From the NCBI GenBank assembly GCA_009377605.1, contig WHTT01000040.1:1-58511 (forward strand): a stretch of 58,511 bases of DNA. Reading direction: 5' to 3'. Position numbers and translations under genes: made by a program. This document shows, piece by piece, positions 1 to 58,511 of the stretch. How positions within the stretch are numbered: the stretch's first letter is position 1; each line of letters opens with the position of its first letter. This stretch comes from Luteitalea sp. GTDB lineage: Bacteria > Acidobacteriota > Vicinamibacteria > Vicinamibacterales > Vicinamibacteraceae. The notes beneath the pieces were generated by a model that worked only from the letters and a program-made list of their open reading frames with translations, ran no database searches and had not been told where the DNA came from.

Positions 1-2
1 AA

Positions 3-2117
3 GGCCGCCGGCGCGTAGGCGCGCACTTCGGCCGTGGTCTCTGGCTCGACACCGCCGCTTGCCGGGAGTGGGTTGCGCACCAGCCGGGTCTCGGCGCGGA
101 GCGCCGCATCTTGGGTGAACAGATGCGCGATCGCTTCGGCGCCGATCCTGACATCATCGGGCGTGACATCCGCATGGATGGGACGCCGTACACGGTCATC
201 GGCGTGCTGCGGCCTGGCGTCAACGATCGTCTGCCGGCCGATGTGTGGATCCCGCTCTCGTTGACGCCGGACCAGATCGCGAACCGCCGGTTCCGCCCAT
301 TGCTGATGGTGGGGCGGCTCGCGCCAGGCGTGACCATCGCACAGGCGCAACAGGAGATGAACGCCATTGCGGAGGACGTGGCGCAACGGTTCCCAGACTC
401 CAACACGGGCCGGACGGTGAGCGTGGAGCCGCTCCAGAACAACTTCCTGAGCGCGGACGCCGTGACGAACTTGTGGCTGCTTTTGGCGGCGGTCAGCTTC
501 GTGGTGTTGATTGGGTGCGTCAACGTCGCGAACCTGCTCCTCTCACGCGGCGCGGCACGCGAGCGCGAGACCGCCATCCGCGCCGCGCTCGGGGCGACGC
601 GCGGACGTCTGGCCCGGCGCGTCTTGACCGAGAGCCTGGTGCTGGCCACGGCCGGCGGCACGTTGGGCGCGCTGTCGAGCATCTGGATTCTCCAGGGCAT
701 TCTCGCGATGCTGCCACCCGGCGCACTGCCCGCCGAAGCGGATCCTCGACTGAATCTGCCCGTGTTGCTGTTCACGCTCCTGGCAGCCATGCTGTGTGGC
801 CTGCTGTGTGGTGCGGCGCAGGCCTGGCAGGCAAGCCGCATGGACTTCAACGACACGCTGAAACAGGCGGGGCGCAGCGCGACCGGGAGCGGTCGCCGGC
901 GCCTGCGTCACACACTCGTCGTGGTCGAGTTCGCGCTGGCGGTCACCTTGCTCACGGGCGCGGGACTGACGATCCTGAGCTTCTGGCACCGCACGCAGGT
1001 CGACCTTGGCGTGCGCACCGATCACATCCTCACCTTTGGGTTGCCGGTGAACGAAGGGCGGCTTTCCTCGCCGGCTGAGATCGACGGCTTCTACCGGCAC
1101 CTGATCGAGCAGCTCCAGGCGCTTCCTGGCGTCGTCCACGCCAGCGTCAGCGCTCCCGGGCTTCCGCTGCTCGGTACCGGGTTTTCTACGGAGCTCAGCA
1201 TTGTCGGACGGCCCGATGACGTGCCGTCGTTACGGCCGAGCGCGGGCGTCCAGATGGTCACGCCAGAGTACTTCGAAACGTTTGGGATCGGTGTCGTGCG
1301 CGGGCGCGCGTTGACCGCGGGCGATGGTCCGAGCACGCAGCGCGTGGCCCTGGTCAACGAGCGCTTCGTCGAGCGCTTTCTGGAAGGCCGGGATCCCGTG
1401 GGCCAACGTGTGGCGATGGACGAGCTCGTCCCGGGAACCCCTGGATTCGTGCCTGGCGTCCCGGGTGCTCCCGTCGAGTGGCACATCGTGGGGGTGTTCC
1501 GGGATGTGAGCAATGTCGCGCGGTTCGGTGATCCCGAGGCGCCGCAGATCTACGTGCCGTTCGCGCAGAGCCCATGGCCGCAGGCGATGGCGGCGGTCCG
1601 TTCGGCGACCAACCCCGACGCGTTGCGCCAAAGCGTCGCGGCGGCGGTTGAGGCCGTCGACCCGGAGCTGCCGCTGACAGACGTCCCAACGATGGACGAG
1701 ATCGTGAGTGCGAGCTTCGCGTCCGATCGATTGAACATGGCACTCTACGGTGGACTGGCAGCGCTGGCGCTGGTGCTGGCGGCGCTCGGCATCTATGGGG
1801 TCATGGCCTACACGGTCACGCAGCGGACGTCGGAGATCGGGCTCCGCATGGCGCTCGGTGCCGGACAACTTCACGTGCGGCTCCAGATCCTCCGCGAAGG
1901 CCTGACGCTCGCCGCAGGCGGTTTGGTGTTGGGGCTTCTGGGTGCGTATGGTCTCGGTCGTGCCATGCAAAGCACGCTCTACGGTACGAGCGCGCTCAGT
2001 GTGCCCGTGCTGCTGGCTGTTGGGACCGTCTTGCTCGCCGCCGCGGTGGTCGCCTGCTACGTGCCAGCTCGCCGGGCCAGCGCGGTGGATCCGATGATTG
2101 CTCTGCGCCAGGAATAG
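3..2117 (+). CDS. ADOP-family (MacB/FtsX-like) permease, 5' end outside window
   Basis: This is an integral membrane permease of the acidobacterial duplicated orphan permease type: related to the MacB/FtsX subunits of ABC exporters but with no ATPase gene beside it. The frame stays open to the left edge, so the N-terminal prefix and first membrane segment are missing. What remains begins in the first periplasmic domain (ADPDIIGRDI, GTPYTVIGVL), then the first FtsX block with RERETAIRAALGATRGR, a second periplasmic domain, and a second FtsX block (SEIGLRMALGAG) ending in the usual PARRASAVDPMIALRQE tail. The methionine at 111 lies inside the periplasmic domain and is not the start. Substrate unknown. 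No PadR gene is visible here because its expected position is off the window. Confidence 0.9.
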   Translation, partial: GRRRVGAHFGRGLWLDTAACREWVAHQPGLGAERRILGEQMRDRFGADPDIIGRDIRMDGTPYTVIGVLRPGVNDRLPADVWIPLSLTPDQIANRRFRPLLMVGRLAPGVTIAQAQQEMNAIAEDVAQRFPDSNTGRTVSVEPLQNNFLSADAVTNLWLLLAAVSFVVLIGCVNVANLLLSRGAARERETAIRAALGATRGRLARRVLTESLVLATAGGTLGALSSIWILQGILAMLPPGALPAEADPRLNLPVLLFTLLAAMLCGLLCGAAQAWQASRMDFNDTLKQAGRSATGSGRRRLRHTLVVVEFALAVTLLTGAGLTILSFWHRTQVDLGVRTDHILTFGLPVNEGRLSSPAEIDGFYRHLIEQLQALPGVVHASVSAPGLPLLGTGFSTELSIVGRPDDVPSLRPSAGVQMVTPEYFETFGIGVVRGRALTAGDGPSTQRVALVNERFVERFLEGRDPVGQRVAMDELVPGTPGFVPGVPGAPVEWHIVGVFRDVSNVARFGDPEAPQIYVPFAQSPWPQAMAAVRSATNPDALRQSVAAAVEAVDPELPLTDVPTMDEIVSASFASDRLNMALYGGLAALALVLAALGIYGVMAYTVTQRTSEIGLRMALGAGQLHVRLQILREGLTLAAGGLVLGLLGAYGLGRAMQSTLYGTSALSVPVLLAVGTVLLAAAVVACYVPARRASAVDPMIALRQE

Positions 2118-2128
2118 CGTCTAGGAAG

Positions 2129-2206
2129 GGCCGCCTCGCCGAGGCGGCCGTCATCTCGCCAAGGGTCCTGCCGGGTCGCGGGTAGGGACGCCTCGCCGAG
2201 GCGTCC
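2129..2206. repeat. Two palindromic repeats between ADOP and DinB genes
   Basis: Two 21-base hairpins with 10-base arms, at 2129-2149 and 2186-2206, share the core CCTCGCCGAGG. The second is preceded by GGTAGGGACG at 2181-2190. The same 10-mer and a related core recur inverted at 3843-3904. They lie between convergent genes and could act as a two-way terminator. The reuse of the flanking 10-mer suggests an extragenic palindromic repeat family. Confidence 0.7.
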
Positions 2207-2212
2207 GTTACA

Positions 2213-2749
2213 TCATTGGCTCCCCGCAGACGAGGGCGGCACGAGCTCGTTCATCCGCAGATAGGTCACCAGGTTGCCGTAGTGCTGACTGCCGTGCGCG
2301 ACGGTCATCAGGAGTGCGTTGATCCTGGCCGCGTCGCGGCCGAACAATTTGATCTGCTCGCCAACCGACGCGTCGGTGGCCTTGGTGAACGCTTCATCAC
2401 AGTACGCGATGGACGCTTTTACGGCTTCGACGAGCGCAGCCTTCTCTGTGGTCTTCTCGAAGTCCTCCTTGTTCGGGTTCTCGTCACCACGAGCCGCGGA
2501 GCAAAACATGTAGTTGCTGTTGGCGACATGGCCAATGATTCCGCCGAAGCTTCGAACGTCCGGAGTGGGCTTGAACGCGTATTTATCCTCCGGCATGAGC
2601 TCGGCACTGCCGGCGACCATCGCCTTGACGTTGTCCCAGCTCTGGCGAAGCGCGTCGGCCGCCGGCTGTTTCTGGTCGCCGCCAGCCTGGGCGAACGCAG
2701 TCCCGGCCGTAGCCAGGCAAACCATTACGACGGATGAATAGAGTTTCAT
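2213..2749 (-). CDS. Exported DinB-like protein
   Basis: A 178-residue protein with an N-terminal signal peptide (MKLYSSVVMVCLATAGTAFA) and a DinB/YfiT-like four-helix fold. The histidines in IIGHVANSNY and in VAHGSQHYGNLV match the spaced metal-ligand histidines of this family. DinB proteins are often metal-dependent transferases or hydrolases of unknown substrate; an exported one is common in Acidobacteria. The start was set at 2749 because AGGAGG sits about 7 bases upstream; a longer reading to 2776 would put that site inside the gene. It is transcribed toward the ADOP gene and away from nothing obvious. Exact function unknown. Confidence 0.8.
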   Translation of the reverse strand: MKLYSSVVMVCLATAGTAFAQAGGDQKQPAADALRQSWDNVKAMVAGSAELMPEDKYAFKPTPDVRSFGGIIGHVANSNYMFCSAARGDENPNKEDFEKTTEKAALVEAVKASIAYCDEAFTKATDASVGEQIKLFGRDAARINALLMTVAHGSQHYGNLVTYLRMNELVPPSSAGSQ

Positions 2750-2902
2750 CACTCGTCCTCCTATTCGACAGGACATGCCTCGATTGCTCGCGACACGTCG
2801 TTTGCAAACACCGTAACGGCAGTCGGCGTATAGCAGGCCTGTAATGTGATGAGCGCCGGTGGCGGCTGATGAGCGGTGGCGGGAGCGGATGAACCGTGAG
2901 TA

Positions 2903-3742
2903 TCAGAGCCCCTGGCCCAGTCGATGTTGCAGTCTGGCCCGATAGCGTCGACCGAGGCGGATCTCCGTGCGATCCTTCAGCACCACGATGTAGTCACCGT
3001 GGGCGTCGGGCTGCAGCTCGTCGATCAGATCGATGTTGACGATGGCCGATCGATGAACGCGTATGAACCGTTGTTTGTCGAGCACCGCGTCCAACTGGCC
3101 CAGGAGACTGCGATGCAAGTGCGCAGCGCCGTCGCGCGTGTGAAGCTTCACGTACATGCCGGCGGCTTCAATCCAGGTGATCTGTTGAACCGGCAGCAGG
3201 CGAACGCGACCAACGCCTTTGAGCACGATGCGATCGAGCGGTGCGCTCCCATGCGCCGACGAGGGTGACACACCGTCGGGCTCCTGCGGCTGTCCAATGG
3301 TCTCGAGCAACGCCTGCATCTGCGACAGCAACGCCTCCGCATGGCCTGCGCGCACGTGGCGGAGGGCCCGGTCGAGCGATGCCTCGAAGCGCTCGTCGCT
3401 GAACGGCTTCAGAAGGTAGTCAACGGCGTGCGCGTCGAACGCTTGAAGGGCGTACTCATCGTAGGCCGTCACGAATACGACAGCCGGCACCTGCTGGTTC
3501 TCCAAGCGATGGACGAGCGTGGAGATGACGCCAAAGCCATCCAGCTCTGGCATCTGCACATCGAGGAATAACAGATGCACGGGCTCCCCGGCGCGCGCCG
3601 CTTCCTCGACTGCCCGGATGGCGTCAGCGCCGCTAACAGAGCAGCCAACGAACTGAACTCGCGCGTCCCTCTGCAGCAAACGCCGAAGACGATCCCGAGC
3701 AGGTTTCTCGTCGTCGACCACGAGCGCGCGAACAGTCGTCAT
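2903..3742 (-). CDS. LytTR-type response regulator
   Basis: A 279-residue transcriptional response regulator. The receiver domain (about 1-120) has the acidic pocket VVDDE, phospho-acceptor Asp61 in LFLDVQMPE, Thr92 and Lys112 (YLLKPFSDE). The C-terminal LytTR DNA-binding domain covers about 170-275 (RFIRVHRSAIVN and the final RLGRRYRARL). The ATG at 3742 starts cleanly at the receiver domain; the frame runs upstream to 3940, but that extra peptide is low-complexity and overlaps the upstream kinase gene and a repeat. It follows the kinase gene on the same strand, so the two form a two-component system. No clear ribosome binding site precedes it. The target genes cannot be told from the sequence. 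Confidence 0.9.
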   Translation of the reverse strand: MTTVRALVVDDEKPARDRLRRLLQRDARVQFVGCSVSGADAIRAVEEAARAGEPVHLLFLDVQMPELDGFGVISTLVHRLENQQVPAVVFVTAYDEYALQAFDAHAVDYLLKPFSDERFEASLDRALRHVRAGHAEALLSQMQALLETIGQPQEPDGVSPSSAHGSAPLDRIVLKGVGRVRLLPVQQITWIEAAGMYVKLHTRDGAAHLHRSLLGQLDAVLDKQRFIRVHRSAIVNIDLIDELQPDAHGDYIVVLKDRTEIRLGRRYRARLQHRLGQGL

Positions 3743-3842
3743 GGGTTCATCATCCGGGCGCCTGCCTTCGAACCCGGTAGGGCGCAATCGCCGACTCGTC
3801 CGCCGTAGCGCGGAGCGCGAAGGCGTGAACGCGCCGGCCGGA

Positions 3843-3904
3843 CGCCTCGGCGAGGCGCCGGGGTCCCCAGCGCGGCAGCCGCGCTGGGGTGGCCCGTCCC
3901 TACC
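3843..3904. repeat. Hairpin repeat between kinase and regulator genes
   Basis: A composite of two hairpins: 3843-3857 (CGCCTCG arms) and 3865-3889 (11-base arms CCCCAGCGCGG). It ends with the complement of GGTAGGGACG at 3895-3904. Read on the minus strand it has the same order as the element at 2181-2206, with an extra hairpin inserted. It covers the stop codon of the histidine kinase and could uncouple kinase from regulator expression. Confidence 0.65.
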
Positions 3905-4988
3905 TAGGCCAGGGCAGATCGAGCTGCACATCCACTCCACCGGATCCGCCTGGTGTCACAAGAAATCTGTGGCGCTGTGGATACAATTGTTCCAGCCTTG
4001 CCGCAATGTTCCGCAGCCCAACGCCCGCGTCCCGGCGCTGCAACCAGTCGGGCGAGAGCCCCAGGCCATCGTCGCGGACCCGCAGCCGCAAGAACGCCCC
4101 CGCCCGTCTCGCGGTTACGGCAATGTGCCCGCCGGCCAGGCGAGGTCCGACCCCATGCCGGATGGCGTTCTCCACGAGCGGCTGGAGGAGAAAGCTCGGC
4201 ACACGCGCCTCGAGCACATCGTCATCGGCGTCGACCGATATGGTGATCCGGTCTTCGAACCGCACCGATTCAATCGCGAGATAATCGTCTAGAAAGGTCA
4301 GCTCCTCGGCCAGAGTCACCAACGGCTGCGACGCGTGGCGGAGTGAGCTGCGCAGGAGCTGGCCCAGTTGGTCCATCAGTCGACGCGCCGTCTTTGGATC
4401 GCTCTCGGTCAGCGCGCTGATCGTATTCAAGGCATTGAACAGAAAGTGCGGGTGCAACTGGGATCGCAGGCTCTGCAGACGCGCCTCGGTGAGGTGACGC
4501 TGCAGCTCGACAGCCTCGATTTGCAATTGATGGCTGCGCCGCTCCTCGTCTCTCGCCTTCGTGGCGTAGTCACGCGCGACGGCGACGCCGGCGATGACGC
4601 CGTAAATGAGAATGTCCCAGTAGAATCGCCCCAGCGCAAAGCCCAGCAAGGATTCGGGCCACGGCATCCCGTTCAGCGGGCGAATCAGGAGGCGAATGGT
4701 CAGTGCAAGGCACGTCCAGGCAACGCCAAGCGGCAGGTGCAGGGCAAGGCGTGCCGCCAGCGAACGGTCCGCGCCAAGCCATCGGTCGACAACGACGATG
4801 CCCGGGCTGAGCGCACCCCACACGTACCACCTTGGCATCGCCATCCGAAGCGCCAGAACCCAGGTGACCTCGTCGCCTCGGAGGATGATGATCTGGCTCG
4901 CGAAGAAGAGCCCCAAGATAGTCCACAACGCGAACCCCGAGAGCGCCCATGCGAGCCGGCGCGAAGCGGTTGCCGTCGAGGGGCGCAC
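3900..4988 (-). CDS. LytS/YehU-type sensor histidine kinase
   Basis: A 362-residue membrane histidine kinase. About four hydrophobic segments (roughly 12-35, 56-68, 80-105, 118-138) are followed by a coiled linker and the His_kinase box LHPHFLFNALNTI, with His181 the likely phospho-acceptor by comparison with the NPHFLFN motif of the family. The HATPase domain shows an N box (PLVENAIRHG, Asn273) and a G box (DDGLGL). There is no separate periplasmic sensor domain, so the ligand is probably sensed in or at the membrane. It lies upstream of the LytTR regulator on the same strand with about 157 bases between them, and these hold the hairpin repeat at 3843-3904. Confidence 0.9.
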   Translation of the reverse strand: MRPSTATASRRLAWALSGFALWTILGLFFASQIIILRGDEVTWVLALRMAMPRWYVWGALSPGIVVVDRWLGADRSLAARLALHLPLGVAWTCLALTIRLLIRPLNGMPWPESLLGFALGRFYWDILIYGVIAGVAVARDYATKARDEERRSHQLQIEAVELQRHLTEARLQSLRSQLHPHFLFNALNTISALTESDPKTARRLMDQLGQLLRSSLRHASQPLVTLAEELTFLDDYLAIESVRFEDRITISVDADDDVLEARVPSFLLQPLVENAIRHGVGPRLAGGHIAVTARRAGAFLRLRVRDDGLGLSPDWLQRRDAGVGLRNIAARLEQLYPQRHRFLVTPGGSGGVDVQLDLPWPR

Positions 4989-5620
4989 CGTGCCCGGCGC
5001 GACATCCGTCGATACCGGAGCACGGGCATATCGTCGAGGCAGCCGGAGTGTCGACCCGGTCGGCGGCGTTGCTAGTCCTCCTCACCTCGTCACTGGAAGG
5101 TGCGCGGGTCCATGGTACCACCAGCCGTGCGCTCCTCCAGAGCGTCCATCCTGGCGGATCGGAACCATCACTAACAGTATGAAGATTGGGAACGGGCGTG
5201 CCTCGCGAAGGTGACAAACAGCGTCTCAGAGTGATGAACGCCGTGGTGGACGAACGAAAGAGGAAGTACGGCGGATTGATAATCAATTTGAGGACCTTCA
5301 TCGGCACGACCTGAAGAATGTGAACGGCACGTCGCGTGCTGTGGTCCTGTCAAAGCTCAGTCCTAGGCGTTTGTCGTCCCTCCAAGCACACTGCTCTTGG
5401 ACGACACAGTTTCGCTGCCGTCGCCTACTTCGGCGCATACGATGGCACCGTCAGAGCCGGAAGCACGGACCGGCTCGTCGTAGTTGCTCAACTGTCGGAC
5501 GCTGCGCCAAACACTGGCGAGGCATAGGTGTTGCCCGCGGGCTTCGGGCCCGCAAGAACTCGTTCCAGAACGAGCTCGTATAGATATGACATGCGACGCC
5601 AAGACGCGATCAGGAGGCCC
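4989..5620. other. 632-base region without a convincing gene
   Basis: Divergent intergenic region between the histidine kinase and the amidohydrolase. Short open frames exist on both strands, but none has a recognisable product or a good ribosome binding site. It should hold promoters for both directions. A GC-rich hairpin (GCGGGC arms) lies at 5537-5553 and a 16-base dyad at 5559-5574. Confidence 0.5.
5559..5574. promoter_or_regulatory. 16-base dyad CTCGTTCCAGAACGAG upstream of amidohydrolase
   Basis: Perfect inverted repeat (7-base arms, 2-base centre) ending 46 bases before the amidohydrolase ATG. Nearly the same sequence occurs at 35525-35540, upstream of the 2-hydroxyacid dehydrogenase. 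Position and symmetry fit an operator; the binding protein is unknown. Confidence 0.4.
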
Positions 5621-6886
5621 ATGCGAACCAGACTGGTTTTTAGCTCTGCTCTTATCGCGTCTCTCCTGCCCTTCCAGGGCGCCCTCGCCAATCAGGTCGA
5701 TACGATGCCAGAACGAGGCCTCGCTCTCGTTGGCGGCACGATCTACGTCAGCCCGACGGAGGACCCGATACGCGACGGCGTCGTTCTGACCCAAGGGGGC
5801 AAGATCGCGGCGGTAGGCCCACGCGCATTGGTCCGGATCCCGAAGGGAACCGAGATCCTCGACTGCTCCGGCCTGACGGTCGTCGCGGGGCTCTGGAACA
5901 GCCACGTGCACTTCATCGAGCGGAAGTGGGCGGACGCATCGGAGATCCCGGCGCCGGAGCTCAGGGAGCAGCTTCAGGCAATGCTCGTACGGTATGGCTT
6001 TACGAGCGTGTTCGACACCGGGTCGATGTGGGCGAACACGCGACGCCTTCGTGACCGCATCGAGTCCGGCGACATACCGGGGCCGCGCATTCGCTCGACT
6101 GGTGAAATTCTGTTTCCGAAGGGCGGGGCCCCACCAGAGCTGATCCTGGACGTCTCAGGGTCGATGAGGGTCACCATGCCCGAGGTCGCCGACGCCGCGG
6201 AAGCGCTTGCGGCCGCGCGGAAGCATCTCGACGCAGGCACGGACGGGATCAAACTGTACGCCGCCACGTGGGCACCGCCCATTGTCAGCCTTCCCGAGAG
6301 CGCGATTCGAGCTGCCGCCGATGAAGCCCACCGCCGAAAGAAGCCGGTGTTCGCTCATCCCTCCAACCGCGAGGGCCTGCTTGCCGCCGTGCGCGGTGGA
6401 GCCGATATCTTGGTGCACACCGCTCCCCAATCCGGCCCGTGGGACGAGGCGACCCTGGCTGCAATGAAGAAGGCGGGAGTTGCTGTGATCCCCACGCTGA
6501 AGCTGTGGCGGTACGAGCTACGCCACGACCGCATCTCGGATCTCGAGCGGTTTGCCGGAATGGGCGTCGACCAGCTTCGAGCGTGGCTTGGTACAGGCGG
6601 GGAGGTGTTGTTCGGCACCGATGTGGGCTACATGGATGACTACGATCCGAGCGATGAGTACGCGCTCATGGCCGAGGCTGGCATGAGCGCGTCCCAGATC
6701 CTTTCCTCTCTCACCGTCGTGCCAGCCAAGCGATTTGGAGATTCGGCGCGACTCGGACGCATTGCCACCGGTCTCGCCGCCGATCTCGCCGTTCTCAGCG
6801 AGGATCCCTCCAAGAACGTTCGAGCCTTTGCTGCAGTCCGATACACGATTCGCAACGGTACAGTGATCTACCAAGCAAGCCAATGA
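5621..6886 (+). CDS. Exported metal-dependent amidohydrolase
   Basis: A 421-residue amidohydrolase-superfamily protein with a signal peptide. The strand-1 metal motif is WNSHVHF (His95, His97). Further candidate ligands are the Lys in GIKLYAA, the His in PVFAHPSN, the His in LVHTAP and the Asp in LFGTDVGY, in the family order. The C-terminal part closes the small beta domain (LAADLAVLSEDP). Likely role: hydrolysis of an amide, cyclic imide or dipeptide in the periplasm. The start at 5621 has AGGAGG 7 bases upstream; the frame continues to 5528 but that part overlaps the dyad at 5559-5574. It is convergent with the next gene. Confidence 0.88.
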   Translation: MRTRLVFSSALIASLLPFQGALANQVDTMPERGLALVGGTIYVSPTEDPIRDGVVLTQGGKIAAVGPRALVRIPKGTEILDCSGLTVVAGLWNSHVHFIERKWADASEIPAPELREQLQAMLVRYGFTSVFDTGSMWANTRRLRDRIESGDIPGPRIRSTGEILFPKGGAPPELILDVSGSMRVTMPEVADAAEALAAARKHLDAGTDGIKLYAATWAPPIVSLPESAIRAAADEAHRRKKPVFAHPSNREGLLAAVRGGADILVHTAPQSGPWDEATLAAMKKAGVAVIPTLKLWRYELRHDRISDLERFAGMGVDQLRAWLGTGGEVLFGTDVGYMDDYDPSDEYALMAEAGMSASQILSSLTVVPAKRFGDSARLGRIATGLAADLAVLSEDPSKNVRAFAAVRYTIRNGTVIYQASQ

Positions 6887-6947
6887 CCACAGCGCAGGCG
6901 GCGACGGCGCATCGATCGACTCAGGGAGCACGCGTGGGGAACGCGCC

Positions 6948-8117
6948 TCAGACGTTCAGGTGACGCGCCAAGAACGGGATGCCGCGCTTGCCCCAGAAGA
7001 GATGCTCGTCTGGAAAGACCTCCTGCTCGACCTGATCCTGTGCTCCAAAGACGCTGTAGATCTTTTGCACCTCATTGAAGCTCTCGATGCTCGCGCGAAT
7101 CGGGAAGATGTTATCTCTCTCCCCGGACTCCACGAATAGCGGTCGCGGCGCTATCAGACCCCCGACGTCGTGCATCTCGGCCCAGTTGAGAATCCCAGGA
7201 ACGTAATTGTCGATGCAGTGAGCGAGGCTCCCGATGCTGTCCCGAAACGTGTTCAGGTACCCGCTCACGAGAGCAACGCGGATGCGCTGATCGAGCGCCG
7301 TCGAGAAGAGCGTGACGGTGCCGCCTCCGGAGATCCCCATGCAACCAACGCGGCTTTGATCCAACTCGGAGCGCGTTGCGATGTAATCGAGCGTCCGCAT
7401 GACGTCCCACACACGCCAGCCGATCATCGTCTGGCCAACCAACAGGGCGCCGCCTGCCACAGGCTCGCACGCCTTTCGGTCGAGGCCTTTGCGAGCGTTG
7501 ATGGGGTCCCGACGGCAGCCGAAGCCCATCGGCTCGATCGCGAGGGCCGCCATGCCGGCTTCGGCGACCTGGATGGCGAAGTCGTGCGCATAGCCTGGCT
7601 TGTCGGTCCGATCGCTCCCCTGCTCGTCGATGCCGACGATGTCGTCGACACCGCGGCCGTGGCCGGGCACGCAGATCATGACCGCTGCTGGCGGACGTGC
7701 CTTCACCGGAAGTAGCAGATACGCAAGCACGCTGACGCCGGGCCGGCTGTCGAACACGACCTTCTCCCGCGTGTAACCGGGGAAGGTGCGCGTCTCGAGC
7801 GTGATGGGGCGAAGCGGCGGGCGCTCCGTCGGCAAGTCTCCGACCAGCTCGGTCAGCTTCGTGCGGAGGGTCTTCTGCCACTCCTCGGCTTCACCGCGCG
7901 TGCGCGCGCGAAATCGGAGCCGCCGCGGTGCGGCCGCGTACAGATCGCGCGTGTATACGACCGGATCGAATTGGCGGTCTTCGATGCCCTTCGTCACCCC
8001 GGTCAGCGGACCGATATAGTCAGAAGGCGCGGATGTCTGTGCGTCGAGCCCGACGACGTGCGCGGCCGCCAGCCCGCCAGCCCACTGCACGAGCTCGCGA
8101 CGAGAAAGAGTTGACAC
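6948..8117 (-). CDS. Tat-exported alpha/beta hydrolase (acetyl-xylan-esterase-like)
   Basis: A 389-residue alpha/beta hydrolase of the dienelactone hydrolase/acetyl xylan esterase group. The twin-arginine signal is LSRRELVQWAGGL at the N-terminus. The catalytic triad is visible as Ser263 in the elbow MGISGGG, Asp335 in ERDNIFP and His372 in DEHLFWG. The start is GTG at 8117, with GGAGG about 9 bases upstream; the frame runs on to 8171 but those residues precede the Tat signal and lack a ribosome site. Probable role is periplasmic ester cleavage, possibly deacetylation of plant polysaccharide. That fits the neighbouring sulfatase only loosely. Confidence 0.85.
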   Translation of the reverse strand: MSTLSRRELVQWAGGLAAAHVVGLDAQTSAPSDYIGPLTGVTKGIEDRQFDPVVYTRDLYAAAPRRLRFRARTRGEAEEWQKTLRTKLTELVGDLPTERPPLRPITLETRTFPGYTREKVVFDSRPGVSVLAYLLLPVKARPPAAVMICVPGHGRGVDDIVGIDEQGSDRTDKPGYAHDFAIQVAEAGMAALAIEPMGFGCRRDPINARKGLDRKACEPVAGGALLVGQTMIGWRVWDVMRTLDYIATRSELDQSRVGCMGISGGGTVTLFSTALDQRIRVALVSGYLNTFRDSIGSLAHCIDNYVPGILNWAEMHDVGGLIAPRPLFVESGERDNIFPIRASIESFNEVQKIYSVFGAQDQVEQEVFPDEHLFWGKRGIPFLARHLNV

Positions 8118-8183
8118 TGGCTCAGACCTCCAAGTGCCCGCAGTATAGTGCCGCGAGCCGGAGATCTCCACGCCAATCGACGC

Positions 8184-8678
8184 TCAGGGCCGGCAGATCT
8201 CTCCGCTGACCCGGGTCTGAACGTGACCCTCGCGACTGAAGCCGTTTACGAAGAAATAGCCCGTCGTTCCCGCCCAATCGCCGGTGGCATCGACGATCTT
8301 CTGAAACGCCGTGACTGCGCCGCTGTCGAGATTGCCTTGGGTCTGGTTCACGATTCCTGTTTCGCGCATGATCAGCGTCCCGCGCTTCGTGGAGTACTCG
8401 AACTGGCCGCTGTAGGGGACGAAGTCTGGCGAGGTGTCCGGGCTCGTCCCGCTGCCGTCGGCTCGAAAGTATGTGGTTCCGCGCAGGCCGTGGTTGCCGG
8501 CCACCTCGCCAATGAAACAGGAATCGTCGTCCGGTTTGCAGGCGGTCGTCAGATCCTCGGCCATAGCGGCGTGGATCGCCTTGCACCTCGACCGGTGAGC
8601 GGCCTCCTGGGCGGTTGCAGAGCCGGCCATCGTGCCCACGATGAGCAGTGTCATTCCGAATCCCGTTGAGATGTTCAT
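8184..8678 (-). CDS. Exported protein, possibly dirigent/allene-oxide-cyclase-like barrel
   Basis: A 164-residue protein with a signal peptide ending near SATAQ. After a cysteine-containing helix, the rest is glycine- and strand-rich and includes ATGDWAGTTGYFFVNGF and a terminal VSGEIC. That pattern resembles the repeats of dirigent or allene-oxide-cyclase-like beta barrels, but the match is a visual impression. Four cysteines (CKAIH, ACKPDDDSCF, GEIC) could form disulfides in the periplasm. GGAGG lies about 6 bases before the ATG. It is divergent from the MocR-type regulator, with about 100 bases between. Function unknown. Confidence 0.7.
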   Translation of the reverse strand: MNISTGFGMTLLIVGTMAGSATAQEAAHRSRCKAIHAAMAEDLTTACKPDDDSCFIGEVAGNHGLRGTTYFRADGSGTSPDTSPDFVPYSGQFEYSTKRGTLIMRETGIVNQTQGNLDSGAVTAFQKIVDATGDWAGTTGYFFVNGFSREGHVQTRVSGEICRP

Positions 8679-8776
8679 TGAAGATCCTCCATCTGCTAGC
8701 GGGCCGATTCTAGAAGACGGCAGCTGCGATTGCGGGATCCACTTCCGACCGGTTTTCTGGTACCAGTTAGGAGCAC

Positions 8777-10249
8777 ATGCTCGTACGACTCGACGGAAAT
8801 GGGCGGCTCAACCAGCGCCTCTATCGGGGTCTTCGCGCGGCGATTCGCGAGGGACGATTCGCGCCAGGCTCACGACTGCCGTCGACGCGCTCGCTCGCAC
8901 GCGACCTCGGACTGTCGCGAAACGTTGTTCTCACGGCGTTCGCGCAGCTCGTCGACGAGGGATACGCCGAAGGCAGAGGCGGCTCGGGCACGTTCGTCTC
9001 CTCGACGCTCCCCGATCCGCTCCTCGCACCGTCTCCATACGGTGCGCGGACCAAGGCGCCAGAGGCACATCCGCGGTTGTCGGCGCACGCCGATCGGGTG
9101 TTGGCGCTCGCACCGCTGCCGGCCGTCGGCCGTCCGCCGCGGGCGGGCCTCCGATATGACTTTCGATACGGGGTGCCCGCCGTGGCGGAGTTTCCACAGC
9201 AGATCTGGAGCCGGCTCGTTGCACGGCGCGCTCGGAGGATGTCCATCAACACGCTGCGGTACGGACGTGCGCTTGGATTCTCTCCGCTGTGCGAGGCAAT
9301 CGCGGACTACGTGAGACGCGCGCGCGGCGTCGCAGCCACTGCCGAGCAGGTCATCATCGTCAACGGCTCGCAGCAGGCCTTGGATCTCGTCGCGCGCCTC
9401 TTGATCGATCGCGGCGCTCGCGTCGCCATCGAAGAGCCGGCCTACTTGTCGGCACGACAGGTGTTTGCCGCAGCCGGCGCGAGCCTGCTTCCGGTTCCGG
9501 TCGACGAGCACGGCATCGATGTCTCCCAACTGCCGCACGGCAAGGATGTCCGTCTCGCATACGTCACTCCCTCGCACCAGTTCCCGCTCGGTGGTGTGCT
9601 GCCGCTCGGGCGGCGGCTCGAGCTACTGCGATGGGCAGACGAAGCGGGTGGGTGGGTCGTGGAGGACGACTATGACAGCGAGTTCTGGTACGACGGCCGG
9701 CCGGTGGAGGCCATTCAAGGCCTCGATTCAACCGGTCGGGTCATCTACATCGGCACGCTGTCGAAGGTGCTCTTTCCGTCGTTGCGCCTGGGCTACCTAA
9801 TCGCGCCGGAGCCGATCGTGCCGGCGCTGGCGGCGCTCAAGTTCCTGATGGATCGCCACGCGCCAACGTTCGAGCAAGAGGTGTTGGCGGACTTCATCAC
9901 CGAGGGACACTTCGAGCGCCACGTGCGCCGGGCGAGAGCGCGGAATGCCTCGCGGCGCGCTGCCATGCTCGACAGCTTTCGCGAGCTGCTGGGGGATCGC
10001 GTCGAGATCGTCGGCGAGAACGCCGGCATACACATGGTCGTCTGGCTGCGCGGCACGCCCGCTGCGTGCATGCATGATCTCATAGCGCGTGCAGCGGACC
10101 GCGGACTGGGGATCTATTCGGTCGCGCCGCATTACCTCGAGCCGCCAGCCACCACCGGGCTGCTCCTGGGCTACGCGTGCCTGACCGAGCGGGAGATTCG
10201 TGACGGCGTGCGCCTGCTCGCCGAGGTGATCGAGACGCTGGGCAAATAG
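8777..10249 (+). CDS. MocR/PdxR-family regulator (GntR HTH fused to aminotransferase fold)
   Basis: A 490-residue fusion. The N-terminal GntR winged helix (about 8-75) contains RLPSTRSLARDLGLSRN. The fold-type I PLP-binding domain (about 125-488) contains VEDDYDSEFWYDG and the PLP lysine Lys330 in IGTLSKVLFPS. In PdxR and GabR, PLP or an amino-acid adduct controls DNA binding, so this protein probably senses vitamin B6 or an amine. No pdx or gab gene is adjacent. The divergent exported gene at 8184-8678 is the obvious candidate target. AGGAG precedes the ATG by about 5 bases. It converges on the sulfatase with only 21 bases between stops. Confidence 0.9.
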   Translation: MLVRLDGNGRLNQRLYRGLRAAIREGRFAPGSRLPSTRSLARDLGLSRNVVLTAFAQLVDEGYAEGRGGSGTFVSSTLPDPLLAPSPYGARTKAPEAHPRLSAHADRVLALAPLPAVGRPPRAGLRYDFRYGVPAVAEFPQQIWSRLVARRARRMSINTLRYGRALGFSPLCEAIADYVRRARGVAATAEQVIIVNGSQQALDLVARLLIDRGARVAIEEPAYLSARQVFAAAGASLLPVPVDEHGIDVSQLPHGKDVRLAYVTPSHQFPLGGVLPLGRRLELLRWADEAGGWVVEDDYDSEFWYDGRPVEAIQGLDSTGRVIYIGTLSKVLFPSLRLGYLIAPEPIVPALAALKFLMDRHAPTFEQEVLADFITEGHFERHVRRARARNASRRAAMLDSFRELLGDRVEIVGENAGIHMVVWLRGTPAACMHDLIARAADRGLGIYSVAPHYLEPPATTGLLLGYACLTEREIRDGVRLLAEVIETLGK

Positions 10250-10270
10250 GCTCGACCACGGTGGTGCTGC

Positions 10271-11956
10271 CTACTTTTGCACTTCGACGAACCACACCCC
10301 CTCGATCTTGTCTCCACGCCTCAGCCGTGCCTCGAGCGTCCCTGGTCCGGCGGCGAGCTCGACGTCCTCGAAAACGACCTCCTGATCTCCTTGTCGGAAT
10401 GCGATTCTCCGTTTGGCATCGCCCAACGCGAGCTCGGCGCGGCCTGGGGTTTCCTGGGCGTCGAAATGGAAGTGGATATCGTACCGGCCGGGCGTCCTCA
10501 CATCGACCTCCCAGTAGCCGAGGCTGCCGTCGCCCCAACCGTCTTCGCCGACAACACGCCAGTCTTGCCGCGTGAGCCACACGGGGTTTTCGTGAGCTGT
10601 CCCGATATGGATCTTCGGCGGTGCATAGCCGCGGGAAGGAGACACATCCTCGAACCATTCATCGTAGCCTTGCTTCATTTTCTGAATCAGCTCGGGGTGG
10701 GCGCTGGCAAGGTTGTGCTCCTCCGCTGGATCGGCGGCGAGGTCGTAGAGCTCCAGTGGTGCGTTCGCCGGCGGCGGCTCGCTGAAGCTCAAAGGCTGCG
10801 TCAGCTTCCAGCGCTGTGACACCGCCGCGAACGCACGATTCCGCTGCGGCTCATCGCCGCGATGGCTCTGGATGTACAGCGTGCGCTCGGGCCAGTCGTT
10901 CGTGCGCCCGTCGACGAGCGGCATCAAGCTGCGGCCGTCGAGCTGCACGCGCGCAGGCTTCGCCGCGCCCGCGGCGTCCAGCAGCGTCGGCGTAACGTCG
11001 ATGTGAGCGGCCATCACATCCATCTTGCGGGGCTCGAGCCGTGCGGGCCAGCGTAGAAAGAACGGCACGCGGATGCCGCCCTCGTAGACGCTGCTCTTCT
11101 GCGCCCGCAGACCGGCGGCGTACCTGCGCGTCGTCGGTCCATTGTCGGTCATGAAGATGAGCACGGTGTCCTCGGCGTCACCAAGCCGCTCGAGGGCCGC
11201 CACGAGACGCCCCACGTTATCGTCGATGTTGGTGATCATCCCGTAGATGCGGGCATCCTTGTCGTCGAGGCCCAGCGCCGCGTAGCGCTTACGGTACTCA
11301 TCTGGCACCTGGTACGGCGCGTGCGGCGCGTTGGTGGCGAGATAGAGGAAATAGGGCCGATCGCGGGTCTGCTCGATGAACCGGAGCGCGGCATCGAAGA
11401 ACACGTCGGTGCAATAGCCTTCGTGCTGCTCTTGCACACCGTTGTGCTGGAGGATCGGATCGAAGTAGCTGGAGCCCGGTGGATCGGAAGGCTGCCCGAT
11501 GCCGCCGCCGCGGTGGACCAGCGCTTCGTCGAATCCCTGATCGATCGGTCGCATCGGGTAGTTGTCGCCAAGGTGCCACTTGCCGAAGATGCCCGTGTGG
11601 TATCCAGCCGCACTTAGCATTTCAGCCAGTGTGACCTCGTCAGGGTGCATCATCGCCCGGCCCAGCCAGGTGTCGACGACGCCCGTGCGGTAGTTGTATC
11701 GGCCGGTCATCAAGCTGGCGCGTGTCGGCGCGCAGACGGGCGAGACATAGAAGCGAGTGAGCTCGACGCTCTCACTGGCCAGGCGATCCAGGTTCGGCGT
11801 CTTCAAGACATCGTCGCCATGCACGCCCAACTGAGCCCAGCCTTGATCGTCCGTCATGATCAGGACGATGTTGGGCGGCCTGGCCTCCGCCCGTGGCGGG
11901 GCCTGGCCTCCGCATGCGGCAAGAAGGACGAGAAGAGTGGCCGCAAGGGTGCGCAT
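10271..11956 (-). CDS. Lipoprotein sulfatase (type I, Cys-type)
   Basis: A 561-residue formylglycine-dependent sulfatase. It begins with a lipoprotein signal whose lipobox is LAAC with Cys15, so it is probably anchored outside the inner membrane. Metal residues Asp36/Asp37 lie in IMTDDQGW. The signature VCAPTRAS (Cys75-Pro77-Arg79) is the site converted to formylglycine, and GKWHLGD (Lys126, His128) and FMTDNGP complete the active site. After about residue 430 comes a beta-rich module (SLGYWEVDVRTPGRYDIHF), carbohydrate-binding in style. Substrate is probably a sulfated glycan or aryl sulfate. No formylglycine-generating enzyme gene is in the window. Confidence 0.92.
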   Translation of the reverse strand: MRTLAATLLVLLAACGGQAPPRAEARPPNIVLIMTDDQGWAQLGVHGDDVLKTPNLDRLASESVELTRFYVSPVCAPTRASLMTGRYNYRTGVVDTWLGRAMMHPDEVTLAEMLSAAGYHTGIFGKWHLGDNYPMRPIDQGFDEALVHRGGGIGQPSDPPGSSYFDPILQHNGVQEQHEGYCTDVFFDAALRFIEQTRDRPYFLYLATNAPHAPYQVPDEYRKRYAALGLDDKDARIYGMITNIDDNVGRLVAALERLGDAEDTVLIFMTDNGPTTRRYAAGLRAQKSSVYEGGIRVPFFLRWPARLEPRKMDVMAAHIDVTPTLLDAAGAAKPARVQLDGRSLMPLVDGRTNDWPERTLYIQSHRGDEPQRNRAFAAVSQRWKLTQPLSFSEPPPANAPLELYDLAADPAEEHNLASAHPELIQKMKQGYDEWFEDVSPSRGYAPPKIHIGTAHENPVWLTRQDWRVVGEDGWGDGSLGYWEVDVRTPGRYDIHFHFDAQETPGRAELALGDAKRRIAFRQGDQEVVFEDVELAAGPGTLEARLRRGDKIEGVWFVEVQK

Positions 11957-12094
11957 TGGGAGTGGTTCTCCTCTTTCTACTCTGTACTCACAGGCCTATC
12001 ACGGATCTCTGTGGCTGTCACTGAGATGAGGCGCTCGGTCCTTCTCGAACCGTAGCTGGATGCCCTGTCCGGGCGCGTCCGATTGTCCATCAAG

Positions 12095-12727
12095 TCAGCG
12101 CTTGGCGCCCCAGAATTGAAATGCCTTCGCCCGGTTCCCGTTCATGGTCGTGACGTCGATCTCGACGAAATCAAGCGGCATGAATCCGCTCATCAGCTCG
12201 TCCACCCAGGCACGCGGCAGGTGCCGAAACGTGACGCCCGGCTCGAGCTCGAACACGCCGTACCGACCGAACGACCGAAGCCCCTCGTCGTACCGCTCTC
12301 GATTACGGTCGTCCTCCTGCAACAGGAGGTCGCTGACGTAGAGGATTCCGCCCCGCCGCAGCACTCGCTCGATCTCCTGCACGAGCAAGCGCTGCTCTCG
12401 GTCGTCGATGATGCACGTCAGCACGCTGAAGAGGAGCACCGCGTCGAATGACACAGCACTGAATGGCAGGGTGTCGCTGTCCAGGTTCTGGAACGTGATT
12501 CCAGGGTTCTCGGCCCGTGCGCGGTCGATCATCGCGCTCGACGGATCGACGCCGATGATGTTGGAGTAGCCGGCGGATCGCAGCTCGCGACACAGGCGTC
12601 CGTACCCGCACCCGTAATCCAGCACGCCGGCTTCACGAGAGACCAGCGATGAGAAACGAGACAGGTCGAGCGGATGGGAGAAGGTCTTCGTCGCAGCAAC
12701 CGTGTTCCAAAACGTCCGTTGGTTCAT
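12095..12727 (-). CDS. Class I SAM-dependent methyltransferase
   Basis: A 210-residue methyltransferase with a Rossmann fold. Motif I is VLDYGCGYGR (about 35-44), motif II acidic end IIGVDPSSAM, and a post-motif segment RVLRRGGILYVSDLL. The closest fold groups are Methyltransf_11/25, with small-molecule substrates. It has no signal or membrane segment, so it acts in the cytoplasm. The start ATG lies in sequence joined directly to the remnant of an ADOP gene, and no strong ribosome site precedes it, so it may be read from the old PadR promoter. It is possible that the deletion that removed the ADOP placed this gene here. Confidence 0.88.
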   Translation of the reverse strand: MNQRTFWNTVAATKTFSHPLDLSRFSSLVSREAGVLDYGCGYGRLCRELRSAGYSNIIGVDPSSAMIDRARAENPGITFQNLDSDTLPFSAVSFDAVLLFSVLTCIIDDREQRLLVQEIERVLRRGGILYVSDLLLQEDDRNRERYDEGLRSFGRYGVFELEPGVTFRHLPRAWVDELMSGFMPLDFVEIDVTTMNGNRAKAFQFWGAKR

Positions 12728-12771
12728 TCGCGTCGCCGAGCAGAGTCCTCGTCCAGAAGGTCATTCTACTC

Positions 12772-12905
12772 GGCATGCCAGCTCGGAGGTTCTTCTCTGT
12801 CTCCATTTCGGTGTGGAAGACGATTTCCTCTTCCATCCGCTTCTCGGCTGATGCCCTGTCGACGAGTGCTCGCAATCTCGCGTGCAGGCCAGTGATCCAG
12901 CTCAT
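12772..12905 (-). pseudogene. N-terminal remnant of an ADOP permease
   Basis: About 44 codons from an ATG at 12905 encode an ADOP prefix: MSWITGLHARLRALVD, then a KRMEEEIVFHTEMETEKN stretch and LRAGM. After that the similarity ends and the methyltransferase region begins. The ATG is 50 bases beyond the stop of the PadR pseudogene, the normal PadR-ADOP spacing. At least 95 percent of the permease is gone. The right boundary is approximate because it is set by loss of family resemblance. Confidence 0.75.
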
Positions 12906-12954
12906 CGTCGATACTCCAATCAACGGCGGGGGCAAGGGAGGATCGAAGGGTGTT

Positions 12955-13291
12955 TCAGGTCGTGTGCAGAATCGTCTCCATCGTCGCCGCGAAGCGCCGC
13001 CAGCTCTCCGTCTCCTTGCCCAAGGCGCGTCGGCCCGAGGCAGTGATCTGATAGAAGCGGGCCCGGCGATTGTTCTCGGTCGTCTGCCAGGCACTCGTGA
13101 TCAGGCCTCGTTGTTCGAGACGCTGGAGCGCCGGATAGAGCGAGCCTTGGTTGACTTCCAGCTTCCCCGGCCGAGATCTGCTGGATTCGCTGCCCGATGC
13201 CCCAGCCGTGCATGGGAGCCAGAGAAAGGGTCTTCAGCACGAGCAGGTCTATCGAGCCGCGCAGGGCATCGGACTGAGGCGGTGGCGACAT
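12955..13291 (-). pseudogene. PadR-family regulator with a one-base frameshift
   Basis: The frame from 13291 reads SDALRGSIDLLVLKTLSL, then MHGWGIGQRIQQIS, a typical PadR winged helix start. It then shifts at the CCCC run at 13165-13168. In the next frame the protein continues as KLEVNQGSLYPALQRLEQRG, TTENNRRARFYQITASG and SWRRFAATMETILHTT, stopping at 12955-12957. Removing one base restores a complete PadR of about 110 residues. Together with the ADOP remnant it is a dead PadR-ADOP operon. A sequencing error in the short homopolymer is possible for this lesion but cannot explain the missing ADOP. Confidence 0.85.
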
Positions 13292-13323
13292 GGGATACTC
13301 CGTTCTCTCTCGAAATAAAGAGA

Positions 13324-13352
13324 AGGATATGAACCACTCCTCTAGAAGTCAA
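13324..13352 (-). promoter_or_regulatory. Promoter of the decayed PadR gene
   Basis: On the minus strand TTGACT (13347-13352) and TATCCT (13324-13329) are separated by 17 bases, about 30 bases upstream of the PadR ATG. GGAG sits 7 bases before that ATG. Both elements look intact although the gene behind them is frameshifted. Confidence 0.45.
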
Positions 13353-13525
13353 GAGACACATCTAACTAACGACCATAGGCTCGTGTCGCTCGTCAGGACT
13401 CCTGGAGCACCGATTGCCGGGGGGAGCTGTCAAGAGTACGGCGTGACTTTAGAAACGCTCCTCCTCTGCGGGCCGAACATCCGCGGCTATCCGAACAGTG
13501 CAGAACGGGATAGGATTGCCTCAAC

Positions 13526-14053
13526 GTGACGCCTGTCAGTGCCGGCGCACCGGAATGGGCCTTCCCACGCGATCTCTTGCCCCGCCTCGTGCGCGCTGGG
13601 CTCGTGACGGGCGTGGTCGACGGCCTCTTCTCGAGCGTCCTGAACGTGTTCGCGTACGGTTCTACGGTGACGCGCCTCTTTCAAGGCGTCGCTGCTACCT
13701 TGCTCGGCAGAGAGGCACTCGAGGGAGGCACGCCGACCGCCGTCGTCGGGCTTCTGATGCACTTTGGAGTGGCCTTCGGCTGGTCAGCCGTCTTTCTATT
13801 CCTCGTTATGCGTTCCTCCTGGGTCAGCGGCCTCCTCACGTCACGCTACGGGGCGATCAAGGTCGCGTCGATCTACGGCCCCTTCATATGGATGGTGATG
13901 TCGCTGGCCGTCATTCCGTTTCTGGCAAACCGGCCGCCCGCGATCAATGTCCGTTGGTGGATCCAGTTCTTCGGACACATTCCGTTTGTCGCAGTGCCGA
14001 TCGTGATGTCGATCGGCGCCGTCGCGCCTCGCTCGCAACTGGTGGAGAGGTAA
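13526..14053 (+). CDS. Four-segment membrane protein of unknown function
   Basis: A 175-residue protein with hydrophobic segments around 25-45, 68-92, 108-132 and 142-162. The pattern of LFQGVAATLLGREALEGG followed by TAVVGLLMHFGVAFGWSA recalls a family of uncharacterised bacterial membrane proteins distantly like YagU/DUF1440; I cannot assign a function. The start is GTG at 13526 and no strong ribosome site is visible, so the exact start is uncertain. It stands alone, divergent from the PadR pseudogene. Confidence 0.7.
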   Translation: MTPVSAGAPEWAFPRDLLPRLVRAGLVTGVVDGLFSSVLNVFAYGSTVTRLFQGVAATLLGREALEGGTPTAVVGLLMHFGVAFGWSAVFLFLVMRSSWVSGLLTSRYGAIKVASIYGPFIWMVMSLAVIPFLANRPPAINVRWWIQFFGHIPFVAVPIVMSIGAVAPRSQLVER

Positions 14054-14198
14054 TTCGTTCTCGACAACGCGCGCCGGCGGGAACTGGCTTGCCGCGGCCC
14101 GCGGCCCGCTCGAGACGACTCGCGCCGGCTGGCTCCGCTCGGCGACGAAACGCTTCGATCGTTCCATGCCCGGTGTAAGATGAACACATCGCACAGTT

Positions 14199-15704
14199 AT
14201 GCAACGACGTCGCTTCCTCGAGCTCGCTGCGGCCACCGGCACGTTCGCCAGCTTGGGCGACCTCGGCTTTCTGTCCCGCCTCCCATTGGTTTCAGCCGCG
14301 GAAAGCAGGGTCGATTCCAAACTGGTTCGCTTCCATCCCGATATCGAGCCATTGGTCCGTTTGCTGGAAGAAACGTCTCGCGAGCGTGTCCTCGAGGAAG
14401 TCGCCGCGAGAATCCGCGGCGGCCTGACCTATCGCAATCTGATCGCCGCCTTGTTGCTGGCCGGCGTGCGCAACATCCAACCCCATCCAGTCGGCTTCAA
14501 ATTCCACGCGGTTCTGGTCGTGAACTCTGCCCATCTCGCCAGCGTTGCTTCGCCCGATTCCGACCGCTGGCTTCCGATCTTCTGGGCTATCGACCAATTC
14601 AAGAGCTCCCAGGCTGCGGACGTCCGCGCGGGCGATTGGTCTCTCGGCCCCGTCGATGAATCCCTCGTCCCGCCCAGCCACAACGCTCGCCAGGCCTTCA
14701 TCGACGCGATGGACAACTGGGACGAAGCCGCAGCCGACGCGGCAATCGCCGGCCTCGCACGCACCACCGGAGCGCAGGAGATCTTTCCGATCCTCGCACG
14801 CTACGGCGCGCGTGATTTTCGCGAGATCGGACACAAGGAAATCTACGTCGCCAACAGCTTCAGAACGCTTCAAGTCATCGGCTGGCAGTATGCCGAACCG
14901 GTCCTGCGCTCGGTCGCCTACGGGCTGCTCGATCGCGAAGGAGCCCGCGAGAATCCCGCACACGCCGATCTGCCCGCGGACCGCCCGTACCGAGACAACC
15001 TTCAAGCCGTCTCGAGGATTCGTGCGAATTGGCTCGACGCCCAACCGAGCTCGGACGCCACCACCGAGATGTTGCAGACCCTCCGCGACGAATCACCTCG
15101 GGCCGCCAGCGACAAAGCGATCGCGCTCCTCAATCGCGGCGTCGCCGCCGAGTCCCTCTTCGACGCGTTCTTCGAGGGTTCGGCGGAGCTCATGATGCGT
15201 GCTCCTGGGATCCTCTCCCTGCACGCCACCACATTCACCAATGCACTTCACTACGCGTACCGTCATTGCCGCGATGAAGAAGCTCGCAAGTTGTTGCTCC
15301 TTCAGAACGCTGCGTTCCTTCCCCTGTTTCGCGGCAATCCCAAACAAGGTGTGAAGATCGACACGTTCGAGCCGGCCCCGCTCGAGAGCGCTGGCCCGAC
15401 CGCGATCGAAGAGATCTTCGGCGACATCAATCGCGACCGTCTGACCGCCGCGCGCAAAGTGCTCGCGTTCCTGAAGGACAATCCCGACCCGAGGCCCCTC
15501 GCAGACGCCGCCCGCAGGCTAATCTTTCTCAAAGGGACGGACTCGCACGACTACAAATACAGTTCCGCAGTCCTTGAAGATTACGCCATCATGGCACCAC
15601 CTCGTCGTGATCGCTATCTCGCCGCCGCTACCTTCTATCTCAAAGGCTCGGCCGCGGCCGACAATCAACTGGTGCAGCGAGCTCGCGCCGCCCTTAGCGG
15701 GTGA
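14199..15704 (+). CDS. Tat-exported conserved protein of unknown function
   Basis: A 501-residue protein with a twin-arginine signal (MQRRRFLELAAATG) and no membrane segment afterwards. It is mostly alpha-helical. Recognisable conserved-looking stretches are ARIRGGLTYRNLIAALLLAG, VGFKFHAVLVVNSAHL, DRWLPIFWAIDQFKSSQ and PPSHNARQAFIDAMDNWDE. The histidine-containing motifs FKFHAVLVVNSAH and LSLHATTFTNALH suggest metal or cofactor binding, but I know no characterised member. It probably folds with a cofactor in the cytoplasm before export, as Tat substrates do. Its stop lies 90 bases before the next PadR start. Confidence 0.75.
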   Translation: MQRRRFLELAAATGTFASLGDLGFLSRLPLVSAAESRVDSKLVRFHPDIEPLVRLLEETSRERVLEEVAARIRGGLTYRNLIAALLLAGVRNIQPHPVGFKFHAVLVVNSAHLASVASPDSDRWLPIFWAIDQFKSSQAADVRAGDWSLGPVDESLVPPSHNARQAFIDAMDNWDEAAADAAIAGLARTTGAQEIFPILARYGARDFREIGHKEIYVANSFRTLQVIGWQYAEPVLRSVAYGLLDREGARENPAHADLPADRPYRDNLQAVSRIRANWLDAQPSSDATTEMLQTLRDESPRAASDKAIALLNRGVAAESLFDAFFEGSAELMMRAPGILSLHATTFTNALHYAYRHCRDEEARKLLLLQNAAFLPLFRGNPKQGVKIDTFEPAPLESAGPTAIEEIFGDINRDRLTAARKVLAFLKDNPDPRPLADAARRLIFLKGTDSHDYKYSSAVLEDYAIMAPPRRDRYLAAATFYLKGSAAADNQLVQRARAALSG

Positions 15705-15793
15705 GGACTGTAAACGGATCCTTGCGCGATGTAGTGGACTTCGTCTATCCTTCTACCCGGAAATGTTCCGGTGAACAATGTCGAGGAGTAGCA

Positions 15794-16126
15794 ATGGCCG
15801 ACAACGACCTCCAACTGCTGCAGGGGACGCTCGACGTGCTCGTGCTCAAAACACTCTCCTGGGGACCACGGCACGGCTACGAGATCGCGCGCTGGATCAA
15901 GGACACTACCGACGCCGAGCTGCAGGTGGAGGATCGCGCGCTCTATGTGTCGCTGCATCGTATGGAAGAGCGCGGTTGGCTGGAGAGCGAGTGGGGTCTC
16001 ACAGAGAACAACCGGAAGGCCAAGTACTACCAGTTGACACGCGAAGGACGCAGGCAACTGGCGGCCAAGGGAGACAGATGGGCGCGCTACGCCGCCGCTG
16101 TCTTCAAAGTTCTTCAGACCGCGTGA
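15794..16126 (+). CDS. PadR-family transcriptional regulator
   Basis: A 110-residue PadR winged-helix repressor: LQGTLDVLVLKTLSWGP, HGYEIARWIKDTT, RALYVSLHRMEERGWL, ENNRKAKYYQLTREG, and a C-terminal dimerisation helix. The ATG at 15794 has GAGG about 7 bases upstream; the open frame reaches back to 15701 into the previous gene's stop. It is followed after 10 bases by an ADOP gene, so the two are one operon. In this phylum small PadR genes commonly head ADOP operons. The inducing ligand is unknown. Confidence 0.9.
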   Translation: MADNDLQLLQGTLDVLVLKTLSWGPRHGYEIARWIKDTTDAELQVEDRALYVSLHRMEERGWLESEWGLTENNRKAKYYQLTREGRRQLAAKGDRWARYAAAVFKVLQTA

Positions 16127-16136
16127 GGGGGGATCC

Positions 16137-18812
16137 ATGAAGCGCATCCGAGGGATCCGGTCCCTGTTTCGGTTCCCCACGTCGGAACGCGATGTCCCGA
16201 ACGAGGTGGAGGACGAGATTGCGTTCCACCTGGAGGAGCGCACGCGAGAGCTGAGAGGCCAGGGCATGGAGCCTGGCGTGGCGCGCGCAAAGGCGTTGCG
16301 GGAGTTCGGCGACGTCACGGAGGCGAGAACGGAGTTGGCGGAAATCGGCCGCCGACGCGTGCGTCAAACCAGGCGTTCGAACTGGTGGAGTGACCTGCGG
16401 CAGGACATCCGCTACGCCTGGCGCGCGCTGCTCCGATCTCCGCGCTTCACGGTGGTCGCGGTGCTGACGCTGGCGCTGGGGATCGGCGCCACGACGGCTA
16501 TCTACACGGTGGTGGACGCGGTCCTGTTGCGGCCGCTCACCGTCAGCGATCCGGAGCGGTTGGTTGTGCTGCAAGAGCAGAAGAGGAACAACCCGCCGAA
16601 CGCATCGGCCTCGCCGGCCAACTTCTTCGACTGGCAGAAGCAGGCAAGGTCGTTCTCCTCGATGGCCTATTTTACCCAGGCCCCTCTGAACCTGACGGGC
16701 CAGGGCGAGCCACAGGAAGCGCAGGTGCAGCCGGCCAGCGCCAACCTGTTCTCCACGCTCGGTGTGCAGCCGCTTCTGGGTCGCACGTTCCGCCCGGAGG
16801 AGGACGCCCCACAGGACGAGGAGGTGGGCAGCGTCGCGGTGCTCGGCTATGCCCTCTGGCAGAGTCGTTACGGCGGTGATCCTGCCATCCTGGGAAGGAC
16901 CATCTGGATCGACGACTTGCCAGCAGAGGTGGTGGGCGTGATGGGGCCCGATTTCCAGATGCTGGACTCCAAACCCGATCTGTGGATCCCGCTCGGAATC
17001 GTGCAGGGCAACCGTACGTCCATGGGCCGCTTCGTCCGGGTCGTCGCTCGGCTAAGGCCGGGTGTCACCTTGGAGCAAGCGCAGGGCGAGATGCGGGTGA
17101 TCGCCCGCCGCTTGGAAGCAGCGTACCCCGAGTTCAACACGCGCTGGGGTGTCGCCGTGTTGCCAGCACGCGAGCGAGTCGTGGGCGATGTGCGGCCGGC
17201 GCTCCTCGTGCTCATGGGTGCGGTTGCAATGCTTCTGCTGATCGCTTGCACGAACGTGGCGAGCCTGCTGCTGGGACAGGCCAGCACGAGACGGCAAGAG
17301 ATCGCGATGCGCTTGTCGCTGGGGGCAACGCGCGGACGCGTCGTTCGCCAGGTGCTCACAGAGAGCCTCGTGCTGTCCGTTCTTGGCGGCGTCATCGGGT
17401 TGGCGGCTGCAACGATTGGGACTCGCGCGCTCGTGCGCTCGCTGCCAGAAAGCGTTCAATTCCCTCGGCTGGACGGCGTGACCGTCGACTGGCGGGTCCT
17501 CACGTTCGCGCTGGTGGTCATCGTCCTGACCGGGCTGCTCTTCGGGCTCGCTCCAGCCCTCTTCTCCAGCCGAACAGATCTGCAGGGCTCGCTTCGTGAC
17601 GCCAGCCATAGTCACACGGCCGGGCGCGGCACGATGCTGTTGCGCAATTCGCTCGTCGTGACGGAGGTGGCACTGGCGTTGATGCTCCTGGTCGGCGCGG
17701 GACTGCTACTGCGGTCGTTTCAGAAACTCCAGGCGGTAGATACAGGGATGCGCCCGGAGGGCGTGCTCACGCTCAGGATGTCGCTTGGTTCTGAGGCCTA
17801 CGACGAGGATGACGCGAGCCGCGCTTTCCTGGCGCGGCTGCTTACATCGGTGCAGCGGCTGCCAAATGTCCAAGCGGTCGGCATGGTATCGCATCTTCCC
17901 CTCAGCGACGAGGGATCGATGGGGCACACTGCGTACCGAGCGGATCGTCCGGCACCAGCCCCTGGCGAAAAACCAGGCGTCGACACGCGGATCGCGGGCG
18001 GTGACTACTTCGCAGCGCAGGGAATTCGACTACTGCGCGGCCGCACCTTCGATGAGCGCGACCATGCCGGGTCGGCGAATGTCCTCGTGATCAACGAGGC
18101 GCTCGGCCGGCAGCAATTTCCGGGAGAGGACCCCCTTGGGAAACGTCTGACCGGCGGAGGAGAGAGATCCGAGGGTGAGATTATTGGCGTGGTGGAGGAC
18201 GTGCGTGCAAGGAACATTACCGATGAGCCGAAGTCGGCCCTTTACCGCCCCTTCGTGCAAGTACCGGACGGCACGCCGCTACACCTCGTCATTCGGACAG
18301 CAGGCGACCCGATCGCGCTCGCGGGTGCAGTGCGGGAAGAGGTGCACCGACTGGATCCGAGTCTCCCGGTAGCGAACGTGCGCACCATGGAGGCCGTGGT
18401 TGCCGATGCCACGGCGCGCTCGCGCCTGAGCAGCTATCTGTTGGCGGCGTTCGCCGCACTTGCGCTCTTCCTTGCTGCCATCGGACTCTACGGCATCCTC
18501 TCGCACGTGGTCGTGCAGCGGCGCAGCGAGATCGGCGTGAGGGTAGCACTTGGAGCAGATCGCCGTACGATCCTGCAGCTCTTCGTTGGTCAGGGAATGA
18601 GGCTCACGGCTGCCGGCGTGGCGCTGGGCTTGGTGGGCGCGCTCGCACTCACACATCTGCTGCGCTCGCTCCTCTTCGGCGTGACCACGACCGACGCACC
18701 TACCTTCGTGGTGGTCCCACTGCTACTGGTGGCTGTGGCCGCCTTGGCCTGCTACCTACCGGCGAGCCGCGCGGCCCGGCTGGACCCCGCAACCACGCTG
18801 CGGGCGCAGTAA
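16137..18812 (+). CDS. ADOP-family permease
   Basis: An 891-residue ADOP permease. A cytoplasmic prefix (about 1-85, with VEDEIAFHLEERTREL) leads to the first membrane segment (FTVVAVLTLALGIGATTAIY), periplasmic domain one, an FtsX block with RQEIAMRLSLGATRGR, periplasmic domain two, and a second FtsX block (RSEIGVRVALGADRR) ending at PASRAARLDPATTLRAQ. A GA-rich ribosome site sits about 6 bases before the ATG. It is the second gene of a PadR operon. Full length, with no lesion seen. Substrate and partner ATPase are unknown. Its stop faces that of the next ADOP at 41 bases. Confidence 0.93.
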   Translation: MKRIRGIRSLFRFPTSERDVPNEVEDEIAFHLEERTRELRGQGMEPGVARAKALREFGDVTEARTELAEIGRRRVRQTRRSNWWSDLRQDIRYAWRALLRSPRFTVVAVLTLALGIGATTAIYTVVDAVLLRPLTVSDPERLVVLQEQKRNNPPNASASPANFFDWQKQARSFSSMAYFTQAPLNLTGQGEPQEAQVQPASANLFSTLGVQPLLGRTFRPEEDAPQDEEVGSVAVLGYALWQSRYGGDPAILGRTIWIDDLPAEVVGVMGPDFQMLDSKPDLWIPLGIVQGNRTSMGRFVRVVARLRPGVTLEQAQGEMRVIARRLEAAYPEFNTRWGVAVLPARERVVGDVRPALLVLMGAVAMLLLIACTNVASLLLGQASTRRQEIAMRLSLGATRGRVVRQVLTESLVLSVLGGVIGLAAATIGTRALVRSLPESVQFPRLDGVTVDWRVLTFALVVIVLTGLLFGLAPALFSSRTDLQGSLRDASHSHTAGRGTMLLRNSLVVTEVALALMLLVGAGLLLRSFQKLQAVDTGMRPEGVLTLRMSLGSEAYDEDDASRAFLARLLTSVQRLPNVQAVGMVSHLPLSDEGSMGHTAYRADRPAPAPGEKPGVDTRIAGGDYFAAQGIRLLRGRTFDERDHAGSANVLVINEALGRQQFPGEDPLGKRLTGGGERSEGEIIGVVEDVRARNITDEPKSALYRPFVQVPDGTPLHLVIRTAGDPIALAGAVREEVHRLDPSLPVANVRTMEAVVADATARSRLSSYLLAAFAALALFLAAIGLYGILSHVVVQRRSEIGVRVALGADRRTILQLFVGQGMRLTAAGVALGLVGALALTHLLRSLLFGVTTTDAPTFVVVPLLLVAVAALACYLPASRAARLDPATTLRAQ

Positions 18813-18853
18813 GCGCGACCTTGAGGTCGGGCGTTGCAGCGCGCGCTTGCCTT

Positions 18854-21457
18854 CTATTCCGTACGCAGAGCCGCCATGGGCGAAACGCGCGAGGCGCGAA
18901 ACGCTGGGATGAAGCCGGCAGCCACGGCGACGAGCAGCAGGATCGCTGCCGTGCCCGCGTACGTCCATGGATCGCTCGGGGTAACCGCGAAGAGGATCGA
19001 GGAGAGGAGCGAAGACAGCGTGATGGCACCGACGAGCCCAATGGCGGCGCCGAGCAGCGTCAGCCGCAGGGTATCCGCGACAACGCTGGCGCGGATGTTT
19101 CGCCTCGACGCTCCCAATGCCATGCGGATGCCGATCTCGGGTGTGCGCCGCGCGACGGAATAGGAGATGACTCCGTAGATACCGATGGCGGCAAGCAGCA
19201 GCGCGGTTGCCGCAAAGGCGGTCAGCACGTTGACGAAGAAGCGTCGCGGAGAGAGCGCGCGGTCGACGATTCCCTCGAGGGACCGGAAGCCGGCAGTCGG
19301 AAGGTCTGGGCCAACCTGCGCGAGGGCGGCCCGCAAAGCCGGGACCACGTCGGCGAAGGAACGCCCCGTCCTCACGACGAGACTCGGTGACATCGTCCCG
19401 CGCTGAAGTATCGGAAGGTAGAATTCAGGTCCCGCTGATTCCTCGACGGTCAGGTGGCGCACATCGGCGACGACTCCTACAACCTGCCGCTCGTCGTTGC
19501 CGACCTGTAGGGCTTCCCGCAACGGATCCCCGTTGGGCCAGAGCTGCTTGGCGAGCGTCTCGTTGACGATTGCGACAGGTTGGTGACTCGTATCGTCACT
19601 GTCCCTGAACTCCCGCCCGGCAACGAGCGGGGTTTGCATCGTTTCGAACAGGCCGGGGCCGATGATCTTGACCAGCGCTCCCACGGTTTCCTCGGGCGGC
19701 TGGCCTTGTGCCCGAACACCCCAAGTCCGATTGCTATCGAGCGGAACGGCATCGGTGATCGATGCGGCCGCAATGCCGGGAACATCTCGGGCCGCCGAGA
19801 CAAGCCCTCTCATGTAGGCGAGAAACTTCTCTTCCGTGTCGATGTTCTCGCCGGCGTCGACGCGCAGCGCGTAGGTGCGTTCCGGTGCAAAGCCCAGGTC
19901 GACGTCGAGCACATGGAGGAAGCTGCGTAGGAACAGTCCGGCACCAACAAGCAGTACGCACGCAAGCGCAACCTCCGACACGACGAGCAGGGAACGTACG
20001 AACCGATGATCACGTCCTTCGCTCGAACCGCGGCCGCCCTCCTTGAGCGCTGCGCCGACATCGCCACGGGCAGCCGCAAGCGCGGGCACCAGGCCGAACA
20101 ACAATGCGGTGAGCACCGTGACGCCAACGGCGACGCCGAGCGCCACACCGTTGATCTCCACGCCCCGGAGCAGCGGGATACTCAGACCCTCGAGCTGGCG
20201 GACGTAGCCCACGGCAACGTAGGAAAAGACAACGCCGAGCCCACCTCCCAGGATCGACAAAACGACGCTTTCGGTGAGCAGTTGGCGCACCAGACGCCCG
20301 TGTCCCGCGCCAAGCGCGCCGCGCAAGGCCATTTCTTTGTGGCGGCTGGCGGCGCGCGCGAGCAGGAGGTTGGCGAGGTTGACGCACACGATCAACAGCA
20401 CGAGGCCAACGGCGGCCCACAGCGTTAACATCGGCTGGCGCATGCGCCCAGTGACCGACTCGCGGAGAGGCTCCAGAATCGCGTTCGCCTCACCGATCTC
20501 GGGGTGCTCACGCCTGTGACGCTCGATCACGGCGGCGGCCTCCGCCTGCGCGGCCGCGAGCGGGACGCCCGGCTCGAGTCGTCCCAGGATCGCCATGGTA
20601 TTGCCCCAGTCGCGGACGACATCGAAGACCACGGGCATGTAGATCTCGACCTGGATGCCGGGCGCGAACACCGCTCCAAAATCAAATGCTCGCGGCATGA
20701 CGCCGACGATCGTCGCGGCGCGATCGTTGACGACAACCGTCCGGCCGATGACCCGAGGATCGGACGAATAGCGCCGCTCCCACAGCGCATGGCTGAGGAT
20801 GACGGCGCCCGGACCATTCAATTGGGACTCTGCTTCGGTGAACGTCCGCCCGAGCATGGGCGCCACGCCGAGAAAGGGAAAGAAGTTCGCGGGAATCATC
20901 ACGCCGACAACGCGGTCGGGGTTCGCGTCGCCGGCGAGCTTGTAGCTCGAACGGGCGAAGAACGCCTCGTAGGTGGACATCTCCTCGAAGCTTCGCATCC
21001 CGGTTAGCGCTTCGTAGGTCGAGACGGTCGAGGTACGGCCCGAGAGGCCTGGCGTATCCTGATTGATGATCCAGACCAGCCGGTCCGGAGCACGGAACGG
21101 CAGCGGCTCGAACAGGAGCTTGTCGATGACACTGAAAACGGCGACATTTGCACCGATGCCGAGTCCGAGGATCAGGACGGCGACTAGGGTGAACGACGGC
21201 TGCCGGCGAAGCTGCCGCAGCGCATAACGGATGTCGAGCAGGATGCTTTCGAGCGTTGGCCATTGCCACACTTCGCGGCCGCGCTCTTCCAACGATGTGA
21301 TGTTTCCGAACTCCCGCCGCGCCATCATCGTGGCCTCTTCACGAGACATGCCCTGCTCAACGAGACCGTCGACCTTCTCCTCGAGGTGTTGTCGCATCTC
21401 TTCAGAGAGCTCGTTATAGAGCCGCCGGCGCCCGAGGATTCTCCTGATCCAGTTCAT
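18854..21457 (-). CDS. ADOP-family permease
   Basis: An 867-residue ADOP permease on the opposite strand from its neighbour. The start at 21457 (MNWIRRILGRRR) gives the standard prefix LSEEMRQHLEEKVDGL; upstream codons to 21508 lack family features. The first membrane segment is FTLVAVLILGLGIGANVAVF. The FtsX blocks carry KEMALRGALGAGHGR and TPEIGIRMALGASRR, and the end is FRASRVSPMAALRTE. No PadR gene is next to it; an HNH endonuclease fragment occupies the upstream side. It is intact by eye. Confidence 0.93.
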   Translation of the reverse strand: MNWIRRILGRRRLYNELSEEMRQHLEEKVDGLVEQGMSREEATMMARREFGNITSLEERGREVWQWPTLESILLDIRYALRQLRRQPSFTLVAVLILGLGIGANVAVFSVIDKLLFEPLPFRAPDRLVWIINQDTPGLSGRTSTVSTYEALTGMRSFEEMSTYEAFFARSSYKLAGDANPDRVVGVMIPANFFPFLGVAPMLGRTFTEAESQLNGPGAVILSHALWERRYSSDPRVIGRTVVVNDRAATIVGVMPRAFDFGAVFAPGIQVEIYMPVVFDVVRDWGNTMAILGRLEPGVPLAAAQAEAAAVIERHRREHPEIGEANAILEPLRESVTGRMRQPMLTLWAAVGLVLLIVCVNLANLLLARAASRHKEMALRGALGAGHGRLVRQLLTESVVLSILGGGLGVVFSYVAVGYVRQLEGLSIPLLRGVEINGVALGVAVGVTVLTALLFGLVPALAAARGDVGAALKEGGRGSSEGRDHRFVRSLLVVSEVALACVLLVGAGLFLRSFLHVLDVDLGFAPERTYALRVDAGENIDTEEKFLAYMRGLVSAARDVPGIAAASITDAVPLDSNRTWGVRAQGQPPEETVGALVKIIGPGLFETMQTPLVAGREFRDSDDTSHQPVAIVNETLAKQLWPNGDPLREALQVGNDERQVVGVVADVRHLTVEESAGPEFYLPILQRGTMSPSLVVRTGRSFADVVPALRAALAQVGPDLPTAGFRSLEGIVDRALSPRRFFVNVLTAFAATALLLAAIGIYGVISYSVARRTPEIGIRMALGASRRNIRASVVADTLRLTLLGAAIGLVGAITLSSLLSSILFAVTPSDPWTYAGTAAILLLVAVAAGFIPAFRASRVSPMAALRTE

Positions 21458-21557
21458 GGCCTCATCGTCCAGGGAAGGTCTCGATAATGTCGCTGCTTCA
21501 CTCAGCAACCTGACGCAAGTCCATACCTAGACTAAACAAGGTTAAGGGTTGTGTCAA

Positions 21558-21820
21558 CAACGTCCGCGTCTGTCGACCTGGTGGTCGGCCACTGCTCGCC
21601 GCACCACCGGCACCGCGTTGGGACACCGGCGGTGGCGACGTCTGGGACCCGCTCGCGCCCAGCACTACGCGGCTCGCGGCGGCCGGCATTCGCATCGGCC
21701 CAGACACGGCGACCCCTGATTGGTTCGGCGAACGACTCGACCCTGCGCTATGCCCTCGACGTGCTGCGAGATGGTCCAGCGACTGGAGCCATAGGCGGGA
21801 AGATTTCCGCGGGAATGTGA
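21558..21820 (+). pseudogene. C-terminal fragment of a DUF222/HNH endonuclease
   Basis: In one frame the DNA encodes VRVCRPGGRPLLAAPPAPRW, then WDPLAPSTTRLAAAG and TATPDWFGERLD. This is nearly the same as the C-terminal end of the HNH protein at 40712-41593 (CRPDGRPLPAAPPAPRW, DPLAPSTARLTAAG, TATPDWFGERLD). A frameshift near 21745 is needed to continue as ALDVLRDGP, and a TGA follows at 21818. The HNH catalytic part and the DUF222 domain are absent. The fragment starts about 100 bases upstream of the ADOP start, in the opposite direction. Confidence 0.75.
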
Positions 21821-21926
21821 GTGGAGACAAGGCAGAGCCGTGCACAGTCGACTGTCCATCCCGACAAACGTGAGACTCGTGGAGATGTGCAGGAATGAAC
21901 GGTCGCAGTCCGGGCCAAAGCCCTCG

Positions 21927-23126
21927 TCAAGCGCGGAGGTCGAACCGGATCTTTGCCTCTTCGGCGAACTTCTTCTCGTCGATGACCAGCCCCACGCCGG
22001 GTGCATCCGGAACATGTGCCAGTCCCTCTTTGATGGAGTACCCATCCGCAACGAGGATTTCACTGGACAACGGATCGTGCTCCGCCCGGTAGAAGTTGGG
22101 AATCGCACGTCCCACGTGGAGCTGCATGTAGTACCCGACCAGCGAGCCCCAGTTGTGCGGTGCGACACGCAGTCCCTTGGGCTCGCACCATGATGCCTCA
22201 AGCAGGATCCCCTCGTAGCCGAAGCGATTCATGTCAGCTTGGTAGATATCGACGGCGATGGCTTCGATGAGCGGTTTGAAGACGTCGAGAGTGTCCTGCG
22301 TCTCGCCGTCAGCAACGAGTGTCTTGAGGCCCTGGCTGCGGAGGAATTCCTTGAATTCGAGACACTCCTCGGTTTGCTCCTCGAACATCTCTTCGGCGAA
22401 CTCGACGTTCAGCTCGCCGATCCTCTCGAAGAGGCGCTTCGCTCCCGCCAGGTCGTAGCCGTTGTTGGCATCGACGCCAATCAGGACGTCGGGGCCGGCG
22501 TGGTCGCGAATGACGTCGAGCACAGCGACATCGCGGGCGTCCCCTTCTTCGCGCGGCATCCACTTCGCGCCGCGACCGATCTTTACCTTGAACGCGCGAT
22601 GGCCGAGTGTTAGGCCCATGTCGATCTCTTCGCGGAACCGGTCCTCCCAGCGATTGGCGTACTGCGGCAGCAGGTCCGCAAAATAGATCGACCCGTCGTA
22701 ACAGGGGACGCGCTCCGAGCCGCGCGTGCCTAGCAACTCATGCACCGGCTTGTTTCGCACCTTCCCGAGCAGGTCCCACAGGGGCATCGTGCCCGCTCCG
22801 AGCGGACTCTCCATGCGGGTCTCCGCCTCACGATAGAAATCGAACGGGTTTCGCCCGAGAAGCTGCGCGGCCTCCTGTTTATTCGCGCGGCAGTTGCCGA
22901 CGCCGACCAACTTCATGTTCGTCTCGATGCGCAACATGCGGTCGGTCGCCGTGTCGCCATGAACGTCGAGCCGAGAGTTCTTGCCCGCAATCTTGGATCG
23001 GCGGGTGGGGAGATCGAACCCGGTGAGACGCGTGACCTTGAGGTCGGAGGGAAGCTCATCGGTACGGACCGCACGCGAGAGCAGCGTGCCGGCAACGAGA
23101 GAGACCATGAAATCTCGGCGCCGCAT
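21927..23126 (-). CDS. Tat-exported enolase-superfamily protein (mandelate-racemase-like)
   Basis: A 399-residue protein with a twin-arginine signal (MRRRDFMVSLVAGT). The enolase-superfamily barrel carries the KxK base pair in AFKVKIGRG (Lys180, Lys182), metal ligands around Asp219 (VDANNGYD), Glu245/246 (FAEEMFEE) and Glu275 (VADGE), and a late His324 (APHNWGS). This arrangement suits sugar-acid dehydration or racemisation. Family members are usually cytoplasmic, so a Tat signal is notable but not unique. It is divergent from the LRR gene with about 185 bases between. Substrate not predictable. Confidence 0.85.
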   Translation of the reverse strand: MRRRDFMVSLVAGTLLSRAVRTDELPSDLKVTRLTGFDLPTRRSKIAGKNSRLDVHGDTATDRMLRIETNMKLVGVGNCRANKQEAAQLLGRNPFDFYREAETRMESPLGAGTMPLWDLLGKVRNKPVHELLGTRGSERVPCYDGSIYFADLLPQYANRWEDRFREEIDMGLTLGHRAFKVKIGRGAKWMPREEGDARDVAVLDVIRDHAGPDVLIGVDANNGYDLAGAKRLFERIGELNVEFAEEMFEEQTEECLEFKEFLRSQGLKTLVADGETQDTLDVFKPLIEAIAVDIYQADMNRFGYEGILLEASWCEPKGLRVAPHNWGSLVGYYMQLHVGRAIPNFYRAEHDPLSSEILVADGYSIKEGLAHVPDAPGVGLVIDEKKFAEEAKIRFDLRA

Positions 23127-23311
23127 GAGTCGCTAGTATACGCGCTGCGCACAGCTTGACGCCGCAGCTCCTGGCGGCTAGCGTATCTCTTGCGCACCAG
23201 GGCGCATCTGTCCGCCAAGGACTGAGTCCACCTGGCGTCGGGCACCATCCAGTTACGACCTTCTTTCGGCCTGTGTGCGGACATCAGGCGCGCTTCGAAG
23301 GGAGGTCCGCC

Positions 23312-25438
23312 ATGTCCGCTCAGCGGCTGCCTGAACGGCCCGATCTCGATCAACTCAAGCGTCAAGCGAAGGAGCTTCTCAAGGCGTGGAGGGCAACACC
23401 CCCTGCGGGATTGCCGCAGCCTCGGCTGCGAGACGCGCAACGTGCGATTGCCGAGCGATACGGCTTCTCGTCCTGGGACGCGCTCCGGGCACACGTGGAA
23501 ACGGTCACCGGTGCTTCCAACGCCCTCGACCGGCGCCGTCGACGTGGGATGGACTACGACGATCCGGTGCCGGACGTCATCCTGCTGAAATCCCTCCTCA
23601 CGCGAGATGTTGCCCGCAGCCTTGCCGAACAGGGTGTATGCGGGGTGAAGCTGGATGCGACCATTTCACCCGATGCCTTCGTCCATCTAACCCATGTGCC
23701 AACGCTTCGTCGGCTCGATCTCTCGAATCGCGACGATCTCGTCGACCGGGATCTGGCGTTCCTCGAGCGCATGCCGTGGCTGACCGCCGTCTCGTTGGCG
23801 CGATGCCCTCGTATTGGAGATGGAGCCGTCGCGTACCTCCGGCGTCATGAAGCCCTCGAACAGATCAACTTGCAATGGACCGGTACAGGAGACGAGGCGG
23901 CGGCGCTCGAAGGCAAGCCCGCACTGTCACGCGTCGTCCTTGGCAGCCGACTCACCGATGCGGGCGCGGCACGGTTGCGCAGCTTCCCTGCGCTCGCCGC
24001 GCCCGGCGCTCCGGACACCTTGCTTGCGGTGAGCAGTGCGCGAGCGCTCACCGATCAGGCGCTCGCGTACATCGGAGAGCTGACCGGCGTCGCTGCGCTG
24101 GACCTTCACACGTCGGTCTTCGGAAGCCCGCACTACACGGCGCGCGGCGTCGCGCACTTGCGTCACATGACGTCGCTCGAGGAGCTAAACTTCCACGGCC
24201 CGTTGGCGACAGATGCGGTGCTGCGCGAGATCGCCGAGATACCACGGCTGCGCCACCTGCACTGTCAGGACATCGCGTCGGGCGACGAGGGGTTCGTCGC
24301 GCTCGCGCGGCGAACGACGTTGGAGGTGCTGACCGGGAGGGTCTGCCCCCGCGTGACCGATCGCGGCTTTGCCGTCGTCGCGCGACTGCCGCGACTGCGA
24401 AGCCTGGGGCTCGGCGGCCACAGACTGAGCGACGCGGCCGTGGCGCCGCTGGTGGATGCGCCGGCGCTCGAAGACCTTGGACCGACCCTCTTTGGCGATG
24501 ACGCGTTCTTCTACATTGCTCGCATCTCGCGTTTGCGGAGGCTCACCAACATGTACAATCGGGCGACGACCGACGCCGCAACGCGCCACTTGCGCAATCA
24601 TCCGCGGCTCGCTCAGTATTCCGCCTTCGGGACGCAGATCACCGACGAGAGCCTGCGCATCCTTGCTGGGTTACCGACCCTGGAAACGCTCGATTTCGAA
24701 AGCTGCGCCGGGATCACCGACACCGGCCTGCGTGAGCTGACACGGCTGCCGCGCGTCCGGCGCATTTCTGTCTGGGATTGCGTCAGCGTCAAGGGCACGT
24801 GGACGGACTCCGTCGGGCCGAGCATCGAAGCCAAATCCGAGGCTGGACCACCGGCGCATGCGGCGGGGTACCGCGCGGAGACGCTGATGGACTATCCCGA
24901 CTTGCCGGTGCCTGATGATGCGCAGACTCCGCTGGGAAAGAGTCCTTCGGGCCTCATGTCCAGTCTCGTGTGCTTCGGCGTCCGATCGGCGTTCGGTGGG
25001 GAGGGCCTCCGGCTCTCGGTGGATCCTGGTGTGGATACGCGCTGGATCGGCCTCATCACCCGCGACGCCTTCGCCGTACCCGTGCGGATCGAGCTCGTCG
25101 TCCGGCCCATCACCGAGCTCCGCCTGCTGTTCGGCGGCCACAATCGCATGCTGGTGTTCGACGAGCAGGGCTACCCGGAAGACGCCGCGCCGTGGTTCCT
25201 CAAGCTCGAGACACACAGGGGCCGATTCCACCGCACCCCTCACGCGCGCAGTATTCCGACGGACGAATGGACCCGCGTCACCGTACAGATCGACGACCGT
25301 GAGCGCCGCATCTTTACGAGCGGTGTCCTGCGGCACAGTTGGCAAGACGACTTCGCCGGCCTCCGCAGCCGCGTCGGCATCGGGGTGCGGCGGTCGGCAC
25401 TTACCGTGCGGGACTTGAAGATCGAATCGTTGACGTAA
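23312..25438 (+). CDS. Leucine-rich-repeat protein with C-terminal LamG-like domain
   Basis: A 708-residue protein without a signal peptide. The N-terminal helix PDLDQLKRQAKELL resembles the leader of many bacterial ankyrin/LRR proteins. From about 110 to 490 come roughly fourteen cysteine-containing-type LRRs of the AMN1 kind (ITDTGLRELTRLPRVRRIS, LTDAGAARLRSFPAL). The last 180 residues are strand-rich (WTRVTVQIDDRERRIF), like a concanavalin/LamG-type binding domain. GGGAGG lies about 7 bases before the ATG at 23312; the frame upstream to 23156 is not needed. Likely a protein- or glycan-binding scaffold; no catalytic motif seen. Confidence 0.8.
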   Translation: MSAQRLPERPDLDQLKRQAKELLKAWRATPPAGLPQPRLRDAQRAIAERYGFSSWDALRAHVETVTGASNALDRRRRRGMDYDDPVPDVILLKSLLTRDVARSLAEQGVCGVKLDATISPDAFVHLTHVPTLRRLDLSNRDDLVDRDLAFLERMPWLTAVSLARCPRIGDGAVAYLRRHEALEQINLQWTGTGDEAAALEGKPALSRVVLGSRLTDAGAARLRSFPALAAPGAPDTLLAVSSARALTDQALAYIGELTGVAALDLHTSVFGSPHYTARGVAHLRHMTSLEELNFHGPLATDAVLREIAEIPRLRHLHCQDIASGDEGFVALARRTTLEVLTGRVCPRVTDRGFAVVARLPRLRSLGLGGHRLSDAAVAPLVDAPALEDLGPTLFGDDAFFYIARISRLRRLTNMYNRATTDAATRHLRNHPRLAQYSAFGTQITDESLRILAGLPTLETLDFESCAGITDTGLRELTRLPRVRRISVWDCVSVKGTWTDSVGPSIEAKSEAGPPAHAAGYRAETLMDYPDLPVPDDAQTPLGKSPSGLMSSLVCFGVRSAFGGEGLRLSVDPGVDTRWIGLITRDAFAVPVRIELVVRPITELRLLFGGHNRMLVFDEQGYPEDAAPWFLKLETHRGRFHRTPHARSIPTDEWTRVTVQIDDRERRIFTSGVLRHSWQDDFAGLRSRVGIGVRRSALTVRDLKIESLT

Positions 25439-25470
25439 TCACCGGCGCCCTGCCCGAGCGGCAATTGGGT

Positions 25471-28143
25471 CTACTCTTCTCGAAGCGATTGCGCGGGATC
25501 GATCCCCAGCACGCGCCGCGCGGGCACATAGCAGGCCACCATCGTGACGAGCGTGAGGCCAAGCGCCACCGCGAGCAGCGTGAGTGGATCGGTGGGTGAG
25601 ACGCCGACCAGAATGCCTCGAATCAGCCCGCCGGCCGCGTAAATGCCCGGCACGCCGATCAGCAGACCGATGCCGACCAGCAGCGCGCCCTCGCCGAGCA
25701 CGAGTCGAAGGACGCGCCGGTGATCGGCGCCAAGCGCCAGCCGTACGGCGAGCTCGTGACGACGACGAGTCACGGATCCAGAGACTACGCCGAAGAGCCC
25801 CATCGCGGCGAGGAGCAGCGCGCCCAGCGCGAATGCGGCAATCAACACCGCGCTGGTTCGGTGCTGACGCAGGGCGTCACCGACGATCTGGTCCATCGTC
25901 CGCACTTCGCCCATCGGTACCCTGGGGTCGACCTGTTGGAGCGCCGATCGGACCCCTGGGATGAGGGCCTCCGGCTGGCGCTCGGTCCGCATCACGAACG
26001 ACAGGTTCCGGGCCTTGAATGCAGCCGAGTCCTCCGCTCGGACGAACACCTGCGGGCGGCCGTCCTGATGCACGTCATGGAGTCGTGCCTGCTCGACGAC
26101 GCCGACGATCGTGCGGTCGCCCAGCGAAATCTTCGCGCCGAGCGGGCTTCCGGTCGGAAAGAAATGTCTCGCGAGGTGGCGATCGATCAACGCCTCTCGC
26201 ACGTCATCGCGGCGCTCGGGCTCGAACGTGCGGCCGGCAAGCAGGCGCATTCCCATGACCTCGACATAGCCCGCGCGAGCGGCCACCTCATCGACCCACA
26301 GTAGGTCCCGATCGGCATCGCCTGTGTTCCCGGGCGCACCGGGAATGGTCATCGCCACCTGATTGGGCGGGGACGTGAGCGGCAGTGAGGACGTGGCGCT
26401 CACACTGGTGACGCCAGGTATGGCTGCCAACGCGCGCTCGACCCGATCTTGAAACAGGATCGCGTCGGCACGCTCAGGGAAAAACTCCCGGGGACTGCGG
26501 ACGCGGAAGGTCAAGAGGCCTTCTGGCCTGAAACCCAGGTCGGCGCTGAGCAGCCGCTCGAAGCTGCGCACGACGAGCCCGCCGCTGCTGAGCAGCACGA
26601 GGGAGATGGCCACCTGCGCCACGACCATGCTGCGGCGCATGCGACCGTGACCGCCGCCACCGCGCACCGCGCTGCTCGCCAAGAGCGACGAGAGCGACGC
26701 GCGCGCCGCCCACATCGCGGGCACCGTTGCGGCGAGGAGACCGAGCAGCACGCCAAGACCAACAATCGCCGCGCCAATGCCGCCGTCCACGCCAATCGCC
26801 TCGCGACGCGGCAGATCCAACGGCGCTAGCGCGACGAGCGCCCGAGTCCCCCAGATCGCGGTCAGCGCCCCCAACACACCGCCAATGAAACCTAGCAGCC
26901 CGCCCTCGACGAGCATCGCGCGCATGACGGCAATGCCATTGGCGCCCAGGGCGCGGGAGACGGCGAACTCGTGCTCGCGCCGCGCGGCACGGGCGAGCAA
27001 GACCGACGTGAGATTCACCATCAGCATCAGCCACAGCAGCGCGCCGGCGGCCCCGAGCACGAGGAGCGCGGGACGAGCTGTCGAGACCAGGTCCGACTCG
27101 AGTCCCACGGCATACAGCTTCAGGCCGCGGCCGTTGAAGTCGCGTGCGTCGATGGTACGACCGACGTCGTCCACGGCAGCCGCCACGGCCTGTGGCGCCG
27201 CACCGCGCCGCGCACGAATTAGCGCCGAGCAGCAGATGCCCTTCGGACTCTGGGTTGCGAGATCGACGGCGAACGTGATGTAGGCATCGGCGCGCTGCGG
27301 TGGGCCGAAGGCGTCGTTCCGTACGAACGCGAAATTCGGCGGCAGGACGCCAATGACCGTGTACGACTGCCCGTTCAGACGCACCGTAGTACCCACCATC
27401 GCGGGATCGGCCCCGAACCGATTCCATAGCTCATGGGTCAACACGATGAGATTCGGGCGCCCAGGGCCCATTTCGTTCCAAGCAAAGCCGCGGCCGAGCG
27501 CGGGCTCTACGCCGAGCAGCTCGAAGAGGTTCGGCGAGGTGACCGTCACCGCGATCTCCGTCGGGTCAGCGTCCTCCTGCAACGAGAAAATCCCTCCGAG
27601 AAACGGCTGGAGACCCGCGGCGTCCTCGATGACGGCGCCGGCCTTCTGTAGCTCCGCGATATCGCTCCCGGCGAGCGCGCCCCGCTGCACATCCAACATC
27701 GCGAAGTCGCGCCAGACGTAGTACAGGTTGTGCGGGTCCCGGTATGGCATGGGCTCGATCAAGACCTTCTGGACCACCGTGTACACGACCGCGACCATGC
27801 CGAGCCCGACGGTCAGCGTTCCTGCTGTGGCTACGAGAAACGCTGGTGCGCGCACCAGCCGACGGATCGCGAGCTCCGCACCGCGGCCCCAGTTACCGCC
27901 GCGCCGCCATGACACCGCAGGTCGCAGGCGTTCGCCCAGACCATTGCGTAGTGCGTCCACTAGCGCGCGCAGACACACACCGATGAGTCGGATTGCGCCG
28001 CCGCGGCTCAGCGCTTGACGCGCACGATCACGGTACGCCTCAACGAGTGCGTCCCCCATCTCGTCACGGAAGTCGACCGGGTAGAGACGCAGCAACAGCC
28101 TGAACCAGCGCTCCGATGCGTGCATTCGTCGATCGCGCCTCAT
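25471..28143 (-). CDS. ADOP-family permease, second of a tandem pair
   Basis: An 890-residue ADOP permease. It has a prefix different from the other copies (FRLLLRLYPVDFRDEMGDAL), shared only with its neighbour at 28182-30908. The first membrane segment is FLVATAGTLTVGLGMVAVV. The FtsX blocks contain EFAVSRALGANG and RRHELAVRLALGADHRR, and the end is PARRVLGIDPAQSLREE. AGGAGGTGAC precedes the ATG at 28143 by a standard distance. It follows the first ADOP by 38 bases, so it is the third gene of a PadR-ADOP-ADOP operon. The pair arose by tandem duplication. Intact by eye. Confidence 0.93.
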   Translation of the reverse strand: MRRDRRMHASERWFRLLLRLYPVDFRDEMGDALVEAYRDRARQALSRGGAIRLIGVCLRALVDALRNGLGERLRPAVSWRRGGNWGRGAELAIRRLVRAPAFLVATAGTLTVGLGMVAVVYTVVQKVLIEPMPYRDPHNLYYVWRDFAMLDVQRGALAGSDIAELQKAGAVIEDAAGLQPFLGGIFSLQEDADPTEIAVTVTSPNLFELLGVEPALGRGFAWNEMGPGRPNLIVLTHELWNRFGADPAMVGTTVRLNGQSYTVIGVLPPNFAFVRNDAFGPPQRADAYITFAVDLATQSPKGICCSALIRARRGAAPQAVAAAVDDVGRTIDARDFNGRGLKLYAVGLESDLVSTARPALLVLGAAGALLWLMLMVNLTSVLLARAARREHEFAVSRALGANGIAVMRAMLVEGGLLGFIGGVLGALTAIWGTRALVALAPLDLPRREAIGVDGGIGAAIVGLGVLLGLLAATVPAMWAARASLSSLLASSAVRGGGGHGRMRRSMVVAQVAISLVLLSSGGLVVRSFERLLSADLGFRPEGLLTFRVRSPREFFPERADAILFQDRVERALAAIPGVTSVSATSSLPLTSPPNQVAMTIPGAPGNTGDADRDLLWVDEVAARAGYVEVMGMRLLAGRTFEPERRDDVREALIDRHLARHFFPTGSPLGAKISLGDRTIVGVVEQARLHDVHQDGRPQVFVRAEDSAAFKARNLSFVMRTERQPEALIPGVRSALQQVDPRVPMGEVRTMDQIVGDALRQHRTSAVLIAAFALGALLLAAMGLFGVVSGSVTRRRHELAVRLALGADHRRVLRLVLGEGALLVGIGLLIGVPGIYAAGGLIRGILVGVSPTDPLTLLAVALGLTLVTMVACYVPARRVLGIDPAQSLREE

Positions 28144-28181
28144 GTCACCTCCTTCGGCTCGCTGACCCGAGTTGTCAGGGT

Positions 28182-30908
28182 TCACTCCTCGCGAAGCGAT
28201 TGCGCCGGATCGATCCCCAACACCCGCCGTGCGGGCACATAGCAGGCCGCCATCGCGACGAGCGTGAGACCGAGCGCCACCGCCAGCAGTGTGAGTGGAT
28301 CCCCCGGTGAAACGCCGACCAACACTCCGCGAATCAGGGCGCCGGCAGCGTAGATGCCCGGCACACCGATCAGCAGACCGATGCCGACGAGTAGTGCGCC
28401 TTCGCGGAGCACGAGTCGCAGCACGCGAGCATGATCGGCGCCGAGCGCGAGCCGCACGGCTAGCTCGTGACGACGGCGGGTTACCGAGCCTGAGACCACG
28501 CCGAAGAGCCCCATCGCGGCGAGGAGCAGCGCGCCGAGCGCAAAGCCGGCAATCAACACTGCGCTCATGCGCTGCTGGCGCAGCGCGTCGCCCACGATCT
28601 CGTCCATCGTCCGCACATCGCCGAGCACGAGCCGCGGGTCGAGGCGCTGGACCGCCGTTCGCACCTCCGGGATCAGCCTGTGGGGTTCCCGACCAGTGCG
28701 CACCACGAACGACAGACCTCGGACGCCCAAGTCCTCGGCCCGGAAGAAGAACTGCGGGCGGCCGTCCTGGTCGACGTCGTAGAGTCGCGCCTGCTCGACG
28801 ACGCCGACAATTGTCAGCGCCTCATCATCCTCCTCGCCGAACGGAATCTTCGCCCCGAGCGGGCTGCCGGTCGGAAAGAAGTGTCTCGCAAGATGGCCAT
28901 CGATCAAGGCTTCGCGCACGCCATCGCGGCGCACGTTGTCGAACGTGCGGCCCGCGAGCACCCGCATCCCCATGACCTCGACGTAGCCCGCGCGGGCGCC
29001 GATGCGATCGACCAGCGGCGCATCCCGCTCGGCATCGCCGGTGTTCCCGGGGGCGCCCGGGATCCGGGTCGGGCTCTGACCCGCGGAGGCCGTGAGCGGC
29101 AGCGAGGTCGCAGCGCTCACGCCGGTGACGCCGGGCAGGGCTTCAAGCGCGTCCTCGACCCGGTCCTGGAGCGCGAGAAGCGCGGCGGTGTCCTCCTGCT
29201 CGTCGCCAGCGCCGGATTCGTCGACGTCGGGCGCAGTTTCCGGAAAGAGGTCGGGCGGTATCCGCAGACGCATGGTGAGGAGGCCCTCCGGCCTGAAGCC
29301 CGGGTCTGCAGCGAGCAACCGCTCAAAGCTGCGCACGACGAGCCCGCCGGCGCTCAGCAGCACGAGGGACAAGGCGACCTGCGCCACCACCATGCCGCGT
29401 CGCATGCGACCGTGACCGCCGCCACCGCGCACCGCGCTAGCCGAGAGCAGGGAGGACAGCGACGCACGCCCCGCCCATGTGGCGGGCACAGTCGCCGCCA
29501 GCAGGCCGAGCAGCACCCCTATGCCAATGACAACCGCGCCGATGCCCCAGTCGACGGCCACCGCGTCACGGCGCGGCAGATCCAGTGGCGCAAGCGCGAC
29601 GAGGGTGCGCGTGCCCCCGATCGCCGCGAGCGCACCCGCCACACCGCCAACGAGACCCAGCAGACCGCCTTCAAAGAGCATGGCCCGAGCCACAGCGACG
29701 CCGTTCGCCCCGAGCGCGCGCGACACGGCAAACTCGTGCTCACGCTGCGCCGCACGGGCGAGCAAGACCGACGCGAGATTCACCGCCAGCACGAGCAGCA
29801 GGAACATGCCCGCGAACCCGAGCAGGAGAAGGGCAGGGCGAACACGGGACACCAGGTCGGGCTTGAGGCCGACCGAATACAGCTTCAGGCCGCGGCTCTC
29901 GAAGTCCCGCGCGTCGACGGCTCGACCGATGGCACCGATGGCAGCCGCGACCCGCTGCGGTGTGGTACCTCGACGCGCGCGAATCAAGCCCGCGTAGGAA
30001 CCGTTCCCTGGATTCGTTTCCGCGAGATTCATGTCGAACGTGATATACGCGTCGGCACTCTGCGGCGGCCCGAGACTCTCGTTGCGCGCAAACGCGAAGC
30101 GCGGTGGCATCACGCCAATGACCGTGTACGGCTCCCCATTCAGCCGCACGTCCGTACCCACAATCGCGGGATCGGCGCCGACCCGGTGCCACAGCTCGTC
30201 GGTCAACACAATCAGCGGTGGGCGGCCGGGGCCCACTTCGCTCCGCGCAAAACCGCGACCCAGCGCCGGACGCACACCAAGCAGCTCGAAGAGGTTTGGC
30301 GACGTGACCATCACCGCGATCTCGGTCGGGTCAGTGCCTTCCCGCATGGAGAACGTCCGGAGCCCCCGCCCTAGACCCGCCGCGTCCTCGATGACGCCAC
30401 CGGCCTTCTGCAGTTCCGCGACATCGGTCCCGCCCAGCCAGCCCCGCTTCAAGTCGAAAATGGGTCCGTAGTCGCGCCAGACGAAATACAGGTCGTCCGG
30501 ATCGCTGTATGGCATCGGTTCGATGAGGATCTTCTGGACCACCGTGTAGACCACGGCAAAGGCCCCCAGTCCCACCGTGAGCGTCCCCACCATGGCGGCG
30601 ACGAAGAGTGGCGCGCGTATCAGCCGGCGGGTCGCCAACTCCAGGTCTCGGCCCCAGTTGCCGCTGCGCCGCCACGACGCCGCAGGTCGCGCCCGCTCGC
30701 CCAAGCCACTGCGCAGCGACTCCGCGAGCGCGGCCATCCACACGGCTGCGAGCCGGATGATGCCACCGCGGCTCAGCGCCTGACGGGCACGGTCTCGGTA
30801 CGCCTCCACGACCGCGTCGCCCATCTCGTCTCGGAAGTCGACTGGGTAGAGACGCAGGAGGGCCCTGAACCAGCGCGTCGACGCGTGCATCAGGCGATCG
30901 CCGCTCAT
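28182..30908 (-). CDS. ADOP-family permease, first of a tandem pair
   Basis: A 908-residue ADOP permease with the LYPVDFRDEMGDAVVEA prefix and the same layout as the 25471-28143 copy. Its C-terminal 40 residues (VRLALGADHARVLRLVL to PARRVLGIDPAQSLREE) are nearly the same as the partner's. A difference is an acidic insertion DVDESGAGDEQEDTA in the second periplasmic domain, missing from the partner. The ATG overlaps the stop of the upstream PadR gene (ATGA at 30905-30908), so translation is probably coupled. No lesion seen. Confidence 0.93.
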   Translation of the reverse strand: MSGDRLMHASTRWFRALLRLYPVDFRDEMGDAVVEAYRDRARQALSRGGIIRLAAVWMAALAESLRSGLGERARPAASWRRSGNWGRDLELATRRLIRAPLFVAAMVGTLTVGLGAFAVVYTVVQKILIEPMPYSDPDDLYFVWRDYGPIFDLKRGWLGGTDVAELQKAGGVIEDAAGLGRGLRTFSMREGTDPTEIAVMVTSPNLFELLGVRPALGRGFARSEVGPGRPPLIVLTDELWHRVGADPAIVGTDVRLNGEPYTVIGVMPPRFAFARNESLGPPQSADAYITFDMNLAETNPGNGSYAGLIRARRGTTPQRVAAAIGAIGRAVDARDFESRGLKLYSVGLKPDLVSRVRPALLLLGFAGMFLLLVLAVNLASVLLARAAQREHEFAVSRALGANGVAVARAMLFEGGLLGLVGGVAGALAAIGGTRTLVALAPLDLPRRDAVAVDWGIGAVVIGIGVLLGLLAATVPATWAGRASLSSLLSASAVRGGGGHGRMRRGMVVAQVALSLVLLSAGGLVVRSFERLLAADPGFRPEGLLTMRLRIPPDLFPETAPDVDESGAGDEQEDTAALLALQDRVEDALEALPGVTGVSAATSLPLTASAGQSPTRIPGAPGNTGDAERDAPLVDRIGARAGYVEVMGMRVLAGRTFDNVRRDGVREALIDGHLARHFFPTGSPLGAKIPFGEEDDEALTIVGVVEQARLYDVDQDGRPQFFFRAEDLGVRGLSFVVRTGREPHRLIPEVRTAVQRLDPRLVLGDVRTMDEIVGDALRQQRMSAVLIAGFALGALLLAAMGLFGVVSGSVTRRRHELAVRLALGADHARVLRLVLREGALLVGIGLLIGVPGIYAAGALIRGVLVGVSPGDPLTLLAVALGLTLVAMAACYVPARRVLGIDPAQSLREE

Positions 30909-31273
30909 TTCGCCCCCCTTGCCAGCAAGCCGCCGATCCGCGCCGCGCGCGTCAACGCTTCCAACCGCCGCGCCTCCACCCTTGCCACGCGCAGGCCGGT
31001 AGCCGTGATGCGGTAATAGTTGCGCCGCTCATCGCCCGCGTCCGGCGCCGGCCGACGGGCCGCCGCCTCAATCAGCCGGCTCTCCACCATGCGGGCCAGT
31101 GCGCGGTACATCGTCCCGACATCCGGCACCGTGGTCTCCCCGCGCGCCTGAATGTCCTGGATGATCCCGTAGCCATGTCGCTCACCTGCGGCGAGGCTGA
31201 GCAGGATATGAAACTCCACAGGCCGCAGCGGCAGCTGCGCATCGACTCCACGCCGGTCTCGATCCATTCCCAT
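30905..31273 (-). CDS. PadR-family transcriptional regulator
   Basis: A 122-residue PadR repressor: LRPVEFHILLSLAAGERHG, YGIIQDIQARGE, VGTMYRALARMVESRLIE, ERRNYYRITATGLRVA. The start chosen at 31273 has GAGG 6 bases upstream; ATG at 31267 is a second option. It heads the operon with two ADOPs and overlaps the first by four bases. Upstream lies a promoter containing a dyad (31310-31341) that is a natural autoregulatory site. A C-terminal coiled-coil dimerisation helix follows the winged helix, as usual. Confidence 0.9.
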   Translation of the reverse strand: MGMDRDRRGVDAQLPLRPVEFHILLSLAAGERHGYGIIQDIQARGETTVPDVGTMYRALARMVESRLIEAAARRPAPDAGDERRNYYRITATGLRVARVEARRLEALTRAARIGGLLARGAK

Positions 31274-31309
31274 GACGTCCTCGTCCCATCCCTTTGTGAG
31301 TGCGTGGAA

Positions 31310-31341
31310 CATATATGCACGACGCATGCATTGTGTGTCAA
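31310..31341 (-). promoter_or_regulatory. Promoter and dyad upstream of PadR-ADOP-ADOP operon
   Basis: On the minus strand TTGACA (31336-31341) and CATATA (31312-31317) are 18 bases apart. The spacer and -10 hold ATGCA-N7-TGCAT (31315-31331), an inverted repeat likely to bind the PadR dimer and block RNA polymerase. It lies about 37 bases before the PadR start. Confidence 0.6.
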
Positions 31342-31452
31342 GTCCCTTGGATGGGAGCCGCCCTCGTCTGTCGAGCTGCCAACGACATGGCGGGCGCGCC
31401 GGATCGAACCGCCAACCCTCCCAAATCGTCGAATCTGTCAGGGAGCGTACCC

Positions 31453-31908
31453 ATGCCTACTCGTCGGCTCACCCGCTCGCAAACTGATCGAACAATCGCA
31501 GGAGTCTGCTCAGGACTCGCCAACTACCTCGATGTGGATGTGGTGCTCGTCCGTGCCGCCTGGCTCGTCTTTTCCGTCGTGCCCGGCGCAATCGTTGGTG
31601 GCGTGCTCGCCTACCTGGCGGCGTGGCTGCTGATTCCGGAATCGACGGAACCGGCGCCGGCACCAGACGAGCGGCGTCTCACGCGATCAGCGACCGACAA
31701 GAAGGTCGCGGGCGTGTGCGGTGGTCTCGCGGAGTACTTCGGCGTCGACGCAACGCTCATCCGCCTGACCTGGGTTATTGTGTCGATCCTGGGCGGCGCC
31801 GTGGTCGGAGGTGCCATTGCCTATCTCTTTGCATGGCTCATCATCCCGCGGGCGCCCGACTTCGTCTCGCCGACGACAGCGGTAGTCGCAGATGACATGG
31901 CCGAGTGA
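31453..31908 (+). CDS. Double PspC-domain membrane protein
   Basis: A 151-residue protein with two consecutive PspC domains: [20 protein letters not shown] with its hydrophobic segment, and [20 protein letters not shown] with another. PspC domains are small membrane modules linked to phage-shock and envelope stress. The two halves look alike in order and length, consistent with internal duplication. AGGGAG lies about 8 bases before the ATG at 31453; earlier codons to 31300 overlap the divergent PadR promoter. Its stop overlaps the next start by 17 bases, so it forms an operon with the M23 peptidase gene. Confidence 0.88.
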
Positions 31909-33077
31909 GAATCGACGCGGCTTGGTGCTCATCACCTTGCTGTTGGCCGGCGCAGTGAGTGCCTCGGGCGGCGCAGCACGGAACCTGCAACAGTCGTTCG
32001 ACATGCAAGTGCCGGTGCCTCCGAGCTCCGTACCGGTGAACGGACGCCCGCAGCTCGTATACGAGCTGCACTTGACCAGCTTCGCTCCGCAACCGCTGCA
32101 CCTGCAGGGTCTGACTGTCCTTGATCCGCAAACCAATAAGACAATCGCGGAGCTGCACGGCGACGCCCTGACACAGCAAGTGGCGCAGCCGGGCGCGGCA
32201 TCCGCAGACGTGGACCAGCTCGCCATCGCAGCGGGCGCGCGAGCCGTGGTCTACCTCGAGCTCGAACCTTGCGAGTGACGAAGCACCTCCGTCGGCGCTG
32301 GCGCATCGAGTCGAATACACGAACGCCGGCGCGGCGGGCACGGTCCAGGGCGCCCACATCCAGGTGCGGGACGAATCACCACCGGTACTGGGTCCGCCGC
32401 TCCGTGGCGGACCGTGGGCTGCAATCCACCACCCCTCGTGGGCACGCGGACACCGCCGCTTCCTCTATGCCGTCGACGGTCGCGCACGCATCCCAGGCCG
32501 CTTCGCGATCGACTGGGTGCGGCTCGATGCGAAAGGCCGCAAGGCGCGTGGAGACCAGGACGTGATAGCCAACTGGCTCGGCTACGGCGCCGACGTGCTG
32601 GCGGTCGCGAACGCCACCGTCGCGGCTACGCGAGACAACGTCGCGGAAAGTGCGCGGATCTCGACACACCCAACGCATCCCCTGCAGGACGCGACTGGAA
32701 ACTACGTCGCACTTGATCTCGGCAACGGCCGCTATGCATTCTATGAGCACCTCGAGTCGGGCAGTGTGCGCGTGGCGCGGGGCCAGCGCGTTCATCGCGG
32801 TCAGGTGATTGCGGGGCTTGGCTTCACCGGCCATTCCACGGGCCCACACTTGCACTTCCACGTCGCCGACGCCAATTCGCCTCTCGGTGCGGAAGGCATG
32901 CCGTTCGTCCTGGAGCGCTTCGAAGTCTTGGGTTCCTACGAGGACATCGACTTGCTGGGCAAGGCGCCTTGGACACCGCTTGGCAATGCAGCCAAGTCCA
33001 TGCGCACCGCAGAAAGGCCAGCACCGAACGTCGTCGTCTCGTTCGACATCGACGAGAGCTCCGGGCGCAATCAGTAG
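31892..33077 (+). pseudogene. Exported M23 peptidase, frameshifted
   Basis: The first frame encodes a signal peptide and an N-terminal domain (RNLQQSFDMQVPVPP to GARAVVYLELE) and stops at 32276-32278. One base shift near 32266-32268 (AACCTT) continues in another frame as LASDEAPPSALAHRVEY and then VLGPPLRGGPWAAIHHPSW, RARIPGRFAIDW, and the M23 zinc motif GHSTGPHLHFHV. The two parts joined give a normal-looking metallopeptidase of about 390 residues. Alone, the second part has an ATG at 32364 but no signal peptide. Either a real lesion or an indel error. M23 enzymes cut peptidoglycan cross-bridges. Confidence 0.82.
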
Positions 33078-34375
33078 CCCTCGAGGAACTCGACCAGCGC
33101 CACGACCGAGCTCGCGGCCGCGTACAGCGCGAGGACAAAGAGCAGCGCCATGACGATGTTCTCCCACGGGCGCGTGCGGAAGCGCGGGCCAATGAAATGT
33201 GAGCTGGCGGTGATGCGCCACAGCCCTCCCGCAAGCAGCGGCACAATCACCACCTGCGCGCCGTTGGCCATCAGCGTCAGCATCACGAAATCCGGCATGC
33301 CCGGAAGCGCCCAGATGAGCGGCGGTACGAGGAACCAGACAACGAGGACCCGATAGACTGCATGCTGCTGGAGCGTCGTCGTCTCCGGCGCAGAGCCGAC
33401 ACGCCAGCGGAGCCACGCGTGCGTGCCCAGCGTCGCGAGACCAGTGGCGTGACCCAGAATCGACGTGAAGATCGCTGCGAAGATGCCGACGTAGAACAAC
33501 GATCGTCCCCACTCGCCGATCACGTCGCTGACGAGCGTGGGGAGGTCATCCAATGAATGGATCTGCCGATCTGGGTAGAGCAGCTCGGCGGCGAGGGCCC
33601 ACACCGCCAGGTTGAGCACGAGCATGGCCGTCGTCGCCAACAGGAAGTCATAGAGCTGCACGCGGCGATACTGCGGTCCGCGCCAGCCTTTCGCGTCCAG
33701 GAAGTACGGGTATACGAGGTTCATGATCGAGCCGCCGATCGCGCCGATCATCGCCACGCCAATGAGCAGCGGATTGAACCGGCCTTGCGCATCTGGCATC
33801 TCGAAGCGGTAGAGCCCCTGCAGCACGCCCAGCGGGCTCAGGCCGACAAAGATGGCCGAACCTACGAACGAAATCGAGAGCAGTGCCAGACAGACCTTGA
33901 AGACACGCTCGAGAGGGCCGTAGGCGGGCCGGAACACCAGTGCGAACGCGATGGCATTGCATCCCAACGCCCAGAGCCACGGCTCGCCCACAGCAAACAG
34001 GTTCGCACAGACTTCGCCGAGGCCGACGGTCATGTACGCTCCGTAGACGTGCGCCATCACGACCGCCGCAATCGCGAGGACAGGCGCGCAGGCCGGGTGC
34101 AGGCGGCAGAGCCCGTCGATCACGCTCTCGCCGTGCTGATTGCACAGGTGATAGCGCGCTATGAGCGACACGAGCACGAACCGCATGAACACGGCCAGCA
34201 CGAGCACCCACATCAGTGAGTACCCGTAGTTGGCGCCGGCCACGCCCATATCGACGACATCCCCGGCGCCCAGCCAGGTCAGCACGATCACGATGCCTGG
34301 ACCGAAGGATCGGAGGTACTCGAGAGCCGTGCGCGGCACCGGGGCCAGCGAGGGTTCGACTCGATTTGGGCTCAT
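33071..34375 (-). CDS. Nramp-like divalent metal transporter homologue
   Basis: A 434-residue membrane protein with about 11 hydrophobic segments and the Nramp fold signature: GPGIVIVLTWLGAGD in the first segment and GGSIMNLVYPYF at the sixth. The classical metal-binding DPGN of segment 1 is replaced by GAGD, and the MPH of segment 6 by an IMN sequence. It may therefore carry something other than manganese or iron, or have a different coupling ion. Its last 7 bases overlap the M23 reading frame from the other strand. It lies 31 bases after the 2-hydroxyacid dehydrogenase gene on the same strand and could share its transcript. Confidence 0.75.
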   Translation of the reverse strand: MSPNRVEPSLAPVPRTALEYLRSFGPGIVIVLTWLGAGDVVDMGVAGANYGYSLMWVLVLAVFMRFVLVSLIARYHLCNQHGESVIDGLCRLHPACAPVLAIAAVVMAHVYGAYMTVGLGEVCANLFAVGEPWLWALGCNAIAFALVFRPAYGPLERVFKVCLALLSISFVGSAIFVGLSPLGVLQGLYRFEMPDAQGRFNPLLIGVAMIGAIGGSIMNLVYPYFLDAKGWRGPQYRRVQLYDFLLATTAMLVLNLAVWALAAELLYPDRQIHSLDDLPTLVSDVIGEWGRSLFYVGIFAAIFTSILGHATGLATLGTHAWLRWRVGSAPETTTLQQHAVYRVLVVWFLVPPLIWALPGMPDFVMLTLMANGAQVVIVPLLAGGLWRITASSHFIGPRFRTRPWENIVMALLFVLALYAAASSVVALVEFLEGY

Positions 34376-34406
34376 GAGGCACCTTGCCCGAGGGTCCTCA
34401 CAAAGG

Positions 34407-35378
34407 TCACCAGATGCGGTCGATCAGCGTGCGCCCGCTGGTGAACCGTTCGAGGTTGCCCAGGAAGTGTCGAACCTGGTGTCCCCGCTCATCGGCCTGG
34501 CCGCCGGCCAAGTGGGGCGTGATGTAGCAGCCGGCCGTGCGCCATAGAGGATGGTCAGGAGGCAGCGGTTCGGGATCTGTGACGTCCAGCCACGCGGCAT
34601 CAAGGTGTCCACTGTCCAGCGCAGCGATGAGCGCATCCTGGTCCACCGTGGAACCGCGGCCCACGTTGTAGAACCGCGCGCCCGAGGGAAGCTGCGCGAG
34701 ACGTGGGGCATTGACGAACCGTGCCGTGTCGGCGCCGCCCGGCAGCAGGTTGACGAGGTGATCGGTGCGGGCAAGCTCGGCGTCGAGGGCATCAACGGTG
34801 ATGATGCGCACCGGCTCGTCACCCACGACTCGCCGTCGAACGGCGGTGAGATGGAGGTCGAACGGCGCCAAGAGCTCGGCAAGGCGGCGCGCGATATGAC
34901 CCCAGCCGAGGATCAGCACGCGTTGTTGCGACAGCTGCCGCATGCGGGGCCGCAGCTCCGCGAATGTCCAGCGGCGATCGCGCTGGGCGTCCATCGCGGC
35001 CGGCAATGCGCGGTTGGCCGCGAGCATCATTGCCAGCGTGTGCTGCGCGCACGCGTCGGCATAGACGCCGCCGACGTTGGTCATGGGCACGGCCCTGCTC
35101 GTCAGGGCCGCCCGCAGGTCGGCGCGGTCGTAGGCTTCATAGCCGGCGCTCGCGATCTCGACCCAGCGAATCCGATGACTCGCGAGCAGCGCGTCGACCG
35201 GCGGCTGTCCGAACACGATGGACGCCTGGTCGAGCCACGATCGCGAGAGCTCCGACGATGTCGCACCGTCGACCAGATGCAGGGTATGACCGGCGACGGC
35301 GTCAACCAGCAGCTGACGACGAGACGACGCAGCAGGGCCGAACGGGACGTTGCACCAGATGATGAGTGGCTGATCCAT
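34407..35378 (-). CDS. D-2-hydroxyacid dehydrogenase
   Basis: A 323-residue NAD-dependent dehydrogenase of the D-isomer-specific 2-hydroxyacid family. The Rossmann motif is VLILGWGHIARRLAELL. The catalytic set is Arg in NVGRGS, Glu in TDPEPLPPD and His in ITPHLAGG. The start at 35378 (MDQPLIIWCN) gives the usual N-terminal substrate lobe; the open frame extends to 35579 but those residues are unlike the family and cover the dyad at 35525-35540. Substrate could be a glyoxylate-, pyruvate- or phosphoglycerate-type acid; which one cannot be told. Followed closely by the Nramp-like gene. Confidence 0.85.
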   Translation of the reverse strand: MDQPLIIWCNVPFGPAASSRRQLLVDAVAGHTLHLVDGATSSELSRSWLDQASIVFGQPPVDALLASHRIRWVEIASAGYEAYDRADLRAALTSRAVPMTNVGGVYADACAQHTLAMMLAANRALPAAMDAQRDRRWTFAELRPRMRQLSQQRVLILGWGHIARRLAELLAPFDLHLTAVRRRVVGDEPVRIITVDALDAELARTDHLVNLLPGGADTARFVNAPRLAQLPSGARFYNVGRGSTVDQDALIAALDSGHLDAAWLDVTDPEPLPPDHPLWRTAGCYITPHLAGGQADERGHQVRHFLGNLERFTSGRTLIDRIW

Positions 35379-35524
35379 CGAGTGTGTCGCGGCGCTCACG
35401 GTGGAAGGGGCTGTCTCTGCTCGAGCTACGGGCGCCCGCACATTATAGCGATCGAGACTCAGCCCTGGAGGATCAACGGCAGAGCGCGCTCGGCTAGCAG
35501 AGATCGTATACGGTGTGACAAAGA

Positions 35525-35540
35525 CTCGTTCTGGAACGAC
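35525..35540. promoter_or_regulatory. Second copy of the CTCGTTCNNGAACGA dyad
   Basis: CTCGTTCTGGAACGAC, an imperfect inverted repeat matching the 5559-5574 site at all but three positions (both centre bases and the last base). It lies about 150 bases upstream of the dehydrogenase start. Candidate operator of a shared regulator. Confidence 0.35.
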
Positions 35541-35587
35541 CTCGGCACAGCTCTTGTGCCATAACCGGCATCCAGCCACGGATAGAG

Positions 35588-35788
35588 TCAGGCGCCACTG
35601 TTCGCGGCGGGCCCATCTTCATCGTCCACGCTCTGCGACGAGTCGGACAACATCGGACGCTCGCATATCTCGCGAATGTCTTGAACATGACCATTCCTGA
35701 AGCGAATGCGAAACTGCGTCCACCGGTAGTCGGGATCGCCGTGCTCTCCGTCGTGTCCATCGATATCTACCGTGTCGAATATGCCCAT
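35588..35788 (-). CDS. Small acidic protein of unknown function
   Basis: A 66-residue protein, MGIFDTVDIDGHDGEHG at its start, rich in Asp and Glu, with one basic amphipathic stretch (FRIRFRNGHVQDIREI). AGGAGG lies about 7 bases before the ATG at 35788, which argues that it is really translated; an earlier in-frame ATG is too close to that site. No domain recognised. It is divergent from the broken molybdenum hydroxylase operon and could be a small regulator or a metal-binding peptide. Confidence 0.5.
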   Translation of the reverse strand: MGIFDTVDIDGHDGEHGDPDYRWTQFRIRFRNGHVQDIREICERPMLSDSSQSVDDEDGPAANSGA

Positions 35789-35989
35789 CTCATGACCTCC
35801 TTCCTTGATGCGCCGCCCTTTCAGCGGCCGCCCGACGCCCAGCCTACCCGTCCAGGATCGTTGCGACGACGACGATAACATCGTCTGCCCGCAGGAGGTC
35901 AAGCGGGCACCGGGATAGGCAGCAGGACATACTTTGAAGCGACGCGGCGTTTGTGTCAGACTGCCTGTACCCTGCCGAGGAGTACGCCG

Positions 35990-36454
35990 ATGAGCTCAGT
36001 TGCTCTGATGGTCAACGGCCGTCGCCAGACCGTCGAGGCCGATCCCGCGACGCCATAGTTATACGTTCTCACCGATGATCTCCAGCTTCGCGGACCGAAG
36101 TTCGGCTGCGGTCTGGGCCAGTGCGGAGCATGCACGGTCATCGCCGGTGGACGCGCCATTCGCTCATGCATGACACCCATCAGTAAGGTGAGCGCGGTGC
36201 CGATCACCACGCTGGAAGGGCTGGGAACCGTCGAGAAGCCGCACCCGATTCAGCAGGCGTTCATCGACGAGCAGGCGGCGCAGTGCGGTTTCTGCCTGAG
36301 CGGCGTGATTCTCACGGCCAAGGCGTTCCTCGATCAGCACCCGAAAGCCAGCGAGGCGGAGCTCCGGCAAGCGCTGTCGAATGTGCTGTGCCGCTGTTTC
36401 GCGCACACCCGGATGTTTCGGGCCATCAAGCGATATCAGGCGGAGGCGGTATGA
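35990..36454 (+). pseudogene. [2Fe-2S] subunit of a molybdenum hydroxylase, internal stop
   Basis: The frame from ATG 35990 (GAGGAG 8 bases upstream) reads LMVNGRRQTVEADPATP, then TAG at 36056-36058, then LYVLTDDLQLRGPKFGC. The rest is intact: the plant-type cluster GCGLGQCGACTV and the second cluster QCGFCLSG with CRCF. The stop replaces a codon that is usually leucine (TTG to TAG is one change). Family: isoquinoline 1-oxidoreductase alpha-type small subunit, which passes electrons from the molybdenum site. Its last codon overlaps the large-subunit ATG by four bases. Confidence 0.88.
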
Positions 36455-38791
36455 CGATGACGGCGGATGCGCTCGAGGCGCTGAAGCGTGCGGGGTTGTC
36501 GCGCCGCCGTTTCTTGAAGGGGGCGGGCGCGCTCGTGGTGAGCTTCACTGCCGCGCCGCTCGTCGAGCGAGTCGTTGTTGCTCAGGGACCGTCAGACACT
36601 CCCGGCCAGGAGATCGACCCCGAGCAGCTCGATTCCTGGATCGCTGTCGCGGCCGACGGCACCGTCACGGCGTACACGGGCAAGTGCGAGCTGGGCCAAG
36701 GCATCTACACGGTGCAGACGCAGCTCATCGCCGAGGAGCTCGACGTGCCGCTCAGTCGTGTGCGGCTGATCCAATGCGACACGTCGCTCTCGCCCGACCA
36801 GGGTGGCACCTCTGGAAGTCGATCCACGCCAACCAACTTCAACGACCGCAACCTCGCGCTCGCTGGAGCGACGGCTCGAGAAACGCTTCTACGACTGGCG
36901 GCGAAACAGCTTGCGGTGCCGGTGGACCAACTCGCGGTGGCCGACGGCCTCGTCAGCGCGAAAGCCGACTCTTCGAAGCGGGTGAGCTACGGAGAGCTCG
37001 TCGCGGGACGAAAGTTCGAGATTCCACTCAGCAACACCGCGAAGCGCAAGCCGCCAGGCGAGTGGAAGATCCTCGGCACGTCGGTGCCGCGTGTGGACAT
37101 GCCGGCGATGGTGACCGGGCAGCTCGAGTACGTCCACAACGTGCGCGTGCCTGGCATGCTGCACGGCCGCGTGGTCAGGCCGCCGGCTGTCGGCGCCACG
37201 CTGGTCGAGGTCGACGAGAGCTCCGTCCGCGACCTGCCGGGGCTCGTCACGGTTGTCGTCAACAAGAGCTTCGTTGGTGTCGTTGCGGAGAGGGAATGGC
37301 AGGCGATTCAGGCAGCGAAAGCGTTGAAGGTCACGTGGACACCTGGGAGCGGCCTGCCGAGCCAGCGTGATTATCTCGAGCGTCTACGCAACGCAACGCC
37401 ATCGCGAGACGGATTCGTCGTGAGCTCCAAGGATGTCGACGAGACGCTCGCACGGGCGACGACGGTCCTCGACGCAACGTATCTGCATCCGTTCCAGATG
37501 CACGGCTCCATCGGCGCGTCCTGCGCCGTCGCCGACGTGCAGGATCCCATGGTGACGATCTGGTCCACGACGCAGTCGGTGTATGCCCTGCGGAGCAGCA
37601 CGGCGATGTTGTTGAGTCGACCGGTTGAGAACATTCGCGTGGTCTTCACACGCGGCGCCGGTTGTTACGGTCTCAACGGCGCGGACGCTGTGTCGTATGA
37701 TGCGGCGCTCCTCTCGCAAGCGGCGGGTAAGCCGGTCCGTGTGCTGCTCTCACGGATGGACGAGATGGCGTGGGAGAACTTCGGGTCTGCCTATGTGATC
37801 GACCAGCGGGTCGGTGTCGATGCGGATGGTGCGATCGTCGCCTGGGATCACGAGTCGTGGTCTCCGCGCCTTGGCGGCCGGCCTGGCGGAGAGCGCCCCG
37901 GCAACGTTGTCACCGGCGCACTGGTTGGATTCGAGCCCAATGTGGTGACAGCACAGCGCGCGACCGATCCGGAGCGCTTCCGCAACGGCAGCAACGCGGT
38001 GCCCTCCTATGCAGCTGGCTGCGTCGGAGGCACGTGCGGAGGCACCGGTCGTGTCAAGAGCGAGCGGGTCCTCACGCATAGCGTCGGGTCACCGCTCTTC
38101 ACCGGGCCACTGCGATCGCCGTCGCGTCTGCAGAATACGTTCGCGCACGAGAGCTTCATGGACGAAGTGGCGGCGCGCGGTCAAGGCGGACCCGGTGGCA
38201 TATCGGCTGCGGCATCTCCAGGATGAACGCCTCAGCAACGTCGTGAACGCCGCGGCGAAGGCAGCGGGCTGGGATGCGCGTCCATCCCCGAGACCGGACG
38301 TTGGCCGAATGGGCGTCGCTCGTGGCCGGGGCATCGCATGTGTCCTGTACGAGGGCGACAACGGCTACTGCGCGATGGTGGCTGAAATCGAGGTCGATCA
38401 GACGACCGGAAGCGTGGCGGCGAAGCGTCTTGTCGTCGCGCTCGACTGCGGGCCGGTGTCGAACCCGGACGGGGTGCGGAACCAGATCGAAGGCGGCGCA
38501 CTTCAGGGCTTGAGCCGTGCGCTCGGTGAAGAGGTCACGTGGGATGAGAAGAAGGTCACGTCGATCGACTGGCGGACGTACCACAGCCTGCCGCTCGGGT
38601 TCGACGTGCCAACCGTGGAGAGCATCCTCATCGACCGTCCCGACGCCGAGGCATGGAGCGCGGGCGAAACGTCGATCACCGTTGTCGCTGCTGCGGTTGG
38701 CAACGCGATCTTCGACGCCACCGGCGCGCGGATCCGGCAGGTGCCGTTCACACCCGAGCGCGTCAAGCAGGCACTGGAAGCCCGAACGTGA
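36451..38791 (+). pseudogene. Molybdopterin large subunit (IorB-like), frameshifted
   Basis: A Tat-exported molybdenum hydroxylase large subunit. The signal is LSRRRFLKGAGALVVS. Family features include GKCELGQGIYTVQTQLIAEE, GTSGSRSTPTNF, and the cofactor-binding stretches up to FAHESFMDEVAA. At the GG at 38179-38180 the frame breaks; removing one base continues as VKADPVAYRLRHLQDERL, ACVLYEGDNGYCAMV, LDCGPVSNPDGVRNQIEGG and ends at 38791. The rejoined protein is about 780 residues, normal for the family. With the nonsense codon in the small subunit, both genes of the operon are damaged. Confidence 0.88.
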
Positions 38792-38792
38792 A

Positions 38793-38847
38793 AAACGGGG
38801 ACAGCCCCCGTTTTACGCATTTCGTAAAACGGGGGCTGTCCCCGTTT
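38793..38847. repeat. GGGACAG palindromic repeat, 25-base arms
   Basis: Perfect inverted repeat: arms 38793-38817 and 38823-38847 around a 5-base loop. Each arm holds AAACGGGGACAGCCCCCGTT. It fills the space between the convergent stop codons of the molybdenum hydroxylase and the VWFA gene. Very similar elements lie at 46782-46838 and, shortened, at 39897-39926. A stem this strong should end transcription from both sides. Confidence 0.9.
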
Positions 38848-39810
38848 CTAGCCCTTGCTCGGCGCCACGTAGCTCTTTCTCGCCCGCGGCTCCATCCCTC
38901 GCTTCGAGATGCGCACATCGATGTCGTGAACCTTGCCGTCGCGCTTCGGCGGCGCGAAGCCGAGCAGGTACTGGCTGTGTAGCTCGTCCGCGACGCGCGC
39001 GAACGCGGCGCCCAGGTCCTCACCCAGCCGGATCTCCGTATAGCCGCCGCCGGTCTCGAGCGCGGCGCGCGATAGACCCGGATCCGGCAGATCGGCCGTC
39101 AACATCCCCGCCAGACCACCACGCCCCAGCCCGGGCGTCATCGCCGGCCTGCCACCACGGCTGCGCAGTCCGATGGCGTAGATCATCACATCGTCTTCCC
39201 GCGAGCGATCGATGACCTCGACCTGCGTGACATACCGCTGCCCAAACGACGCCGGTCCCGTGTCCTTGCCGTCGCTCAAGACCAGGATGACACGACGCTC
39301 GTCGGCATCCTCATCGAAGGCGTCCATCGCCTGTTCCAGCGCCTGCCAGAGCGGCGTCGGGGCGTCCGGCTCGATAGAGGTCGGCAACGATGCGCGTAGA
39401 GCTGCGGCGTCCTGCGTGAACTTCGGGCTGATTGCTATCTCGCGCCCGAATGTGCCGATGGCCGCAACGTCCTGGGGCCGTAGGCGCACGATGAGCTCCT
39501 CGGAGGCTTCCCGCAGGAGGCGCAGATTGCCCGCCATGCTGCCTGAGACGTCCAACATGACGATCAGCCGGATCGGTTGCGGGCTGTTATCGAACAGGGA
39601 GATCGGCTGCGGGTCTCCCTCGTCGCGCACTTCGAAGTCCTCGCGCGCAAGGGTGGTGACGAGCCGGCCGTCCCGGTCGGTCACTGTGACGAAGACACGG
39701 ACGACATCGCCCGTGGTGCGAAAGACTGGGGCCTGTTGTTGCTGCGCCGCGACGAGGCCGGCCATCGCGCACACGGCTATTGCGCCGCTGAGGAGACGGG
39801 TCACGCACAT
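38848..39810 (-). CDS. Exported VWFA-domain protein (acidobacterial type)
   Basis: A 320-residue secreted protein with a signal peptide ending near LVAAQ. After a short beta domain (VRVFVTVTDRDGRLVTTL, FEVRDEGDPQPISLFDN) comes a von Willebrand factor A domain with an intact MIDAS start DVSGS (Asp87, Ser89, Ser91) and RRVILVLSDGKDTGP. It ends with a short strand motif (YLLGFAPPKRDGKVHDIDV). The arrangement is that of the VWFA-related family described from Acidobacteria (TIGR03436 type). It probably binds a protein through a metal-dependent site outside the inner membrane; the partner is unknown. Confidence 0.9.
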   Translation of the reverse strand: MCVTRLLSGAIAVCAMAGLVAAQQQQAPVFRTTGDVVRVFVTVTDRDGRLVTTLAREDFEVRDEGDPQPISLFDNSPQPIRLIVMLDVSGSMAGNLRLLREASEELIVRLRPQDVAAIGTFGREIAISPKFTQDAAALRASLPTSIEPDAPTPLWQALEQAMDAFDEDADERRVILVLSDGKDTGPASFGQRYVTQVEVIDRSREDDVMIYAIGLRSRGGRPAMTPGLGRGGLAGMLTADLPDPGLSRAALETGGGYTEIRLGEDLGAAFARVADELHSQYLLGFAPPKRDGKVHDIDVRISKRGMEPRARKSYVAPSKG

Positions 39811-39896
39811 CGCTCTCGGTCTGGCAGGCTTGGCATGTCACTTCCAGTCATACCACGAATGCTGAGCAATATTCTGGACCATCTGATGCGCGAGGA

Positions 39897-39926
39897 AAAC
39901 GGGGACAGCCCGGGCTGTCCCCGTTT
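39897..39926. repeat. Short GGGACAG palindrome
   Basis: A perfect 30-base palindrome with no loop (arms 39897-39911 and 39912-39926), AAACGGGGACAGCCC followed by its complement. It is the inner part of the larger repeats at 38793-38847 and 46782-46838. It lies between the VWFA promoter side and the stop of the VOC gene. Confidence 0.85.
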
Positions 39927-39941
39927 CTTTACTATCTTCGC

Positions 39942-40427
39942 CTAGGACGGCTGGGACGGCTGGGCGAACTGCTTCATGAACTCCGCCTGCCGCTGCTGTA
40001 ACTCTTCCGGCGTCAGGTCCTCTTTGTGTGTCGCGAACGTCCACGTATAGCCGTGAGGGTCTTTCACGGATCCGCAGCGATCACCCCAGAAGTGGTCGGT
40101 CACCGGGTATAGCACCTCGGCGCCAGCGCCCACGGCCCGGTTGAACAGGGCGTCGCAATCCTCGACGTAGACCCAGAGGCTCGCGGGTGACCCACCAATG
40201 GTCTTTGGCCCTTTACCGCCCATCATGGGGTCCTGCACCATGACGCGCGAGTTGCCGATCTCGATCTCGGCGTGCATGATCTCGCCGGAAGCGCCTGTGG
40301 CACGCGAGACTTCGGCGGCGCCGAGGCCTTCCTTGTACCAATCGATAGCCTGCGCGGCGTTCTCCAAGGTGAGTGAAGGTGTGACGGTGTGATAGCCGTC
40401 TGGAACAGCTTTCTTGGCTACGGCCAT
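39942..40427 (-). CDS. VOC-family (glyoxalase/PhnB-like) protein
   Basis: A 161-residue vicinal-oxygen-chelate protein of the PhnB/YdcG subgroup: YHTVTPSLTLENAAQAIDWY at the start, GEIMHAEIEIGNSRVMV with a candidate metal His and Glu, and VTDHFWGDRCGSVKDPHGY near the end. These proteins are small cytoplasmic metal or antibiotic-binding folds; many have no known substrate. The C-terminal 25 residues are a helical, glutamine-rich tail. No neighbour suggests a pathway. Confidence 0.88.
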   Translation of the reverse strand: MAVAKKAVPDGYHTVTPSLTLENAAQAIDWYKEGLGAAEVSRATGASGEIMHAEIEIGNSRVMVQDPMMGGKGPKTIGGSPASLWVYVEDCDALFNRAVGAGAEVLYPVTDHFWGDRCGSVKDPHGYTWTFATHKEDLTPEELQQRQAEFMKQFAQPSQPS

Positions 40428-40603
40428 GATGTCCTCCCCCTGCGCGTGAACAGAGGATTGATGCTGGTGTTCTGTAGGTGTTTCATCCGCCGTCGGAGCA
40501 CCGGCATGCGCGCCTGCTCAGGCGGCGAACGCTGCTCGGAAGCGCTCTGCCGCGATCACCTAGCGAGTCTAGCGCATCACTGTTACAAATCAAGCTCCGG
40601 GAA

Positions 40604-40642
40604 ACTGGCAAAAGGAACCGGGTACCGGTTCCTTTTGCCAGT
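40604..40642. repeat. Palindrome with GGAACCGG core
   Basis: Perfect inverted repeat of 18-base arms (40604-40621 and 40625-40642) with a 3-base centre: ACTGGCAAAAGGAACCGG. It lacks GGGACAG but has the same build (purine-run stem, GC core) as the other repeats here, and lies next to a stretch of gene fragments. Confidence 0.8.
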
Positions 40643-40669
40643 CCCAGCCCTTCTGGGTACATCGGGACG

Positions 40670-40717
40670 TCATTCATATCTCAAGGCGGCCATTGGCTCG
40701 AGACGAGATGACCGCGC
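40670..40717 (-). pseudogene. C-terminal tail of an ADOP permease
   Basis: On the minus strand the DNA encodes SSRLEPMAALRYE then TGA at 40670-40672. This is the standard end of ADOP proteins (compare VSPMAALRTE at 18854 in this window). Upstream the homology ends within about 15 codons, where the HNH endonuclease fragment on the other strand begins. About 98 percent of the permease is missing. Confidence 0.6.
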
Positions 40718-41593
40718 GACGATGGCACGGCGGAGGTCAGCCCGGCCCAACGCCGCGCGGACGCGCTTGGCCTGCTGGCCGAGAGTGCGCTCGCGAGCGA
40801 TCTGGATCGCGGGACGGCGGGCGATCGGTACCAGGTGGTGCTCCACGTCGACGAGGTCACGCTGAAAGCGGCCGACGGGGAGGCGGTTGCGTCCGACGCG
40901 GGCCAGGCAGTGCTGGAGGATGTGGACGGGGCGCACGTTTCAGCGGAAACGTCGCGACGGATTGCCTGCGATGCGGCGACGGTGGTGATGCGGCATACGC
41001 CAGACGGCACCGTGCTCGATGTCGGACGGAAGCAGCGGACGATCCCGCCAGCGATTCGCCGGGCGCTCGCGGCTCGGCATCGTCACTGCCAGTTTCCCGG
41101 CTGCACGGCGCGGCACTGTGACGCACACCATGTGCAGCACTGGGCTGACGGAGGGGCTACGCGGCTGACCAATCTCTGCTTGCTCTGCAAACGACATCAT
41201 CGAGCGGTGCACGAGGAAGGCTTCACGCTCACGCGGGCTCCGGATGGGACGGTCGCCGTGTGCAGACCCGATGGCCGGCCGCTGCCGGCCGCACCGCCCG
41301 CACCCAGATGGAACACCCAGGGCGGCGAGGTTGAAGACCCACTCGCGCCCAGCACCGCGCGGTTAACGGCCGCGGGCATCGGCATTGGCGCCCACACGGC
41401 CACCCCCGACTGGTTCGGCGAACGGCTCGACTTGGACTACGCGCTCGACGTGCTCCGAGATCGCCCCGTGGCCGTCCCACGGGCCGTTTCCGCGAAGGGG
41501 CGGTCGCGATGTCGCTCGCGGAAGACGACGTCCACACGGAGACCGGCAACAGTGGGATTTCTTGGTGTGTCCGGAATGAATTATCGGATCTGA
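40712..41593 (+). pseudogene. DUF222/HNH endonuclease, 5'-truncated
   Basis: The open frame begins directly after a TGA at 40709-40711. It reads AQRRADALGLLAESALA, GDRYQVVLHVDEV, the end of a DUF222 domain, then the complete HNH module: HCQFPGCTARHCDAHHVQHW and LCLLCKRHHRAVHEEGF. A family tail (PAPRW, DPLAPSTARLTAAG, TPDWFGERLD) and an odd 35-residue end follow. Intact members are about 400-500 residues, so half the DUF222 domain is missing. An ATG at 40835 could still start a 252-residue protein with the catalytic site. Members of this family are often multi-copy in actinobacterial and acidobacterial genomes. Confidence 0.8.
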
Positions 41594-41600
41594 CAAAGCA

Positions 41601-41951
41601 GTGCTAACGCGCAACGCTCACGAACCCAGACGTCTCGCAGAGCGGATTCTTGGCCTCGGACGACCTGACCTGCTACAACGACACCTGATGCGGAGCTCCA
41701 GGTCGGGAGCTATGACAATGCTTGGAACCGTAACACGTTGGGAGAACGGCGATGTCGAGCCAGGTGCCGGTCTCAGCGCGGTGGTCCGCGCGGTGGAGCG
41801 CGTGCGCGATCCGGAGGACATTGTGGGATGGCTCGAAACGCCGGACGCTCGATTCCACAACGAGCCACCTGTGGATCTTCTTGGCTCGGCGCACGTAACA
41901 GCGGAACTGCTCGAGTCGATTGAGCATTGGGGAAAGGGCGACCTCTCCTAG
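41601..41951 (+). CDS. Xre/MbcA-like antitoxin homologue, possibly degraded
   Basis: A 116-residue frame. TVTRWENGDVEPGAGLSA resembles the end of an Xre helix-turn-helix. The C-terminal part VGWLETPDARFHNEPPVDLL with LLESIEHWGKG resembles the toxin-binding domain of the MbcA/ParS/Xre antitoxins of RES-type toxin pairs. The expected first half of the HTH (a Q-x-x-L-A pattern) is not clear upstream (RPDLLQRHLMRSS), so the gene may be frameshifted or shortened. No RES-domain toxin gene follows. The assignment is tentative. Confidence 0.4.
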   Translation: MLTRNAHEPRRLAERILGLGRPDLLQRHLMRSSRSGAMTMLGTVTRWENGDVEPGAGLSAVVRAVERVRDPEDIVGWLETPDARFHNEPPVDLLGSAHVTAELLESIEHWGKGDLS

Positions 41952-42132
41952 GGCCAGACGGGGCGACATGAGTGACCCCAATCTGAAGCTACTATCCACT
42001 CTCCTGCCGAACGCGGTAACGAGGGCTAGAGGGATACCCGTCACTGGCACGTCGAGGTTTCCCTCCGGTTACCATTTCGACGTCGCCCTCCCCAAGCAGA
42101 TCTAGAATCAGGACCAGAACGGAGCGGGCACA

Positions 42133-42420
42133 ATGGTCGAACGCCTATGGCAGGACGTCCGGTATGCTGCGCGGTCGCTGCGCCGTGCGCCGGCGTTCAC
42201 AGCAGCCGCCGTCGTGACTGAGATCGCCCTTCGCGCGGCCATCGGAGCATCGCGGGCGCAACTCGTGCGTCACACCATGGTCGAAGAGGTATCCGGCACC
42301 GATACCGCGACGCTCACGCTCGTGCCAGGTCTGCTAGTTGGCGTGGCGTTCCTCGCCTGTTACGTACCCGCGCGACGAGCCGCGCGCACAGATCCCATGC
42401 TCTCTCTCCGCGCGCAGTGA
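42133..42420 (+). pseudogene. Internally deleted ADOP permease (95 codons)
   Basis: The frame joins three separate ADOP pieces without a stop: the start of the first membrane segment (WQDVRYAARSLRRAPAFTAA), the conserved motif of an FtsX block (EIALRAAIGASRAQLVRHTM), and the last membrane segment and tail (LVGVAFLACYVPARRAARTD then PMLSLRAQ). About 90 percent of the usual 800 or more residues are missing, at two joins near codons 29-30 and 52-53. The product could at best be one membrane segment. GGAG lies about 9 bases before the ATG. Confidence 0.8.
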
Positions 42421-42521
42421 ACGGCGGGGGATCCACTCCGCCATCTTCCTGCTCGGATCTTGCGCTTCGACGCCAGATGGGACATAGTAGTGTCGGTAAC
42501 TGAGGGGACAGGAGTCCGCAG

Positions 42522-45254
42522 ATGCCGTACCCGCTCACGAGGCTAGGTCTTCGCCTGCGCTCGTTGTTCCTCAAGGCGCGCGTCGAGCAGGAGCTCGATG
42601 AGGAGCTGCGATACCACCTGGAGCGCGAGGTCGAGGAGCGCCTTGCCGCGGGGCTGACGCCGGAAAAGGCACGTCTCTCCGCCCGGCGCAGCCTGGGTCC
42701 GATCGCGAAGAGCATGGAGGAGTGTCGCGACATGCGTCGGGTGAGCTTCATCGAGCATCGGGTTCACGACCTCCGATTCGCCGTTCGTCAGCTCTCGAAG
42801 CATCGCGGGTTCGCATATACGGCCATCCTCGTACTGGCGCTCGGCATTGCGGCAAACGTGGCCATTTTTGGCTTCGTCGATGCTGCCCTGATCAAGCCGC
42901 TGCCGTATCAGGAACCGTCCCGACTGGTCACCGCCTTCAGCACGCGCCCGGAAACCGCGCAAGGCCAGGCTCGAGGCTCTGTCTCCTACCTGAACTTCCT
43001 CGATTGGCGAGAACGCAACCACGCGTTCAGCGCGATTGCTGCCTACGACGTCCGTGCGGGCTTTACCTTGGCCACGCCCGCCGGACCCCAGCGCGTGCCC
43101 GGCCTCAGAGTAACCGCCGGATTCTTTCGCACGCTGGGCGTGACGCCTGTCCTCGGACGCGAATTCCACCGAGACGAGGAGGGGCCCGCCGCGCCCGCGA
43201 CGGTGGTGCTCTCCTACAGCACGTGGCAGACGCGTTTCGGCGGGAGGCGGGACGTGCTTGGGCAGACCGTGACGCTGCAGTCGGACTGGCTCTCTGACGG
43301 CGAGCAGCACGTCGTGATCGGCGTGCTGCCGCGAGACTTTCATTTCCCGATGGCCTCGCATGCGGACTTCTGGGCGACGATCCGAGGGCGCCAAGCGTGC
43401 TGGGACGTGCCGAGCTGCCAAAGCTTGGAGACCGTTGCGCGGCTAGCCGATGGCGTCTCGCCGCAAACGGCGTCAGCAAGCCTCACGGCCATCGTCGAGC
43501 AGCTACGACGTCAGTATCCCGACCAGCATGCGGATCCTGAGATTGCAAAGCTCGTGCCTCTACGCGAGGTGATGATTGGCGACGTTCGACCCATCCTGCT
43601 GACGTTCCTGGCCGGCGCAGGGTTGGTGCTCCTAATCTCTTGTATCAACATCGTGAGCTTGCTGCTGGTCCGCTCCGATAGCCGCACGCGCGAGATCGCA
43701 GTCCGCAACGCGCTTGGTGCCTCGTCTGCGCGGTTGGTTCTGCAATTCGCGGCGGAAGCGCTGGTACTCGTCGTTGCTGGTAGCGCGTGCGGGCTGCTCC
43801 TGGCTGCGTGGGGTATGCGATTCTTGAGAAGCCTCCTCAGCACCGACATGATCAGCAACATGCCGTACCTCCAGGAGGTCGGCTTGAACCTTCGTGTAGT
43901 CGCGTTTGCCTGCGCGGTCTCCCTAGTCGCCGCTGTCGTGTTCGCCGTCACGCCCGTCGTGCGCATCTCGATGTCCGAGAGACTCGTGGGACTGAAGGAA
44001 GGCGGTCGTGGCGCTGCAGGGACGACGTGGCGGCGCCTGGGATCGCATCTTGTCGTCGCCGAGCTCGCGGTCGCCCTGATCTTGCTCGTGACTGCTGGAC
44101 TCCTAGGCAAGAGCCTCGATCGGCTGCTTCACGTCGATACGGGGTTCAATACACGGCACCTCGCCTCGCTTGGGGTCAGTGTCGCGTCCGTCCGCTCTGG
44201 GTCAAGTACGGCGAAGTCAACGAGCGCAAAGGCGGAGCAGCCCGGCCTGCTAGCGCGACAGGTTGCGGATCGCGTGTCGGCCCTGCCGGGCGTCGCGGCG
44301 GTCGGCTACGCCGATATGTTGCCGCTGAGTGTTCTGGCACCATCGTCCACCTTCTGGATCCCAGGTCGCCCCGAGCAGGATCAGCTCAAGGAGTCCTGGC
44401 CAGTGCGGCGTGTCAGCGCGGGCTATTTCACGGCGCTGCAGGCCAGACTACTGCGGGGCCGCCACTTCACCTACGCGGAAGTCGCCGACGCCCCAACAGA
44501 CAACGATGCTGGCTCGACGCGTCTTCCAATCATCATCAACGAGACCGCGGTGCGACGGTATTTTCGAGGCGAGGATCCCATCGGAAGGTCGATTGCCATT
44601 GGCGGTCGTACGTCGGCGCCAAGAGAGATTATCGGAATCGTGGCGGACATCAAGGAGGGGCCGCCGCAGACGCCAGCGCACCCAGCCGGGTACGTTCCGT
44701 TCAACTACGTGGATTTTGGCCTCGTCGTTCGCACGTCACAGACCGGGCGGAGCGTATTCCCGTCGCTTCTTGCCGCGATACACGAGGTGCGGCCCGATCT
44801 TCTCGTGGGCAGACCAACGACGATGGTGGAAGGAATAAGGACGTCGCCGGCGGCATCCCTGCACCGCTCTTCGGCGTGGCTGATTGGCGGCTTTGCGGGA
44901 GTAGCGTTTCTGCTGAGCGTCGTCGGGCTCTACGGCGTCGTGGCGTACTCGGTTGGCCTGAGAACCCGCGAGATCGGTGTCCGCATGGCGCTCGGTGCGC
45001 AGCGTCGGTCAGTGTATCAGCTCGTGTTAGGAGACGCTGCTAGGCTGGTGGCCGTCGGGACTGGCGTGGGACTGATCTGTGCAGTGGGCACGGCCACGCT
45101 GATGCGTAACCTGTTCTTTGGCGTTCAGTCCTGGGACCTGCCGACGTTGACCACCGCCGCCGCAGTGCTGATCCTCTCGGCCCTGCTCGCCAGTTACATC
45201 CCTGCTCGCCGCGCTGCGTCAGTGAGCCCAGTCGAAGTCCTGCGCGCCGAGTAG
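42522..45254 (+). CDS. ADOP-family permease
   Basis: A 910-residue ADOP permease. Prefix: VEQELDEELRYHLEREVEER. First membrane segment: FAYTAILVLALGIAANVAIF. FtsX blocks carry TREIAVRNALGASSAR and TREIGVRMALGAQRRS; end PARRAASVSPVEVLRAE. AGGAG lies about 8 bases before the ATG. There is no PadR gene next to it; upstream is the deleted ADOP (42133-42420). It is full length by eye. The GNAT gene converges on it with 15 bases between stops. Confidence 0.93.
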   Translation: MPYPLTRLGLRLRSLFLKARVEQELDEELRYHLEREVEERLAAGLTPEKARLSARRSLGPIAKSMEECRDMRRVSFIEHRVHDLRFAVRQLSKHRGFAYTAILVLALGIAANVAIFGFVDAALIKPLPYQEPSRLVTAFSTRPETAQGQARGSVSYLNFLDWRERNHAFSAIAAYDVRAGFTLATPAGPQRVPGLRVTAGFFRTLGVTPVLGREFHRDEEGPAAPATVVLSYSTWQTRFGGRRDVLGQTVTLQSDWLSDGEQHVVIGVLPRDFHFPMASHADFWATIRGRQACWDVPSCQSLETVARLADGVSPQTASASLTAIVEQLRRQYPDQHADPEIAKLVPLREVMIGDVRPILLTFLAGAGLVLLISCINIVSLLLVRSDSRTREIAVRNALGASSARLVLQFAAEALVLVVAGSACGLLLAAWGMRFLRSLLSTDMISNMPYLQEVGLNLRVVAFACAVSLVAAVVFAVTPVVRISMSERLVGLKEGGRGAAGTTWRRLGSHLVVAELAVALILLVTAGLLGKSLDRLLHVDTGFNTRHLASLGVSVASVRSGSSTAKSTSAKAEQPGLLARQVADRVSALPGVAAVGYADMLPLSVLAPSSTFWIPGRPEQDQLKESWPVRRVSAGYFTALQARLLRGRHFTYAEVADAPTDNDAGSTRLPIIINETAVRRYFRGEDPIGRSIAIGGRTSAPREIIGIVADIKEGPPQTPAHPAGYVPFNYVDFGLVVRTSQTGRSVFPSLLAAIHEVRPDLLVGRPTTMVEGIRTSPAASLHRSSAWLIGGFAGVAFLLSVVGLYGVVAYSVGLRTREIGVRMALGAQRRSVYQLVLGDAARLVAVGTGVGLICAVGTATLMRNLFFGVQSWDLPTLTTAAAVLILSALLASYIPARRAASVSPVEVLRAE

Positions 45255-45269
45255 GGCGCTCTCCCCTAC

Positions 45270-45683
45270 TCACTCGTCTGTTTGCTGACGGGGAATGACC
45301 CAGCAGGAGTCGTGCTGCTGCATGCCGATGTGCGGGTAATAAGTGCGTACCTTCGGTGCGGCGAGGAGGATGAGTTGCGTGTGCAGGCCGCTGGCCTCAT
45401 GCGTCCGCCGAATCAGCTCACGACCGATGCCGTGTCCCTGGTGTGTCTGATCCACCGCGAGATCCGACAGATACGTGCAATAGCTGAAATCACTGATGGC
45501 GCGTGATACACCGACCAAGTGACCGCTCACCCGCGCAGTGACGATGATGTCGGCGTGCTTCAGCATTGCGCGGATCACATCAGGTCGATCGACGGGCCGC
45601 CGCTCGGCAAGCGTCGAACGCACGAGGACAGCTATGAACTCGTCCGGATCGAGGTTCGGCTCGCGCTGATAGTCGACCGTCAC
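45270..45683 (-). CDS. GNAT-family acetyltransferase
   Basis: A 137-residue GNAT N-acetyltransferase. The start is GTG at 45683 ([20 protein letters not shown]). Motif A for acetyl-CoA is [20 protein letters not shown]. Other markers are [28 protein letters not shown] and the end [14 protein letters not shown]. The nearest family pattern I recognise is a conserved, small, uncharacterised GNAT group. The start lies 25 bases after the stop of the quinone reductase gene on the same strand, so the two may be one transcript. Substrate unknown. Confidence 0.85.
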
Positions 45684-45708
45684 CAAGCGCTCTCGAGTTT
45701 GCGGGCGG

Positions 45709-46689
45709 TCATACAGACGGTAACAAGATGGTCGACCCGGTCGTCTTGCGCGCTTCCAGGTCGCGGTGCGCCTGCGCCGCCTCGGCCAACGGATAGGTCT
45801 GGTTGATCGCGACCTTGACAGCGCCCGACAGTACGACCTCGAAGAGTGCCTGGGCACTGGCTGTCAGGTCTTCACGCTTGGCCGTGTACGTCATGATCGT
45901 CGGCCGGGTCACGTAGAGCGAGCCTTTCGCTCCCAGAATACCCAAATTGACCGGCGGTACAGCTCCGGACGAATTGCCGTAGCTGACCATCAGGCCGAAT
46001 GGCCGCAGACAGTCAAGGGAACCGTCCCAGGTGTCCTTGCCCACAGAGTCGTAGACAACTGGAACCCCGTCGCCGCCCGTGATCTCCTTCACGCGCTGGG
46101 TGAAGCTCTCCTCCCGATAGTTGATGACATGATCGCAGCCGTGCTCCTTGGCCAGCTTCGCCTTCTCGGCCGAGCCCACGGTGCCGATCACCGTCGCGCC
46201 AAGATGCTTCAACCACTGGCAGGCAATCAACCCCACACCTCCGGCAGCCGCATGGAACAGGACGGGTTCCCCTGCCGTGACCTTGTAGGTCCGGCGGATC
46301 AGGTATTCCGCTGTCATGCCCTGCAGCATCATCGCAGCAGCCGTGCGGTCGTCGATGCCATCCGGCAGCTTGACGACCCTGCCCGCCGGCATCAGCCGCA
46401 TCTCGGAGTACGCGCCCAGAGGCTGTGTGGCATACGCCACACGGTCGCCCTCCTTTACATCCGTGACATCGCCGCCCACGGCTTCGACAACCCCGGCGGC
46501 CTCCATGCCAAGCGTCGCCGGCAGCGCCAGCGGATACAGGCCAGCCCGATGATAGACGTCGATGAAATTGAGCCCGACCGCGGTATGGCGAACGCGAATT
46601 TCCCCGGGGCCAGGTGCGCCCACGGCCACATCTTCGTAACGGAGCACGTCGGGCCCGCCGTGCTCGTGAATGCGTATCGCCTTGCTCAT
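45709..46689 (-). CDS. qor: NADPH:quinone oxidoreductase (MDR superfamily)
   Basis: A 326-residue zinc-free medium-chain dehydrogenase of the Qor type. It has [14 protein letters not shown] near the N-terminus, [18 protein letters not shown] and the nucleotide-binding [20 protein letters not shown] with [20 protein letters not shown]. Catalyses NADPH-dependent reduction of quinones or enones in the cytoplasm. AGGAGG lies about 11 bases before the ATG at 46689. The frame extends to 46770 but that is less likely. The gene is separated from the DinB gene by a palindromic repeat at 46782-46838. Confidence 0.92.
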
Positions 46690-46781
46690 GATGTGAGCGC
46701 CTCCTGATACCCGCTCAAAGGGCTGAATCGCCAACAGGTTGCCCATTGTAACGTGCGGGACGGCGCACAACGCGGCACGTG

Positions 46782-46838
46782 AAAACGGGGACAGCCCCCG
46801 TTTTCCGACATGCGGAAAACGGGGGCTGTCCCCGTTTT
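46782..46838. repeat. GGGACAG palindromic repeat, 26-base arms
   Basis: Perfect inverted repeat with arms 46782-46807 and 46813-46838 and a 5-base loop. Most of each arm equals the arms at 38793-38847; the difference is TTTTCCG against TTTTACG next to the loop. It reaches into the stop codon of the DinB gene. Here the flanking genes run in the same direction. Confidence 0.9.
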
Positions 46839-47376
46839 ACGTCCTTGGAAAGCCAGGGGCGTTCTTGATCTCCACGATCTGCTGGTTGTGCCTGAGATTG
46901 TGCAGCGGAATGTAGAGGAGCCACTGATACGCGTTCAAGATTCCGAAGAAGGGATTGGGGAACGTGTGCGTGTGCAGCGGCGCATCGATGTCGCGCGCAA
47001 ACGCGAGGGTTCGCGCGCGAGCCTGTTCGTAGCCCGTCAGCACTTCGGCGAGTGGCGGGACCTCCTGCGGCAAGAGAAACTCTGGCGAGCGAGCTCTGTG
47101 AGATCGATCCGCCAGCGCGCTTTCCACGACCTCCGCCCGACCTGCAGTGCGGGCCGCCCACTCGGGATCGGGCGGGCTCGCGAGCATCTGCTGAATCGCA
47201 TCCAAGAGCACGGTCTCCGTCTGCAACAGATGCGCGGCCACTTCACCGAGAGACCAACAGTCCGGCGCCGCATGGCAGTTCCACTGTGGCGGTGTGACAC
47301 CCTCGACGAGCTCGAAGAATTGCTGTTGTGATCGTTCGAGCAGCGAGACGACCTTCTCGCGCTCCGACGGAGTCAT
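46837..47376 (-). CDS. DinB-superfamily protein
   Basis: A 179-residue cytoplasmic DinB-like four-helix protein. Metal-ligand candidates are His in LGEVAAHLLQTE and the two histidines in IPLHNLRHNQQIVE, in family spacing. The start at 47376 has AGGAGG about 12 bases upstream. Members act in bacillithiol/mycothiol-type transfer or as metalloenzymes of unknown substrate. Unlike the copy at 2213-2749 it has no signal peptide. The stop codon lies in the GGGACAG repeat. Confidence 0.85.
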   Translation of the reverse strand: MTPSEREKVVSLLERSQQQFFELVEGVTPPQWNCHAAPDCWSLGEVAAHLLQTETVLLDAIQQMLASPPDPEWAARTAGRAEVVESALADRSHRARSPEFLLPQEVPPLAEVLTGYEQARARTLAFARDIDAPLHTHTFPNPFFGILNAYQWLLYIPLHNLRHNQQIVEIKNAPGFPRT

Positions 47377-47426
47377 GTCCAAGGCTCCTCCTACTAGCTG
47401 CTCCTCACCGTGACGAGCCAGCTGTG

Positions 47427-50162
47427 TCAAGCGAGACGCCGCGTCGCCCGTGCGCTGAGCGCGTAGCCGCCGACCAAGAGCAGTGTACCGAGCACCCAAG
47501 GCAGACGACCAGCATCGAGGTTCACACCGGCGTACGTCTGCAGTGCAAACAACATCGTCTCGGTGGCTGGCGCAACGTTGAGCGGTCGATCCAGGAAGCG
47601 CAAGACGTCCACCCAGTTGGGCAGCAACACCGCGAGCGTGAGAAGCCCTGCGCCAGCCGCCGCCAACGATCCGCCAACGCGGCCACGCCACGCATCCGCT
47701 GTACGTGCGGCTAGCATGGCATACCCCGTCCATAGCAGCATCGCGAGCACGATTGTCAGGACGCTCACCCTGAAGACAGGCACCATCCAGAACCAGTACC
47801 AGAACGCCAGCGGGCCGCGGTATGCGATGAGCCCCAGCAAGACGATCACGCCTGGAATCAGCGGTCCCACTGCGGCGACCAGCAAGCGGCCGCGTCCCTC
47901 GCGGCCCGCGATGCCTATCGCCGTGGTCTCGAATGTGAGCCCGACAACGCCGATCAAGAGGAGCGACCGAGCGCCAATCGACACCGAAGCAAAGCCAGTC
48001 AGCGCCCCGACGAGGAACCCAACGAGCACGAGACCGAGTGTGGCCACGGCAACCGACGAGCGCAGATCCCGCGGCTCGCGTGCCAGACGCCATGGCGTCG
48101 CCGCCGCCGTCCACGCCACTCGTCCGACGCGCGCGAGCCAGCCGCCACCGCTCGTCACGCGGCGCGTCCGCCCGAGCGGGCTGCCGATGCCAAGCAGGAT
48201 GACCATGGCAATCAGCAGTCCAGCGGCAGCGCGCTGCACCCAGACGGCGCGCCCTCCGAAGGTCACCGCTTGGGCCGAGGATGTGAGGTCGAAGGCCGGG
48301 AAGTCTCGATCGTCACCGAAGCGTGCGATGTGCGTTGCGGCCGCGATCTCGAACCGTTCGCGGCCAGCAACCCAGTCGGTCCAGGCGGCGCTGTCGCCCG
48401 TTTCGATCCAGTGATAGTAACTGAGAAACGCCTGCCGCCACGCCGCCAGGACATCGAACAGCGTTTCTTGATACTCGAGCGAGCGAAGCGCCTCCTCGCA
48501 GACCGCGGTGCACGAATCCGCGCCATGGACCGTGAGCGCTTCCTGCAGCTGCTGCCGCGCCCGCCGCACCTCGAGTGCGGCGGCGTTACCCTCCCCGATG
48601 GCGGCTTCGATACGTCCGCGGGTGCCGCGATACACGATGCTCAGGAGGCTGTGCCAGCCGCCGACCATGTCCCATTCGAAAATCCACATCAGCGGCGGCA
48701 GCTCGAGCCCTGGAACGTGCACTTCGCGCTCGGCAAAGGGACGAATGTAAAAGCCTTCGAGCACCGCCTTTCGCGTCCGAATCAACAGGCGCGTGACGGC
48801 GCTGACAACCGTTGGATCGTCGCCAAACGTCGCCGCCGCCCATTGCCGCAGGGGCTGGCCCACGTCGGTCTCCGGGGCGACCGCCAAGCGCGAGGCCACG
48901 AAAACATTGGCGTCGGTCCACTGCCAGAATCCGTGCAGCGGGTAGAGCGATCGTGGCCCGGCGCGCAGCGGTCCACCGAACTGCGGCCACAGATACGTGC
49001 CGACGATTCGCGGATTCGCCGCCATGAGGGTCCGCAGCGCCCGCGCGTACTCCTCGCCGAGGAAATTTGGAAACGCACCAAAGCCTTCGAACTCCGGTCT
49101 CGCCTGCAGCTCGACGAGACGCCGATGGCGCCCGCCAGCGAGCGTCGGATTGAGCGGAAGGTAGCTGAAGAAATCACCGGCCGTGTACTTGGTCGACACG
49201 ATCAAGGCCGGCGAATCGATCTCCCCGAGCACCGTCTCGTAGACCTTTGGATCGACATGCAGGCGGCCCAGCTCGCCGACGCCGACCGACCAGGTGCGAA
49301 GCACGAGCGTCTTGCCGCGCGCCTCGAAGACCGGCAGCAGCCCCCGCAGCATCGCTTGCAGACTGGCGGCGTCTCGCACGGCCGGCTCGCTTCGATACGG
49401 CCAATCCTCGGTGTGATAGAGGCTGCCGCCCTCGCCGATGCGTATCACGAGGCCTGCAATGGAAGGCAACTGGTCGAAGAGCTCTTCGAGCCCCGCCCGA
49501 TACACCTCCCATACTGCGGGATCCGATGTATCGATCCCCACTGCGCTCGTATCGGGCGCGAGATCGCGCAGATGACGAAGCAGGGGTGGTGTCAAGGTCA
49601 ACATGTCGGTACCGAGGAACGGCTGCATACCCTGCTGATTCGTCCACTCGAGGAGTGGGGCGAAATGATGGCGCACCGCCGCGTGCCGCGCTCGGAACCG
49701 GCTGTCCTCGTCGTAAATGGCGTGGCCGCCATTCGCCTCGTACACGTGATCGAAGTCAGTCAGCTCCAGCAGGAGGGGAATGACGATGGCGTTGTTGCCG
49801 TACGCGCGCATGCGCTCGACGTAGGCGCGCCATTGGCGATCGACACGCCGGTAGGCCGCCCGGTCCACGTATGGTGATTCTTCGAGAATGACCTCGCGGA
49901 AGACGCGAAGGTCGTGCGAGTAGTCCTCGCCCCAGTCGCCTGTCAGTGGGATGCCAACGCCGCCGCTGTCGACGAGCCGCAGCGAGAGGGCTTGCCGATG
50001 ATCCGGCTCGGTTCTGGCGTTAGCGGCGGCCGCCTGCGACGGGAGTGGGTCCGGTGGCCGCGGCCGAACCTCGATCTTGTAGACGGACTCGAAGGCCAGC
50101 GCGGCCGAGAGCGCCAGGACGATCTGGATGAGGCCGAACGCAAGCGGTTTCCAGCGGGACAT
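47427..50162 (-). CDS. Large membrane protein with glycosidase-like exported domain
   Basis: A 911-residue protein. An N-terminal signal anchor (PLAFGLIQIVLALSAAL) is followed by an exported domain of about 600 residues. Its pattern (GIPLTGDWGEDYSHDLRVF, IVSTKYTAGDFFSYLPLNP, FEGFGAFPNFLGEEYARAL, NPRIVGTYLWPQFGGPL) recalls the TIM-barrel of alpha-glucuronidases (GH67-like), but I would not assign that enzyme without a search. The C-terminal third has about eight membrane segments. It might therefore be a membrane-anchored glycan enzyme or receptor. Two starts are possible (50162 and 50219); 50162 leaves the signal anchor at the N-terminus. No clear ribosome site. Confidence 0.7.
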   Translation of the reverse strand: MSRWKPLAFGLIQIVLALSAALAFESVYKIEVRPRPPDPLPSQAAAANARTEPDHRQALSLRLVDSGGVGIPLTGDWGEDYSHDLRVFREVILEESPYVDRAAYRRVDRQWRAYVERMRAYGNNAIVIPLLLELTDFDHVYEANGGHAIYDEDSRFRARHAAVRHHFAPLLEWTNQQGMQPFLGTDMLTLTPPLLRHLRDLAPDTSAVGIDTSDPAVWEVYRAGLEELFDQLPSIAGLVIRIGEGGSLYHTEDWPYRSEPAVRDAASLQAMLRGLLPVFEARGKTLVLRTWSVGVGELGRLHVDPKVYETVLGEIDSPALIVSTKYTAGDFFSYLPLNPTLAGGRHRRLVELQARPEFEGFGAFPNFLGEEYARALRTLMAANPRIVGTYLWPQFGGPLRAGPRSLYPLHGFWQWTDANVFVASRLAVAPETDVGQPLRQWAAATFGDDPTVVSAVTRLLIRTRKAVLEGFYIRPFAEREVHVPGLELPPLMWIFEWDMVGGWHSLLSIVYRGTRGRIEAAIGEGNAAALEVRRARQQLQEALTVHGADSCTAVCEEALRSLEYQETLFDVLAAWRQAFLSYYHWIETGDSAAWTDWVAGRERFEIAAATHIARFGDDRDFPAFDLTSSAQAVTFGGRAVWVQRAAAGLLIAMVILLGIGSPLGRTRRVTSGGGWLARVGRVAWTAAATPWRLAREPRDLRSSVAVATLGLVLVGFLVGALTGFASVSIGARSLLLIGVVGLTFETTAIGIAGREGRGRLLVAAVGPLIPGVIVLLGLIAYRGPLAFWYWFWMVPVFRVSVLTIVLAMLLWTGYAMLAARTADAWRGRVGGSLAAAGAGLLTLAVLLPNWVDVLRFLDRPLNVAPATETMLFALQTYAGVNLDAGRLPWVLGTLLLVGGYALSARATRRLA

Positions 50163-50226
50163 GGCTATGTAACGGGGGGCGATGTAACGATCCCGTGACG
50201 GCGGCTGAAGACGAAACATCTATCGT

Positions 50227-50260
50227 AACCGGAAAAAGGGACAGGCCCCTTTTTCCGGTT
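50227..50260. repeat. GGGACAG-type palindrome variant
   Basis: Inverted repeat of 14-base arms (50227-50240 and 50247-50260) around ACAGGC: AACCGGAAAAAGGG then the reverse. It contains GGGACAG at 50238-50244 and is followed by a partial extra copy of CCTTTTTCCG. It lies between the divergent starts of the membrane protein and the LigD-type polymerase gene. Confidence 0.8.
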
Positions 50261-50294
50261 CCTTTTTCCGATATCCTCAGAGGCGATCGATCCC

Positions 50295-51704
50295 ATGCCG
50301 AGCAGCACCGAACGGGAGCTTCTGGTCGTCGCCGGCCGCGAGGTGACTATCTCCAACCCGCGTAAGGTGCTGTTCCCCGAAGCGGGCTATACGAAGCTGG
50401 ACCTCGTCCACTACTACCTCGCCGTCGCCGACGGCGCGCTGAGAGCCGTGGGCGGCCGGCCCAACGTGCTCGTCCGCTATCCGAACGGTATCGATGGAGA
50501 GTTCTTCTATCAGAAGCGAGCGCCGCCGTCGCGGCCTGATTGGGTCGACGTCGTCGCGCTGAAGTTTCCCTCTGGGCGCGACGCCGAAGAGGTCGTGCCG
50601 CACGACGCCGCCTCGCTCGTCTGGATGGCGAACCTCGCCTGCCTCGAGCTGCACCCGCATCCCGTCCGCGCGGACGATCTGGATCATCCAGACGAGCTGC
50701 GCGTCGATCTCGATCCCGTGCCCGGCGTCCCGTGGACGCAGATCCGCGAGGTTGCGCGGATCGTCCAGGCCACGCTGGAGGACTTCGACCTCACCGGCTG
50801 GCCCAAGACATCCGGCTCGCGCGGAATGCACGTTTATGTACGTATCGAGCGGCAGTGGAGGTTCGACGAGGTACGCCGCGCCGCGCTCGCGCTGGCGCGC
50901 GAGGTCGAGCGCCGCGCACCGAGCCTCGCAACCAGCAAGTGGTGGAAAGAAGAGCGGCACGGCGTCTTCATCGACTACAACCAGAACGCGAAGGACCGCA
51001 CCATCGCCGGCGCGTACTCCGTGCGGCCGACCGCTGACGCGCGCGCCTCCGCGCCGCTCGTCTGGGACGAGGTCGACGCCTGCGAGCCGCAGGACTTCAC
51101 GCTTCGTACGATGCCCGCGCGCTTCGCCGAGCTGGGCGATCGCCACAGAGAGATGGAACGCCGCCCGTGCTCGCTGCTGCGCCTGCTGGATCTCGCCGCG
51201 CGTCACGAGAAGGAGGGGCTCGGCGACGCGCCCTGGCCGCCGCACTATCGCAAGCAGCGCGGCGAGCCGCCGCGCGTGCAGCCATCCCGGCGACGCCGCA
51301 CCGAGGCGCATCCGTTGATTGAGATCGGCCGCGCACAGCGCAAGGAGGAGGCGCTTGCCGGCCTCGATCGCTGGCGCGCCCGGCATCCCGAGGCAGCCGC
51401 CCACCTCGCGCCTGCGGACGTGCTCGTCGACGCCATGCGGGGCCGCTATCGCACGTGGACACGGATCCGCGTGAACCTGCAGCACGTCCCGGTGGAGCTG
51501 CGCCCGCCACAGGAAGCGCTCGATCCAGACTCCGGCGAGACCGGCTGGCCCGAGTGGACCGACGAACAACGCGCCGAGTGGAAGAAGTGGCGGCAAGCGC
51601 GCAAGCAGACGGCGCCTGCCGGCGCGGACACCGCCGGTACCGATCCGATCACGACGAAGGGCGCGCCGCGCCGAAGACCTTCTCGAGCTCGTAAGGAGTC
51701 GTGA
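50295..51704 (+). CDS. ligD: LigD-type polymerase/primase for non-homologous end joining
   Basis: A 469-residue stand-alone polymerase domain of the archaeo-eukaryotic primase superfamily, as found in LigD. The catalytic carboxylates are in VDLDP (Asp138, Asp140), with KTSGSRGMHVYV and the late DYNQNAKDRTIAGAYSVRP typical of the family. Residues 1-300 form the polymerase; the last 150 are basic and low-complexity (RRRRTEAHPLIEIGRAQRK), possibly for DNA or Ku contact. There is no fused ligase or nuclease. The ligase gene runs toward it and overlaps its 3' end by 56 bases. It fills gaps at double-strand breaks. A Ku gene is not in the window. Confidence 0.92.
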   Translation: MPSSTERELLVVAGREVTISNPRKVLFPEAGYTKLDLVHYYLAVADGALRAVGGRPNVLVRYPNGIDGEFFYQKRAPPSRPDWVDVVALKFPSGRDAEEVVPHDAASLVWMANLACLELHPHPVRADDLDHPDELRVDLDPVPGVPWTQIREVARIVQATLEDFDLTGWPKTSGSRGMHVYVRIERQWRFDEVRRAALALAREVERRAPSLATSKWWKEERHGVFIDYNQNAKDRTIAGAYSVRPTADARASAPLVWDEVDACEPQDFTLRTMPARFAELGDRHREMERRPCSLLRLLDLAARHEKEGLGDAPWPPHYRKQRGEPPRVQPSRRRRTEAHPLIEIGRAQRKEEALAGLDRWRARHPEAAAHLAPADVLVDAMRGRYRTWTRIRVNLQHVPVELRPPQEALDPDSGETGWPEWTDEQRAEWKKWRQARKQTAPAGADTAGTDPITTKGAPRRRPSRARKES

Positions 51705-52797
51705 TCTCCAGCTGATCGTAGCGGCAGTCCTTCGGCGATTTGTCGGGCCGCCATCGCAGGAACACCGCCGCATGCCGGAAGCGGCTGCCCTGTAGGTGGT
51801 CGTACTTCACCTCGCAGACGCGCTCCACGCGCAGCGGCTCCCACGACAGATCCTTTCCCGCACTCCAGCGGCTCTGACCACCCGGCATCCGCGAGGTCAT
51901 GCTGCTCTGAGCGTCCGCCCACTCCCGCCACGGATGCCCCTCCAGCGCGCGCTCCCTGAGCGGCGCCAGCTCCGCCGCCAGCGTCTTCCTCATCGTCATC
52001 GTGAACGACGACGTGACGCCGACGTGCTGCAGGCGGCCGTGGTCGTCGTACAGCCCGAGCAGCAGCGAGCCGACGCGTTCGTCTTTGCCGGCTTTGTGCC
52101 AGCGAAAGCCGGCGACGACGCAGTCGGCCGTGCGAGCGTGCTTGATCTTGAGCATTGCCCGTTTGCCTGGCTCGTACGTCCCTTGCTCAGGCTTGGCGAT
52201 CACGCCATCGAGGCCCGCTCCCTCGAAGCGCGACAGCCATTCCGACGCCGTTGCCGGATCCCGCGTCATGGGCGTCAGATAGATTGGCGGCCTCGTGTCG
52301 GCAAATGCCCGTTCGAGCAGGAGACGCCGCTCACCTTGTGGCACGGTGCGCAGGTCGCGGCCCTCGATTGCGATCAGGTCGAACGCCACGAAGGCTGCTG
52401 GCGTTTCTTTTGCCAGCTTGGCAACACGTGACTCGGCGGGATGGAGCCGAAGTTGGAGCGCATCGAAGTCCAGCCCGGCGGGCGTGACGATCACGATCTC
52501 GCCATCGACCACACAGGCATCCGGCAGACCCGCAAGCAGGGCGTCGTGAAGCTCTGGAAAGTACCGGTCGAGCGGCCGGAGGTCTCGGCTCTGGATGAAG
52601 AGGTCGGAGCCGCTGCGAAAGACGATTGCCCGAAACCCGTCCCACTTGGGCTCGTACAGAAATGGTTCCCCGGTGGGAAGAGCGTCCGCCAGCTTTGCCA
52701 GCATCGGTTCGATTGGCGGCGCGATCGGGAAGACTGACGGCGGCCGGTGGTCTGGGTTTGAATCTTCTACGTCGGATCGAGTCTTGCGCGTTCTCAT
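51649..52797 (-). CDS. ATP-dependent DNA ligase, LigD/LigC-like
   Basis: A 382-residue ATP-dependent DNA ligase. The adenylated lysine is Lys51 in YEPKWDGFRAIV. Other nucleotidyltransferase motifs are VVDGEIVIV, AAFVAFDLI, LDGVIAKPEQGTYEPGKR and LKIKHARTADCVV, then an OB-fold (VGSLLLGLYDDHG). This is the end-joining ligase form without polymerase or nuclease domains. It converges on the LigD-type polymerase gene; their ends overlap by 56 bases. The two are probably co-working NHEJ proteins although they cannot share an mRNA. The C-terminal end in the overlap (YELEKVFGAARPSS) reads normally in its frame. Confidence 0.92.
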   Translation of the reverse strand: MRTRKTRSDVEDSNPDHRPPSVFPIAPPIEPMLAKLADALPTGEPFLYEPKWDGFRAIVFRSGSDLFIQSRDLRPLDRYFPELHDALLAGLPDACVVDGEIVIVTPAGLDFDALQLRLHPAESRVAKLAKETPAAFVAFDLIAIEGRDLRTVPQGERRLLLERAFADTRPPIYLTPMTRDPATASEWLSRFEGAGLDGVIAKPEQGTYEPGKRAMLKIKHARTADCVVAGFRWHKAGKDERVGSLLLGLYDDHGRLQHVGVTSSFTMTMRKTLAAELAPLRERALEGHPWREWADAQSSMTSRMPGGQSRWSAGKDLSWEPLRVERVCEVKYDHLQGSRFRHAAVFLRWRPDKSPKDCRYDQLEITTPYELEKVFGAARPSS

Positions 52798-52879
52798 AAG
52801 CTGTACCGTCGAGTATCACATGGGCAAGGCAGGGCTTCCACCGTGAGTCTCGACATGGAATTGTGCTCGATCGCTCGAT

Positions 52880-53473
52880 TCACGTCTCTTGCTTGCGAAG
52901 GATCTGCCAGCCAAGGTACAGCGAAGGAAGCAACAGAAGCGCGTCCGACAGGTGCGCCACCCATTCGATTCTGGCGATCCGGCTCACGGGAAACGCGATG
53001 CCGCTGAGGCAGAGCAGCACGGCAGCCCACGCTGGCGCGGCCCGTTTCCAGAGCAGGCAGAGGCCGAGCAGCGTGAGGCTCAGCGGGAACAGCGGACCTG
53101 GCCAGAAGAGGGTCAGGTTGAACGCAAGCGGGTACTCGCTGTACGCGGCGCGCTCCATCTCGTTACCAATGGCAAACGCTGCCGAGTAAATGCCCTGGAA
53201 TCCAAAGAGACTGCCGCTCACGCAGCCGTACCAGGCCGGCAGCAGCGCCCACGTCGCGTAGCGCGGCATTCGGCTCCGCAGGAGACCGAAGAGGGCAATG
53301 AATGCCGGGATCCAGAAGACCATGGCCACCGCCAACACGGCGCCGCCATAGATGCCGTATTCGCCATCGGACCAGAGGAAGGTCGAGGAGGCGAAGAGCA
53401 ACGGCGCGATGATCAGGCAGGCCCCGGTGAAACGTGCGGGCGGATAGAGATCGACCGTCGATGGCTCACGCAT
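52880..53473 (-). CDS. Multi-pass membrane protein of unknown function
   Basis: A 197-residue protein with about six hydrophobic segments from residue 15 onward (FTGACLIIAPLLFASSTFL, YGGAVLAVAMVFWIPAFIAL). The start at 53473 (MREPSTVDLYPPARF) places the first segment at once; the longer frame to 53731 is arginine-rich and overlaps the DNA of the next gene. I recognise no family and see no conserved polar residues in the segments. It lies just downstream of the ATPase/TOPRIM-like pair on the same strand, separated by 31 bases, and may be co-transcribed. Confidence 0.65.
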   Translation of the reverse strand: MREPSTVDLYPPARFTGACLIIAPLLFASSTFLWSDGEYGIYGGAVLAVAMVFWIPAFIALFGLLRSRMPRYATWALLPAWYGCVSGSLFGFQGIYSAAFAIGNEMERAAYSEYPLAFNLTLFWPGPLFPLSLTLLGLCLLWKRAAPAWAAVLLCLSGIAFPVSRIARIEWVAHLSDALLLLPSLYLGWQILRKQET

Positions 53474-53504
53474 GACAGGGTACACGGATAAACGGCCAGA
53501 CAGT

Positions 53505-54146
53505 TTACTCGGAGTCCGCCGGCCCCTCAAACGACGTTGCGGTCGTCTCGATAAGGCCCCGTAAACAGGCGAGCGCCCCTTGCAGGCTCGCTGCATGCTG
53601 CGCCGCGACCTCCGGGCGCCAATCGCTCTCAACGTACTCGACGAGCCTCGACGTGTATGCGGGTCCCACTGTCCGCCCACTCCCCTGGCGCGGCACCATG
53701 TCGGCGCGAATGTCCCGGCGTCGTGAGTCACGCGCCAGGTTTACCATGGCTTCCTTTGGATTCTCCAGCTGTTCGGGTGCGGTCGGTATGCACTTAATCG
53801 CCACACGCAAGAACCCGGCCAGTGTTTCCGGATCCGCCATCAACCAGGCTTCGACTTCACGCACGGCAATTCGGAAGCATAAGTACCGCGCCGTCTGAGG
53901 CAGCCAGGCTTCGCGCAGGGGCGGTGCACACTCCGCATCACGGTCCAGGTCAACCAGCACAATCCATGGCGATCGTCGCGCGGCGTTGTTGTAACCATTG
54001 ATCCGTTGCTTCAAGAGATTCTTGCCATCCTTGCCGTACACAGGACCGGTCCTGGCGCCGGCATGGGCAACAAGCTTTCGCACGACTGCCTCGTCTACAA
54101 TGCCCTCCACGGCTGCCGAAACCATTACTGGTCGTTGGATACTCAT
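53505..54146 (-). CDS. TOPRIM-like protein (DUF4276-like) partner of ATPase
   Basis: A 213-residue protein. The sequence AAVEGIVDEAVVRKLV (Glu14), IVLVDLDRDAEC (Asp66, Asp68) and VREVEAWLMADPE (Glu97, Glu99) reads like the acidic metal-binding set of a TOPRIM or DUF4276 fold, which usually cuts or binds nucleic acid. It begins with an ATG that overlaps the stop of the upstream ATPase gene (ATGA, 54143-54146), so the two proteins are surely co-translated and probably form a complex. It could be the nuclease effector of an ATPase-gated system. The family name is a pattern judgment. Confidence 0.75.
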   Translation of the reverse strand: MSIQRPVMVSAAVEGIVDEAVVRKLVAHAGARTGPVYGKDGKNLLKQRINGYNNAARRSPWIVLVDLDRDAECAPPLREAWLPQTARYLCFRIAVREVEAWLMADPETLAGFLRVAIKCIPTAPEQLENPKEAMVNLARDSRRRDIRADMVPRQGSGRTVGPAYTSRLVEYVESDWRPEVAAQHAASLQGALACLRGLIETTATSFEGPADSE

Positions 54147-55291
54147 GCGTCCGCGAACAAGGCTAGTTGCTCAGGGTGCTCAGGCCGGGTCCGCGGGATC
54201 ACGGCATCGGCAAGCGACAGCCCACCCTCCAGTAAGTCTCGGATCTCTTGGTGCGAATCAGCTGGCGTGACGTCCGTGCCCTCCGTACCCGGAGCGAGGA
54301 GCAACACTTCGTCGAGCCCAATTCCCTCATCACGCAGTAAATCTGGCGAGTGCGTGCTCAGGAAGATCTGTCTCCCAGTCCGGCGCTGGACCCGCGCCAG
54401 CATCTGGGGCAGGACGCGCACGAGCTCGGGATGAAGCGAAAGCTCCGGCTCTTCGAGGAGCATGGGTCCTTCTCCCATCGACGCCCAGAGGAGCCCCATC
54501 AGTCGGAGCGTCCCGTCTGAGAATTGCTCCTCAGTCTGCCAGGCACCCTGCGGACGCCAATGCTGATATTTCCCCCGCAAATGCGGCGTGCCGCGTGTAT
54601 CACGCCACAGCGCGACCTCTTGAAGCTGTGGAACCGCGACGCGAAGCGCCTCTTGGATGCGTCGTAACCGCGCGTTCCGGGTCCTCTCCTGCGTTTTGGC
54701 TACCTGCTCCAAGAAGTCGCCGCCGAACGGATCATTTGGGCGACCGACGGAGCGATCCGGTTCTCGAACCAACTGCGGAACGATATGCAAATATTGGATA
54801 GAGTTAAAGAACGTTGCTAGGTCGCGGAACTCACGATTGACGTTCACTTGCTCGAGGTAGGTCTGTGACAAGCGTGCGGGATCCGCATGATCGTCTTCGT
54901 TCGGTCGAGCAAGGAGCTCTGTACCATCTCGCTGGACGCGCTCTCGGCGCAGTAGTGGGCGACGTTGGTTGTCCTGATTGAAGGCCAGCTCGTATTCCCA
55001 ACGACGTGTCCCCTCGGTTTCTTCAAGGCCGACGTGAATCTCGACATCTGGGTACCGTCTGGCAGCGAGACAACGAATCGCGCTGACACCATTTCGTCGA
55101 CTGATCGCTTCGTAAAAGCCTCCACCCGAGGACGCAAGATCTCTCAGAAAGCGAAAGGCATCGAGCAAGTTCGACTTCCCCGAGGCATTCGGTCCCACCA
55201 GAAACACCCGGTTCTGGATGGCCACATCAACGCTAGAAAAATTCTTCCAGTTCTGCAGACGCAAGCTGCGGAACGTCAGCCCTTGGGGCAT
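54143..55291 (-). CDS. AAA-type ATPase (AAA15/AAA21, OLD/RecF-like)
   Basis: A 382-residue ABC/SMC-like ATPase. Walker A is GPNASGKSNLL (33-43), a signature-like FSDGTLRLMGLLW precedes Walker B LLEEPE (278-283), and the switch is STHSPDLL (His314). Between them lies a helical insertion (about 80-230). This is the stand-alone ATPase form that, when followed by a TOPRIM or nuclease partner, makes up several defence systems. The partner gene overlaps it by four bases. Local base use (54-55 kb) looks less GC-rich than the flanks. Function as defence is inference; DNA repair is the alternative. Confidence 0.88.
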   Translation of the reverse strand: MPQGLTFRSLRLQNWKNFSSVDVAIQNRVFLVGPNASGKSNLLDAFRFLRDLASSGGGFYEAISRRNGVSAIRCLAARRYPDVEIHVGLEETEGTRRWEYELAFNQDNQRRPLLRRERVQRDGTELLARPNEDDHADPARLSQTYLEQVNVNREFRDLATFFNSIQYLHIVPQLVREPDRSVGRPNDPFGGDFLEQVAKTQERTRNARLRRIQEALRVAVPQLQEVALWRDTRGTPHLRGKYQHWRPQGAWQTEEQFSDGTLRLMGLLWASMGEGPMLLEEPELSLHPELVRVLPQMLARVQRRTGRQIFLSTHSPDLLRDEGIGLDEVLLLAPGTEGTDVTPADSHQEIRDLLEGGLSLADAVIPRTRPEHPEQLALFADA

Positions 55292-55505
55292 GCCAGCTCC
55301 TCAAATCATTCGCTGCTCTAGGACGTCTTCGACTCCACGTTCAGGACTTCGGCGACGACCCTCACCTCTCTAATGGCACAAACATTGTGCCGAACGCGGT
55401 CCGGGCACGAGTCCATGCAAATAGGACATGGGAAGTGATGAAATAATTCCCTCACGTTCTTTCTTAGACGAGACGCAGGCGCGATGCGGTGGTTGGAAGG
55501 GCTTC

Positions 55506-56432
55506 TCATTCCACCCTCCAAGACTTCACCGCAGAATCGACGACAATGATCATAGCCGACCCCATCATCGGTACGAGTCTGAGGCCAAGCTGTTGTGGCA
55601 GTGCGGCAAAGATTGACTGAGTCGTCTTGGACGGCCGCGAGCTCGGTCCCTGAACGGCCGATGCTCGGATCTCGACGGCTTCCAACTCTAGATCGAAGTG
55701 GCCGTCGAGCCCCGTCTGATCAACCACCATTCGGTCCACCAACTCGGATAAGAGACTCGCCACGACGGGCATGGTCACGCCGCCCGCCCCAAGACGGCAC
55801 GGGTAGCGTGTCTGCACATAGCAGTGGTGACCCTTGCCGAGCCACTGGCCTTCAATCTCTGCCTTCATTGATGCGACGCAATCGGTGTCAGACTTTCTCA
55901 GCCCCGGGCCGAGCTTGCCATCGCTCGTCGCCATCCTGAGCGCGTAGATCGGGACCTCCTTGGTCTCCTTGTGCACTCGGAGCTTGAACCGGTCTGCCAG
56001 AAGCATTCTCAACATCCGCCAGGTCTGGCGAGGGAAGCCATCAGGGTCGAGGACGTGCTCGCTCGGCGCCTTGGCCACGACATCGAACCGGTCGGCGTCG
56101 ATCCAGACCGGACCGCCCGCGATCTCCACACGGTCGAAGCCGTGTCGCTGATACGCCGTCTCGATCAGCGTTCGCAGCGTGACGTTGGTTGCCGTGAAGC
56201 GGCCGCCAGCTTGAAGGCGAGTAGCTCCCTTCCCTGTGTCGCCGGATTTGCTCGGCTCAACGGAGGCCACGGCGAATTCTGGCGCGCGACCCGCGGTGGG
56301 TCCAAGCGCCTGGGCTACCGGCCGCTGGCTCCAGAGACAGACGACGACCGACATCGTGACCGCAACGACCACGACTCTGGTGACGAGGACCCCGTGCGGG
56401 ACACGTGGCGCACGTACAGTGCGTTTGGTCAT
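55506..56432 (-). CDS. Exported TIGR03435/DUF3738-type acidobacterial protein
   Basis: A 308-residue protein with an N-terminal membrane/signal segment (VLVTRVVVVAVTMSVVVCL). It matches the pattern of a family first described in Solibacter: FAVASVEPSKSGDTG, RFTATNVTLRTLIETAY, FDVVAKAPSEH, WRMLRMLLADRFKLRVHKET, VPIYALRM, VVDQTGLDGHFDLELE. The role is unknown; many copies occur in acidobacterial genomes. Four cysteines follow the mid-region (DCVASM, HHCYVQ, YPCRLG), possibly disulfide-bonded. It lies 20 bases after the SPFH gene, on the same strand. Confidence 0.9.
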   Translation of the reverse strand: MTKRTVRAPRVPHGVLVTRVVVVAVTMSVVVCLWSQRPVAQALGPTAGRAPEFAVASVEPSKSGDTGKGATRLQAGGRFTATNVTLRTLIETAYQRHGFDRVEIAGGPVWIDADRFDVVAKAPSEHVLDPDGFPRQTWRMLRMLLADRFKLRVHKETKEVPIYALRMATSDGKLGPGLRKSDTDCVASMKAEIEGQWLGKGHHCYVQTRYPCRLGAGGVTMPVVASLLSELVDRMVVDQTGLDGHFDLELEAVEIRASAVQGPSSRPSKTTQSIFAALPQQLGLRLVPMMGSAMIIVVDSAVKSWRVE

Positions 56433-56452
56433 GCTGCCTCGATTCGCCTGAC

Positions 56453-57370
56453 CTAACCGCCTCCGCCAGTGATCTTCTCCTGTCTGAGCGCGCTCGCCCC
56501 GAGCACGCCACCCAGTCCCATGGAATCGACGACAGCACTCGGAACCACCATCAGCGCGCCCTTCTCCTTCAACCCTTCGTACAAGATGTTCATCGCGCGC
56601 AGTTGCAGCGCCGTCGGGTCGTCCTGGTACAGCTTTGCCGCCTCGCGAAAGGAGCGCGCGATCTCCATCTCCGCTTGGCCGAGGATGATGCGGGCCTGCT
56701 TCTCACGTGCGGCCTGCGCTTCCCGCGACATCGCATCCTGCAATGCGCCGGGGATGACGACATCGCGCATCTCGACCGACGAGACGGTGACGCCCCACGG
56801 ATTCGAGCGCTGGTCGATCAGCTCTTGCAGCTCGGCCTCGATGCGCTCGCGACCGCGAAGCAGCTCGCTGAGCGTCGTGCGGCCGATGATGTCTCGGAGC
56901 GCCGTCTGCGCCGCCCAGCTCACGGCCTGCGCATAGTCCTGCACCTCGAGCGCCGCCTTCTCCGCATCGTGCACCATCCAGAAGAGCACGGCATCGACGT
57001 TCACCGGCACCGTGTCGGACGTGAGCGTCTGCTCTGCCGCAAAGCTGGTCGTGATCGTGCGCTGGTCAATCCATGTGGACACACGGTCGATGAAGGGTGC
57101 GATCCAGAACAAGCCGGGCCCACGTAACCCGACGAAGCGTCCGAACCGCAAGACGACGGCCCGCTCCCACTGCTGTGCAATGCGAGGTGACGGCATGAGG
57201 AGGATGCCGATGACGATCATCGCGATGAGCGGCAGCACACCGGCTGTCGCAATCCATCCGGCTGCGCCCACCGCGATGGCGCAGAACAGGATTGCCACGC
57301 CTACGACGTTGATGCGTGACGCGGGAACGCGAGCGTCTTCCGACCGACGACCGAGAGCAATGGAGACCAT
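56453..57370 (-). CDS. SPFH/Band 7 membrane protein (slipin/stomatin-like)
   Basis: A 305-residue protein. Two hydrophobic stretches near the N-terminus (INVVGVAILFCAIAVGAAGW, GVLPLIAMIVIGILL) anchor it. The SPFH domain follows: AVVLRFGRFVGLRGPGLFW, TSDTVPVNVDAVLFWMV, AALRDIIGRTTLSELL, then a coiled-coil rich in Ala/Glu (EAQAAREKQARIILGQAEME). Such proteins oligomerise in membrane microdomains and may control proteases or stress responses. AAGGAGGACGAC precedes the ATG at 57370. The upstream GntR regulator is 16 bases away, so the two form an operon. Confidence 0.9.
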   Translation of the reverse strand: MVSIALGRRSEDARVPASRINVVGVAILFCAIAVGAAGWIATAGVLPLIAMIVIGILLMPSPRIAQQWERAVVLRFGRFVGLRGPGLFWIAPFIDRVSTWIDQRTITTSFAAEQTLTSDTVPVNVDAVLFWMVHDAEKAALEVQDYAQAVSWAAQTALRDIIGRTTLSELLRGRERIEAELQELIDQRSNPWGVTVSSVEMRDVVIPGALQDAMSREAQAAREKQARIILGQAEMEIARSFREAAKLYQDDPTALQLRAMNILYEGLKEKGALMVVPSAVVDSMGLGGVLGASALRQEKITGGGG

Positions 57371-57386
57371 GTCGTCCTCCTTCTTT

Positions 57387-57848
57387 TCAGCCTCTGACCC
57401 GCTCGCGGCGTCCTGCCGCGGCCGGCCCACGACCGGACTCGATGCCTGCTGAGCTTGTGGACGAATGACGACTCGACGGATGATGCGCGCGCAGGGCTGA
57501 AACCACATCACCAATGGTGAACCCCGCCGCCTCCGCGTCGGCAAGCACCCGGGTAACGAACGCGCGCAGCCGACGGTCGCGCTCGCGCGGCGAGTGCGCC
57601 TGCGAGGACGTAGCGCGGATGAACGACCCGACGCCGCGCCGGGTCTCGATGACGCCGGCGCGCTCGAGCTCTAGGTACACCCGCGCAACCGTGTTCGCGT
57701 TGACGCGCAGATCCACCGCGAGCTGCCGAACGGTCGGTAGTTGATCACCGGGGCGCAGGCGGCCCGCGGCGATTGCCGCCCGCAGCCCGCGCTCGAGCTG
57801 CGCGTAGATCGGCGTTGGGTCGCGGCCGTCGATGGCGATGATACTCAC
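57387..57848 (-). CDS. GntR regulator, YtrA-like
   Basis: A 153-residue GntR winged-helix regulator with the short YtrA-type C-terminus. N-terminal HTH: PTPIYAQLERGLRAAIAAG, DQLPTVRQLAVDLRVNANTV, GVIETRRGVGSFI. The rest is a short helical region (AFVTRVLADAEAAGFTIGDV) and an arginine-rich tail. The start is GTG at 57848; TATAAT lies 7 bases upstream, so the mRNA is probably leaderless. YtrA regulators usually repress the operon they head; here that is the SPFH gene. Confidence 0.85.
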   Translation of the reverse strand: MSIIAIDGRDPTPIYAQLERGLRAAIAAGRLRPGDQLPTVRQLAVDLRVNANTVARVYLELERAGVIETRRGVGSFIRATSSQAHSPRERDRRLRAFVTRVLADAEAAGFTIGDVVSALRAHHPSSRHSSTSSAGIESGRGPAAAGRRERVRG

Positions 57849-57855
57849 GTGACCT

Positions 57856-57888
57856 ATTATACTAGTGCATTGGTACAACTGCCGTCAA
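57856..57888 (-). promoter_or_regulatory. Promoter of GntR-SPFH operon
   Basis: On the minus strand TTGACG (57883-57888) is 18 bases before TAGTAT (57859-57864), which overlaps TATAAT (57856-57861). TATAAT is only 7 bases before the GTG start. The segment TGTACCAATGCACTAGTATA between holds a partial inverted repeat that may bind the GntR protein. Confidence 0.45.
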
Positions 57889-58041
57889 GTCGCTCGGAGG
57901 GAGGGAGAGATGCCGCTACGCCACATAGCCCCGACTTCGTCGCGGCGAGAATCTATGAGCTGGAGGTCTACCGCAAGTAGCGCGGTTCCTTTATAGTGGC
58001 AGCCACCAATTGGCCATTCATCGAGACGGAGGGCTACGCCA

Positions 58042-58511
58042 ATGCGCGCTTTGCTCCTTTCTCTGTCAGTCGCAGGGCTCGTCCTTGCGGTTCCCGCAGC
58101 AGCACCGCTGCCTTCCACCGAGCCAGAAGTGCGTGCGATCTGGGTCGATTCCTTCAACCCGGGGCTTCGCGGCCCCGAGGAAGTGGATGCGCTGATCGCG
58201 CGCGTCAGGCAGGCGAACATCAACACGATCGTGGCGCAGGTGCGCCGCAACGCTCAGAGTCTCTATGCGCGCTCTCTCGAGGGCTGGGCGGAGAACTACG
58301 TGCCGCCACCGGGGTTCGACCCGCTGCAGGACCTCATCGAGAAGGCACACGCGCGGGGAATCGAAGTGCACGCGTGGGTGAACATCGGGCCGATATACAG
58401 TGGGCATCCCAACGTGGCGACGGACTCGTGGCCCTGCATGGTGCCGTGCGACCCGAGCCACGTCTTCAACCAGCATGGATGGGGACAGCCTGACGATGAG
58501 TACTGGCTGGT
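58042..58511 (+). CDS. Exported GHL10/DUF187-type glycosidase-like protein, 3' end outside window
   Basis: The frame from ATG 58042 (GGAGGG about 9 bases upstream) stays open to the right edge, giving 156 residues. It has a signal peptide (MRALLLSLSVAGLVLAV) and then the start of a GHL10-type TIM barrel: VRAIWVDSFNPGLRGPEEVD, NINTIVAQVRRN, LIEKAHARGIEVHAWVNIG. Members cleave or bind glycans, sometimes peptidoglycan-related. No catalytic acid can be judged from the part seen. Confidence 0.85.
   Translation, partial: MRALLLSLSVAGLVLAVPAAAPLPSTEPEVRAIWVDSFNPGLRGPEEVDALIARVRQANINTIVAQVRRNAQSLYARSLEGWAENYVPPPGFDPLQDLIEKAHARGIEVHAWVNIGPIYSGHPNVATDSWPCMVPCDPSHVFNQHGWGQPDDEYWL

Follow-up and report, generated by a model that had tools for sequence, protein, structure and literature searches.

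IscB and TnpB elements carry a nuclease gene inside IS-type ends. The repeated unit described here shares this arrangement, but its nuclease gene contains DUF222 instead, and its HNH domain matched the IscB model only weakly (E 1e-4, below the cut-off). To our knowledge, DUF222-HNH genes, which are found in several phyla and are often multicopy, have no established function or mode of moving, and we know of no inverted-repeat ends for the REP13E12 (or 13E12) repeats of mycobacteria. By annotation (DUF222 plus HNH), REP13E12 belongs to the same family as the present unit, and it occurs in many copies (available sections of PMC10589994). It differs from this unit in being described with a putative prophage attachment site, located inside the repeat, and as lacking a defined function (available sections of PMC13061034).

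Mobile insertion cassettes (MICs), such as MIC231 of Bacillus cereus and mic-qnrD of Proteeae, are described in the available sections of PMC3913671 as a single cargo gene flanked by inverted repeats of IS type; they lack an internal transposase gene and have a short target duplication and a matching IS elsewhere. The HNH unit shares the flanked cargo gene, the lack of an internal transposase gene and the matching IS, which lies in a related genome; at its one resolved site, 4-bp repeats may represent a target duplication. It differs from MICs in its IS701-family ends, its DUF222-HNH nuclease cargo and a movement in trans that is putative. IS701-family elements, for which the available part of PMC2266710 gives a norm of 1400-1550 bp, 4-bp direct repeats and ends of the form ---YACT-Y--YR, share with the HNH unit their ends, the 4-bp direct repeats and the insertion point of a real IS701 copy; unlike these elements, the unit contains no transposase gene and measures 1.78 kb (versus about 1.4-1.55 kb). 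In the literature covered, which excluded most subscription papers, no DUF222-HNH gene flanked by IS701 ends was described; this is weak evidence of absence.

The sequence analysed here, referred to as the window, is a stretch of 58,511 nucleotides from Luteitalea sp. An HNH remnant at 21.5 kb and its surroundings comprise the following features:

18854-21457, minus strand: stop-free ADOP permease gene (TIGR03434, 847.5 bits, cut-off 622.3); called start at 21457, longest frame starting at 21508
21544-21787, plus strand: decayed 3' end of a DUF222-HNH gene (tblastn, blastn), covering residues 395-474 of 480 with a frameshift near 21742
21788-21890, plus strand: perhaps the degenerate non-coding 3' portion of the HNH unit, aligning weakly and with gaps to four copies; right end not recognisable
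21927-23126, minus strand: conserved gene on the other side of the remnant, with a relative in a second genome (stretch L175)

The remnant (window 21567-21772) was shown to align with a second copy at 41257-41461 with 76% identity over 206 bp (E 2e-39; best score among 100 mononucleotide shuffles, 27 bits), and with an intact copy of 480 residues on contig C113 with 79% identity over ~210 bp (blastn, E 4e-40). Protein matches were split over two frames (tblastn; residues 395-459 at 21544-21741 and residues 460-474 at 21743-21787), indicative of a frameshift near 21742. The open frame at 21551-21820 gave no Pfam match at E 0.01; the fragment alone matches no family, and its membership of the DUF222-HNH family is based on DNA and protein homology. 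The distance from the called ADOP start to the remnant is 87 bp according to the gene caller. To the right, homology to the second genome restarts at 21907, perhaps from about 21890, and no HNH copy was observed within the 20-kb stretch holding the relative of gene 21927-23126. The original prediction had placed an HNH tail at 21558-21820, close in sequence to 41264-41470 and ~100 bases from the start of an ADOP, with the other copy abutting an ADOP end; this observation was confirmed. The 21.5-kb fragment is dead DNA, left over from the 3' end of a copy of the dispersed DUF222-HNH unit, with no indication of expression or function.

The second copy and the other relevant sites of the window are:

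40670-40699, minus strand: solo C-terminal ADOP tail adjoining the second HNH copy (motif scan)
40715-41479, plus strand: second HNH copy, 5' part missing, residues 218-475 (tblastn); PF02720 and PF01844 above cut-off
41584-41603, minus strand: right terminal inverted repeat of this copy's unit, matching the ends of an IS701 element
42289-42420, plus strand: C-terminal ADOP remnant (tblastn, 42289-42417; motif scan), preceding the ADOP at 42522-45254
42522-45254, plus strand: stop-free ADOP gene (TIGR03434, 782.2 bits)
50163-50295, no strand: HNH-free site; its counterpart in the second genome (L076, 9630-10671) contains a 222-bp HNH fragment

Five of the eight window proteins scanned exceeded the TIGR03434 cut-off of 622.3 (646.7 to 967.8 bits). 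At the counterpart sites examined, HNH was lacking in three out of three. Long DNA matches between the window and stretches L175 and L176 of the second genome dwindle to single genes around both HNH sites of the window, so that these regions seem to rearrange fast. ADOP genes were furthermore observed as tandem, closely similar copies (window 3-2117; L073 46-7827), the window ADOP at 3-2117 being 83-90% identical at the DNA level to three tandem ADOPs of the second genome.

In total, 27 HNH loci were identified, 12 in the window's genome (G000) and 15 in the second genome, which is placed in the window's genus (G006); the DUF222 profile was present in two of the seven genomes of the family. 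The former count represents 11 loci found by this profile (12 matches, two of which fall within one locus) plus the tail-only fragment, and the latter 12 loci found by the profile (14 matches) plus C29, C84 and C88. Both PF02720 and PF01844 were above the curated cut-off in the C113 copy and in the copy at 40.7 kb. Eight near-full-length copies without an internal stop (three in G000, five in G006) were compared, yielding dN/dS values of 0.17-0.33 over 28 pairs; these stop-free copies are thus under purifying selection. C111b and C9 are near-full-length and interrupted, and the gene is incomplete at the other loci, some of which run into a contig end. In a tree built from the 20 copies that reach 600 bp, copies tended to group by genome (4 label changes versus 6.9 expected; 12 of 500 shuffles as low), and this moderate grouping suggests amplification or conversion within each lineage.

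DNA homology between copies was found to cover the gene together with about 240 bp upstream and 120 bp downstream, and the complete unit (~1.78 kb) consists of one HNH gene, a conserved leader and a tail. In the best-kept copies, the unit is bounded by inverted repeats of 20 bp beginning CACTACTTTGTCAGATCCGA. Among 1.557 Mb examined, eight end matches of at least 16/20 were observed, all located at HNH-unit ends and all pointing inward. A scan of both genomes with up to three mismatches gave 12 matches (0 for the reversed pattern), of which nine lie at seven HNH loci, two bound an IS701 element and one is located inside an ADOP on C159. IS701-type ends are thereby kept at 7/27 HNH loci (up to three mismatches) and both ends at 2/27: the C74 and C11 units, from different genomes, measure 1781 and 1782 bp and contain their cargo between inverted repeats with no transposase gene inside, as in MICs, the five further loci having one end only.

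The IS701 element with matching ends, located on C48 of G006, is 1398 bp long and encodes a transposase (NF033540, E 3.8e-80, 269.9 bits, cut-off 150; DDE_5, E 1.5e-46); its frame appears shifted near the C-terminus, and this copy may therefore be inactive. Such a copy was seen in G006 only, the end-motif scan revealing none in G000. Inspected by eye, CACTACTTTGTCA fits every fixed position of ---YACT-Y--YR, with some HNH ends deviating at one or two, and the size, ends and 4-bp TCGA repeats of the C48 element agree with the IS701 description in the available part of PMC2266710. The HNH units lack the IS701 transposase and are therefore not filed as IS701 elements. The C74 unit and the C48 element lie at an identical point within homologous flanking DNA (115 bp at 94% and 337 bp at 93%), and TCGA repeats bracket both at this shared target. 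The target DNA corresponds to the 3' portion of a gene from a second, distantly related HNH family. A diverged homologue without insert is present on C6 of G000 (73% identity over 104 bp and 82% over 39 bp). No matching repeats flank the C11 unit. IS701-type insertions also appeared to be central in palindromes with arms around ACTCG/CGAGT (L066 9325-9340 and 11122-11139; L065 9255-9270 and 13022), perhaps a sign that such targets are preferred.

The fragment at 21.5 kb is, in our judgement, probably a remnant of a dispersed DUF222-HNH unit that travelled as a transposase-less, IS701-ended cassette, was moved in trans and then decayed. According to this proposal, the HNH unit would be a cassette in which the HNH gene replaces the transposase gene, and an IS701 transposase acting in trans would move it, as in mobile insertion cassettes; copies would insert, subsequently amplify within each lineage, and decay by truncation and recombination. 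As both ends of the 21.5-kb fragment have been lost, we infer its arrival by an IS701-type route from its relatives. The evidence against an IS701 cassette includes the 20/27 loci without an IS701-type end, the absence of either end from the 21.5-kb fragment, the different end type at three other loci, the occurrence of the matching IS701 copy in G006 only and with an apparently shifted frame, the derivation of the 4-bp repeat from one target with two elements, the lack of such repeats at C11, and the only moderate grouping of copies by genome. IS-type ends around intact, selected DUF222-HNH copies would represent a concrete vehicle and yield a testable prediction, i.e. mobilisation by an IS701 transposase.

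Other end types were also observed. The C29 copy has ends of a second type (33 bp, one mismatch), single relatives of which lie beside C33:148525 and C18:58779, so that one vehicle is insufficient for all copies. This end type, which begins TAAGTACTCTG, was seen around or near HNH copies and also alone (L178 8425-9374, L067 17005, L072 11182, L181 9494, L052 888 and L074 20). When 90 flank pairs, among them those of Luteitalea, were searched for inverted repeats, three rows stood far above most of the mismatched-pair null, namely C29 and, in two records, the C74 copy. The highest of the remaining rows (33) were barely above the 99% point of this null (31; maximum 57). IS481-type end remnants are located just upstream of the HNH leader at 9/27 loci, and genome-wide this motif had 12 matches, nine at HNH loci, two as the ends of one IS481-type copy and one elsewhere. 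That element (L082 523-2030, on C18 of G006) has both ends and a transposase that is probably frameshifted, lies directly upstream of a second-family HNH gene, and represents the sole rve match above cut-off in the two genomes; elsewhere, its end motif is nearly confined to positions upstream of DUF222-HNH genes, where a conserved TTGACA directly follows it. The unit-end motifs (at 16/20, 19/23 and 16/19) were absent from 986 kb surrounding 72 HNH loci in records without a Luteitalea label, indicating that HNH spread there has another cause.

Alternatively, the copies may have spread by segmental duplication, gene conversion and decay, with the IS701 and IS481 pieces as later hitch-hikers, which we consider possible, if on balance unlikely. 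The loci lacking an IS701-type end (20/27) are in line with such a history, as are the flanks shared by C74 and C48, which extend beyond the element, and the DUF222 REP13E12 repeats of M. tuberculosis, described as gene-conversion hotspots in the available sections of PMC13061034. However, apart from ADOP to ADOP, no match of 150 bp or more was shared by flanks up to 4 kb from units of the same genome, and one pair of copies from different genomes agrees in length and keeps both ends. Between the genomes, one flank position is common (C111a with C33:148525), and matching copies of a repeated gene occur near C113 and C10:11818, where the HNH copies are oppositely oriented. The original prediction that the HNH genes move is supported by the unshared flanks, the tendency of copies to cluster by genome and the IS701-type ends.

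Its other component, that ADOP loci are common insertion or recombination sites, was assessed through the distances between HNH loci and ADOP genes. Of the 27 loci, 14 have an ADOP within 1.5 kb, versus 6.4 expected under random placement in their own 10-kb flanks (P 2e-4), and an ADOP is the immediate neighbour at 11/27 (4.55 expected, P about 2e-4). The predicted enrichment among other copies was retained when the window's two copies were left out (12/25 within 1.5 kb, P 6e-4; immediate neighbour, P 0.003). For G006 alone, 7/15 loci were within 1.5 kb (P 0.016; immediate neighbour, P 0.02), and P values of 0.03 and 0.07, respectively, were obtained after removal of the locus that it shares with G000. 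When the full set of loci was reduced to one per stretch, the P values were 0.002 and 0.013. Before C88 was added, the counts were 14/26 within 1.5 kb (6.1 expected, P 5.5e-5) and 11/26 as immediate neighbour (3.4-3.6 expected from nearby gaps, P about 2e-5); in the immediate-neighbour test with 27 loci, C88 has a null probability of 1, as only two features were entered for its stretch, which biases the result against the claim. An ADOP or ADOP remnant was present within 1.5 kb at 7/12 loci of G000 and 7/14 of G006, compared with 2.2% and 6.2%, respectively, of non-ADOP positions in control stretches, and even if 20% of the genome is assumed to lie near ADOPs, the within-1.5-kb counts correspond to P 0.004 (G000) and 0.012 (G006).

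For this comparison, ADOPs were detected with our own profile on sampled stretches. The controls (31 stretches of G000 and 25 of G006) were picked by contig number and coordinate, not at random; 1/31 and 11/25, respectively, are on HNH-bearing contigs, and two of the 25 (L175 and L176) are counterparts of window sites. Genome maps based on TIGR03434 (67 of 241 candidates scored, with two above-cut-off window ADOPs absent) and on an ADOP C-terminal profile (150 of 395 and 150 of 575 scored) were set aside, and rve-type transposases were too few (4 and 3 matches) to represent a control family. Gaps beside ADOPs and other gaps had median lengths of 105 and 124 bp and mean lengths of 269 and 224 bp, respectively.

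The excess of HNH loci beside ADOPs in these two related genomes is real but moderate. Its most likely, though putative, cause is that HNH loci and ADOPs build up in shared gaps that are dispensable and rearrange rapidly. Should the excess recur in further genomes of the genus, it would mark permease clusters as hotspots of genome rearrangement. That ADOP genes or their flanks are instead preferred landing or recombination sites of HNH units is, in our assessment, unlikely. The excess survives the local control, and at three loci (C40b, C111b and C18:58779) the ADOP is, as read from coordinates, shortened on the side facing the HNH copy, which fits recombination there; conversely, two ADOP remnants at C9 have lost their far side instead. 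HNH and ADOP orientations are mixed, with every arrangement occurring, no common motif was noticed when ADOP junctions were inspected by eye, and no ADOP-specific target for HNH units was found. The only site resolved on both sides lies inside a second-family HNH gene, and the excess in G006 alone reaches a P value of only about 0.02. Among the 72 HNH loci from records without a Luteitalea label, an ADOP piece was present within 1.5 kb at one, leaving 71/72 without in the DNA examined, and three such pieces were found anywhere in the flanks, some of which are short. The original prediction therefore stands in part: mobility of the HNH genes is supported, and a role of ADOP loci as insertion sites is not shown.

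A homing-type nuclease that itself mobilises and spreads its own gene would be consistent with the purifying selection on the eight tested copies, with the HNH residues conserved in alignments of the copies and with the relatives in several phyla (by record title), but is very unlikely, since the unit ends belong to a DDE-transposase element and no site-specific target was seen.

Within the preferred reading of an IS701-ended cassette, the HNH protein might help retention by cleaving related sites, or donor sites left empty, the repair of which would bring the cassette back, as TnpB and IscB do for their elements; we consider this very unlikely. If it were true, repair of HNH cuts would leave broken ADOP pieces around the unit, and DUF222-HNH genes, the relatives of REP13E12, would function as retention nucleases of DDE-type cassettes. 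Solved structures gave no match to the HNH profile (E up to 1), and libraries of defence and phage protein profiles returned nothing, or the HNH domain only. The predicted HNH structure was poor (mean pLDDT 57), being confident only in a helical N-terminal part, roughly residues 29-160.

The second dispersed HNH family, which has no Pfam match at E 0.01, was observed at L082 2222-3751, L080 7032-8177, L196 3819-4979, L227 7603-8685 and L181 1416-1727. Its L227 member is interrupted near the 3' end by the IS701 element, and the C74 HNH unit is flanked by the remains of another gene of this family.
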